IMG/VR virus record: IMGVR_UViG_3300010354_000263
Coordinates: 1 to 35,455 of that record
DNA: 35,455 bases
Reading direction: 5' to 3' (one strand)
Source: a virus
Shown here: positions 1-35,455 of the stretch, one piece after another
How positions within the stretch are numbered: the stretch's first letter is position 1
Layout: each line of letters starts with the position of its first letter
Translations under genes and position numbers: made by a program
Notes under the pieces: model-generated
Databases searched by the model: none
Told to the model about the DNA's origin: nothing
What the model saw: the letters and a program-made list of their open reading frames with translations, nothing else

Positions 1-14
1 GCTCTAATCTAGAG

Positions 15-49
15 TCCGGCCTGGTAGAAGACCAGAGTTGCAGACGGGC
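15..49 (+). repeat. Recurrent CCGGCCTG...CAGACGGG hairpin element, copy 1
   Basis: This is a 35-nt element just before the first promoter. CCG pairs with CGG and CTG with CAG across a small internal loop, and CTGGT/ACCAG closes an inner hairpin. Function is unknown; it could be a transcript-end structure or a protein-binding RNA. Confidence 0.65.
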
Positions 50-77
50 ACCGTTCTAAAGAATGTATAATGACTGC

Positions 78-254
78 ATGGGACTACTAACTATCATAGC
101 TGCCTATAAACTTGGCAAGCGGCGCAACAACAAAGACGAGGTGCAGCAAGAGCGTGACGAGCGATTGACTCGTAAGCAGCAAGCCGATCGATGCTTCCGT
201 TGCCATCGCCCATACGTCGAGCATAAGCGGCAGAACTTCTATAGATGTCCCTGA
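78..254 (+). CDS. Small membrane-anchored CxxC protein, leaderless
   Basis: This gene encodes 58 residues of unknown function. The ATG lies exactly 6 nt after the TATAAT box at 66-71, so the predicted transcript starts at the start codon; an in-frame upstream codon at 63 would lie before the promoter and is not used. Residues 2-10 are hydrophobic and could be a short membrane anchor. A very basic and acidic middle follows. C39, C42 and C57 with H43 or H49 look like a zinc site. It is the first of the many Cys-pair microproteins in this cluster. Confidence 0.7.
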   Translation: MGLLTIIAAYKLGKRRNNKDEVQQERDERLTRKQQADRCFRCHRPYVEHKRQNFYRCP

Positions 255-260
255 GCGATG

Positions 261-297
261 TCCGGCCTGCTAGGCAGTTGATTCCTAGCAGACGGGC
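261..297 (+). repeat. Recurrent CCGGCCTG...CAGACGGG hairpin element, copy 2
   Basis: This copy starts 6 nt after a stop codon and ends just before the next promoter. The inner arm changes to CTGCTAGG/CCTAGCAG, an 8-bp perfect helix, while the outer conserved bases stay the same. That is covariation supporting an RNA structure. Confidence 0.7.
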
Positions 298-349
298 ACC
301 GTTCTAAAGACGTTATAATGCACTCATGGAAACGACGAAAGGACACCAA

Positions 350-628
350 ATGAACGCCTGCACATGGCTCATCCACGGAACCCCCCGCTGGGTGGACGAG
401 GCTTACGCCTCCGATCCCGACTTCGAGTGGTACCCCGATTCGCCCAGCGATCTGATCAGCGAGTGTGGCGCCGAGGTCACTCGCACCGACGAGGGCTGGG
501 AATGCGCCGCTGGCCATTCCCACTTCTACGGCGCCGAGTACTTCGACGACGAGGAGATCGCCGGCATGGCTCAGCGTGGGATCGCGCTGCCGGCCAACGC
601 GCGTCGGATCGATGGAGCCGCAGTCTGA
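350..628 (+). CDS. Hypothetical acidic protein with two possible start codons
   Basis: This gene encodes 92 residues from the ATG at 350, which has GAAAGGA at good spacing. An in-frame ATG at 326 lies exactly 6 nt after the TATAAT box (314-319) and would give a leaderless form eight residues longer; the extra codons read through the ribosome site as TTKGH. The protein is acidic. C39 and C52 with nearby histidines (AAGHSH) suggest a zinc ribbon. No family was recognised. Confidence 0.75.
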   Translation: MNACTWLIHGTPRWVDEAYASDPDFEWYPDSPSDLISECGAEVTRTDEGWECAAGHSHFYGAEYFDDEEIAGMAQRGIALPANARRIDGAAV

Positions 629-675
629 GTTTCTAAAGAAGTTATAATGACTTCACCACCAACGAAAGGACAGCA

Positions 676-849
676 ATGACCAACAACGACATCAAACGAC
701 TCGCCCGAGACATCATCAGTCAGTGCAAGGAGGAGTACTCCGGAGAGGCACTGGACGAGACAGTGGCGGACATGGCGGCCGCCGTCATCTTCGTCGACGG
801 CCTCTCGCCGAACGACGCCCGTCGCCTTCGCGCCGCCCTGGGTCTCTGA
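676..849 (+). CDS. Microprotein of the ISQCKEEY/LAQCREEY paralogue group
   Basis: This gene encodes 57 residues. The start is set by GAAAGGA behind the promoter with its -10 at 643-648. The motif DIISQCKEEYSGEALDETV is clearly paralogous to the protein at 7950-8135 (DILAQCREEYPAEVYDEAV), and both end in a short Leu-rich segment (GL). It is probably all-helical and its function is unknown. A 9-bp hairpin overlaps the stop codon. Confidence 0.75.
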   Translation: MTNNDIKRLARDIISQCKEEYSGEALDETVADMAAAVIFVDGLSPNDARRLRAALGL

Positions 850-856
850 CCCAGGG
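836..856 (+). terminator. GC-rich hairpin overlapping a stop codon
   Basis: CCCTGGGTC and GACCCAGGG form a perfect 9-bp stem with a TCT loop around the TGA of the gene ending at 849. There is no U-tract, so intrinsic termination is uncertain; it may protect or process the 3' end. Confidence 0.45.
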
Positions 857-911
857 TAGCGGTTTCTAAAGAAGTTATAATGATCTCACCACCACAACGA
901 AAGGACACCAA

Positions 912-1325
912 ATGAAAGACACACGCAAGCGCATCGAGACGCCGATCGCCGACGGAAAGATCACCGTCATGGAGCGGCAATACGATTGGCGCGACAATCG
1001 TGGCTACCACTCCAAGCCGCGCATGTACGTCCACGCGAGCAACGAGTTCGACTGCGTCGAGGACCTGATGAATCGTCGCCGTCGCCCGTTCAAGGTGTGG
1101 CGCAAGGCGATCCGTGAGAACCTCGCCGGGTTCGGCATCGATCTCGAGGCCATGCCTTGGTCGCAGACTGCCGGATGCGGTTGCGGTTGCTCGCCGGCGT
1201 TCGTCCTGAATCATCAGACGATCGAGATCGCCGGCGAGGTGTTCCGCCACTTCGACGTCTGGGTGACGCTCGAGGGCGCGCCCAGCGTCGACGAGACGAA
1301 GGAGGCTCGGTTCGCGCTCGTGTAG
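912..1325 (+). CDS. Hypothetical protein with a CGCGC motif
   Basis: This gene encodes 137 residues. The promoter -10 is at 876-881 and GAAAGGA sets the start. The N-terminal half is basic and rich in aromatic residues. A tight Cys-Gly run (C89, C91, C93, in the context TAGCGCGCSPAF) marks the middle, and the C-terminal part looks like beta strands. The Cys cluster could bind metal or be redox active. No family is assigned. Confidence 0.8.
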   Translation: MKDTRKRIETPIADGKITVMERQYDWRDNRGYHSKPRMYVHASNEFDCVEDLMNRRRRPFKVWRKAIRENLAGFGIDLEAMPWSQTAGCGCGCSPAFVLNHQTIEIAGEVFRHFDVWVTLEGAPSVDETKEARFALV

Positions 1326-1384
1326 CGCGAACTGAGTCTTTCTAAAGAAGTTATAATGATCTCACCACAACGAAAGGACAATCA

Positions 1385-1675
1385 ATGAGCATCGACATCG
1401 ACATCAACGACGAGGAGCACGGGTTCCTCATCAACGCCATCGCTGAAGCGTTGGACGAACTCAGCAACGAGGCACAGAGGGCTCTGTTCTTCGGACTCCA
1501 CGAGGAGGACGACGAGACGGGCGAGCCGTACGTGTCGTTGGAGTCCGACGGTTACGCCTTCCTCACGGATTGCCTCATCACGGCTCTCATGCGGTTCGTC
1601 CGTCGCACCGAAGCTGACATTGCCGGTACCGAGGAGATGGATCGCTGGGTGAACGCAAACCGTTACATGCTGTGA
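1385..1675 (+). CDS. Hypothetical acidic helical protein
   Basis: This gene encodes 96 residues, strongly acidic, and begins with an alternating Ile-Asp run (SIDIDINDEE). The -10 is at 1352-1357 and GAAAGGA precedes the ATG. The sequence suggests mainly helical structure. No domain was recognised. It stands alone between two copies of the array promoter, so it is probably a single-gene transcript. Confidence 0.75.
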   Translation: MSIDIDINDEEHGFLINAIAEALDELSNEAQRALFFGLHEEDDETGEPYVSLESDGYAFLTDCLITALMRFVRRTEADIAGTEEMDRWVNANRYML

Positions 1676-1734
1676 CGGCTCGCGGTTTCTAAAGAAGTTA
1701 TAATGATCTCACCACCACAACGAAAGGACAATCA

Positions 1735-1986
1735 ATGAACATCGACATCATCAACAGCGATCACCATCGCAACGGAATCGGGGGCTGCCCGTTCACCGTG
1801 CACCTCATCGACGACCACGACTGTGGAGACGTCAAGGTCGTGATCGTGTTCGACGGCAATCCGGAGTGCGTCGCGGTCCTGTCCGTCGACCTGCTCGCCA
1901 AGGGTGACATCGCCTTCGGCTCGAACTCGTGGCGCGGAGACAGGTACGCAGCCGAGCTGCGTTCGCGCGAGCTCGAGCTCGTCTGA
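1735..1986 (+). CDS. Hypothetical protein, beta-rich
   Basis: This gene encodes 83 residues. The -10 is at 1699-1704 and GAAAGGA is upstream. The middle alternates hydrophobic strands with Asp-rich turns (VHLIDDHDCGDVKVVIVFDG). The end is charged (RSRELELV). A strong hairpin follows at 1993-2025. No function can be assigned. Confidence 0.75.
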   Translation: MNIDIINSDHHRNGIGGCPFTVHLIDDHDCGDVKVVIVFDGNPECVAVLSVDLLAKGDIAFGSNSWRGDRYAAELRSRELELV

Positions 1987-1992
1987 GATCGA

Positions 1993-2025
1993 CTGCCCGG
2001 GTGGATGAGTTTCCCACCCGGGCAG
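1993..2025 (+). terminator. Strong 12-bp stem-loop
   Basis: CTGCCCGGGTGG and CCACCCGGGCAG form a perfect 12-bp stem with a 9-nt loop right after the stop codon at 1986. The following bases are CTTCGTTT, only weakly T-rich. It is a probable transcript end before the next promoter. Confidence 0.6.
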
Positions 2026-2074
2026 CTTCGTTTCTAGAGAAGTTACAATGTATCTAACAACGAAAGGACACGCA

Positions 2075-2290
2075 ATGACCCCGACTGACGTCAACTACAA
2101 GAACATCACGATCTCAAAGGACGACGCTCGAAACACAGTCGTGCGGATCAGCATCGGCGATGATCCGATGATCGAGATCCAGATGTACGAAGACGATGGC
2201 TCTCTCTGCTACAACATCTTCGAGCTCACCGAAGACGACGCCATCGATCACGGGATTCAGAACACGATCCCCGAGTACTGGGAGATCTAA
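2075..2290 (+). CDS. Hypothetical acidic protein
   Basis: This gene encodes 71 residues. The -10 is a TACAAT variant at 2044-2049 preceded by TCTAGAG, a variant upstream box. An in-frame ATG at 2048 overlaps the -10 and is not a likely start. The stop TAA is inside the next promoter's TCTAAAG. The sequence suggests beta strands (VVRISIGDDPMIEIQMYEDDG) and a helical end. It is not recognised. Confidence 0.75.
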   Translation: MTPTDVNYKNITISKDDARNTVVRISIGDDPMIEIQMYEDDGSLCYNIFELTEDDAIDHGIQNTIPEYWEI

Positions 2291-2329
2291 AGAAAGTATA
2301 ATGATCATACAACTACGAAAGGACAATCA

Positions 2330-2731
2330 ATGATCACTAAGAACGCAACACGCATCGCCCGCGACCGAAAGGTCACCTACTCGTGGGATGGCCCCGCCAT
2401 CGAAGACGAGAAGGACCCGGGCTGGAATACCCGCATCGACCTCGTCATCGAGCACGTCAAGAACGCGAAGTGCTACACGGCGACGGTCTACAAGCTCGCC
2501 GCACGCAGAGACCGAGGATACACCATGACGATGTTCAACGTCTTCGGATCTCCGTCCGCGCGGATCATGAAGAAGCCGGCAGGGCGATTCAGCGAGAACG
2601 GTCTCGCTCTCTTCGAGTCCGAGGTTCTCAATGAATGCGATCGGCTGACAGCCGGGCCAGGCTTCGGAGGGCTTGCTGGGCTGCTCCTGAGCGAGGCCGA
2701 TGGCTGGGCTCCGGCCGTGGCAGCAATCTAA
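2330..2731 (+). CDS. Hypothetical basic protein
   Basis: This gene encodes 133 residues with the -10 at 2297-2302. The N-terminal half is rich in Lys and Arg with beta-like segments (TRIDLVIEHVKNAKCYTATVYKL). The C-terminal part is helical with a Gly-rich patch (GPGFGGLAGLLL). The stop codon again lies inside the TCTAAAG box of the following promoter. No family was recognised. Confidence 0.75.
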   Translation: MITKNATRIARDRKVTYSWDGPAIEDEKDPGWNTRIDLVIEHVKNAKCYTATVYKLAARRDRGYTMTMFNVFGSPSARIMKKPAGRFSENGLALFESEVLNECDRLTAGPGFGGLAGLLLSEADGWAPAVAAI

Positions 2732-2775
2732 AGAAAGTATAATGTACTTACCACCAACTACGAAAGGACAACATC

Positions 2776-3165
2776 ATGGGTGACAGAGCAATCATCGGTT
2801 TCAAGAAGAGCAAGGACAGCATGCCGGTCTTCCTGTACGCGCACTGGGGCGGATCGGAGCGATACATCGACGCCGCTCGAGCAATCGAGGCAGCGGAGAA
2901 TCGCTGGAACGACACGACCTACGCGACGCGCATCGCCGTCTCGACAATCGTCGGTAGCCAGTGGTCGAACGAGACCGGCTTCGGTCTCAGCGCAGACCTC
3001 GACGAGATGACGATGCCGGACTACGATGACGTGCTCATCGTGTCGTGGCTCGACCGAGCCGTCGAGGTGTACAACTACGGCGAGCTTCGAAAGAACAGGC
3101 TCTCGCGCCCGCTCGTGACGCTCACGTTCGAACACGTCTGCTCGATGATGCCGACGACGTATTGA
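2776..3165 (+). CDS. Conserved phage-type hypothetical protein (MGDRA... family)
   Basis: This gene encodes 129 residues. The start MGDRAIIGFKKSKDSMPVFLY followed by AHWGG resembles a family of phage and bacterial hypothetical proteins that begin MGDRA and carry a HW-G-G motif early on; no activity is known to me. The -10 is at 2738-2743. An unusually long, structured spacer follows (3166-3310). Confidence 0.8.
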   Translation: MGDRAIIGFKKSKDSMPVFLYAHWGGSERYIDAARAIEAAENRWNDTTYATRIAVSTIVGSQWSNETGFGLSADLDEMTMPDYDDVLIVSWLDRAVEVYNYGELRKNRLSRPLVTLTFEHVCSMMPTTY

Positions 3166-3310
3166 TAAGAGAACTCCGCGGTGCCAGACGTTGCCTCTTT
3201 GAGGCGCTGGCTAAGCTAGGCAGAACCGCTATAAGTCCCGTTAGGCCGAAACCGCGTGTAACAACGCGGCAGGGATGCCTGGGCTAGGGGTGGTCTTGCG
3301 GCCGCGACTT
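3166..3310 (+). other. Structured intergenic stretch without a gene
   Basis: No coding frame was found. GCCAG/CTGGC (3183-3187 with 3207-3211) encloses GCCTC-TTT-GAGGC. CCGCGT/ACGCGG pairs 3252-3257 with 3264-3269. CGCGGT (3178-3183) could instead pair with ACCGCG (3251-3256). It may be a 3' regulatory RNA of the preceding transcript or a separate RNA; no array promoter precedes it directly. Confidence 0.45.
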
Positions 3311-3359
3311 TCTAAAGAAAGTATAATGTACTTACAACCAAACGAAAGGACAAACAACA

Positions 3360-3875
3360 ATGGGAATGGACGTGTATGGAGTCGCTCCGGTCGACGAGGC
3401 TGGAGAGTACTTCCGCAACAACGTGTGGTATTGGCGACCACTGTGGGACTTCTGCTGCGCAGCAGCACCGGAGCTCACCGCCGGCGTCAATGGGCACTAC
3501 AACGATGGCGAAGGGCTGAACGCTGAAGGCGCCGAGGCTCTTGCCCTCGTGCTCTACGATCAGCTCGCTTCAGGTGAGGTCGCTGCGTACGAGAAGGCCT
3601 ACAACGAGCGCATCGCCTCGATTCCGATGGACGACTGCCAGTACTGCAACGCCACCGGGATTCGCTCAGACGAGGTGGGTGTCGACATGCACATGCCTGA
3701 CAAGGCGCTCGACAACGACGTCGCCATCGTCGTGGGCAGAACCCACGGATGGTGCAACGGTTGCCAGGGCTATGGCAAGTCTCCCTCGTGGGAGGCCAAC
3801 TATCCGTTCACGGAAGAGAACGTGCGAGAGTTCGCTAAGTTTCTTTCGTCGTGCGGCGGGTTCCAGATCTGCTAA
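3360..3875 (+). CDS. Conserved MGMDVYG-type protein with DnaJ-like zinc repeats
   Basis: This gene encodes 171 residues. It begins MGMDVYGVAP and continues with EYFRNNVWYWRPLWDF, a pattern typical of a widespread phage and bacterial hypothetical family. C93/C96 (CQYCNATG) and C132/C135 (CNGCQGYG) match the CxxCxGxG style of DnaJ zinc fingers and probably hold one zinc. The -10 is at 3322-3327. The start is chosen by the ribosome site and the conserved N-terminus. The role is unknown. Confidence 0.85.
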   Translation: MGMDVYGVAPVDEAGEYFRNNVWYWRPLWDFCCAAAPELTAGVNGHYNDGEGLNAEGAEALALVLYDQLASGEVAAYEKAYNERIASIPMDDCQYCNATGIRSDEVGVDMHMPDKALDNDVAIVVGRTHGWCNGCQGYGKSPSWEANYPFTEENVREFAKFLSSCGGFQIC

Positions 3876-3934
3876 CGCAGGTCTGGAATCTAAAGAAAGT
3901 ATAATGAACTTACAACCAAACGAAAGGACAAGCA

Positions 3935-4354
3935 ATGGCAACGGTCGAAAGAGACAAGGCAACCGAGATCACCGCTGAGATCAAGGCGGCGATCGAGGAC
4001 ATCTTCAGGAAGCACGGAATGGCAGAGCCGACGTGCAGAACTGGGTACGGCGACGTCTACCAGCTCAAGATCGAGTCGTCCCCCGTCGAACTCGGCGCGG
4101 GCGGCGTCAACCTCAAGAGCCAGGAGGCGCAGTACTACACCAAGTTCGGGTTCAGTGACGTCGTGTCTGGGAAGCCTGTCACGTTGACGGCGCCGCTCGG
4201 TACGATGTTCGAGTCTCGTGGCGAGACCTACGTGTTCGGTGGCATCGCCGCCAAGCGTCGTAAGTATCCCATCGTCGGTATCAACGTCGATACCGGCACA
4301 ACTACTCTCTTCACCACGGTGTTGATCGAAAGACTCAACGCCGCTGCAAAGTGA
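3935..4354 (+). CDS. Hypothetical protein, possibly beta-sheet rich
   Basis: This gene encodes 139 residues. An amphipathic N-terminal helix (AEIKAAIEDIFRKHGM) is followed by strands and Gly/Thr-rich turns (TAPLGTMFESRGETYVFGG). The -10 is at 3900-3905 and GAAAGGA sets the ATG. It is followed by a hairpin and by copy 3 of the recurrent element. No family is assigned. Confidence 0.75.
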   Translation: MATVERDKATEITAEIKAAIEDIFRKHGMAEPTCRTGYGDVYQLKIESSPVELGAGGVNLKSQEAQYYTKFGFSDVVSGKPVTLTAPLGTMFESRGETYVFGGIAAKRRKYPIVGINVDTGTTTLFTTVLIERLNAAAK

Positions 4355-4371
4355 AGAGAACATGAGCGCTT

Positions 4372-4409
4372 GAGCGCCGGGAGATAATGTCCTTTCTCTT
4401 CCGGCGCTC
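4372..4409 (+). terminator. Stem-loop after the gene ending at 4354
   Basis: GAGCGCCGG and CCGGCGCTC form a perfect 9-bp outer stem. GAGA/TCTC extends it inside. There is no U-tract. It probably marks the 3' end of the transcript. Confidence 0.5.
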
Positions 4410-4424
4410 GCGCATTTCTCAAAG

Positions 4425-4459
4425 TCCGGCCTGGTAGGACATCTGCTTAGCAGACGGGT
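4425..4459 (+). repeat. Recurrent CCGGCCTG...CAGACGGG hairpin element, copy 3
   Basis: This copy is 35 nt. Here the last conserved base is T rather than C. The inner arm is CTGGTAGG/CTTAGCAG with one mismatch and one wobble. It lies just upstream of the promoter for the gene at 4513. Confidence 0.6.
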
Positions 4460-4512
4460 CGGATTCTAAACAATGTACAATGACAATACAACCAACCGAA
4501 AGGACACGAAAC

Positions 4513-4746
4513 GTGTACAGCACATCATCAACCACAAACGTCCATACCTCACGAGACATCGACTTCAAGATCGAGATGACCGAGTGGGACGACAGCCGAA
4601 TCACCCTCGAGATCCGAGTCAATGGGCACTGCATCAACTACTTCATTCCCTGCCGCGAGGGCGAGACTCCGTCGGACACCCGCATGCGAATCCTCGATCG
4701 GTTCATCGGCCACTCGGTCGACGTGCGACCGCAGCCGGTAGTCTAA
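4513..4746 (+). CDS. Hypothetical protein, GTG start
   Basis: This gene encodes 77 residues from GTG at 4513, chosen because GAAAGGA lies at the standard distance; the in-frame ATG at 4480 overlaps the -10 box (TACAAT 4476-4481) and would lie before the transcript start. The sequence has alternating strands (DIDFKIEMTEWDDSRITLEI) and one Cys pair (C37, C45). The stop TAA is inside the TCTAAAG of the orphan promoter that drives the RNA at 4765. Confidence 0.75.
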   Translation: MYSTSSTTNVHTSRDIDFKIEMTEWDDSRITLEIRVNGHCINYFIPCREGETPSDTRMRILDRFIGHSVDVRPQPVV

Positions 4747-4752
4747 AGAAGA

Positions 4753-4758
4753 TACAAT
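4753..4758 (+). promoter_or_regulatory. -10 box of an array promoter with no gene behind it
   Basis: TCTAAAGAAGATACAAT matches the array consensus. Position +7 after the box is 4765, exactly the first base of the closing helix of the RNA described next. No start codon or GAAAGGA follows before the next promoter. Confidence 0.7.
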
Positions 4759-4764
4759 TGGATC

Positions 4765-4818
4765 TGCCGGGGACAGCGCGTCTAGCGCGTCTCAAACGAC
4801 ACTGTGGTGCGCCCGGCA
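4765..4818 (+). ncRNA. Candidate 54-nt three-way-junction RNA
   Basis: TGCCGGG (4765-4771) pairs with CCCGGCA (4812-4818). Inside, 4772-4791 forms GAC-A-GCGC/GCGC-GTC with a bulged A, and 4797-4811 forms CG-A-CAC/GTG-CG, also with a bulged A. The only unpaired junction bases are TCAAA (4792-4796). The predicted transcript start coincides with the first paired base. Nothing here encodes a protein. No known RNA family was recognised. Structure is seen by eye; transcription is inferred. Confidence 0.6.
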
Positions 4819-4861
4819 TTTCTAAAGAAGTTATAATGTACACATGACGAAAGGACACAAC

Positions 4862-5140
4862 ATGGAACTGAAGTACATTACCGAACTCGAGGTCTTCAAC
4901 GCAAAGTACGAAGACGTTCAGATCATCATCCGATACATCCACGAGGGAGACAAGGTCGAACTTTGGTGGACAGACTACGTGGCCAATGATTGGTCCGAGA
5001 TCTTCGACACCCTTGCCGAGGCGTTCACGCGCTGCGCTCTTCTTCTCGAGTGCATGTATTCCGGGTGGGAACTTGGATTCGCCCATTCATCTCGCGAACA
5101 CATCGATCACCACCGCAAGTTTGTGAACGAGGGGATCTGA
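4862..5140 (+). CDS. Hypothetical protein with two possible start codons
   Basis: This gene encodes 92 residues from ATG 4862, which has GAAAGGA upstream. An in-frame ATG at 4844 lies exactly 6 nt after TATAAT (4832-4837) and would give a leaderless form with six extra residues (MTKGHN). The same dual arrangement occurs at 326/350. The protein has beta-type segments (DVQIIIRYIHEGDKVELWW) followed by helices and a His-rich end. Function is unknown. Confidence 0.75.
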   Translation: MELKYITELEVFNAKYEDVQIIIRYIHEGDKVELWWTDYVANDWSEIFDTLAEAFTRCALLLECMYSGWELGFAHSSREHIDHHRKFVNEGI

Positions 5141-5202
5141 CTTTCTAAAGAAGTTATAATGATCTTGTCAGCAACCGCTGGCACAAACGAAAGGACACAA
5201 CA

Positions 5203-5544
5203 ATGATCACCGAAGACAAGAAGGTGGCGGTGCTCGAAGCGATCGCCGAGTTCATCAAGTTCATCGACGCGAGAAACGCCACGTTCCTCGCCGAGCGGCA
5301 CCCCGGACTCACGCCGGAGACCTTCGAGATGGACGGCGGACGTAAGTACATCCGCATCGTCACCTGCGGACTGAACAGGCACGTCCACTGCTTCATCGAC
5401 GCCCAGACGGGTGGCGTCTACAAGGCAGCGAGCTGGAAGGCGCCGGCGCTGAACGGCGAGCGGTACAACCTCCTCGACGAGGAGAGCTTCGCCGAGCTGA
5501 AGGCGAAGTGGGATCCGTACGGAAGCTACCTCTACAAGCGCTGA
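5203..5544 (+). CDS. Conserved phage hypothetical protein
   Basis: This gene encodes 113 residues with the -10 at 5155-5160. The segment DGGRKYIRIVTCGLNRHVHCFID followed by GGVYKAASWKAP and RYNLL looks like a conserved phage family of small proteins; I know no function for it. The N-terminal third is helical. The leader is longer than usual (over 40 nt). Confidence 0.8.
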   Translation: MITEDKKVAVLEAIAEFIKFIDARNATFLAERHPGLTPETFEMDGGRKYIRIVTCGLNRHVHCFIDAQTGGVYKAASWKAPALNGERYNLLDEESFAELKAKWDPYGSYLYKR

Positions 5545-5551
5545 CTCCGCG

Positions 5552-5581
5552 GGCCGGGTCGCTCAAGAGAGCGATCCGGCC
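5552..5581 (+). terminator. 13-bp stem-loop merging into a recurrent element
   Basis: GGCCGGGTCGCTC pairs with GAGCGATCCGGCC across an AAGA tetraloop, with one G-T wobble. The right arm shares bases with copy 4 of the recurrent element, so the two structures may be alternatives. Confidence 0.55.
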
Positions 5582-5609
5582 TGGTGGGAGGTTTGCCTTG
5601 CAGACGGGC
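5575..5609 (+). repeat. Recurrent CCGGCCTG...CAGACGGG hairpin element, copy 4
   Basis: This copy is 35 nt, ends with CAGACGGGC and lies just before the promoter at 5627. Its inner helix is weaker than in copies 1 and 2, while the conserved outer bases are unchanged. Confidence 0.6.
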
Positions 5610-5664
5610 AGCCTTTCTAAAGATGTTACAATGGCACTATCAACAAAACGAAAGGACCAAGACA

Positions 5665-5820
5665 ATGTGGGAAGACGACGACAGCCTGTGGGCAGACTAC
5701 GACGAGGTCGATGACATGGAGCAGTACGAGATCGACTGTCTCCGCGAGGACGCTCGCATCGATCGGCTCGTCGAGTCGGGCGAAGAGGTCGACGATGACG
5801 ACGATGACGACGACCTCTGA
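5665..5820 (+). CDS. Very acidic microprotein ending in eight aspartates
   Basis: This gene encodes 51 residues, almost half of them Asp or Glu, ending VDDDDDDDDL. The start at 5665 follows GAAAGGA; longer in-frame starts would lie before the promoter (TACAAT 5627-5632). Such extreme acidity is seen in phage proteins that mimic DNA or bind basic host proteins, but that is only an inference. One Cys (C29) is present. It is followed directly by an orphan promoter. Confidence 0.75.
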   Translation: MWEDDDSLWADYDEVDDMEQYEIDCLREDARIDRLVESGEEVDDDDDDDDL

Positions 5821-5831
5821 TCTAAAGAAGA

Positions 5832-5837
5832 TACAAT
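5832..5837 (+). promoter_or_regulatory. -10 box of a second orphan array promoter
   Basis: TCTAAAGAAGATACAAT starts right after the stop codon at 5820. The only following reading frame is a 10-codon one at 5850 without a ribosome site. Confidence 0.65.
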
Positions 5838-5843
5838 AGCTTC

Positions 5844-5925
5844 TACAAGATGTGCTTGAGTCGAGCAGCAGCCGAGGACTAGCCGAGGACACCTGGCCCG
5901 GGTGAATAGACTCAGGGCAACCAGC
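5844..5925 (+). ncRNA. Candidate small structured RNA
   Basis: TGAGTC (5857-5862) pairs with GACTCA (5909-5914), extendable outward to 5853 and 5919 with a wobble and a bulge. CACCTG/CGGGTG (5890-5895 with 5899-5904) forms an inner hairpin. GCCGAGGAC is directly repeated at 5871-5879 and 5882-5890. The RNA would be about 80 nt, between its own promoter and the next one. Ends are approximate; no family was recognised. Confidence 0.5.
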
Positions 5926-5951
5926 AATTCTAAAGAAGTTATAATGACTGC

Positions 5952-6098
5952 ATGACGAAGAACAAGATCACCCAAAAGTGGAACGACGCTGACAAGTTCG
6001 CATTCGCGACGTCTCGTCTGCGAGCGACGACGATGCCGAACAAGAAGGCGGTCGCTCGGAAGAACGCCTGCCGCGGTCGCGGCAAGGCGGACTTCTAA
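5952..6098 (+). CDS. Basic NKK...ACRGR microprotein, leaderless
   Basis: This gene encodes 48 residues, strongly basic. The ATG is 6 nt after TATAAT (5940-5945). The protein shares a pattern with the one at 15698-15835: W-N, then a Phe/Ala segment, RLRA, MPNKK or IPNKK, and ACRGR near the end. The two are paralogues and might bind nucleic acid. The stop TAA lies in the next TCTAAAG. Confidence 0.7.
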   Translation: MTKNKITQKWNDADKFAFATSRLRATTMPNKKAVARKNACRGRGKADF

Positions 6099-6143
6099 AG
6101 AAGTTATAATGATCTCATCAGCAAACAACGAAAGGACACATCA

Positions 6144-6452
6144 ATGAAACTCACCGAAGAGCAGCTCTGGGAGCTCGAGGACGCCGTCGGATACTTCGAC
6201 AACGCCGAGATCGATTCGTACAGCGGTCGCGGCATGTACGGAAGGCAGTGCCTCGGCATCACCTTCGACAGCATGAGCGACGCGTTCCGCTTCGCTCTGT
6301 GCGTCGGGGGCGACAACGATCTGAGCCTCGCGCTCAGCAGCCCGCGCTTCGATAGCATGGGTCTGGGGATCGTGGTCTACTGGCCCAGCGTGGAGGCCCC
6401 TGAAGGCCTCGACGAAGACGAGGAGGACGAGGACGAGGAGGTTCTCCTCTGA
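6144..6452 (+). CDS. Hypothetical protein with an acidic tail
   Basis: This gene encodes 102 residues with the -10 at 6105-6110. A globular-looking N-terminal part (LWELEDAVGYFDNAEIDSY, then GRQCLGITF) is followed by an unbroken Glu/Asp tail (LDEDEEDEDEEVLL). It resembles its neighbour at 5665 only in tail composition. No domain was recognised. Confidence 0.75.
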   Translation: MKLTEEQLWELEDAVGYFDNAEIDSYSGRGMYGRQCLGITFDSMSDAFRFALCVGGDNDLSLALSSPRFDSMGLGIVVYWPSVEAPEGLDEDEEDEDEEVLL

Positions 6453-6523
6453 CCGATCGTCGGCCTAGCCGGCTTTCTAAAGATGTTATAATGATCTCAT
6501 CAACCAAACGAAAGGACACAGCA

Positions 6524-6754
6524 ATGAATCAGACAATCATCATCGACACCCCCGACGGAATCGAGCACTGGCGAGTCGCCTCCGCGATCTCGATGCTCCG
6601 CCTCGAGGTGAACACCGGGATGAAGGCCGCTCGATACAGCCTCGTGAAGGCGTGCGAGATGAACTGGGGCTGCCCCAAGAAGACCAAGGCCGGCGCTCTG
6701 AAGTGGATGGAGACCTACTACTTCGAGACCTACGGATTCCCCTACGGAGTCTGA
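6524..6754 (+). CDS. Hypothetical protein, possible ribosomal L7/L12-like fold
   Basis: This gene encodes 76 residues with the -10 at 6487-6492. The segment ISMLRLEVNTGMKAARYSLVKACEMNWG is amphipathic helical and distantly recalls the C-terminal part of ribosomal protein L7/L12-type folds found in phage microproteins; this is a weak impression. The aromatic C-terminus (WMETYYFETYGFPYG) is distinctive. The start is set by GAAAGGA. Confidence 0.75.
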   Translation: MNQTIIIDTPDGIEHWRVASAISMLRLEVNTGMKAARYSLVKACEMNWGCPKKTKAGALKWMETYYFETYGFPYGV

Positions 6755-6853
6755 TCGGTTCTGGCTCGGTCGGCGTCTGCCGGCCGAGCCGGAGGAGCCG
6801 GAGCATTCTAAAGAAGTTATAATGATCTTACCACCAACCGAAAGGACACAGCA

Positions 6854-7066
6854 ATGAGCATCCGAAAGAAGATCAAGAAGGCGAAGTCGTGGGGAGCCGG
6901 GAGCCCGTGGCGACCCAACGGCTACGAGCTCATGGAAGCCGAGTACATGGGCGCCATTCGCCGCGCCGTCTGGCTCTGGAGCCCGTGGGCGATCGCGGTG
7001 CGCGTACGCGGCTTCATCGCCGAGGTGCGGTACGCAAACTCCGAGGGCGCAGAGCGCCCTTGGTAG
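6854..7066 (+). CDS. Basic, Trp-rich microprotein
   Basis: This gene encodes 70 residues. The N-terminus is very basic (SIRKKIKKAKSW). A Trp-rich hydrophobic segment (AVWLWSPWAIAVRVRGF) may associate with membrane. The -10 is at 6818-6823. No family was recognised. A GC-rich inverted repeat in the spacer before it (GGCTC.GGTCGGC...GCCGGCCGAGCC) may end the previous transcript. Confidence 0.75.
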   Translation: MSIRKKIKKAKSWGAGSPWRPNGYELMEAEYMGAIRRAVWLWSPWAIAVRVRGFIAEVRYANSEGAERPW

Positions 7067-7129
7067 TCTGCCGCGCTGCAATTCTAAAGATGTTATAATG
7101 ATCTTACCAACGAAGGAAGGACAAAAAGC

Positions 7130-7369
7130 ATGATTGTGAAATTGAGCGTGGACCTGTGCTGGAACGACGACGAGGAGCTCGCCGACGCGCTGGAGCGGCT
7201 GAGCAAGAGCGTGCCCTCGGCATGGGTGCGCATCGAGCGGGCGCAAGGGCCGGCCGGTGGCTGGCCGCTGGTGTCGGTGATGCTGGATGACAGTGACCTC
7301 GAGGCGTTTGCGGTCCATTATTGGGGCGTCGACCGAGACATGTACGATCTCGAGGACCTCTTCATCTGA
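7130..7369 (+). CDS. Microprotein of the VPSA-W/R-V paralogue group
   Basis: This gene encodes 79 residues. It is paralogous to 9511-9756: both have a short strand, an acidic helix, VPSAxV(R/K)(I/V), a GP-GGWP or GP-SGWP turn, then VMLDDSDLEAFA or VEIDEADVEAFA and an acidic end. A more distant third member may be 18466-18678. The -10 is at 7094-7099 and the ribosome site is GAAGGAAGGA. Function is unknown; the compact alpha/beta form could be a small binding domain. Confidence 0.75.
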   Translation: MIVKLSVDLCWNDDEELADALERLSKSVPSAWVRIERAQGPAGGWPLVSVMLDDSDLEAFAVHYWGVDRDMYDLEDLFI

Positions 7370-7451
7370 CAGTCGCTCGCCGGCTGGCAGCGGCTTTGGC
7401 CGAATCTAAAGATGTTATAATGATCTTGTCAACAAAACGAAAGGACACAAA

Positions 7452-7631
7452 ATGAACGTCGGAGTGATCGAAGACCTGATGGACCAGTTCCGCGAGTACG
7501 TGCGGAGCGTGTCGCTCGAGGAGCTCGTGAGCATGATCGAGCGCGAGGGTGACGGCGATCGCGAGCTGCGTGAGGCGCTGTACCTACTCGCCACCGCCGA
7601 GGCGGATCGTCGCTTCGACCGGGTCGCCTGA
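7452..7631 (+). CDS. Small acidic helical protein
   Basis: This gene encodes 59 residues, predicted entirely helical (DLMDQFREYVRSVSLEELVSMI and ELREALYLLATAEADRRF). The -10 is at 7416-7421 and GAAAGGA sets the ATG. No family was recognised. The leader is nearly identical to that of the next gene, including GATCTTGTCAACAAAACGAA, which suggests duplication of the promoter cassette. Confidence 0.75.
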   Translation: MNVGVIEDLMDQFREYVRSVSLEELVSMIEREGDGDRELREALYLLATAEADRRFDRVA

Positions 7632-7695
7632 CCCGGCCGGAGCGTCAATCTAAAGATGTTATAATGATCTTGTCAACAAAACGAAAGGACACAAA

Positions 7696-7905
7696 ATGAA
7701 CAACTACGCAATGGCAGAGCTCGAGGCCGAGGTCAAGCGTCAGCTCGCCTTCATCACGGAAGGCGAGATGCGGAAGGCCATCGAAGAGCACAGCCCGCAC
7801 TACGTCATCGGCTGGCTGAGCCAGAGCATCAAGTACATCGCCGATCGCCTCGAGAAGGCGAAGGAGATCGAGAAGGCGAGGGAACTCGCCGACGCCGAGT
7901 GCTGA
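7696..7905 (+). CDS. Small helical protein with a charged C-terminal coil
   Basis: This gene encodes 69 residues. The leader is the same as that of the previous gene (-10 at 7660-7665). The C-terminal half (YIADRLEKAKEIEKARELADAE) looks like a coiled coil. Function is unknown. Confidence 0.75.
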   Translation: MNNYAMAELEAEVKRQLAFITEGEMRKAIEEHSPHYVIGWLSQSIKYIADRLEKAKEIEKARELADAEC

Positions 7906-7949
7906 TTCTAAAGATGGTATAATGATCTTACCGATACGAAAGGACGACA

Positions 7950-8135
7950 ATGGAAGATCGATTCACAAAGGCTGACCTCAAGGGAGTGGCGAGCGACATC
8001 CTCGCTCAGTGCCGCGAGGAGTACCCTGCCGAGGTCTACGACGAGGCGGTCTCGGACATGTGTGAGGCCGTGATCTGCGCCGAAGGGTTCTCCCGCTGGG
8101 AAGCCGAACTCCTCCGGGAGTTCTGCGGGCTCTGA
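7950..8135 (+). CDS. Second member of the ISQCKEEY/LAQCREEY group
   Basis: This gene encodes 61 residues. It aligns along most of its length with 676-849: DIL-AQC-REEYP matches DII-SQC-KEEYS, followed by DEAVSDM/DETVADM and an AVI segment. The -10 is at 7918-7923, where AAGATGG replaces the usual spacer. The start follows an ACGAAAGGA site only 6 nt away. It precedes the large orphan-promoter RNA. Confidence 0.75.
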   Translation: MEDRFTKADLKGVASDILAQCREEYPAEVYDEAVSDMCEAVICAEGFSRWEAELLREFCGL

Positions 8136-8147
8136 ATCTAAAGATGT

Positions 8148-8153
8148 TATAAT
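8148..8153 (+). promoter_or_regulatory. -10 box of a third orphan array promoter
   Basis: TCTAAAGATGTTATAATGATCTT is identical to neighbouring gene promoters such as those at 7416 and 7660. No start codon with a ribosome site follows for about 330 nt. Confidence 0.75.
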
Positions 8154-8159
8154 GATCTT

Positions 8160-8433
8160 GTCACGGAGCATCAGCCCCGCGGCAAGTGCCAGCAAGCTGC
8201 TGGGACGAAGAACATACCGTCAGCACAAGCCTCTCCGAAGATAAGGCTCCGCCGACGCGCGATAGCGGCTCTGATCGACCTAGGCGATCATCCGGCTCCC
8301 TCCGCCGAAGCGACCGTCCTCCTCTCGCGACGCATCCGTAAGCGGGTGATGTGAAGTCCTGCGGATCCCGGCCAGGGTCCGCACAGCAGTGAGGGTCGCT
8401 CCCTCCGCTGGCACTTACCGTAGGGCTGATGCT
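8160..8433 (+). ncRNA. Candidate 270-nt highly structured phage RNA
   Basis: Two nested perfect 10-bp long-range helices close this stretch: GCATCAGCCC (8168-8177) with GGGCTGATGC (8423-8432), and AAGTGCCAGC (8184-8193) with GCTGGCACTT (8407-8416). Inside are hairpins TGCTG-GG-ACG/CGTCAGCA (8198-8225), AGCCT/AGGCT (8228-8248), TGATCG/CGATCA with a CCTAGG loop (8272-8290), GCGGA-T-CCC/GGGTCCGC (8361-8382) and GAGGG/CCCTC (8391-8405). A local hairpin, CCAGCA/TGCTGG (8189-8203), competes with the second long helix. An array promoter precedes it and the 3' closing strand abuts the next promoter. No convincing gene was seen. It did not look like RNase P, tmRNA or 6S RNA. The RNA is inferred; the helices are directly visible. 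Confidence 0.75.
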
Positions 8434-8480
8434 TCTAAAGAAGTTATAATGATCTTACAAGCACGACGAAAGGACACACG

Positions 8481-8765
8481 ATGAACACGACAGACCTCAC
8501 CCCGCTCTCGGACGAGTGGCTCGAGTGGGCGCTGGCCCACGGCGGACCCGGCGACATGAACTCGGCGCCGTACTTCCAACAGCTGCCGACGATCGAGCAC
8601 CGCGTACGGGCACGCCGCGACGCCATCTACACGATGAACTGCACCGGCGGCAACTACTCCGGCGCGGTCTCCTGCGCGGTCGCCGCGATGCTGCGCAACG
8701 GCCTCGACGCGCCGACCTCTGCGGAGGAATACGCCGAGCGTCTTCGAAAGGAGCGCGGTCGCTGA
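8481..8765 (+). CDS. Hypothetical protein
   Basis: This gene encodes 94 residues with the -10 at 8445-8450. The N-terminal part is acidic and Trp-rich (LSDEWLEWALAHGG). The central part is basic, with one Cys pair (C54, C63) and a Gly/Ser stretch, and the C-terminal helix is charged (AEEYAERLRKERGR). Copy 5 of the recurrent hairpin begins two bases after the stop codon. No family is assigned. Confidence 0.75.
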   Translation: MNTTDLTPLSDEWLEWALAHGGPGDMNSAPYFQQLPTIEHRVRARRDAIYTMNCTGGNYSGAVSCAVAAMLRNGLDAPTSAEEYAERLRKERGR

Positions 8766-8766
8766 G

Positions 8767-8802
8767 ACCGGCCTGGAGGAGAGCCTCGAGCAGCAGACGG
8801 GC
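8767..8802 (+). repeat. Recurrent CCGGCCTG...CAGACGGG hairpin element, copy 5
   Basis: This copy is 36 nt and starts right after the stop codon at 8765. It overlaps an 11-bp perfect hairpin (8775-8810). Confidence 0.6.
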
Positions 8803-8810
8803 TCTCCTCC
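8775..8810 (+). terminator. 11-bp stem-loop over recurrent element 5
   Basis: GGAGGAGAGCC pairs perfectly with GGCTCTCCTCC across a 14-nt loop that contains CAGACG of the recurrent element. The two folds are partly exclusive. There is no U-tract. Confidence 0.5.
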
Positions 8811-8860
8811 ACTGATCTAAAGAAGTTATAATGTATCTACACACGACGAAAGGACAGAGT

Positions 8861-8965
8861 ATGTGGATTGAAGAAGAGATCGCAGAGCTCGAGGCTGAAG
8901 GTCTCGAGTGGGACGAGGTCTACGCGCTCATCGAGTCGATGCTGGTCGACGCGCGCGAAGATTGA
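8861..8965 (+). CDS. 34-residue acidic helical microprotein
   Basis: This is a very short gene: MWIEEEIAELEAEGLEWDEV continues to a stop after 34 codons, forming one or two acidic helices. It is supported by the array promoter (-10 at 8827-8832), a GAAAGGA site at standard spacing, and copy 6 of the recurrent hairpin right after the stop. Function is unknown. Confidence 0.65.
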   Translation: MWIEEEIAELEAEGLEWDEVYALIESMLVDARED

Positions 8966-8968
8966 GAG

Positions 8969-9003
8969 TCCGGCCTGGAGGAGAGTCGGCGATGCAGACG
9001 GGC
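8969..9003 (+). repeat. Recurrent CCGGCCTG...CAGACGGG hairpin element, copy 6
   Basis: This copy is 35 nt. It starts 3 nt after the stop at 8965 and ends 14 nt before the next TCTAAAG. Its left half (CCGGCCTGGAGGAGAG) is identical to copy 5. Confidence 0.6.
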
Positions 9004-9064
9004 TACCACCTGGTCGATCTAAAGAAGATACAATGTACCTACAAGCAACCCGAAAGGACACGCA

Positions 9065-9265
9065 ATGGCAATGACATACTTCGCAAGCGACGGAAACTGT
9101 GGAGACGCAGAAGGACTCGTGATTCTCGACACGAGCGACTGGGCAGAGGACGAGTGGGATCTAATCCTGAGCGCGCCTGACTCAGAGCGAGTCAGAATCG
9201 CTCGAGAGATCTCGAGTCTCGCGAACGACGATCAGCTCGTTCTGCCTGGACTCGAGCAGATCTAA
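9065..9265 (+). CDS. Hypothetical acidic protein
   Basis: This gene encodes 66 residues with a TACAAT -10 at 9029-9034. The start is supported by GAAAGGA. The sequence has an acidic Trp-containing middle (DTSDWAEDEWDLIL) and a helical end. The stop TAA is part of the next TCTAAAG. No family was recognised. Confidence 0.75.
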   Translation: MAMTYFASDGNCGDAEGLVILDTSDWAEDEWDLILSAPDSERVRIAREISSLANDDQLVLPGLEQI

Positions 9266-9307
9266 AGAAGTTATAATGTACTCATACCCAAACGAAAGGA
9301 CAAAGCA

Positions 9308-9457
9308 GTGGACCTCAAGTCAGCGTTGAAGAGTGCAGTGGAGAGCGAGTATGGCCGGGACTACATGGACTACCCGACCACTCTCGACGAGGCGATCGAG
9401 ATCGTGCGTGAGTTTGTCGGCGAGTTGCTGGATGAGATCGAGCAGGAGCTGAGCTGA
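9308..9457 (+). CDS. 49-residue acidic helical protein, GTG start
   Basis: GTG at 9308 is chosen because it is the only start at the right distance from GAAAGGA (-10 at 9272-9277). The C-terminal half is a continuous acidic helix (LDEAIEIVREFVGELLDEIE). It probably has a small helical-hairpin fold. Function is unknown. Confidence 0.65.
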   Translation: MDLKSALKSAVESEYGRDYMDYPTTLDEAIEIVREFVGELLDEIEQELS

Positions 9458-9510
9458 GCCGATTCTAAAGAAGTTATAATGTACTCATACCCAAACGAAA
9501 GGACACCGAA

Positions 9511-9756
9511 ATGAAGGCATTCGAAATTGACTTTGCAGCCGACGACTTTGCCGAGGGGCTCATGCTCCTTGGAGAGGCCGTGCCATCCGCTCGAGTGAAG
9601 GTGCTCGAGCTGGAAGGCCCGAGTGGCTGGCCGGTCATTCGAGTCGAGATTGACGAGGCCGATGTGGAGGCCTTCGCCAAGTGGTTCGAGATGGACCTCG
9701 ACGAGCTCCTCATGCTCTACCCGTCCTGGGCCGGTGGGGCCGACGCCCACTGGTGA
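9511..9756 (+). CDS. Second member of the VPSA paralogue group
   Basis: This gene encodes 81 residues. VPSARVKVLELEGPSGWPVI followed by VEIDEADVEAFAKWF aligns with 7130-7369 (VPSAWVRIERAQGPAGGWPLV, VMLDDSDLEAFAVHY). The -10 is at 9475-9480 and GAAAGGA sets the start. The acidic last third (DLDELLMLYPSW) is shared in character. The duplication suggests these proteins diversify by copying promoter-plus-gene cassettes. Confidence 0.75.
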   Translation: MKAFEIDFAADDFAEGLMLLGEAVPSARVKVLELEGPSGWPVIRVEIDEADVEAFAKWFEMDLDELLMLYPSWAGGADAHW

Positions 9757-9828
9757 GAGCTCGCCGGCGGCTGGTCGTCGAATCTAAAGATGTTATAATG
9801 TACTTACCAACGACGAAAGGACATCGAA

Positions 9829-9972
9829 ATGAAGGGTTCAACGAGAATGCACGAGGTCTACGACAGCAAGTACCGCCTGGTCGTGGTCTGTGGTCCTCGC
9901 AGCAAGTGCATCGCCTGGGTCGCCCAGCGCCAGCACGATCCCCGGTTCGTGGTTCGGGTCGCCGGTCGATGA
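9829..9972 (+). CDS. 47-residue basic microprotein
   Basis: The promoter -10 is at 9794-9799 and GAAAGGA precedes the ATG. The sequence is basic, with a beta-like core (KYRLVVVCGPRSKCIAWVAQ) and two Cys (C21, C27). It ends close to a GGTCGATGACC palindrome that overlaps the stop codon. No family is assigned. Confidence 0.7.
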   Translation: MKGSTRMHEVYDSKYRLVVVCGPRSKCIAWVAQRQHDPRFVVRVAGR

Positions 9973-10014
9973 CCGGCGGCTCCAGCCCGATCTAAAGATG
10001 TTATAATGTACTTA

Positions 10015-10031
10015 CCAGCCAGCGAGGCTGG
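10015..10031 (+). promoter_or_regulatory. Leader hairpin just before the ribosome site of the WGR-like gene
   Basis: CCAGCC pairs perfectly with GGCTGG across AGCGA in the 5' leader between the promoter (-10 at 10002-10007) and GAAAGGA. Most leaders in the array lack this insertion. It may tune translation or RNA stability. Confidence 0.4.
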
Positions 10032-10051
10032 AACGACGAAAGGACAAAGCA

Positions 10052-10294
10052 ATGGAAAAGAAGTGGTGCCTGCTGAAGCAGAGCGACGGCGCGCGTGGCG
10101 ACGCCGGCAAGAAGAAGGTGTACGAGGTCCGCATCGCCGACAATGTGGTCTTCTGCGAGTGGGGAATGGCCGAGAAGACCAGTCGCCAGTCGAGTCGCCA
10201 CTACTTCGGCTCAGCCCAGTCTGCCCTGCGGTTCGCCCAGGAAAAGGTCTGGTCGAAGGTCGACAGAGGGTACACGGTCGCCTACACCGTGTGA
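10052..10294 (+). CDS. WGR-domain-like protein
   Basis: This gene encodes 80 residues that are essentially one domain. KKVYEVRIADNVVFCEWGMAEKTSRQ followed by HYFGSAQSALRFAQEKVWSKVDRGY matches the layout of WGR domains: a strand before W-G, then a helix of the FxSxxxAxxFxxK type, then K-x-x-x-G-Y. WGR domains bind nucleic acid ends or interact with DNA-repair enzymes such as PARPs. Arg of W-G-R is replaced by Met here. A stand-alone phage WGR might bind DNA or interfere with host repair. Confidence 0.7.
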   Translation: MEKKWCLLKQSDGARGDAGKKKVYEVRIADNVVFCEWGMAEKTSRQSSRHYFGSAQSALRFAQEKVWSKVDRGYTVAYTV

Positions 10295-10309
10295 GAGTGG
10301 CCTAGGAGG

Positions 10310-10331
10310 CCGCCTGGTCACCTCCAGGCGG
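10310..10331 (+). terminator. 8-bp stem-loop after the WGR-like gene
   Basis: CCGCCTGG pairs with CCAGGCGG across TCACCT. A second small hairpin, GGCCTAGGAGGCC, precedes it. The roughly 110-nt spacer holds no gene. Confidence 0.5.
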
Positions 10332-10405
10332 TCTACCTATGGTCACCAATAGCAGACTGCGGTCTTAGTGCGTGCGGTGGAATCTAAAGATGTTATAATG
10401 TACTC

Positions 10406-10633
10406 ATGGAAAACAACAACACCACCAAATACACCGTCCGCATCAACCTGTACGTCACCGTCGACGCCCCCAACGACCTGCTCGAAACGACAGGCCACTC
10501 GATACTCGGCTACGCTCTCAACGAACTTGCCGGCGCTCAGCTGCCCGCTATGCCTGCCAACGTCGCCTTCGTCGCCCCCGCGCCGATCATCGACCCTGCC
10601 GACGACATCGCTCGCCAATACTGGCCTGCCTGA
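10406..10633 (+). CDS. Leaderless hypothetical protein, Asn/Pro/Ala-rich
   Basis: This gene encodes 75 residues with the ATG 6 nt after TATAAT (10394-10399). The N-terminus ENNNTTKYTVRINLYVTVDA resembles that of 10941-11303 (ETQQNTQTFTIRLAEIAPDF), so the two may be diverged relatives. Its codons favour C-ending triplets more strongly than the genes before 10 kb. Function is unknown. Confidence 0.75.
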   Translation: MENNNTTKYTVRINLYVTVDAPNDLLETTGHSILGYALNELAGAQLPAMPANVAFVAPAPIIDPADDIARQYWPA

Positions 10634-10700
10634 CAGCCGGCCTACGGCCACTGCGTTCTAAAGAAGTTATAATGTACTTACCAGCAACGAAAGGACACAA

Positions 10701-10880
10701 ATGGACACCAAACTTCTCGCCGACGAAATCGCTGACGCGGTCATCGATCGATACCTCGACGTCATCGACCTCACCGAGGAATTTGACTTCGCGGACCTCA
10801 CGCCGGCAGACCTCGAGACGGTGGCTGCGGAAGCAGCAGAGGTGTTCAGGCTCTGGATCCTGGGTGCGGTCGCCGGCTGA
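10701..10880 (+). CDS. 59-residue acidic helical protein
   Basis: GAAAGGA and the array promoter (-10 at 10668-10673) set the start. MDTKLLADEIADAVIDRYLD and LETVAAEAAEVFRLWILG predict two helices, and the second is hydrophobic enough to pack or touch membrane. No family was recognised. The spacers on either side contain GCCGGCC-type inverted repeats. Confidence 0.7.
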   Translation: MDTKLLADEIADAVIDRYLDVIDLTEEFDFADLTPADLETVAAEAAEVFRLWILGAVAG

Positions 10881-10940
10881 CAGCCGGCCAGCCGACCTAC
10901 GGCCTGCCGATCGAGAATCTAAAGATGATATAATATTCTC

Positions 10941-11303
10941 ATGGAAACCCAACAAAACACCCAAACATTCACCATCCGTCTCGCCGAAATCGCTCCCGAC
11001 TTCGACGACCCGACCCGCTTCGAACTCACCTTCGACGCCAGCCTGTCCCGCGCCTACATCGCGACACTCGACTGCGCCGACGACGTCCTCGACCTGCTCG
11101 ACGACGACTGCGACTCGATCGACTTGCTCTTCAACGTCGCCTCTCGCCACGCCGACGGCCTCTACGCCATCATTTCCGGCGACCATTCCGGCGACGCCTA
11201 CGACACGCTCGACGACGCCACATACGCCTTCGGCCGACTGATCATCGACTTCATCGCCGATACCTGCGAACTCCTCAACGTGCCGTTCTATCCGGCAATC
11301 TGA
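10941..11303 (+). CDS. Leaderless acidic hypothetical protein
   Basis: This gene encodes 120 residues with the ATG 6 nt after TATAAT (10929-10934). It is strongly acidic with runs such as DVLDLLDDDCDSIDLLF. An alpha/beta fold is likely. It may be related to 10406-10633 at the N-terminus. A long GC-rich hairpin follows at 11311-11344. Confidence 0.75.
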   Translation: METQQNTQTFTIRLAEIAPDFDDPTRFELTFDASLSRAYIATLDCADDVLDLLDDDCDSIDLLFNVASRHADGLYAIISGDHSGDAYDTLDDATYAFGRLIIDFIADTCELLNVPFYPAI

Positions 11304-11310
11304 CCGATCT

Positions 11311-11344
11311 GCCGGCCGACTGGCCTAACAGCCAGCCGGCCGGC
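11311..11344 (+). terminator. 14-bp stem-loop with one mismatch
   Basis: GCCGGCCGACTGGC faces GCCAGCCGGCCGGC across CTAACA; 13 of 14 positions pair. GGCCTACGGCC follows. The same CCGGCC-TACGGCC wording recurs in spacers at 10634-10655 and 10881-10912, so these three spacers share an origin. Confidence 0.55.
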
Positions 11345-11389
11345 CTACGGCCGCCGCCTGAGAAATCTAAAGATGATATAATAATAAAC

Positions 11390-11569
11390 ATGACCAAGCC
11401 AGCAAAACTCCAAAACGCCAAATTCAACTCCGTCCTCGCCGACGCCGACGCTCGCTGCGAAAACTGCGACACCGTCGCCAACGTCTTCACCTGCGACTCC
11501 GACTTCGGCCCCCTCAGCATCGACCTCTGTCTCGACTGCATCGACTACGACTACGATCCGGCCGACTGA
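11390..11569 (+). CDS. Zinc-finger microprotein, leaderless
   Basis: This gene encodes 59 residues. The ATG is 7 nt after TATAAT (11377-11382), one more than usual. C23 and C26 (CENC) and C47 and C50 (CLDC) form a classic four-Cys zinc site, with a further Cys at 35. The tail is acidic (DYDYDPAD). No precise family is assigned. Confidence 0.7.
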   Translation: MTKPAKLQNAKFNSVLADADARCENCDTVANVFTCDSDFGPLSIDLCLDCIDYDYDPAD

Positions 11570-11667
11570 CCGGCTCACCACCGTCCAGCTGCGCGCTCAC
11601 GCGCCAGCCGGCCGGCCTCGAGTTCTAAAGAAGTTATAATGTTCTTACCAACAAGGAAGGAAAACAA

Positions 11668-11880
11668 ATGAAGGGACTCAACCCCAACATCGTGACGAAC
11701 TCGCTCGACGACTACGCGGACAAGATTCGCACGCTCGGCGTCGAGGCAGTCGCGAAGAAGGCAGGAGTGAAACCGACAATCGTGCGGAGGTTTCTCAACG
11801 ACGTCATGGCGTCGAAGAACTCCGACATCAAGAAGATCAAGGACGCGGTCAACGAGATGTCGACGCCGCCAGCCAACTAA
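11668..11880 (+). CDS. Small helix-turn-helix DNA-binding protein
   Basis: This gene encodes 70 residues. LGVEAVAKKAGVKPTIVRRFLND has the form of a Cro/XRE-type helix-turn-helix (residues about 24-45), followed by a basic segment. The ribosome site is GAAGGAAA (-10 at 11635-11640). The TAA stop is within the promoter of the next gene. It could be the repressor or activator acting on the promoter array, but this is only a guess from its place inside the array. Confidence 0.75.
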   Translation: MKGLNPNIVTNSLDDYADKIRTLGVEAVAKKAGVKPTIVRRFLNDVMASKNSDIKKIKDAVNEMSTPPAN

Positions 11881-11909
11881 AGAAAGTATAATGACAACAA
11901 AGGGAAGAC

Positions 11910-12494
11910 ATGAAACACACAGACGAAGAAACGATCAGTAAGGTACATGCGGAGTTCAACTCGCTGCGCAACATCGGAGCGGTGGTGAAGAGTTTCGCCG
12001 GCGTGATCCCGAGCAAGACAGTCAAGGATCTGCTTCGCTCTCGACGACACGAGCAGATCATCGTCCGCTCGAGACAGCAGAAGTTCGACGACGCCAGTAT
12101 CATCAACGCGGTCACAGCAGCAGAAACCGCAGGCGTCACGACAGCCGCGGGTTACCGCGAATGGCGAACCAAGTCGGGCGAAGACACGCCGTCACTCGCT
12201 CTCATCATACGTCGCTTCGGTTCGTGGAACGCCGCTCGAGAAGAAGCGGGTTACGCCACGAAGAAGCGATTCGCGCGTGGAGACCTCAAGCAGTGGTCCG
12301 ATGAGTCGATGCGGTCGTCGTTCACAGACTTCATCAGATGCGCGTACAGCAACTACGAGACGCCCACGCCGGCAGCGTACGATTCATGGTCTCGAAAGAA
12401 CGCGGACGTCCCGCTTCTCTCGACGATTCGCGCGCGGCTGTCGACGCAACGCAAGTCGTGGGCTGACTTTGTCCGTGAGTGCGAACCGTTCTAA
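11910..12494 (+). CDS. Homing-endonuclease-associated repeat protein
   Basis: This gene encodes 194 residues. Two repeats of the HNH-endonuclease-associated type are visible: TTAAGYREWRTKSGEDTPSL followed by IIRRFGSWNAAREEAG (about residues 78-116), and ETPTPAAYDSWSRKNADVPL followed by IRARLSTQRKSWADFVRE (about 147-191). The N-terminal part may be a third, diverged unit. Such repeats bind DNA next to HNH or other nucleases, but no nuclease motif is visible, so it may act as a DNA-binding regulator. The -10 is at 11887-11892 and the ribosome site is AAGGGAAG. Confidence 0.75.
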   Translation: MKHTDEETISKVHAEFNSLRNIGAVVKSFAGVIPSKTVKDLLRSRRHEQIIVRSRQQKFDDASIINAVTAAETAGVTTAAGYREWRTKSGEDTPSLALIIRRFGSWNAAREEAGYATKKRFARGDLKQWSDESMRSSFTDFIRCAYSNYETPTPAAYDSWSRKNADVPLLSTIRARLSTQRKSWADFVRECEPF

Positions 12495-12512
12495 AGAAGT
12501 TATAATGTACTC

Positions 12513-12665
12513 ATGAACATGTACACCGAAACACACTGCGAACTCTGCGGCGAACGCCTCCGCGCCAACGACGAGGTCGCTGAAATGTACGACCCAGACA
12601 CCGACGAGGCGTCGGTGATCTGCCACGCTCAGTGCGGACTCTCTCGCGACTATCTTGTCGCCTGA
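12513..12665 (+). CDS. Zinc-finger microprotein, leaderless
   Basis: This gene encodes 50 residues with the ATG 6 nt after TATAAT (12501-12506). C9 and C12 (CELCGERL) pair with H38, C37 and C41 (CHAQC) in a LIM- or treble-clef-like arrangement. Function is unknown; it belongs to the group of small metal-binding proteins in this cluster. Confidence 0.7.
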   Translation: MNMYTETHCELCGERLRANDEVAEMYDPDTDEASVICHAQCGLSRDYLVA

Positions 12666-12713
12666 GAGTCTACGCTGAAGTTACAACGAACTCGCACAGA
12701 GAGGGAGATAGCG

Positions 12714-12869
12714 ATGGGAATGATGTTCAACAACCGAGCGATCGTGGACTGCCCGTACAGCTGCTGCTCTTCGCTTCGCTCCAAGGGACGACGCAAGCGG
12801 AAGGATAACTACCACCGCATGCTTCGCTCCATCGAGAAGCGTCAGTGGCAGGCAGACATCTACGACTGA
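12714..12869 (+). CDS. Small basic Cys-rich protein
   Basis: This gene encodes 51 residues. A DCPYSCCSSLRSKGRRKRKD segment combines a Cys cluster with a strongly basic stretch, suggesting nucleic-acid contact. The ribosome site is GAGGGAGA. The upstream promoter is degenerate (CTGAAGTTACAAC, box 12682-12687), so this gene may be weakly expressed or read from the gene before. Confidence 0.65.
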   Translation: MGMMFNNRAIVDCPYSCCSSLRSKGRRKRKDNYHRMLRSIEKRQWQADIYD

Positions 12870-12931
12870 CGTCCTGCGCCGCAGAACTAAAGAAGTTATA
12901 ATGTACTTACAAGCGAAGGAAGGACACAACG

Positions 12932-13117
12932 ATGAAGATTCAGTCAAACGAGGCAGTCGAGGCGCTGATGAAGATCGCAGAAGCGTTGAGCGTGGCTGCG
13001 GACAAGGATCCTTACGGATTCAACATGGAAGACTACCGTGCGGTCGTCGCAGGCGTTCTCGAGACGCTCGAGGACGACGAGGTGAAGGCTGAAGTCCTCC
13101 ACCAAGTCGACTTCTAA
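12932..13117 (+). CDS. Small helical protein
   Basis: This gene encodes 61 residues, predicted mostly helical (AVEALMKIAEALSVAADKD, AVVAGVLETLEDDEVKAEVL). The -10 is at 12897-12902 and the site is GAAGGAAGGA. The stop TAA overlaps the next TCTAAAG. No family was recognised. Confidence 0.75.
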   Translation: MKIQSNEAVEALMKIAEALSVAADKDPYGFNMEDYRAVVAGVLETLEDDEVKAEVLHQVDF

Positions 13118-13156
13118 AGAAAGTATAATGAACTTACCAACAACGAAGGGACAAAC

Positions 13157-13420
13157 ATGCATACGGAAACTTACTACCGAGTTCGAACTGCCGTGCGGTT
13201 CATCTTTTGGTCAGCGGCGTTGTTTCTCGCGACGCTCGGCGTGATCGCTCTCCAGGACGTCGTCGCTGCGCTCGAAGACGACCGCGAGGACTGCAACATC
13301 GTCCTCAACCGCGACTTCACGTGGGATTCAGCCACGGGAGAGATCGTCAACGTCTACTCGTGTTCTGCGCCGACGAACGTCACGCTTCTCGAGGACGGAA
13401 CCTGGCAGTGGACTGAATAA
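13157..13420 (+). CDS. Single-pass membrane or exported protein
   Basis: This gene encodes 87 residues. A hydrophobic span at about residues 13-33 (AVRFIFWSAALFLATLGVIA) follows a short basic N-terminus, so the C-terminal part with two Cys (C46, C69) is probably outside the cell, perhaps disulphide bonded. It could act at the envelope, for example in superinfection exclusion, but no family match is known to me. The -10 is at 13124-13129. Confidence 0.75.
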   Translation: MHTETYYRVRTAVRFIFWSAALFLATLGVIALQDVVAALEDDREDCNIVLNRDFTWDSATGEIVNVYSCSAPTNVTLLEDGTWQWTE

Positions 13421-13428
13421 CGCGGTGC

Positions 13429-13462
13429 GGTCGATAATCGTCTCCTGAGAGAGCGATCGACC
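13429..13462 (+). terminator. Stem-loop after the membrane protein gene
   Basis: GGTCGAT pairs with ATCGACC, and TCTC/GAGA forms an inner helix around CTGA. There is no U-tract. Confidence 0.45.
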
Positions 13463-13515
13463 AACCAACGTTCTAAAGATGTTATAATGTACTTACCGAT
13501 ACGAAAGGAAACACG

Positions 13516-13749
13516 ATGAGCGGTTACAACATGCCCCCTGGAGTCTACGAGAGCGACATCCCTGGGTGGAACGACATCACACACACCTGGACGAACGACT
13601 GCTCGCACTGCGATGGTCCGAACGAGATCGAGGCGGACGTCGACTCGCGATACGGCGGTGAGGTCGAGTGGACCTGCGAACACTGCGGTAAGGAGTTCAC
13701 CGCATCGATCAACTTCGAACGCGATGACTGGGATGACCGGGAGGACTGA
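13516..13749 (+). CDS. Zinc-ribbon protein
   Basis: This gene encodes 77 residues. C33/C36 (CSHC) and C58/C61 (CEHCGKEF) give a clean two-knuckle zinc ribbon with a beta-hairpin between them. The end is acidic (DDWDDRED). The -10 is at 13483-13488. Zinc ribbons of this kind usually bind nucleic acid or protein; the target is unknown. Confidence 0.75.
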   Translation: MSGYNMPPGVYESDIPGWNDITHTWTNDCSHCDGPNEIEADVDSRYGGEVEWTCEHCGKEFTASINFERDDWDDRED

Positions 13750-13800
13750 CTCCAGTTCTAAAGAAGTTATAATGATCTTACCACAACGAAGGGAAACAAC

Positions 13801-14178
13801 ATGAAAGCGACGATGAGTGACTTCGACCTCCTTCCTTCGAGCGATCTGCTCGCGGACGAGAACAAGGTGAAGTTGTACCACTACTGGAACGTGCTGCGAT
13901 ACGAGATCATCCAGCACTTCACCGAGACCAACGAGATGATTCCGTTCAGTACGGTGAGCAGTCGTCTTGCCTTCGAGTTCTCCACGGAACCCGAACGTCT
14001 TGCGGAACTCTGGTCACAGGGAGCGGACATCGTCGAGGGACCTATCGATCTCGACGGGGATGTCGATGCGGATGTCGACGAAGAGCTGGTCAACGACTTC
14101 ATCGCCTTCATGAAGGAGCGGGCTGAAGAGCGGGCGATTGAGGACGATCTGTTTCGTTCGATCGTGAACGAAAACTGA
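13801..14178 (+). CDS. Hypothetical acidic protein
   Basis: This gene encodes 125 residues. The N-terminal two thirds look helical (LYHYWNVLRYEIIQHFTETN). An Asp-rich repeat (LDGDVDADVDEE) resembles a linker or a metal site. A charged C-terminal helix follows (FMKERAEERAIEDD). The ribosome site is GAAGGGA and the -10 is at 13768-13773. No family is assigned. Confidence 0.75.
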   Translation: MKATMSDFDLLPSSDLLADENKVKLYHYWNVLRYEIIQHFTETNEMIPFSTVSSRLAFEFSTEPERLAELWSQGADIVEGPIDLDGDVDADVDEELVNDFIAFMKERAEERAIEDDLFRSIVNEN

Positions 14179-14226
14179 GATCTAAAGAAGTTATAATGAT
14201 CTTACCAACGACGAAAGGAAAACAAA

Positions 14227-14427
14227 ATGTTCCCGACAACCCACAACAACCGTCCCGCAACGATCTGGGTCACCGAGGATTTTGTATACGCGGTCTACGA
14301 GGACAACCACGACGTCTTCTACTTCACGAGTATCGATGACGACTCGGTCGACCTCGCGGAGGAACTGACCGCGGAGTTCGGTGTCGAGATGGCGCAGGAA
14401 GTTCTCGCCGAGGTGGGGGTCATCTGA
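14227..14427 (+). CDS. Hypothetical small acidic protein
   Basis: This gene encodes 66 residues with strands first (PATIWVTEDFVYAVYEDNHD) and then an acidic helix (LAEELTAEFGVEMAQEVLAE). The -10 is at 14192-14197 and the ribosome site is GAAAGGA. A perfect 12-bp inverted repeat covers its stop codon. Confidence 0.75.
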   Translation: MFPTTHNNRPATIWVTEDFVYAVYEDNHDVFYFTSIDDDSVDLAEELTAEFGVEMAQEVLAEVGVI

Positions 14428-14436
14428 CCCCCACCT
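14411..14436 (+). terminator. 12-bp inverted repeat over a stop codon
   Basis: AGGTGGGGGTCA and TGACCCCCACCT are perfectly complementary with only 2 nt between, so the actual loop must be larger. The TGA of the gene ending at 14427 lies in the right arm. Confidence 0.5.
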
Positions 14437-14469
14437 TCGGGGATGATCTAAAGAAGTTATAATGACATC

Positions 14470-14685
14470 ATGGAAACGACACGAGACGTAACGATAACGA
14501 TTCACACGACGACCGAAGAACCGTATTGGACGATCACCGATACGCGGACCGAGAAGTACATCCACGAATACATCGCCGGATGGTACGGAGACATCCCCGG
14601 TGAGGTGTGTGAAGAGACAACCTGGTCGAGACTTCGTGACTACTGCGCCAAGAAAGGTTGGTCGGTGACCGAGGCGTGGTCGTAA
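14470..14685 (+). CDS. Leaderless hypothetical protein
   Basis: This gene encodes 71 residues with the ATG 6 nt after TATAAT (14458-14463). It starts METTRDVTITIHTTTEEPYW; the MET-T start is shared by several leaderless genes here (14709, 15283, 17169, 17400). A beta-rich N-terminus is followed by a Trp-rich second half. Function is unknown. Confidence 0.75.
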   Translation: METTRDVTITIHTTTEEPYWTITDTRTEKYIHEYIAGWYGDIPGEVCEETTWSRLRDYCAKKGWSVTEAWS

Positions 14686-14708
14686 ACTAAAGAAGTTATA
14701 ATGTATTC

Positions 14709-14819
14709 ATGGAAACGACGAACAACAACAACACCGAAAACCACGACCACGTCTTCACGAACGACGACGACTGCCGACGCTGCGTCGACTGCGGGCGACG
14801 AGAGGGCGATCAACGATGA
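14709..14819 (+). CDS. 36-residue zinc-knuckle microprotein, leaderless
   Basis: The ATG is 6 nt after TATAAT (14697-14702). METTNNNNTENHDHVFTNDD leads into CRRCVDCGRRE, where C22, C25 and C28 and upstream His could bind one metal. The last codons overlap the next gene's start (ATGA), so this is the first gene of a three-gene unit reaching to 15264. Confidence 0.6.
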   Translation: METTNNNNTENHDHVFTNDDDCRRCVDCGRREGDQR

Positions 14820-15058
14820 TCGCTCTCGAGATCGGTGACACGATCACCGTGAAGATCAACGGTCAGACAGCGTCGAAGCGGACGCGGAACCGAGTGAAAG
14901 AGAACGGTCCGACGTTCGTCGTGACGAAGATCGACTCGGTGTCGCTGTTCCCGCACATCGGACAACACGTCAACGCGGTTCTCGTGAGTTCGACAACGAC
15001 CAATTGGACCGGTTGGTTCCCCGCGGAGGAGATCGTCGTCTCGAGGACCGCCTCATGA
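14816..15058 (+). CDS. Hypothetical beta-rich protein, second of a coupled trio
   Basis: This gene encodes 80 residues. The ATG overlaps the previous stop by ATGA, implying translational coupling; there is no promoter of its own. Residues 2-20 (IALEIGDTITVKINGQTAS) and the end (GWFPAEEIVVS) look like a small SH3- or KOW-like barrel. Function is unknown. Confidence 0.7.
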   Translation: MIALEIGDTITVKINGQTASKRTRNRVKENGPTFVVTKIDSVSLFPHIGQHVNAVLVSSTTTNWTGWFPAEEIVVSRTAS

Positions 15059-15264
15059 AGATCGACGATCAATACAACTTCGTCTTCGCCGCGGTCTATG
15101 GTGACGACATAGATCACGCGGACCGCGTCGTGAAGATTCCGATCGTTGCGAACAGCGTCGGGTCAGCGCGCGTCGACGCAAACACGTTCGCTGAACTCAA
15201 CCTAGAACGCGGTTGGACAGAGATCGTGTTCATCGGTGACGTCCCCGTGTCCGAACCATTCTAA
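15055..15264 (+). CDS. Hypothetical protein, third of a coupled trio
   Basis: This gene encodes 69 residues and starts inside the stop of the previous gene (ATGA). The sequence alternates strands and turns (YNFVFAAVYGDDIDHADRVV, IPIVANSVGSARV). The stop TAA belongs to the TCTAAAG of the next promoter. No family was recognised. Confidence 0.7.
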   Translation: MKIDDQYNFVFAAVYGDDIDHADRVVKIPIVANSVGSARVDANTFAELNLERGWTEIVFIGDVPVSEPF

Positions 15265-15282
15265 AGATGTTATAATGATCTC

Positions 15283-15414
15283 ATGGAAACGATCAACTGC
15301 ACCGACTGCTACACGCCCACTCCCGTCAACGAAACGATCGCGCTCGACGACGAACGAACGATCTGCTGCGACTGCGCCGCCGATCGCTACGACGCGCTCG
15401 TCACCGCCGACTGA
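15283..15414 (+). CDS. Zinc-binding microprotein, leaderless
   Basis: This gene encodes 43 residues with the ATG 6 nt after TATAAT (15271-15276). C6/C9 (CTDC) and C28, C29, C31 (CCDC) give a compact four-Cys zinc site in a short acidic protein. A run of CGCT repeats follows the stop (15415-15436). Confidence 0.65.
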   Translation: METINCTDCYTPTPVNETIALDDERTICCDCAADRYDALVTAD

Positions 15415-15484
15415 CGCTCGCTCGCTCGCTCGAGCGGCGAAGTCTAAAGAAAGTACAATCATCTCATAACGAAAGGACAGAAAC

Positions 15485-15679
15485 ATGACCACTCACATCA
15501 CATACGCGGTGCGGTATCGCCGCCACGACGATCGTCATACGGTCGGAGGGCCGGCGTCGTTCTACACCAACAACGAGGCGAAGGCGTACCGCGTCGCGGC
15601 AGACCTTCGGAACGATCGCTCGGTCGAACCCGACTCGGTCGAGGTCGTCGAGATCGAGGGACACTTCACTGAAGTCTAA
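15485..15679 (+). CDS. Hypothetical basic protein
   Basis: This gene encodes 64 residues with a TACAAT -10 at 15454-15459 and GAAAGGA before the ATG. A beta strand rich in Arg and Tyr (ITYAVRYRRHDDRHTVGG) precedes a helix (NNEAKAYRVAADLRNDRS) and a last strand, an alpha/beta pattern like a small nucleic-acid-binding fold. The stop overlaps the next TCTAAAG. Confidence 0.75.
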   Translation: MTTHITYAVRYRRHDDRHTVGGPASFYTNNEAKAYRVAADLRNDRSVEPDSVEVVEIEGHFTEV

Positions 15680-15697
15680 AGAAGTTATAATGACTTC

Positions 15698-15835
15698 ATG
15701 ACAAAGATCAAGAACAAGTGGAACGAACTCGAGCGGCAGGCGTTCGCCGACGGTAACCGGCTTCGCGCACAGCGGATCCCGAACAAAAAGCGTCTCGCCG
15801 ACAAGCGCGCCTGTCGCGGTCGAGTGGGCGGCTGA
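15698..15835 (+). CDS. Second basic NKK...ACRGR microprotein, leaderless
   Basis: This gene encodes 45 residues with the ATG 6 nt after TATAAT (15686-15691). It is paralogous to 5952-6098: KNKWNELERQAFADGNRLRA, RIPNKKRLADKRACRGRV. Both copies are leaderless, so gene and promoter arrangement were duplicated together. Strong basic charge suggests nucleic-acid binding. Confidence 0.7.
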   Translation: MTKIKNKWNELERQAFADGNRLRAQRIPNKKRLADKRACRGRVGG

Positions 15836-15866
15836 TTCGCTCATCTAAAGAAAGTACAATGAACCC

Positions 15867-16058
15867 ATGAGCGAATACATCCACGAAGCAAAAGCGGACG
15901 ACGTGCTTGCGGACATCGAGGAAGAGATCGCCTGGGCTCTCGAGGAGAACCCAGAGCTGTCTCGAGGCGACATCGTCAAGGACATCGCTGAGGCGATACT
16001 ACGCGACATCCCACAACGCGGATTGAAGTCACAGATCCGACGCCGACTAGGCATCTAA
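15867..16058 (+). CDS. Leaderless helical acidic protein
   Basis: This gene encodes 63 residues with the ATG 6 nt after TACAAT (15855-15860). Long acidic helices (ADDVLADIEEEIAWALEENP, DIVKDIAEAILRDIP) precede a basic tail (RGLKSQIRRRLGI). The stop is inside the next promoter. Function is unknown. Confidence 0.75.
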   Translation: MSEYIHEAKADDVLADIEEEIAWALEENPELSRGDIVKDIAEAILRDIPQRGLKSQIRRRLGI

Positions 16059-16076
16059 AGAAAGTATAATGACATC

Positions 16077-16313
16077 ATGACCAACGAAAACATCACATAC
16101 GAGAAGTTTCTGCGTACGGTCCCAGAGATCGCGCGCTACCACGAGTGGCGGTACGGACAGGCCCTGTTCAACGTACTCTCCAAGGTACGCCCACAGCTCG
16201 CCGAAGAGATTCGCGGCGGTCAACTCGACCCGTTCTACCGCGATCGCGACGGAGTCGTGCCGGAACTTTGGTCGTTCCTCGAGAGCCAGTGGGATCTCGA
16301 GTATGCGGGCTAG
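16077..16313 (+). CDS. Leaderless hypothetical protein
   Basis: This gene encodes 78 residues with the ATG 6 nt after TATAAT (16065-16070). It is mainly helical with several aromatics (YEKFLRTVPEIARYHEWRYG). It overlaps the following small gene by 11 nt, which suggests co-translation. No family is assigned. Confidence 0.75.
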   Translation: MTNENITYEKFLRTVPEIARYHEWRYGQALFNVLSKVRPQLAEEIRGGQLDPFYRDRDGVVPELWSFLESQWDLEYAG

Positions 16314-16425
16314 ACGCCTGCTTCGACTCGCCGGCGGATACGCACTCGACGCCGTGTGCCGTGTCACTGGTCATCGGTGGTGCCACACGATCGGCGCTCG
16401 GTCGTGGCATCTACTGAACGACTAA
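16303..16425 (+). CDS. 40-residue basic microprotein overlapping its neighbour
   Basis: MRARRLLRLAGGYALDAVCR and onward to a stop that again forms part of a CTAAAG box. It starts within the last codons of the previous gene. It is strongly basic, with C19 and C27 and two His. Support comes from the coupling and from the stop/promoter overlap typical of genuine genes here; there is no strong ribosome site. Confidence 0.5.
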   Translation: MRARRLLRLAGGYALDAVCRVTGHRWCHTIGARSWHLLND

Positions 16426-16457
16426 AGACTGTACAATAACTACTACGCAAGGGAACA

Positions 16458-17144
16458 ATGGAAACACAATACGGACTCAGCTACGCCGGCAGTTTTGTCG
16501 CGCTCGACGCGGCGATGGCAGACGATCTTTCGGTCGTCAATTCAGCGCGCGTGTCGTTCGGGAAGCGACGTGACTTCATCAACGAGGCTGACAAGGGTCT
16601 TATCAACTTTTTGATGCGGGAACGCCACGGGACGCCGTTCGAACACAACTCATTTCGCTTTCACGTTCGCTGCCCGATCTTCGTCGCCCGCGAGTGGTTT
16701 CGTCATCGCATCGGGTCGTTCAACGAGTTCTCCGGTCGCTACTCTGAGATGCCGGCTGAAGCGTATCTGCCTCCCGAGAGTAACTGGCGTACTCAGACTG
16801 GAAAGCCCGGCGCATACACCTTCGAGGCCGTCGATGCTTCTATCGCGGCTGACGCACAGGAGATCCTCGCGGAGGCGTATGACGCGGCGTTCACGGCGTA
16901 CGCCAAACTCGTGGAGATGGGAATCGCCAAGGAACTTGCTCGGCTAGCGGTCCCGGTCGGAACGTACACCGAGTTCTATTGGACCGTAAACGCACGGGCG
17001 TTGATGAACTTTTTGTCGTTGCGGACGCACGAAGCGGCGCAGCGTGAGATCCGTGATCTGGCGCTCGAGGTCGAGAAGTCGTTCGCCGAGAAGATGCCGA
17101 TCACATACGCAGCGTGGATCGCCAACGGAAAGGTTGCTCCGTAG
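16458..17144 (+). CDS. thyX: Flavin-dependent thymidylate synthase ThyX
   Basis: This gene encodes 228 residues, normal for the family. ThyX makes dTMP from dUMP using FAD, NADPH and methylene-tetrahydrofolate, supplying thymidine nucleotides for phage DNA synthesis. The family signature RHR-x7-S is present: R82-H83-R84 and S92, within FRHRIGSFNEFSGRYS. The preceding segment LMRERHGTPFEHNSFRFHV and the C-terminal RALMNFLSLRTHEAAQREIR are also characteristic. The promoter is a divergent array member (TACAAT 16432-16437) with an AAGGGAA ribosome site. It is the only clear metabolic enzyme in the small-gene cluster. Confidence 0.95.
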   Translation: METQYGLSYAGSFVALDAAMADDLSVVNSARVSFGKRRDFINEADKGLINFLMRERHGTPFEHNSFRFHVRCPIFVAREWFRHRIGSFNEFSGRYSEMPAEAYLPPESNWRTQTGKPGAYTFEAVDASIAADAQEILAEAYDAAFTAYAKLVEMGIAKELARLAVPVGTYTEFYWTVNARALMNFLSLRTHEAAQREIRDLALEVEKSFAEKMPITYAAWIANGKVAP

Positions 17145-17168
17145 TTCTAAAGAAGTTATAATGAACTC

Positions 17169-17321
17169 ATGGAAACCAAACTGACCACAAAAAACATCAT
17201 CCGCGCCGGCAAGCGACTCAAGGCGCTCAACAAGCAGCGCCGCTCCGGCCGCATCTCCGGACCGCGGTTCATCAAGGGCGTCATCGCCGTCGGCCGCGAG
17301 TTCTCGAACTCGAGCTACTGA
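17169..17321 (+). CDS. 50-residue basic protein, leaderless
   Basis: The ATG is 6 nt after TATAAT (17157-17162). METKLTTKNIIRAGKRLKAL continues into a Lys/Arg-rich middle (NKQRRSGRISGPRF). It could bind nucleic acid. A 13-bp stem-loop follows at 17329-17358. It is similar in character, though not clearly in sequence, to the basic leaderless proteins at 5952 and 15698. Confidence 0.65.
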   Translation: METKLTTKNIIRAGKRLKALNKQRRSGRISGPRFIKGVIAVGREFSNSSY

Positions 17322-17328
17322 CGGTCAA

Positions 17329-17358
17329 CGCCGGCTCGGCCTCACGGCCGGGTCGGCG
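17329..17358 (+). terminator. 13-bp stem-loop with two wobbles
   Basis: CGCCGGCTCGGCC faces GGCCGGGTCGGCG across a TCAC tetraloop; all 13 positions pair if G-T wobbles are allowed. There is no U-tract. Confidence 0.55.
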
Positions 17359-17399
17359 CAACCTCAGCAACTACGAACTAAAGAAAGTACAATGACAAC

Positions 17400-17705
17400 A
17401 TGGAAACGATACACTTCAACAGAGTCCAGACAACCGCCACGTCACCTCGCGGTCGAAAGTACACGGTGTCGATCGTGGCAAGCGGTCGCCTCAACGAGAT
17501 CGCGCTTCTCGACGACAGGAACGAGTTCGTCCAGTTCGACCCGGAGGTCGACGAGGATGTCGTCTACTTCTCGTCGTTCGAGCATCTCTCGCGGTTGATG
17601 ACGCTCATCCGCGAGAAGATCATCGACCTCGACGTCGGCTGGTCAGTGGAGCTGCAGCAGAGCATGGATCTGCATCCGGCGGGCAAACTAAAGATCGTAA
17701 AATAA
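17400..17705 (+). CDS. Leaderless hypothetical protein
   Basis: This gene encodes 101 residues with the ATG 6 nt after TACAAT (17388-17393). A basic beta-rich N-terminus (TATSPRGRKYTVSIVASG) is followed by an acidic patch and a helix. Its last codons run through a degenerate promoter (CTAAAGATCGTAAAAT) for the next gene. Function is unknown. Confidence 0.75.
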   Translation: METIHFNRVQTTATSPRGRKYTVSIVASGRLNEIALLDDRNEFVQFDPEVDEDVVYFSSFEHLSRLMTLIREKIIDLDVGWSVELQQSMDLHPAGKLKIVK

Positions 17706-17734
17706 CAACAGAGGAAACGACGAAAGGAAACACA

Positions 17735-17926
17735 ATGCAACTACAACGAACAAAGGGCGACTGCATCGCGGTCGAGGTGATCATGAACAACGTGCGGATC
17801 TGGCTGGCGTCGCCCACCGGAGACTCGAGTGACTCGCACGTCGTCGACATTCCGTGCGTGACCCATTCGCAGGCGATCGAGATCGCCGGCAGATGGCGTA
17901 CGGTCTGGGGCATCGATGTCTCCTGA
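17735..17926 (+). CDS. Hypothetical protein, first of an overlapping pair
   Basis: This gene encodes 63 residues. The -10 is TAAAAT (17698-17703) and GAAAGGA sets the start. Strands (CIAVEVIMNNVRIWLASP) precede a helix (SQAIEIAGRWRTVWG). It overlaps the next gene by 11 nt. It is the last gene in the cluster with a typical GAAAGGA leader. Confidence 0.7.
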   Translation: MQLQRTKGDCIAVEVIMNNVRIWLASPTGDSSDSHVVDIPCVTHSQAIEIAGRWRTVWGIDVS

Positions 17927-18095
17927 CGAGCACGACGAATACTTTGTAGTCGACTTCAGCGACATGGTCATAGTGCACTCTGGCACCGCGCAAAACTGCC
18001 AGCAGTTCATCGACGAGTCGTACGACAGTTTGGCGATACTTGATGCTGAAGACGTGCTGCGCTACGGGGAGGATCTGAGAGATTGTATAGTGTAG
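17916..18095 (+). CDS. 59-residue acidic protein
   Basis: ATG at 17916 lies inside the end of the previous gene, implying coupling. The sequence MSPDEHDEYFVVDFSDMVIV onward is acidic alpha/beta. The promoter of the following leaderless gene (TATAGT 18086-18091) is embedded in its last codons, so downstream transcription starts inside this gene. Confidence 0.65.
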   Translation: MSPDEHDEYFVVDFSDMVIVHSGTAQNCQQFIDESYDSLAILDAEDVLRYGEDLRDCIV

Positions 18096-18097
18096 AC

Positions 18098-18286
18098 ATG
18101 GATACGGATCAACTTTCGCTTCAGGAATCATCCGCGGTCATCGAAGCGATGCGCATCATCGATGAGGCCCTCGATCAGACGTCGAACCGATCGATCGTGT
18201 CGGCGAGTGAGATGGCGGACTTCTTTCTCGACCTGCGGTCGCTTCTCAACCCGCTCGTCCAAGAATCAACTACCAACGAGATCTAA
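18098..18286 (+). CDS. Leaderless helical protein
   Basis: This gene encodes 62 residues with the ATG 6 nt after TATAGT (18086-18091), although the usual TCTAAAG box is not conserved. Two helices are likely (SSAVIEAMRIIDEALDQT and EMADFFLDLRSLLNPL). Starts upstream in the same frame would precede the predicted transcript. The stop overlaps the next TCTAAAG. Confidence 0.7.
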   Translation: MDTDQLSLQESSAVIEAMRIIDEALDQTSNRSIVSASEMADFFLDLRSLLNPLVQESTTNEI

Positions 18287-18304
18287 AGCAGGTATAATTA
18301 CAAC

Positions 18305-18463
18305 ATGAGCAAGACACACGACAGAAAATGCCAGCGCTGCGGGAAGAACGCCATCATCGGGACAACCGGGACCTGGCGCGACAACTACTGCGCTCGTCAC
18401 ATCATCGAGACGAATCTTGCGGCCGCCCGGCTTGCGGGTGGCGCCTCAGAAGGCAAGGAGTAG
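18305..18463 (+). CDS. Small CxxC protein, leaderless
   Basis: This gene encodes 52 residues with the ATG 6 nt after TATAAT (18293-18298). C9/C12 (CQRCGKN) and C29 with H32 (YCARHI) form a treble-clef-like zinc site. A helical tail follows (NLAAARLAGG). It has the last standard array promoter; the next two genes lack their own and are probably co-transcribed. Confidence 0.7.
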   Translation: MSKTHDRKCQRCGKNAIIGTTGTWRDNYCARHIIETNLAAARLAGGASEGKE

Positions 18464-18465
18464 AA

Positions 18466-18678
18466 ATGAAGACCTACGTCGTCGAGATGAAGCCGATGGG
18501 ATCGTCCACGGCCGAAGACATCGCCGAAACTCTGCCCACGGACATGAAGTGGGAAATCGGAGAAAAGACCGGAGAATACGATGTCATTCGTGTTATGGTC
18601 GACAGCGATCAGGAAGAGAAGTTTGCGAACTGGCTCGGTGTAGAAACCGATCAGCTCGTGCAGTACGAACAACGATAG
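18466..18678 (+). CDS. Hypothetical protein, possible distant VPSA-group member
   Basis: This gene encodes 70 residues with an AGGAG site inside the end of the previous gene. The layout matches 7130 and 9511: a first strand, an acidic helix, a strand-turn-strand, then MVDSDQEEKFANWLGVETDQL, compared with LDDSDLEAFAVHYWGVDRDM. Identity is low, so the relation is tentative. Confidence 0.7.
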   Translation: MKTYVVEMKPMGSSTAEDIAETLPTDMKWEIGEKTGEYDVIRVMVDSDQEEKFANWLGVETDQLVQYEQR

Positions 18679-18686
18679 GAGAAAAG

Positions 18687-18791
18687 ATGCGTTTTGACAT
18701 AGAAATAACGAACTCAGTTGCGGCGATCGCCTGGGCGCTCGTAGTGTTCCTCCTCGGTGGAATGAAGATTACGAACAAACGCGGTCGCTGA
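18687..18791 (+). CDS. 34-residue single-span membrane protein
   Basis: The site AGGAGA precedes ATG 18687. One hydrophobic span (SVAAIAWALVVFLLGGM) has an acidic start and a basic end (KITNKRGR), predicting the N-terminus outside. Tiny membrane proteins of this kind are common in phages; no role can be assigned. Confidence 0.6.
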   Translation: MRFDIEITNSVAAIAWALVVFLLGGMKITNKRGR

Positions 18792-19006
18792 GACCGAGTT
18801 CACACTAATAGATTATTTAGTTGAGTCTACGGCTGCACTTAGCAGAAAGCGGATGCAACTCAATTTAGGTTGGTCAAAAACGCTGTAGGTTCAATGTGTA
18901 CGGAGCGCGTCTCGCGGTGCAGGTTAGCGGTAGTCGCCACCGTTAGAAAGAGTCTGGCCCGGACTTAGAAGGCGATAAGGGCACCTAACAAAGACAAAGG
19001 ACGAAG
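18792..19006 (+). other. Intergenic stretch at the boundary of the small-gene array
   Basis: No convincing gene was seen. TAGCGGT/ACCGTTA (around 18928-18950) and AGTCTG/CGGACT (around 18950-18965) form hairpins that may end transcripts from the array. Part of it (18840-18915) has a GGTTCAAT-like T-loop but does not complete a tRNA cloverleaf. Confidence 0.4.
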
Positions 19007-19028
19007 ATGAAACACGAAAGAACTAGCC

Positions 19029-19358
19029 ATGATGGTGGAACACATCAAGAACGCTGTAGACTCTGGGCATCTAGATCGGCATCTAGCGACGATCGAACTA
19101 GCGGCAAGACATCGCCTTGAGGCCACGCGGAGGAGCAGGACTGCCCGAGACTTCAACGTCGGGGACAGGGTACGGTTCAACGAACTCTGCGAGGATCAAC
19201 ATATTGCCGGGACGTTCGCTACCGTCGTCGCCGTCGGCGGAGTGAAGATCTGGGTTGAACTTGACCGCCCGGTGGGCAAATACTACGACGTAGTCGAAGG
19301 AATAGCCCACAGAAGCACCATCACGGTACGACCTGCAGCAATCGACCTAGTAATGTAG
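19029..19358 (+). CDS. KOW/SH3-like small protein
   Basis: This gene encodes 109 residues. An N-terminal helix is followed by DFNVGDRVRFNELCEDQHIA, GTFATVVAVGGVKIWVELD, the usual pattern of small SH3-like barrels (GDxVRF...GTxATVxxVxxxxxxVxLD). Two adjacent ATGs (19029 and 19032) exist with a weak GAAAGAA site. A short 26-codon frame starting at 19007 has a better site and may couple translation. It is probably a structural or nucleic-acid-contacting protein. Confidence 0.7.
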   Translation: MMVEHIKNAVDSGHLDRHLATIELAARHRLEATRRSRTARDFNVGDRVRFNELCEDQHIAGTFATVVAVGGVKIWVELDRPVGKYYDVVEGIAHRSTITVRPAAIDLVM

Positions 19359-19363
19359 CCCCA

Positions 19364-19957
19364 ATGACGACGATCATCGCGGCGCAAGGTGAGAAATGGG
19401 CAGTGGTTGGTTACGACTCGCTTGTCTCAGACGAGAGCGGCAGATCTTTCACTCTGGGTCGCGGCTCGTCGAAGGTCGTAAAGAATGGTCAGTACCTTCT
19501 CGGTGCTGCCGGCGACGTTCGAGCGATCAACATTCTGGCTCACGTGTTCGCGCCGCCGAAGCCGAACGAGCTCACCGGAACGCGGTTGGACAAGTTCGTC
19601 ACGAGCAAGTTCGTGCCGGCGCTTCGTGCGTGCTTTGAAGATCAAGGCTACGCGCCCCGTGACACGAAGGATCAGGGCGCGCAACACGGTTCGGTAGTTC
19701 TCGTCGTAGTCAACGGAACGATCTACGAGATCGACGAAGACTACTCGTGGGTTCGCGGTAGCACCGGAGTCTACGCCGTCGGCACCGGCGGTGACGTCGC
19801 TCTCGGCGCGATGTACGCGATGACCGGCGAACAGAGTTTCGACGAGATCGGTCTCGACAGAACGAAGAAGATAGTCAAAGACTGTCTAGCCATCGCGGTG
19901 AAGCTAGACAATCAGTCAGGTGGGCCACTGCATGTGACCTATCAAGTATCACCATAG
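19364..19957 (+). CDS. Proteasome/HslV-like Ntn hydrolase
   Basis: This gene encodes 197 residues. MTTIIAAQGEKWAVVGYDSL is the N-terminal pattern of proteasome beta subunits and HslV: Met removal would expose Thr as nucleophile, with Asp at mature position 17 and a Lys (about 36) after the second strand. GQYLLGAAGD, HGSVVLVVVNGTIYEID and YAVGTGGDVALGAMYA follow the same fold. Such proteins are peptidases acting as rings; phage members might degrade host proteins or process virion proteins. The start lies 7 nt after TAATGT, possibly leaderless. Activity is inferred from motifs. Confidence 0.8.
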   Translation: MTTIIAAQGEKWAVVGYDSLVSDESGRSFTLGRGSSKVVKNGQYLLGAAGDVRAINILAHVFAPPKPNELTGTRLDKFVTSKFVPALRACFEDQGYAPRDTKDQGAQHGSVVLVVVNGTIYEIDEDYSWVRGSTGVYAVGTGGDVALGAMYAMTGEQSFDEIGLDRTKKIVKDCLAIAVKLDNQSGGPLHVTYQVSP

Positions 19958-19975
19958 ACACAAACGGAGGGGAAA

Positions 19976-20236
19976 ATGACGAACACGGAATGGATGAACG
20001 ACGGGGCCTGTAAGGGGAATCAGGAGATGTTTTTCGATGAAACTCACCTGAAGGTAGTGCGGGAGGCGCGAATGATCTGCGCGTCATGCGCCGTCAAGTT
20101 TCAGTGTCTCGATCACGCGATCGCCAACAAGGAGGTTGGGGTCTGGGCAGGTACGACGACCAACGAACGCGCGAAGATGATGCGGAAAGCCAAGAAAGAA
20201 TCTGCAAAACTGCAAACTAGCCCCGTGTCTCTGTAG
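19976..20236 (+). CDS. whiB: WhiB-family Fe-S transcription factor
   Basis: This gene encodes 86 residues. The four ligands of the [4Fe-4S] cluster are present: C12, C35, C38 and C44 in the C...CxxC-x5-C pattern. The GVWAGTT turn (about residues 55-61) and a basic tail follow. WhiB proteins bind the sigma factor of actinobacterial RNA polymerase and redirect transcription; actinophage versions can mimic host WhiB. This one could affect use of the unusual array promoters, which is an inference. The site GGAGGGG sets the start. Confidence 0.93.
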   Translation: MTNTEWMNDGACKGNQEMFFDETHLKVVREARMICASCAVKFQCLDHAIANKEVGVWAGTTTNERAKMMRKAKKESAKLQTSPVSL

Positions 20237-20250
20237 TATTGTACACGAGC

Positions 20251-20439
20251 ATGGCTGAGGAAGAAGTCGAAGAAACAGAGCAAGAGGACGAGAAAGCGCC
20301 GAAGTACCCCGTCGAAAAGTGGCGGTGTCCGAACTGCGGAATGAGCGTCACGACCTACGTCCCGTTGAACGGTCCGCCGATCTGCGGTAATCCAACAAAG
20401 CACACCACGAAGAGAATCGCGATGGAGTTGGTGAAGTGA
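20251..20439 (+). CDS. Acidic zinc-ribbon protein
   Basis: This gene encodes 62 residues from ATG 20251; an in-frame TTG at 20239 is less likely. The N-terminus is a Glu-rich run (MAEEEVEETEQEDEKAP). C30/C33 (CPNCGMSV) and C49 (CGNPTKH) with H55 form a zinc ribbon. There is no ribosome site, and a weak -10 (TATTGT) lies 8 nt upstream, so it may be leaderless. It overlaps the next gene (GTGA). Confidence 0.65.
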   Translation: MAEEEVEETEQEDEKAPKYPVEKWRCPNCGMSVTTYVPLNGPPICGNPTKHTTKRIAMELVK

Positions 20440-20597
20440 AGATCATCTACACCTCGTTCATCCTCGGTGTTACCGCTGTAGTGATGGGCGCGTACATTGC
20501 GTACACGGTCTACAAGGAAATCGACTCAGAGCCAGAACTTCAACCACTGCTCGGTGTGGTTCGTGCGCAGCAGGGTTTTCCAAGAGTTTTGAGGTAG
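20436..20597 (+). CDS. Small single-span membrane protein
   Basis: This gene encodes 53 residues from GTG 20436, overlapping the previous stop by three bases. One hydrophobic span (IIYTSFILGVTAVVMGAYIA) is followed by a charged tail. Overlap and composition support it, though the function is unknown. Confidence 0.6.
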   Translation: MKIIYTSFILGVTAVVMGAYIAYTVYKEIDSEPELQPLLGVVRAQQGFPRVLR

Positions 20598-20639
20598 AGC
20601 AGTACTTTTTGATCTAAACAATGTATAGTGATAGTAGAG

Positions 20640-20969
20640 ATGAATACGGACACGACGAACATCAACAGATCTCTCATAGAAGAGGCGGCGGATCTGCTCG
20701 ATAGGGCAAGAACTGCCGTAAAGAACGCGGAACAACCAACCGCGGAAGCAAATACAAATACAGACAACAGGAGAACAAAGATGGAATCCACGACGACACT
20801 TTCCGCCCAACGAGCGGGCGAGCTGTACGCGGCTGGTCAGACAGTTGACCAGGTCGCCAAGGGCAACGGCATCACGTACGCCCAGGCTAAGAAGCTCATC
20901 GTCGCCAGCGGTACCCCGATTCGCGACGCTTCGAGCCGGCTGAAGGGCCGCACTCGTAAGAGCGTCTGA
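20640..20969 (+). CDS. Helix-turn-helix protein with two candidate starts
   Basis: The long form (109 residues) starts at ATG 20640, 10 nt after the TATAGT box at 20624-20629, so it would be almost leaderless. A second in-frame ATG at 20781 has a strong AGGAG site and gives 62 residues. AGELYAAGQTVDQVAKGNGITYAQAKKLIV is a resolvase-like helix-turn-helix and the tail is basic (SRLKGRTRKSV). Both forms may be made: the short one as the DNA-binding core, the long one with an extra N-terminal helix. Confidence 0.7.
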   Translation: MNTDTTNINRSLIEEAADLLDRARTAVKNAEQPTAEANTNTDNRRTKMESTTTLSAQRAGELYAAGQTVDQVAKGNGITYAQAKKLIVASGTPIRDASSRLKGRTRKSV

Positions 20970-20970
20970 C

Positions 20971-21135
20971 ATGCCATCACGGTTCTCGCGTCTGCGGGAT
21001 CTCGTGTGGACAGCGATCGCGGCGGTAGTCATGGGCGGATTGTCCGTGACTACTGCTGTCTTTGGCGCCAGCACACAGGTTTCGCTCAGTTTGGGTGTTC
21101 TCGGTGTTATCTTCGCGGTCTTGACGCCTAGATAA
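20971..21135 (+). CDS. Small two-span membrane protein
   Basis: This gene encodes 54 residues and begins one base after the previous stop. Two hydrophobic segments (LVWTAIAAVVMGGLSVTTAV and VSLSLGVLGVIFAVL) follow a basic N-terminus (MPSRFSRLRD). It resembles phage holin-like or minor membrane proteins in size only. Confidence 0.6.
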   Translation: MPSRFSRLRDLVWTAIAAVVMGGLSVTTAVFGASTQVSLSLGVLGVIFAVLTPR

Positions 21136-21177
21136 CACCGCGGCACTGTTGATACCATTAGTACGCCAGGAGGAATC

Positions 21178-21366
21178 ATGGAACCAGAGATTTACAAGGT
21201 CACGTCGTTCGACGCCGATGGTCGATCGATCGTCGCCTACGTCATGCCGGCTATGCGGAGGCTAGTTTCCAGAAGCATGGCAGAAGAACACGGTAATGTC
21301 GAGGTCGAGCCGATGATGCTCGCGGACGTCCCAGAGGGCGTTCTGCCAGCCGCTGAGCAGGAGTGA
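21178..21366 (+). CDS. Hypothetical small acidic protein
   Basis: This gene encodes 62 residues with a clear AGGAGG site and ATG 21178. Strands near the start (YKVTSFDADGRSIVAYVMP), then acidic segments. It is followed by the last array-type promoter (TATAAT 21385-21390). No family is assigned. Confidence 0.7.
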   Translation: MEPEIYKVTSFDADGRSIVAYVMPAMRRLVSRSMAEEHGNVEVEPMMLADVPEGVLPAAEQE

Positions 21367-21390
21367 CGCGGTTTCTAAAGTTTGTATAAT

Positions 21391-21470
21391 GAATGCATAG
21401 GCGCCAACAACGGCGCCAATGAGTGCAGTAGGGGGCACACGATAGACGCAACGACAAAGGAGATAATGAC
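21391..21470 (+). promoter_or_regulatory. Long leader with GGCGCC hairpin
   Basis: The 5' leader of the gene at 21471 is about 75 nt. GGCGCC-AACAAC-GGCGCC folds into a 6-bp hairpin near its 5' end (21401-21418). AAAGGAG lies before the start. Its length and hairpin set it apart from the short array leaders. Confidence 0.45.
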
Positions 21471-21830
21471 ATGTGGATTTTTACTCAGGACGGTTTCGTC
21501 AGCGCCGTAGACAACGGTATGGTGCCTGGCAAGCTTGCGGTTCGCGCCCGCGACAAGGAGTCGCTCGCGCTTCTCGCCGAACTGACCGGCGCCGAGATTC
21601 AGGAGTTCGAAGGCACGGACTACGAGTACCGTGTTCACGTCACCCGCGAGGAACTGACTCAGTGGATGACCATGAACATCGAGACGCTCGACTACTCAAA
21701 CTTCAAGAACCGAGTCTGGGCGTCCCGCGGCGAGGTGTTTCACGACGCCTGTTCAGAAGTGTGGGGCGTGATGCTCCAGGTGTCTGACAAGCGGGACTAC
21801 ACGAAGAGGGTGCCGATCTTTGGCAAGTGA
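21471..21830 (+). CDS. Conserved phage hypothetical protein
   Basis: This gene encodes 119 residues. MWIFTQDGFVSAVDNGMVPG followed by LAVRARDKESLALLAELTGA and later MNIETLDYSNFKNRVWASRG resembles a common actinophage family of small cytoplasmic proteins of unknown role. AAAGGAG sets the start. It begins a run of overlapping genes that reaches the terminase. Confidence 0.8.
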   Translation: MWIFTQDGFVSAVDNGMVPGKLAVRARDKESLALLAELTGAEIQEFEGTDYEYRVHVTREELTQWMTMNIETLDYSNFKNRVWASRGEVFHDACSEVWGVMLQVSDKRDYTKRVPIFGK

Positions 21831-22080
21831 AAAGCACGAGTGTATCGACTGCGGGATGAAGTTCAAGCGCCTTACGGACAAGCTCATCCACTGGTCGAGT
21901 CAACATGACCGCGGTTACCGCGAGCGTCACGAACGTCGCCTGCGTAACGTGTCATGTTGGCGGTGTGCTACAGAGATGCCTGTAGGTGAGGATGGGCAGT
22001 TCCGCTGCGAATGCGGTTTTGTCCTCCCGCCGAAGGCGCAGTTTGTTGAACCGAGTGAGGAAATACGTGAACAGCAGTGA
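21820..22080 (+). CDS. Double zinc-finger protein, TTG start
   Basis: This gene encodes 86 residues from TTG 21820, which overlaps the previous stop; no other in-frame start fits. C8/C11 with H23 and H28 (CIDCGMKF...HWSSQH) form a C2H2 finger, and C46/C49 with C63 and C65 (CWRC...CECG) form a zinc ribbon. It may bind nucleic acid or act as an HNH-like remnant. It overlaps the next gene by 14 nt. Confidence 0.7.
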   Translation: MASEKHECIDCGMKFKRLTDKLIHWSSQHDRGYRERHERRLRNVSCWRCATEMPVGEDGQFRCECGFVLPPKAQFVEPSEEIREQQ

Positions 22081-22261
22081 CAAAGGCGGTATGTGGTTCG
22101 TCGGACGAAACCGTGCGGCAGGATCATCGACAGTCTACTGGGGTCCGTTCGCTTCTCTACAGGCGATCGAAGAGTGGATCGAGCGAAAGCAGATCCGCTT
22201 CGGAGTGTTCATCACACAGATGAACGACCCAGAAAGCAGCGAGGAAGATTGGTGGTTGTAG
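22067..22261 (+). CDS. Small protein, GTG start, overlapping both neighbours
   Basis: This gene encodes 64 residues from GTG 22067 with GAGG 8 nt upstream; an ATG at 22091 is the alternative. WFVGRNRAAGSSTVYWGPFA and a helix (QAIEEWIERKQIRFG) precede an acidic Trp-rich end. A 1-nt TAGTG overlap links it to the following gene. Function is unknown. Confidence 0.65.
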   Translation: MNSSDKGGMWFVGRNRAAGSSTVYWGPFASLQAIEEWIERKQIRFGVFITQMNDPESSEEDWWL

Positions 22262-22545
22262 TGAGAAATAGACCGAAGACTTCGACGTTTTGGGTGCGGA
22301 CGTTTGACGCGGCGAAGATGAGTGGGATGTGGACGGTTGTCCCTCGTCGATACACGAAGAGGACAGCACAGTCGCTGGCCTGTGACATTCGATCGTCGCA
22401 TCGGCGTAAGAAGCCCATCGGCATCGCCGGTCTCTGCGCCGACGATCACTGGGACGCGGTGTGGGAAGCACCGGCAAACCCGAGCGAAGATGAGTGGAAC
22501 TACGTGGTAGCGATCAAGTACAGAGGGAAGCGGAAGCAGAAATGA
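22261..22545 (+). CDS. Hypothetical basic protein, GTG start
   Basis: This gene encodes 94 residues from GTG 22261 at a TAGTG overlap; extension to the apparent upstream start at 22093 would run over the whole previous gene. STFWVRTFDAAKMSGMWTVV echoes the previous protein's WF-V-R-N and YWGPFAS pattern, so the two may be related. The C-terminus is basic (KYRGKRKQK). It overlaps the next gene (ATGA). Confidence 0.65.
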   Translation: MRNRPKTSTFWVRTFDAAKMSGMWTVVPRRYTKRTAQSLACDIRSSHRRKKPIGIAGLCADDHWDAVWEAPANPSEDEWNYVVAIKYRGKRKQK

Positions 22546-22850
22546 GTCAGCCGACCTCCGTCGCGGACATTGCGAAGAAGATTCGTCGAGACGGTGGATC
22601 ACATACTGCACTTGAGATACTCAAGGTCATGCGGAGACCGATGAGTCTCGATGAGTTGACGCAGGTCAGTCCGAAACTTCTTTCGACAGCGAACCGCAAG
22701 TCGTACCTTGAACATCTGCGGAAACATGGAATGGTGACCGTCGACGCGGCTGGAAAGTACTCGATCACGACGCTTGGAATAGACGTCATCTACAAGATAC
22801 CATTGCGGGATGAAAAGCGAAGATACGGAACAGCTCACGACGACGACTGA
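22542..22850 (+). CDS. Winged-helix DNA-binding protein
   Basis: This gene encodes 102 residues and starts within the previous stop (ATGA). ALEILKVMRRPMSLDELTQV and NRKSYLEHLRKHGMVTVDAA followed by GKYSITTLGIDVIYKI form a winged helix: three helices and a beta wing ending in the common Gly-Ile-Asp. Close to the terminase, it could be a regulator or a small-terminase substitute. The latter is unproven. Confidence 0.75.
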   Translation: MSQPTSVADIAKKIRRDGGSHTALEILKVMRRPMSLDELTQVSPKLLSTANRKSYLEHLRKHGMVTVDAAGKYSITTLGIDVIYKIPLRDEKRRYGTAHDDD

Positions 22851-23025
22851 CTCCTCGTCTTGGTTTTTTCGCTATCAAGACGCGTCGAACGTCAGTATGT
22901 GTGGTCCGACTGACAACGACGCCGTCTGCTCCTGCGGTTGTTCAGGTTCAGACGAATGGTGCGGACGCACTCAGTGTCTGATGACCCACTGGTCAGAGTC
23001 AGTGGTCATGCGACCCATCGCTTAG
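22810..23025 (+). CDS. Cys-rich small protein
   Basis: This gene encodes 71 residues from ATG 22810, which overlaps the previous gene by 41 nt; a later ATG at 22896 would avoid this. CSCGCSGSDEWCGRTQCLMT holds five Cys and could bind metal. The frame is kept open up to just before the terminase promoter. Support is moderate. Confidence 0.5.
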   Translation: MKSEDTEQLTTTTDSSSWFFRYQDASNVSMCGPTDNDAVCSCGCSGSDEWCGRTQCLMTHWSESVVMRPIA

Positions 23026-23046
23026 ACACCGTGTATTATTACCGTC

Positions 23047-24468
23047 ATGGGAAAGAGCATGATGGAACACCTCGCGATGCTGTCGGAGGTTGAACGTGAT
23101 GCGGTTCTCCGCGACGTCGACATGGAACAGCTCGTCTGGGACTGGAAGGCGTGGGCACGACCGGAGCAGATGCCACCTCCAGGAAACGACTGGGCGATCT
23201 GGCTATACATGGCCGGTAGAGGCGCGGGAAAGACTAGATCAGCAGCCGAGTGGGTTCGCGAGAAGGCGAAGGATACTTCACAGGGGCAACTGCGGTTCGC
23301 CCTAGTCGCCCGTACAGCCGCGGACGTCCGTGACGTCATCGTCGAGGGCGAGTCAGGTATCATCAGCGTGTCGCCGCCGTCTGAACGACCACTCTACGAA
23401 CCGTCAAAGAGAAGACTGACCTGGCCGAACGGCAATACGGCAACGTGCTTCACCGCCGATGAACCAGACGGTCTACGCGGTCCTCAGTTTCACTACGCTT
23501 GGGCAGACGAGGTTGCGGCGTGGAGGCAGTCACCTGACGCCGCGGGAATGACGTCGTGGGACAACCTTCGCGTTGCCTGCCGTCTTGGAAACGCTCCGCA
23601 GATCATCGCGACCACGACACCCAAGCGGGTTCCCATGCTATACGCGCTGCTCAGTGAGGCGAAGACCGGCCGTGTCGTCGTGTCACGCGGTTCAACACTT
23701 GACAATGCGGGCAACCTCTCGTCGACGTATCTTGAGGCGATCACAGGTGTATACGCTGGGACGCGGTTGGCGTCGCAGGAATTGTACGGTGAGATGCTCG
23801 AGGACGCTGAAGGCGCACTGTGGAACGAGGAACTCATCGCCAGAAGCCGTGAAACCGGATTCCCTCACGGCGCGCCACTTAGGGTCGTCGGAGTTGACCC
23901 ATCAGTAGCAGAGAACCCTCGCGACGAGTGCGGTATCGTCGTCTGCGCTTCGACAGGCGACCGCGACCTATACAAACGTCACTCCTGGGTTCTCGAGGAC
24001 GCGACCGTACATGGTTCGCCTGAAGTTTGGGCCAACGCCGTAGTGTCGATGGCGCGGAAGTATTCGTGCCCTGTCGTTGCTGAAGTCAACCAAGGCGGCG
24101 CGTTGGTCACTAACGCGATCCTCGCGATCGACCCATCGATCAAGGTTCTTGGGGTTCACTCGAAGCATGGCAAGGCCTTGCGGGCTGAACCCATCACGCT
24201 CGCCTACGAACAGAACCGAGTCCATCACCTCAACTACCTACCAGACCTCGAGTCACAGATGATCTCGTGGATCCCGGGCGAGGGTAAGTCGCCCGACCGT
24301 GTAGACGCCCTTGTTCACGCGCTGACCGCACTGCTGATCAAACCACCGCCGGGATTTGTCGGCGGGCAGATCACTGCGCGGTCGATGGGGTCACGCAAGT
24401 TGCCTCCGTTCCGCGGTGGCAATGGTGGCAATGGTCGCGGTGGTGGTAAGATCTTCTCGCCCCGTTGA
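23047..24468 (+). CDS. terL: Terminase large subunit
   Basis: This gene encodes 473 residues. It is the motor and nuclease that cuts and packages phage DNA into the prohead through the portal. Walker A is GRGAGKTR (57-64), Walker B ends in D154-E155 (HYAWADEVAAW), and the coupling motif is ATTTP (188-192). The RNase H-like nuclease follows with D284 (VGVDPS), E346 (AEVNQGG) and D420 (DRVDALVHAL). The C-terminus is Gly-rich. The ATG is 7 nt after TATTAT (23034-23039), so the transcript may be leaderless. The next gene starts 26 nt later. Confidence 0.95.
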   Translation: MGKSMMEHLAMLSEVERDAVLRDVDMEQLVWDWKAWARPEQMPPPGNDWAIWLYMAGRGAGKTRSAAEWVREKAKDTSQGQLRFALVARTAADVRDVIVEGESGIISVSPPSERPLYEPSKRRLTWPNGNTATCFTADEPDGLRGPQFHYAWADEVAAWRQSPDAAGMTSWDNLRVACRLGNAPQIIATTTPKRVPMLYALLSEAKTGRVVVSRGSTLDNAGNLSSTYLEAITGVYAGTRLASQELYGEMLEDAEGALWNEELIARSRETGFPHGAPLRVVGVDPSVAENPRDECGIVVCASTGDRDLYKRHSWVLEDATVHGSPEVWANAVVSMARKYSCPVVAEVNQGGALVTNAILAIDPSIKVLGVHSKHGKALRAEPITLAYEQNRVHHLNYLPDLESQMISWIPGEGKSPDRVDALVHALTALLIKPPPGFVGGQITARSMGSRKLPPFRGGNGGNGRGGGKIFSPR

Positions 24469-24494
24469 ATCAACCAACAGAACAGGATAGCCCA

Positions 24495-24932
24495 ATGAAT
24501 ACCGAACACACCGAACATGAGCCCGAGGCAGTTGCAGAGGTGGTACCTGAGACCGCTCCAGTTGCGGTCGAACCAGCGCCGCCAGTGGAACAGCCTGCCG
24601 CGCCGACGAAGGCCAAGAAGGCCGGCCGTGCACCGTCGCCACTAGGTGCGGTGGTCAGTGGCAACGAACGCGACAACGTTTCGTTGGCAGCCTGCGTCGT
24701 CAAGAACATGTTCGCCCGCAAGTCACTGTCCGTCCACCACCTTCAGCGACGCCTCGCCGAACTCGGATACCACGACGCCGCGTCCGACAAGGACGGCTGG
24801 TACGGCGACCTGACAGTTATTGCGGTCACTGCATTTCAGGCCGCCGAAGGACTTGAGGCTACAGGCCTCGTCGACATGGCTACACTCGAGGCCCTGTTCC
24901 ACGACGACGCCAACGTGACCGTCACCGCCTGA
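24495..24932 (+). CDS. Protein with a peptidoglycan-binding domain
   Basis: This gene encodes 145 residues from ATG 24495 with AGGA upstream. The N-terminal third is Pro/Ala/Glu-rich and disordered. Residues about 79-138 match the PG_binding_1 pattern: VHHLQRRLAELGY, DGWYGDLTVIAVTAFQ, GLEATGLVDMATLEALF. Such domains attach lysins or virion proteins to the cell wall, and no catalytic domain is present. Its place between terminase and structural genes suggests a virion-associated or lysis accessory role. Confidence 0.85.
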   Translation: MNTEHTEHEPEAVAEVVPETAPVAVEPAPPVEQPAAPTKAKKAGRAPSPLGAVVSGNERDNVSLAACVVKNMFARKSLSVHHLQRRLAELGYHDAASDKDGWYGDLTVIAVTAFQAAEGLEATGLVDMATLEALFHDDANVTVTA

Positions 24933-24938
24933 CCTTTT

Positions 24939-24966
24939 GCGGGTGGCCCCTAGCAGGGCCACCCGC
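24939..24966. terminator. 11-bp stem-loop between convergent genes
   Basis: GCGGGTGGCCC pairs perfectly with GGGCCACCCGC across CTAGCA. It lies between the plus-strand gene ending at 24932 and the minus-strand gene ending at 24979, and may end both transcripts. There is no U-tract on either strand. Confidence 0.6.
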
Positions 24967-24978
24967 TGGTCGCCATCG

Positions 24979-25167
24979 TCACCGACCGCGACGATCCTTT
25001 GCCGCCTCGATCAGCCCCTTGGCCGAAAACCGGCGACCAGCAACCGTCACCTCGACGTCGGTCCCGACCCGCTTGACCTCGACGTGCTCGGCCGCCTTCT
25101 TCACAGCGACCTTCGCGACCTTTCGAGCCGTCTTGCTCTTGGCCACCTTGACTGCCAGTCCGATCAT
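24979..25167 (-). CDS. Small basic protein, the only minus-strand gene
   Basis: This gene encodes 62 residues, Lys-rich in the N-terminal half (AVKVAKSKTARKVAKVAVKK), then VEVKRVGTDVEVTVAGRRFS and a short helix. It has GAAAGGA upstream and a TATAAT box read on the minus strand (25213-25218), so it is a genuine gene with array-like signals. It could be a histone-like DNA-binding protein acting on the repeat tract beside it; that is inference. Confidence 0.8.
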   Translation of the reverse strand: MIGLAVKVAKSKTARKVAKVAVKKAAEHVEVKRVGTDVEVTVAGRRFSAKGLIEAAKDRRGR

Positions 25168-25180
25168 TGTTCTGTCCTTT

Positions 25181-25218
25181 CGTCCTTGCCAGCCACCGTG
25201 GCTGACAGATTCATTATA
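25181..25218 (-). promoter_or_regulatory. Minus-strand promoter and leader hairpin
   Basis: TATAAT reads from 25218 to 25213 on the minus strand, preceded by TTGATGT rather than TCTAAAG. The leader holds an AGCCAC/GTGGCT inverted repeat before GAAAGGA, recalling the leader hairpin at 10015-10031. Confidence 0.6.
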
Positions 25219-25290
25219 ACATCAACAATGTCAGAATGTACAGCCTTTCTTCATTATTTCACAAACTTCCTTCTGATCAGGGGGAATACG

Positions 25291-25327
25291 CCTAGGCGCG
25301 GTGGATCGCACGACCCTAGGCGCGGTG
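25291..25327 (+). repeat. GGCGCGGTG repeat, pair 1
   Basis: The 13-mer CCTAGGCGCGGTG occurs at 25291-25303 and 25315-25327, 24 nt apart, at the left edge of the low-complexity tract. Confidence 0.75.
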
Positions 25328-25993
25328 AACCACGACGCTCTGGCCGCCTGACCACGATCCTGCCATGGCCACCATGCCTACCATGCCAGGGCCACCCCGG
25401 ACCGCACACTGGCCCTGGCCCTGACCGCCATGGCCCGACTGCCATGGCCATGGCCGTTGCCTGCCTGTGGTTCATGCGGGCAGGCCTCCACAGCCGCCAT
25501 GCCCTGGCCTTGCCCTGGCCATGCCTACCTGCCATGGCCCTGCCCTGGACCGCCCTAGCCATTGCCCTGCCCGACCATGGCCGCCCACTGCCATGGCCAT
25601 GCCCGACCGTGGCCGCCTGACCTGCCCGCCCACTACCGTGGCCAATGGCCGCCTCGATCACGCTGGCAGGCCTCTGTGCCTGCCTGCCTGCCTGCCATGG
25701 CCATGCCTGCCTGCCTGCCTGCCTGCCATGGCCATGCCTGCCTGCCTGCCTGCCTGCCTGCCATGGCCACGCCTGTGCACCTGCCTGCCTGCCTGCCTGG
25801 CAGCCCTGCCTGACAGCCCTGCCTGCCCATACAGGCAGGCCCCGACCGACCGGCCGACACTGGCCGCCGCCTACTTGCCTGCCCTGCCTGCTTTTCCTGC
25901 CCTGCCTGCCCTGCCTGCCCTGCCTGCCCTGCCTGCCCTGCCTGCCCTGCCACACGCGCAGGCCTTGGCAGGTTGGCCCTGCCTTCGCACGTA

Positions 25994-26032
25994 TAGGCGC
26001 GGTGACTACAGCCGGCCTGCCAGGGCGCGGTG
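25994..26032 (+). repeat. GGCGCGGTG repeat, pair 2
   Basis: TAGGCGCGGTG is at 25994-26004 and AGGGCGCGGTG at 26022-26032, 28 nt apart and about 701-705 bp after pair 1. CCTTCGCACGTA precedes the first unit. Confidence 0.75.
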
Positions 26033-26703
26033 ATCACAGAGCCCTGGCCCTGGCCCTGGCCCCTGCCTGCCTTGGAGGCCCCCATGGCTGGCCCTGGCTG
26101 GCCCTGGCCATGGCCCCCCTCCCAGGCCGCCCTGGCTGGCCGCCTCAGCCTGCCCCCCCGCCCTGGCCCGCCCTGGCTGGCCCTGGCCCTGGCCATGGCC
26201 CTGGCCCTGGCCATGGCCCTGGCTGGCCCTGGCCTGGCCCTGGCTGGCCCTGGCCATGGCTGGCCCTGGCCATGGCCCCGACCCTGGCCTGCCTCGGCCC
26301 TGGCCCTGGCCCGCCCTGGCTGGCCCTGGCCCTGGCCATGGCCCTGGCCCTGGCCCTGGCCCTGGCCCTGGCCGCCGAGGCCATACGGGCAGGCCTCACA
26401 GGCCCCCCTGGCCCTGGCCCTGGCCTGGCCCTGGCTGGCCATGGCCGCCCTGGCCCGGCCTGGCCTGGCCGCCTGGCCCTGGCCCTGCCTGACCGTGGCC
26501 ATGGCTGGCCCCCACCCTGGCTGGCCCTGGCCGCCCATACGGGCAGGCCTACCTGGCCCTGGCTGGCCGCCATGGCAGGCCGCCCTGGCCGCCTGGCCCC
26601 CGCCCTGGCCATGGCCCTGGCCGACCGCCCTGCCTGCCCTTGCCGCCATGGCCATGGGCCGCCTGCGGGCAGGCCACCCTGGCCGCCCTGGCCCCTTCGC
26701 GCG

Positions 26704-26743
26704 TAGGCGCGGTGGCCCTGGCCGCCCTACCAGGGGCGCGGTG
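26704..26743 (+). repeat. GGCGCGGTG repeat, pair 3
   Basis: TAGGCGCGGTG is at 26704-26714 and GGCGCGGTG at 26735-26743, 29 nt apart and about 710 bp after pair 2. CCTTCGCGCG precedes it, matching the flank of pair 2. Confidence 0.75.
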
Positions 26744-27456
26744 GTCCCGGAGGCCTCCCCCCTGGCCCTGGCCATGGCCTGGCCTGCCCCCGCCCCCACC
26801 CTGGCCCGCCTGCCTACCTGGGCAGGCCGCCTGCCCGGCCCTGGCCGGCCTCCAGGCAGGCCCAGCAGGCCGCCACGGCCGCCCTGGCCGCCATAGCCTG
26901 CCTGCAGCCAGCCGACCGGGCCCGCCCGGCCTCCACAGGGCCCCACAGGGCCTCCACATGGCCTCCACCAGGCCGCCTAGCAGGAACCGCCATTAGGCCA
27001 TGCGGGTAGGCCTTTGGGGCCGCCATAGCCATGGCCCTGGCCGGCCTTCAGGTTGACCCCCCCCCCATCGCACCTTCATGACCATGGCCTGCCCTGGCCC
27101 TGGCCGCCTAGGCCGCCTCTAAGGCCATGGCCCTGCCTGACCCTGCCTGACCACCATGACCATGGCCTGCCTGCCCTCCTAGGCCTTCACAGGCCTCGAC
27201 CCTGGCCTGCCTGACCACCAGCCTGACCCTGAACCTGACCCTGACCATCAGCCTCGACCTGACCCACCTGCCTTGCCTGCCTGCCCGACCACGCGACCAC
27301 CACTGATCGCCACGACCGCCTCTGAGGCCCGCCGCCCACGGACCTGCCTTGCCCGACCTTCGACCCTTGCCGGGAAGGCCACGAGGGCTGGAGACACCTG
27401 CGCGACCCTCAGAAGTATCCGACTACACTCTCTCACGCCCAAGCCACTAATGTTAA

Positions 27457-27549
27457 TGTACAAAGCAGAAATAGTGTACAACGTCTCCCCCTTCTTCAAA
27501 TTCCCCGCAGAAAATTTTGAAGAGTGAACCTTTAACGTACAAATGTACA
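27457..27549 (+). promoter_or_regulatory. Three TGTACA palindromes and an inverted repeat upstream of the two-HTH gene
   Basis: TGTACA occurs at 27457-27462, 27475-27480 and 27544-27549. Between them CTTCAAATT (27494-27502) faces AATTTTGAAG (27513-27522), an inverted repeat with one extra base. They lie in the AT-richer 140 nt before the promoter at 27572-27577 and could be operator sites, perhaps for the encoded HTH protein itself. Confidence 0.45.
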
Positions 27550-27583
27550 CTTCTTTCCGCCGCGGCGATGATACAATAAGAGA

Positions 27584-28177
27584 GTGCCGAGAGAGAAGAG
27601 AGAGCTCCCCGATGAAGAGCGTGCCGTGCTGCGCACCCTCAACGGTGTGTGGTTGCGCGCCTACGTGCGTGACCTGTACGCTCAAGGTTGGTCCCTCGCG
27701 GCGATCGGCGAGGCCATGGACCCGCCCCGCCCTCGTTCCACGGTACGCTCTTGGATCTCATCCTCTCCTCCCTCTCCTCCCTCTTCCTCTTCCTCTTCTT
27801 CACCAATAACCACGGCTGAAGATTTGCACCCTCCCTACCCTCCTCCTCTCCCTCCTCCGCCCTCGCCTCTCCTCCGCCCCTCCGCTCCGTCCGCTCATCC
27901 CGCTCCTTCTCACTCTCCTAAGCCCCGCGCGGAGCGTCGCTTCTTCGACCCTCGCTCACCTGACCTATCCGTTACCGCCGCGCGGAAAATCGCGCATCTC
28001 GCTCCTCTTGCTCGGCGTCACCGTTCTCGGACGGCTCCTACGTCACCGTACGCTCTGGCGAACGATGAGCTCACACAGATCTGCCGCGCCGAGTACGAGC
28101 GCGGTGTCTCGATACGTGAGCTCGCCGCCGCGGCGGGTGTCACATATAAGGCCATGGAAAGAAGGGTGCGACCGTAG
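27584..28177 (+). CDS. Protein with two HTH domains joined by a Pro/Ser linker
   Basis: This gene encodes 197 residues from GTG 27584, exactly 6 nt after TACAAT (27572-27577), so probably leaderless. Residues about 20-57 (LNGVWLRAYVRDLYAQGWSL, AAIGEAM, RSTVRSWI) and about 155-196 (LTQICRAEYERGVSIRELAA, AAGVTYKAMERRV) are helix-turn-helix units. Between them is a linker of about 85 residues dominated by Pro and Ser, then Arg. It could be a small terminase subunit, a regulator, or the binder of the repeat tract just upstream. All three are inferences. Confidence 0.8.
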   Translation: MPREKRELPDEERAVLRTLNGVWLRAYVRDLYAQGWSLAAIGEAMDPPRPRSTVRSWISSSPPSPPSSSSSSSPITTAEDLHPPYPPPLPPPPSPLLRPSAPSAHPAPSHSPKPRAERRFFDPRSPDLSVTAARKIAHLAPLARRHRSRTAPTSPYALANDELTQICRAEYERGVSIRELAAAAGVTYKAMERRVRP

Positions 28178-28179
28178 CC

Positions 28180-28572
28180 ATGAAGGTGATCTATGATCTG
28201 TTTCCCGCTCGGGTTCGGGTGTGCGTTGGAGAAAACGTCACGGATGAACAATACGAGAGCGGTACGCTTACTCCTCACACCCGCCTGGTCGGTTCGCGTC
28301 TTGTCGACGCCGTCCGGGTCATTCTGACCGAGGAGACGATCATGATCGCCGCCGACTCAGATAAGGGGCCGATGCTGATCTTTCGCGAGAAGTACGTTCG
28401 CGAGTCGCTGCGCCCCGACAACCCGAAGCCGACCCGAGGAGTGACCTGTCTCAAGACGGTAACGGGTAAGGTAGTGATCATGGAGAAGGACGCAAACTGC
28501 GGCTGTGGCTCGCGTCTACGCGGCTGGAACCCGTACAATACGGTCTATTCAACAAACGACCCTGTTGAATGA
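28180..28572 (+). CDS. Hypothetical beta-rich protein
   Basis: This gene encodes 130 residues and starts 2 nt after the previous stop. It has many strands (RVRVCVGENVTDEQ, TIMIAADSDKGPMLIFREKYV) and a C-terminal CGCGSRLRGWNPY motif that could bind metal. Typical ribosome sites are weak, so translation may be coupled. Not recognised. Confidence 0.75.
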   Translation: MKVIYDLFPARVRVCVGENVTDEQYESGTLTPHTRLVGSRLVDAVRVILTEETIMIAADSDKGPMLIFREKYVRESLRPDNPKPTRGVTCLKTVTGKVVIMEKDANCGCGSRLRGWNPYNTVYSTNDPVE

Positions 28573-28587
28573 GAGTAAAGGTAAAAG

Positions 28588-28881
28588 ATGCACAACTTCA
28601 ACGTCATTGACTTTTTGATCCTCGCCCTCGCGACGGTTCGGATCACGCGGTTCATCACGACGGACACGATCTTCTCGCCTCTACGCGAGAGGTTCTGGGC
28701 GCGATTTCCTCCCGAGAAATCGATGTACGGATATCTCATCACCTGTAACTGGTGCTCGAGCGTTTATGCCGCAACACTGGTTATGAGTATGTATAGAATA
28801 ACACAAGGACCTGCGCTGTTTGTTTGCTCGATATTCGCGCTTTCGTGCGTCGCAGGTTTTGTAGTAGACCGCGCTCAGTAA
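28588..28881 (+). CDS. DUF1360-like membrane protein
   Basis: This gene encodes 97 residues. FLILALATVRITRFITTDTI, FSPLRERFW and YGYLITCNWCSSVYAATLVM follow the DUF1360 pattern: a first membrane span with R-x-T-R, a DxI-x-x-P-x-R segment, then a C-x-W-C motif before further spans. A last hydrophobic span (FVCSIFALSCVAGFVV) follows. Members are small integral membrane proteins of unknown role, also common in actinophages. AAAGG precedes the ATG. Confidence 0.8.
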   Translation: MHNFNVIDFLILALATVRITRFITTDTIFSPLRERFWARFPPEKSMYGYLITCNWCSSVYAATLVMSMYRITQGPALFVCSIFALSCVAGFVVDRAQ

Positions 28882-28887
28882 TTTCAC

Positions 28888-28902
28888 GATTTCAACGAAA
28901 TC
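28888..28902 (+). terminator. GATTTC/GAAATC hairpin before the portal gene
   Basis: A perfect 6-bp stem with an AAC loop, followed shortly by CCGTTTTAT. It may be a weak terminator or leader element between the DUF1360-like gene and the portal. Confidence 0.4.
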
Positions 28903-28960
28903 ATGCCGTTTTATAGGCGGTAGGATCTTAGTGAGCTCCGTTTAAAGACGAGGAGAAACA

Positions 28961-30745
28961 GTGGGCGTATTTCGCCGAGAACCGGTAACTTCTAGACGTA
29001 GACCTCAGTCACCGTCTTCCGCTCCATTGACGGGCCTCGTTCCCCTACCTCCCGGGTACTCCTATGCGCAGTCTGCTCCGTACGCCGCGACGCGTACGTT
29101 GACCGCCGCTGCCGCACAGGTTCGCCTCAACGACAAGGGAGAGGCCGAACACTTCAGAACACGCCGTCACGCATACTCGAGCGCGTGGCAGAGCGAGGCA
29201 TGGGAATATTACGACGCCATCGGAGAGGTTAAGTACGCCTTCAACCTCGTTGCGTCCGTTGTCTCAAGAATTCGTCTGTATGCAGCCGTCGTCGACAACC
29301 CTGCCGAGACTCCCGTTTCAGTTCGCGACAGCTCCAAGATCGACCAGAGAGTCGCCGGCGCTGCCGAGCGCGCGCTGGCTCGTCTCGACTCGGCGTACGG
29401 CGGACAGGCTGGTCTGCTTCGCGACGCCGCGCTGAACATCAGCGTCGCCGGCGAGTGCTATCTCGTTCAGATGCCCGAGCGCGTCGGCTCCGGTCTTCCC
29501 GAGTCGTGGGACATTCGCTCCATCGACGAGGTTCAGGTTGACCAGCGCAACAACTACGGCATCGCTCCTCGCCGCGATCTTCTCACCACAGGAAATCCCA
29601 CCGGCGGATACGCAAAGGGAATCATTCCTCTGCCCGGCACGGCGTTTGTTGGTCGTATCTGGAGAGCGCACCCGCGCTTCTCCGAGGAGGCCGATTCGTC
29701 GCTTCGTGGTCTGCTCGATCTGTGCGCTGAACTTCTTCTGTTGAACAGAACGTTCCGTGCAACGGCGCGCTCGCGTCTTAACGCCGGCGCCCTGTATCTG
29801 CCCGATGGTCTTAGCGTCGCCGCGTCGCCTGATCCCGACTATCCCTACGACGACGCCACCGATCTTGAGCCCGGGTTCACTCCCGAGGAGTCCGGTGACG
29901 AGTTTGAGGATCAGCTCATCGACGCGATGACGACACCGATCCGTGACGAAGACAGCGCAAGCGCCGTCGTACCGTTGATCATTCGTGGCCCCGCTGAACT
30001 TGGCGACAAGATCAAGCAGTTCAAGTTTGAGCGCAGCTTCGACCCCGCACTTGCGCAGCGCGCCGACCGCGTACTCGAGCGTATCCTTCAAGGTCTCGAC
30101 GTGCCGAAGGATATCGTCACCGGTCTTGCAAACGTGAAGTATAGCAACGCTCTTCAGATCGACGAGGCGCTGTACAAGGCGCACATCGAGCCGTTGATGT
30201 TGTTGATCGCCGACGCGCTGACCGTCGTGTATCTGCGTCCGTATCTGCTCGCCGCAGGCTTTCAACCCAGCGAGGTCGAGAAGGTTGTTATCTGGTTCGA
30301 CCCGAGCCAGGTCGCGACACGTAACGACCGCGCCGTCGATGCAGACTCCGGTTTCGAGAAGATGGCCGTGTCATATGGAACGTGGAGAAAGGCGCACGGC
30401 TTCAGTGATGCCGATGCACCCACCGCCGACGAGGTCGCGCTGCGTCTCGTCTTCGAAAAGGGTGTCATCACTCCCGAGTTGACCGAGGCGATTCTCAACG
30501 CGGTCGCACCTGACGTGATCTCGGCGGCACGCGAGGCGCAGCAGGCAGCGAGCCCAGCGCCGATTCCTCCGGAGCTACAGGGTCTACTGCAAGGAGCGCA
30601 GCCGGGTGCGCCAGCCGCGGCGGCACCAGGCGAACCGCCAGCACCCGCGCCTCAACCAGAGGCGCAGGGTCCGTCACTCGCTGACCTGATGAAAGGTAAG
30701 TCTACGGCGCCAGCAGAGGCGCCCGCAGAAGGAGCACCACAATGA
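28961..30745 (+). CDS. Portal protein
   Basis: This gene encodes 594 residues from GTG 28961 with an AGGAG site. The portal forms the ring at the phage capsid vertex through which terminase pumps DNA and to which the tail joins. Evidence: position soon after the terminase; a length typical of portals; the segments SEAWEYYDAIGEVKYAFNLV, WRAHPRFSEEADSSLRGLLD, and LERILQGLDVPKDIVTGLAN followed by IEPLMLLIADALTVVYLRPY, which match actinophage portals. The C-terminal 90 residues are Ala/Pro-rich and flexible. The last bases overlap the start of the next gene (ATGA), suggesting coupled translation. Confidence 0.88.
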   Translation: MGVFRREPVTSRRRPQSPSSAPLTGLVPLPPGYSYAQSAPYAATRTLTAAAAQVRLNDKGEAEHFRTRRHAYSSAWQSEAWEYYDAIGEVKYAFNLVASVVSRIRLYAAVVDNPAETPVSVRDSSKIDQRVAGAAERALARLDSAYGGQAGLLRDAALNISVAGECYLVQMPERVGSGLPESWDIRSIDEVQVDQRNNYGIAPRRDLLTTGNPTGGYAKGIIPLPGTAFVGRIWRAHPRFSEEADSSLRGLLDLCAELLLLNRTFRATARSRLNAGALYLPDGLSVAASPDPDYPYDDATDLEPGFTPEESGDEFEDQLIDAMTTPIRDEDSASAVVPLIIRGPAELGDKIKQFKFERSFDPALAQRADRVLERILQGLDVPKDIVTGLANVKYSNALQIDEALYKAHIEPLMLLIADALTVVYLRPYLLAAGFQPSEVEKVVIWFDPSQVATRNDRAVDADSGFEKMAVSYGTWRKAHGFSDADAPTADEVALRLVFEKGVITPELTEAILNAVAPDVISAAREAQQAASPAPIPPELQGLLQGAQPGAPAAAAPGEPPAPAPQPEAQGPSLADLMKGKSTAPAEAPAEGAPQ

Positions 30746-32070
30746 GACATGAAACAAACGCCGCAGAACTCGTGAGCTCGCTCGCCGCGTGTCTCTCGAA
30801 CGCCGTTGTTATGTCGACGAAGGCGCAGGGGCATCACTGGAACGTGGTCGGACCTGACTTCGGACAGTTTCACGATTTCTTCGGTGAAATCTACGCCGAC
30901 GTGTATGGGTCGATCGACCCGCTCGCCGAGAACATGCGTAAGCTTGGAGTGAACGCGCCGTATCGTCTTGGAGAGTTTGCATCGATGACGACGATCGCTG
31001 ATGCAGAGGTTGGTGGTAGCTCACAGGCGATGGTCGCTGATCTCTTCATAGCGAACGACGAGGCGATCGCCTGTCTGTACACTTCGTTCTCTCTTGCCTC
31101 ATCGAGCAACCAGCAGGGTATCGCCGACTTCATCGCCAGCAGAATCGACGTGCATGAAAAGTGGCGCTGGCAGCTTAAAGCATTCATGGCTCCAGAAGAG
31201 CCAGCGATGCCGGGAAAATCTGAGGCTGCGTCGTTTGTTGAAGCGAGAGCTACCGCTCCCGTTATGGCTCAGCCTGTCGTCGAAACAGAGATCATGTCCA
31301 TGCCGAGTAGCTGGTGCCCGAACTGCATCGACGGCGTCTGCTCGTGCCCTGTAGGCGAGTGCGACTGCGACGAAAACTGCGAGTGCGACGAGTGCTACTA
31401 CGATGACGACGCCGCTGGTTTTATTCTCGCCGCTGGGTCGAAGCCCGCGCCGAAGAAGGACAGAATCTACGGTTCAAAGAGAAACCCTAAGGGTTCTGCC
31501 TCCGGCGGTAAGAAGATCAAGTTTAGCGCCAAGACCGAGACCGCTCTTCGCAACAAGGTTACCGAGCACAACAAGACCGCGAAGGAAGGCAGAAAAGCGA
31601 CGATGGGTCAGTTGAAGGCCGTGTATCGTCGCGGTGCTGGAGCGTTCTCAAGCTCGCACCGCCCCGGCAAGACGAGAGATCAGTGGGCGATGGCGCGCGT
31701 CAACGCGTATCTCAAGCTTCTGAGATCTGGCTCGCCGTCGAATCCGAAGTACGTTCAAGACAACGACCTGCTGCCTAAGGGTCACCCGAAGTCGCTGTCA
31801 ACGAGCGCGATCACGGCCGCGGCTCATATTCAAGACAGCCTAACCGTTGTCTTGAGAGAAGAGAAAGAATACAATAGTTCAGAAGATGCTATTGTTGCAC
31901 TTGCCGAGTACTCAGATCTTAGTTACGACGTCATCCCTGCCCTGCGCGCCGCGTGGAGACGGGCCGACGCAGCGAATGAAAATCCGTTTGAGAGAGCAAA
32001 AGAACTTGCGATAAATCTCTACTCCAGTAGAGATTGCGACCTTCTTCCCCACGAGAACAAAGTAGATTGA
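30742..32070 (+). CDS. Dps-like domain fused to a Cys-rich segment and a phage structural domain
   Basis: This gene encodes 442 residues. Residues 1-150 are a Dps/ferritin-like four-helix domain; H32, H44, D59 and E63 reproduce the Dps ferroxidase set with the same spacings (12, 15, 4). Residues 192-218 hold nine Cys (CPNC...CSC...CDC...CEC..C), probably metal binding. Residues about 238-345 carry LKAVYRRGAGAFSSSHRPGK followed by TRDQWAMARVNAYL, a domain seen in large phages (DUF5824-like). SDLLP-type motifs follow and recur in the next gene. It lies just after the portal with an AGGAG site, so it is a likely virion or capsid-assembly protein; iron handling is inferred. Confidence 0.8.
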   Translation: MRHETNAAELVSSLAACLSNAVVMSTKAQGHHWNVVGPDFGQFHDFFGEIYADVYGSIDPLAENMRKLGVNAPYRLGEFASMTTIADAEVGGSSQAMVADLFIANDEAIACLYTSFSLASSSNQQGIADFIASRIDVHEKWRWQLKAFMAPEEPAMPGKSEAASFVEARATAPVMAQPVVETEIMSMPSSWCPNCIDGVCSCPVGECDCDENCECDECYYDDDAAGFILAAGSKPAPKKDRIYGSKRNPKGSASGGKKIKFSAKTETALRNKVTEHNKTAKEGRKATMGQLKAVYRRGAGAFSSSHRPGKTRDQWAMARVNAYLKLLRSGSPSNPKYVQDNDLLPKGHPKSLSTSAITAAAHIQDSLTVVLREEKEYNSSEDAIVALAEYSDLSYDVIPALRAAWRRADAANENPFERAKELAINLYSSRDCDLLPHENKVD

Positions 32071-32074
32071 TGCC

Positions 32075-35000
32075 ATGGGTTCTATGAGAAGTAATAAAAG
32101 AGCTGCCGCGAAGAGTCAGTTTATTCACCTCTACGGCGCGAAGCTTCGTTCAGACATCCTGACCTCGGTTAGAAAGTCAAACGAAAAGGTGCAACCGGAG
32201 CGCAGGGTGTCCGTCGCATCGGCGATCACCGTCGCGAACCGCGATCTTGCGAACACTCTTTCGTACTCGGCTAACGTACGTTACTTCTCTGCCATTCGCG
32301 CCGTCAATGCGTTCGTCGCCCTAGCGACAAAGAATAAGCAGACACCACAGTCTCTGTCGAACTCCGATCTTTTGCCTGTTGGCCACCCAGCGTCGACACG
32401 GGCTCACGCGATGACCGCCTCGGCGTTTTTGCACGCGCAGGCTCGCTGGATCGCTGCCGACCCGATGATCGACGACTCTGTTCGTTCACTCGTCGCGTCC
32501 GCGCACGCAGCGCGACCTGGTTCGATCGAGCGAACTCACGCGTTTACTCGTCTTTCGATCGTTGGATTTGGTAAGGCGCCAAGCTATGTTTTGATCGACG
32601 AAGCGCGGCCTGCCGCGATCACCGCGAGCTTTCTTGTAGGTAAGAACTCGAGTGCCGCTCGTCGTCTTCGTGCTCAGATGCAGCGTCGTGACCGCCGTGG
32701 TCGCTTCGCGTTCATGGGCGGCGGCTGGAGCTTCAACCTTCGTCTTCCCAACGGAATGTTTAAGGCCGTTTCTGGACGCGTCGTTGGCCAGTCCGGAGAT
32801 GATGGCGTCGAGATCGAGGTGCGCGGAAATAGACACCTCCCAGACGGTGTCTATACGATGCCTGCCGGCAAGGGCGAGTCTGTTGCTGCTATTCTTTCCG
32901 AAGAGGCAGTCAAGGATCTTCCCGACGTTGACGTGTATGTCGGCACGGATGACGTGTTCGCTGATTCGGACGATCTGATCGCTTCCCGACGGGACGCCCC
33001 CAGCGGCTGGGAGCGACAGGTTACCGGCACGAGGGGCGGCGAGCCTAGCCGCATTGAGTGGACAAACGAAGAGACTGGGTACACCGTTCAAGAAGATCTA
33101 GAGGACACGTTCTTTGGAAAGCCGACTCCGCGCGAGCTCACTCTACGCAGAGGTCTCGACAACGAGTACGTCGCACGCGGGAGATCGTGGGGCGACATTC
33201 AAAAGGCGATCGACGAAGATCAGCCCGAGTACCTCAAGAAGATCGCCGAGTTCGACCGCGCCGAAGAAGAGAAGAAGGCGCCCAAGCCTGCTGGTTCTGA
33301 TCTAGAGCAAAGAATTAAGAAAATCGCTGAAGACGCGATGAAGCCTCGCCCGCGCGAGGATGCTCCGTTAATGAGCGGAGAAGATGAAAACGTCGTCGAC
33401 GGCGTGCGACTGCCTAAAGGGCGGAAGAAGCTCAAGGCGTGGCAAGAGAAGATTATCGGCCCAAGAAGACCTGGCGGACGCTATAAAAACTCGTACGGAG
33501 AAGAATACGAAGTCGTAGATGTCTACGTCAACGACGACGATCAAGTGCGTATCGTGGTCCGCGGAGAAGACGGCAAGATCAGAGAGCACTCGACTGCGTG
33601 GGATCCTAAGCGCGACAAGGTCGTCAAGGAGCCGTATAAGTACGAGACTCTTAAGGAAAGAACGGCGCGCGAAGAAAGAGAAAGAGTAGAAAGCGAAAAA
33701 CAAGCGAAGAAGCGTCTCAAGGAAGCAGACAAGGCGCTAGGAGAAACTCCCGAACTTGGAAAGCCCAGTGTAGACGACGTTCAAAAGGCGATCGACGCCG
33801 GCGAAGAAATCTCGTTCATGTACAACGGCAAGGAGCGCACGCTCAAGCCTGAAGGCATGTGGCTGAATCCCAAGACCGGCATGACCAACGTCTACGGTTT
33901 CGACAAGGACGCGAACGATAAGCGCACGTACACCGTCGAGAAGATGGAGGCCTCCCCTTCTAAAGCGCCGAAGCCCTCGAAGGCTGCGGCCGCGCAGAAG
34001 ATGCAAGCGATCGACGGCGACTCCGTCGAGAAAAGAAAAGAACAGATCGATAGTGCGATTGAAAAAAGCGAGACGGTTCTTTTCGATTACAACGACCAGC
34101 CACGTATATTCACTCCCGAACGAACATATTTCAATAGCAAGAACGGCAAAACAAACGCCGTAGGCTACAGCCACACGGACGGCGAAGATCGCACGTTTGC
34201 GATCGACAATATGTACTATAAGTACCCTACCGAAGAAGAAAAACGAGAGATCGCTGACAGGGCCCGCAGGGAAGATGCAGAACTCGCAAAAAGAGGAATT
34301 CCTAGCGTCAACATCTACGATGAAGACGGCTTTTTATCCGGCATAATTCTACCGTTCCGCCCCGACGTCGATGAAGGTAGACAAGTAGACCTCCCAGACT
34401 TCGACTTCCCCGAAACAATCGAGTTCCCGTGGGCAGAAGAAGGCTCTGCAGACGACCCGTTTGACTGGCGCGGAGATAGAATTGACAAGCCTCTTCGTGC
34501 ACAAGAACTAAGAGATTCGCTTGCGCGTTATATGCCTGCTGGGCTCGAGGACGCTGGCGGTGGAGTCAATCGTGAACCCGTGCAGCCGTGGCGGAGAAAC
34601 ACGTCAGAAAAAGATAGACGTGTCACGGCGATCTCTCGCAGCGCGATAATGCAGCAGTTTCTTGATCGAAAAAATTCTGTAATCGACGGTGGGCGTATTT
34701 CGCCTAAGAGACCAGGCCTCACTGAGGCACTCGATAAGTTTAGGGAGGAACAAAAAAGAGAACTTGAAAAACAACTCGAGAAGGCGAAGAGAGACGCCGA
34801 GAGGCAGGCCGAGCGCGAGGATCTCATCAATGAGAGAATAAGCGACCCGGACAACTGGGAACAAAGACCAGTAGGGTACCCTGCAACCGGTACCAAACCG
34901 GTGTACATCGGCCCATGGAGCGACAGAGACGGTATGAGGCCGATCTCTCCTCCGCCAGCTAACTACACTCCCCTGTCGTTAGAGGAGAAGAAGGACAAGT

Positions 35001-35455
35001 ACAAAAAAGAGGCTAAGGATCTTACCAACGCGCAGATAGATCGTGAGCTAAAGGACCTAGGCGACGCAAACCCGATTAAGAGAGAGGTTCTTCTTGAGGA
35101 AAAGCTAGCCAGACTCGGAGCCACTGCAGAGCCTACGCCGACTGAGGAGTTCCCGACACCTCGTCCGGAAGTTACTGGCCCTGTCCAGAAGTTTGGTGAA
35201 ACCGACGAAGAATTCTATGAAAGAACAGGCCGTCGACCCGGTGAAAGACCTGCACCAACTGAGCCCCCCACAGGCGGACCAGGCGAGCCTCCCACGGCAG
35301 GCCCGCGCCCTGGCGGATATGACGAAGGTTCTACTCCTGCTACGTTTGACGGTGAAGACGTTGAGGTAACACTTGACGAGACATCACCTGGCGTGTACAA
35401 CCTTCGCGCTACGAAGGATGACGGCGAGGTAGTCTTTGACGCCGAGTCTGACGAC
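32075..35455 (+). CDS. Very large virion-type protein with two WYL-like domains, cut by the window edge
   Basis: The frame is open for 1127 codons from ATG 32075 to the window edge with no stop, so the protein is longer. N-terminal residues 1-150 are helical and contain NSDLLPVGHP, echoing the NDLLPKGHP of the previous gene. At about residues 565-625, IDAGEEISFMYNGKERTLKP, then NVYGFDKDANDKRTYTVEKM, and at about 650-710, IEKSETVLFDYNDQPRIFTP, then AVGYSHTDGEDRTFAIDNM, fit the WYL pattern twice. Long Lys/Glu-rich coils and a Pro/Gly-rich part follow. Its place after the portal suggests capsid maturation or injection; no protease motif was recognised. The start has a weak ribosome site and is likely coupled. 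Confidence 0.8.
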   Translation, partial: MGSMRSNKRAAAKSQFIHLYGAKLRSDILTSVRKSNEKVQPERRVSVASAITVANRDLANTLSYSANVRYFSAIRAVNAFVALATKNKQTPQSLSNSDLLPVGHPASTRAHAMTASAFLHAQARWIAADPMIDDSVRSLVASAHAARPGSIERTHAFTRLSIVGFGKAPSYVLIDEARPAAITASFLVGKNSSAARRLRAQMQRRDRRGRFAFMGGGWSFNLRLPNGMFKAVSGRVVGQSGDDGVEIEVRGNRHLPDGVYTMPAGKGESVAAILSEEAVKDLPDVDVYVGTDDVFADSDDLIASRRDAPSGWERQVTGTRGGEPSRIEWTNEETGYTVQEDLEDTFFGKPTPRELTLRRGLDNEYVARGRSWGDIQKAIDEDQPEYLKKIAEFDRAEEEKKAPKPAGSDLEQRIKKIAEDAMKPRPREDAPLMSGEDENVVDGVRLPKGRKKLKAWQEKIIGPRRPGGRYKNSYGEEYEVVDVYVNDDDQVRIVVRGEDGKIREHSTAWDPKRDKVVKEPYKYETLKERTAREERERVESEKQAKKRLKEADKALGETPELGKPSVDDVQKAIDAGEEISFMYNGKERTLKPEGMWLNPKTGMTNVYGFDKDANDKRTYTVEKMEASPSKAPKPSKAAAAQKMQAIDGDSVEKRKEQIDSAIEKSETVLFDYNDQPRIFTPERTYFNSKNGKTNAVGYSHTDGEDRTFAIDNMYYKYPTEEEKREIADRARREDAELAKRGIPSVNIYDEDGFLSGIILPFRPDVDEGRQVDLPDFDFPETIEFPWAEEGSADDPFDWRGDRIDKPLRAQELRDSLARYMPAGLEDAGGGVNREPVQPWRRNTSEKDRRVTAISRSAIMQQFLDRKNSVIDGGRISPKRPGLTEALDKFREEQKRELEKQLEKAKRDAERQAEREDLINERISDPDNWEQRPVGYPATGTKPVYIGPWSDRDGMRPISPPPANYTPLSLEEKKDKYKKEAKDLTNAQIDRELKDLGDANPIKREVLLEEKLARLGATAEPTPTEEFPTPRPEVTGPVQKFGETDEEFYERTGRRPGERPAPTEPPTGGPGEPPTAGPRPGGYDEGSTPATFDGEDVEVTLDETSPGVYNLRATKDDGEVVFDAESDD

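Follow-up and report, generated by a model that had tools for sequence, protein, structure and literature searches.

The locus and its predicted RNA

The window analysed here is an entire virus record of 35,455 bases. Judged by its gene content the phage is an actinophage, since its portal protein has Actinomycetia phage DSL-LC01 as closest characterised relative (80% identity) and it encodes WhiB, ThyX and a two-domain, T4-like terminase (matching Terminase_6N and 6C). Tiny genes are arrayed along the left half of the window, most of them with the promoter box TCTAAAGAnGTTATAATG. Between 58 and 17700 on the + strand there are more than 40 to some 50 near-identical copies of this promoter, with one tiny gene each. 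Several of the array mRNAs are leaderless, with the ATG exactly 7 nt after TATAAT, and others have an AAAGGA leader. Two small genes of about 60 aa, at 676-849 and at 7950-8135 (just upstream of the RNA described below), are apparently paralogous (TNNDIKRLARDIISQ / EDRFTKADLKGVASDILAQ). Further downstream, a low-complexity, strongly strand-skewed region at about 25250-27200 contains long open reading frames in multiple frames that correspond to PWPW/GQGQ-type repeats, and is probably a tandem-repeat spacer between the terminase and portal genes.

The preliminary description placed a gene-free RNA at 8160-8433, driven by a promoter like those of its neighbours (Table 1). The box concerned (TCTAAAGATGTTATAAT, 8137-8153) is indeed one of more than 40 such boxes, and the 7-nt spacing found after TATAAT in the leaderless genes gives the same +1 at 8160. 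Transcription of 8160-8433 is thus predicted from the promoter and from the strand evidence given below. No conserved open reading frame, tRNA or Rfam match was found in 8160-8433, in keeping with the proposed lack of a gene, and the next box begins at 8434, directly where the 3' strand had been said to end. A promoter adjoins the 3' strand of the closing helix P1 in other members of the family too. No terminator-like site was found for the window RNA; U-runs follow P1 in several members of group B.

Table 1. Features of the RNA gene and its immediate surroundings, in window coordinates.
Feature	Position	Strand	Remarks
Phage-type promoter box TCTAAAGATGTTATAAT driving the RNA	8137..8153	+	One of >40 near-identical + strand boxes
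Non-coding RNA, predicted transcript	8160..8433	+	3' end predicted at or just before the next promoter
P1 closing helix, 5' strand	8167..8193	+	Pairs with 8407-8433; 27/27 model pairs doubly changed, 24 sequences
P2, 5' strand CUGCUG	8197..8202	+	Pairs with 8384-8389; model helix 2, 7/7 pairs doubly changed
Outer module, 5' strand GAUAAGGCUCC	8240..8250	+	Near-invariant motif, all members
Inner module, 5' strand, degenerate GAUAGCGGCUCU	8261..8272	+	Putative; place and spelling like the second GAUAAGGCUCU of relatives
Apical hairpin GAUCG-A-CCUAGG-CGAUC	8273..8289	+	Stem pair probability 0.99-1.0
Palindromic loop CCTAGG, proposed kissing loop	8279-8284	+	
Inner module, 3' strand, degenerate AUCCGGCUCCCUC	8290..8302	+	Putative; directly 3' of the apical hairpin, like AUCCGUCCUC of relatives
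Outer module, 3' strand GACCGUCCUCCUCU	8312..8325	+	Near-invariant motif
Extra hairpin UGCGGAUCCC-GGCCA-GGGUCCGCA, window-type	8360..8383	+	Inverted repeat; in the minimum free energy structure
P2, 3' strand CAGCAG	8384..8389	+	
P5 hairpin GAGGG-UCGCU-CCCUC, UNGCN pentaloop	8391..8405	+	4/5 pairs doubly changed
P1 closing helix, 3' strand	8407..8433	+	Abuts the next promoter
Next promoter TCTAAAGAAGTTATAAT, for gene 8481-8765	8434..8450	+	

The strong folding originally noted is reproduced, with a minimum free energy of -129.4 kcal/mol (z = -4.6), a value as low as which none of 200 shuffled sequences gave. Numerous coding stretches of these genomes nonetheless have z-scores of -5 to -8. Energy is therefore not special here, and it is the comparative evidence that decides. 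The two perfect 10-bp complements reported to connect the ends (8168-8177 with 8423-8432, and 8184-8193 with 8407-8416) are present and form one 27-nt arm pair (8167-8193 with 8407-8433) that is 89% complementary. Relative to two near-identical contigs (G001 and G002) the surroundings are about 5% different, and 8048-8524 (477 nt) is the longest identical run in a 4.1-kb alignment along which the phages are about 95% identical. The run was an early hint of selection; because recombination could also give it, distant relatives were sought.

Homologues and covariation

A search with the terminase returned 80 related viral loci, and weak BLAST comparison of those contigs with the RNA gave short matches, two of them collinear in one contig group (G028). 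The matched places were promoter-flanked and gene-free, and had the strings GATAAGGCTC and CCGTCCTCCTCT in common, while their closing helices were of unrelated sequence. Pattern scans of viral contigs with the shared strings then identified homologues in about 30 uncultured contigs, several of which carry two or three copies of the RNA. Many pattern matches were dropped as chance matches in coding DNA. The extracted RNAs are 196 to 318 nt long and mostly 33-65% identical between clusters. Directly upstream of the RNA, 11 of 21 members have a -10 box (≤1 mismatch), compared with 5% of controls.

A covariance model (R1) was built from nine relatives, with the window excluded. It aligned to the window end to end (8167-8434; 60.6 bits, E = 7.2e-20), and the next match in the window scored 4.9 bits. 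When the same alignment was used without structure, the window scored 25.2 bits. Hence, more than half of the score is due to base pairing, and the structure itself is conserved. In 1.24 Mb of sequence, drawn from member loci and related ones, R1 gave 19 matches, all at member loci that had been found by motif. Altogether, 24 distinct sequences were confirmed by the model. Two further loci (L247 and L253) have the motifs and the palindrome but gave no match to R1, and we leave them out of the confirmed set. Members were chosen partly by motif strings; P1, P2, P5 and the palindromes played no part in their selection.

At the gathering threshold, no Rfam 15 family, the 6S, tmRNA, RNase P, GOLLD, ROOL, OLE, raiA and pRNA models among them, matched the window or six homologue loci, and the best sub-threshold matches at relaxed thresholds were those expected by chance. 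BLAST searches with six members detected no homologue among 50,697 GenBank phages, and no copy was found in 396 Actinomycetota genomes under filters stricter than those of the pattern scan of host contigs. That scan, a search of genome contigs for host or prophage copies, yielded 53 matches, about the number expected by chance, none of which had the repeated motifs. Mimicry of 23S rRNA was also considered, and gave no match beyond chance. The suggestion that this is an unfamiliar family, possibly a new class of phage RNA, is thus borne out by the lack of a match to known RNAs and by a model that finds the window RNA after being built without it.

In the 24-sequence alignment, which is fitted to the model, 41 of 50 pairs have changes on both sides, and the covariation score is 0.655, compared with 0.189 after shuffling and 0.10-0.16 with the strands slid (controls that ignore kinship). 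A plain MAFFT alignment gave 29 of 51 pairs and a score of 0.485 versus 0.201, again with controls that ignore kinship. Within group B alone, 28 of 48 pairs covary. Compensatory changes affect 27/27 pairs in P1, 7/7 in P2 and 4/5 in P5, and covarying closing helices are what the preliminary description had named as its test. One helix of the model (helix 3, between two GAUAAGGC copies) is invariant in alignment A1 and probably a repeat artefact. Two of the earlier proposals fared less well. At least five internal hairpins had been said to fill the interior; for the native interior, the homologues point instead to one defined arm. A switch involving a local hairpin that competes with the inner closing helix is unsupported; in the homologues the closing helix is constant. 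The extra hairpin at 8360-8383 has a counterpart only in the G033 copies.

The stems of P1, P2 and P5 contain 91 G-U and 19 A-C cells in the model-fitted alignment, an excess that fits an RNA made from the promoter's strand. The same ratio, about 5 to 1, bears on whether the locus might instead be an origin or cruciform recognised as DNA. Long inverted repeats and hexameric palindromes do also occur in DNA sites. However, the preference for G-U over A-C in this model-fitted alignment, the fixed upstream promoter, the several copies per genome and a P1 sequence that is free to change, unlike a site recognised by protein, make a DNA-level element scarcely credible. Computationally, the comparisons show a conserved structured RNA that is specific to the transcribed strand and consists of P1, P2, P5 and a module arm ending in a self-complementary loop.

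The repeated module and the palindromic loop

Members have GAUAAGGCUCU, in most cases as two copies, and 3' of it CCGUCCUCYUC, again mostly in duplicate. The GAUAAGGCUCU and AUCCGUCCUCYUC motifs occur in all members, the window having one canonical and one degenerate version. The invariance of GAUAAGGCUC and CCGUCCUC partly reflects ascertainment, because the same strings served to find most of the members. The helices just inside the modules differ between members and are complementary within each (UGGAC/GUCCA, UCAUUG/CAAUGA, UUGUC/GACAA, CGGA/UCCG), and none of 5,000 permutations of the inner-helix partners was as good, with part of this score coming from the apical hairpin itself. Covariation of these inner helices suggests that the outer module of the window (8240-8250) pairs with 8316-8324. 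More generally, the pairing appears to be nested, with the outer GAUAAGGC opposite the last CCGUCC and the inner one opposite the first. Each module would then form a compound internal loop comprising GA/UC, a UA/CY loop, AGG/CCU, a bulged U, C/G and a UC/UCC loop.

Nearest-neighbour energies do not predict the module pairing in the window (-120.9 enforced versus -127.4 without it). Moreover, in group A an invariant CCGUCC is complementary to an invariant GACGG near P5 (A1 columns 152-157 and 213-218). This CCGUCC:GACGG pairing, helix 4 of the MAFFT alignment, could be an alternative to the module pairing in a second conformation. Because the energy rules miss the module and group A has the competing CCGUC/GACGG, the module pairing is one that we infer.

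The C/U-rich segments could also be read as an antisense or anti-Shine-Dalgarno RNA, in which the repeated CCGUCCUCCUC would mimic the 16S tail and block host translation by pairing with purine-rich ribosome-binding sites. CCUCCU does resemble the anti-Shine-Dalgarno sequence, and is both repeated and highly conserved. Yet each C/U-rich segment has a GAUAAGG partner that is conserved as strongly, the compensated helices inside the segments point to an internal motif, and the phage's own leaders carry AAAGGA. We therefore regard this reading as unlikely.

The apical loop typically consists of one base plus a hexanucleotide palindrome. Nine hexamers were found at this place: CCUAGG, CCCGGG, CCGCGG, GCUAGC, CCAUGG, CGUACG, UCCGGA, UCUAGA and ACUAGU, the last two in less regular hairpins that fall outside the strict hairpin test. 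A palindromic apical loop was present in 12 of 15 clusters versus 1.5 expected (P about 3e-11) in a test with restricted geometry and position-matched shuffles; a looser version passed about half of the shuffles. The G028b, L201 and L189/L198/L210 clusters have no strict palindromic-loop hairpin and have UCUAGA or ACUAGU at the same place. Paralogues within one phage mostly differ (CCGCGG/ACUAGU, GCUAGC/UCUAGA and UCCGGA/CGUACG), with G045 a/b and G033 a/b as exceptions, as if cross-pairing were avoided in favour of orthogonal self-pairing.

Neighbouring bases of a loop cannot pair with each other in a single chain, and the switching of whole palindromes therefore argues for pairing between two chains. 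The same argument has been used for the OLE and GOLLD oligomers, whose loops switch between tetranucleotide palindromes or between GC and CG (PMC12286853). The CCTAGG loop noted at the outset (8279-8284) is real, and the accompanying idea that it kisses another copy is strengthened by its replacement with other palindromes in relatives. Two copies of the RNA are therefore likely to form a symmetric kissing-loop homodimer via the hexamer loop. The P5 loop reads UNGCN in group A as well as in the window, and most of group B has GACG there; both versions have a self-complementary GC or CG core, and the loop is a possible second symmetric contact.

Relation to known RNAs, carriers and possible roles

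Small phage RNAs that oligomerise by loop-loop pairing are represented by phi29 pRNA. However, pRNA has unlike complementary loops and serves a phi29-type motor, whereas the window phage has a T4-like two-domain terminase; no Rfam match links the two RNAs, and the packaging terminase here is Terminase_6N/6C. Retroviral dimer-initiation hairpins (DIS) combine a self-complementary 6-nt loop with GACG tetraloops alongside. The likeness in hairpin and GACG tetraloop is an analogy only, as the DIS is part of genomic RNA and the present RNA is a separate product of a DNA phage.

Closer in style are GOLLD, ROOL and OLE, although the RNA is a new family and a member of none of them. GOLLD is likewise phage- or prophage-encoded and highly structured, and it assembles into a homo-oligomer through symmetric kissing loops, the cores of which covary while staying self-complementary (PMC12286853). 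It is, however, often >800 nt and located near tRNA islands, whereas the window RNA and its relatives are about 200-320 nt, no tRNA is present in the window, there is no Rfam match, and the fold and motifs are different. ROOL (Rumen-Originating, Ornate, Large) is also carried by phages and prophages, is dispensable and is an RNA-only kissing-loop oligomer, but it measures about 600-660 nt and has many pseudoknots, and the window RNA has no similarity to its Rfam model. The OLE dimer has a symmetric kissing loop that switches between GGCC, GAUC and AGCU (PMC12286853). OLE is about 600 nt, resides in bacterial genomes and has known protein partners, unlike the phage-borne window RNA with its hexanucleotide loop. 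What is shared is a way of working, a symmetric kissing loop with covariation of the palindrome, which is a likeness and not membership.

The chief alternative to a protein-directed role follows from this likeness: the apical palindrome and P5 would link the RNA into a higher-order homo-oligomer, a particle that would be functional in its own right, with no protein partner. Such an assembly is consistent with the presence of two loops whose self-complementary cores covary or switch, and GOLLD, also an accessory phage RNA, switches a GC/CG dinucleotide likewise in its L21a loop (PMC12286853). The size of only about 200-320 nt, compared with roughly 600-850 nt, and the lack of a tRNA in the window argue against it, and the P5 loop evidence is thin, consisting of one dinucleotide. 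On balance, we consider RNA-only assembly rather improbable.

The carriers bear on how the RNA may act. WhiB was found in 18 of 20 carrier contigs tested, and the hosts are therefore taken to be actinobacteria. The RNA appears to cross at least two phage lineages, because the terminase of the window was not found in 17 contigs of other groups, some of which exceed 100 kb. Related phages lack the RNA, among them DSL-LC01, whose genome is complete, and it is thus dispensable; Microbacterium phage Pumpernickel has no copy either. No protein neighbour is common to all carriers, so the RNA probably acts in trans. The RNA has a promoter of its own, sits among varying genes, is patchily distributed and can be multicopy, all of which fits an accessory RNA that acts in trans. 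The same observations weigh on the reading of the locus as a leader that regulates the next gene in cis, or as a riboswitch with tandem aptamers. Tandem modules do recall tandem aptamers, and the RNA lies just upstream of a gene. That gene, however, has its own promoter starting at 8434, flanking genes vary among carriers with no linked gene common to all, and several group-B members have U-runs after P1, which makes a riboswitch very unlikely.

The reading we prefer, with a probability of about 0.72, is that 8160-8433 is a free-standing actinophage RNA gene of a new class, whose product probably forms a kissing homodimer. Its structure and family are well supported and its dimerisation is likely; a function as scaffold or decoy is more tentative. 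The gene is an accessory one with its own phage promoter, and some genomes have two or three copies. Its RNA would join with a second copy through the hexamer loops into a symmetric homodimer; with a further symmetric contact, possibly provided by the P5 loop (UNGCN or GACG), the product could be dimers or larger homo-oligomers. Each monomer would contribute two invariant modules to the assembly, which could serve as docking sites and let the RNA work in trans, in infected cells, as a multivalent scaffold or decoy for a host or phage protein. As dimerisation would double the two modules of each chain, the assembly may offer a multivalent protein-binding surface, and we propose the scaffold or decoy role tentatively, at somewhat less than an even chance. 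The broader view of a self-assembling class of phage RNA, in which distinct actinophage lineages have orthogonal kissing loops and the dimers or larger particles present a tandem module probably aimed at a host factor, seems to us evenly balanced.

Self-assembling ornate phage RNAs such as ROOL and GOLLD rank with the most puzzling RNAs of bacteria, and every known class runs to several hundred nucleotides. At about 200-300 nt, a strongly covarying class with nine natural palindrome swaps, and with paralogues in one genome whose palindromes differ, would be easier to make, probe and solve, and would bring the question of phage RNA homodimerisation within reach of simple gel and pull-down experiments. 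The family also supplies a conserved internal-loop motif, and it provides a case of a non-coding RNA gene spread among unrelated viruses of uncultured actinobacteria. If the interpretation is true, it would be a small-format counterpart of ROOL and GOLLD with a repeated receptor module.

Contig 3300036770_005499 contains two model-confirmed copies (L196 and L201), with the different loop palindromes GCUAGC and UCUAGA, in addition to one motif-only candidate (L247). In contig 3300025872_000063 (G033), the two copies (L256 and L257) are diverged, with identical central parts that may reflect recent duplication or gene conversion, and one of them has an extra GAUAAGGCUC.
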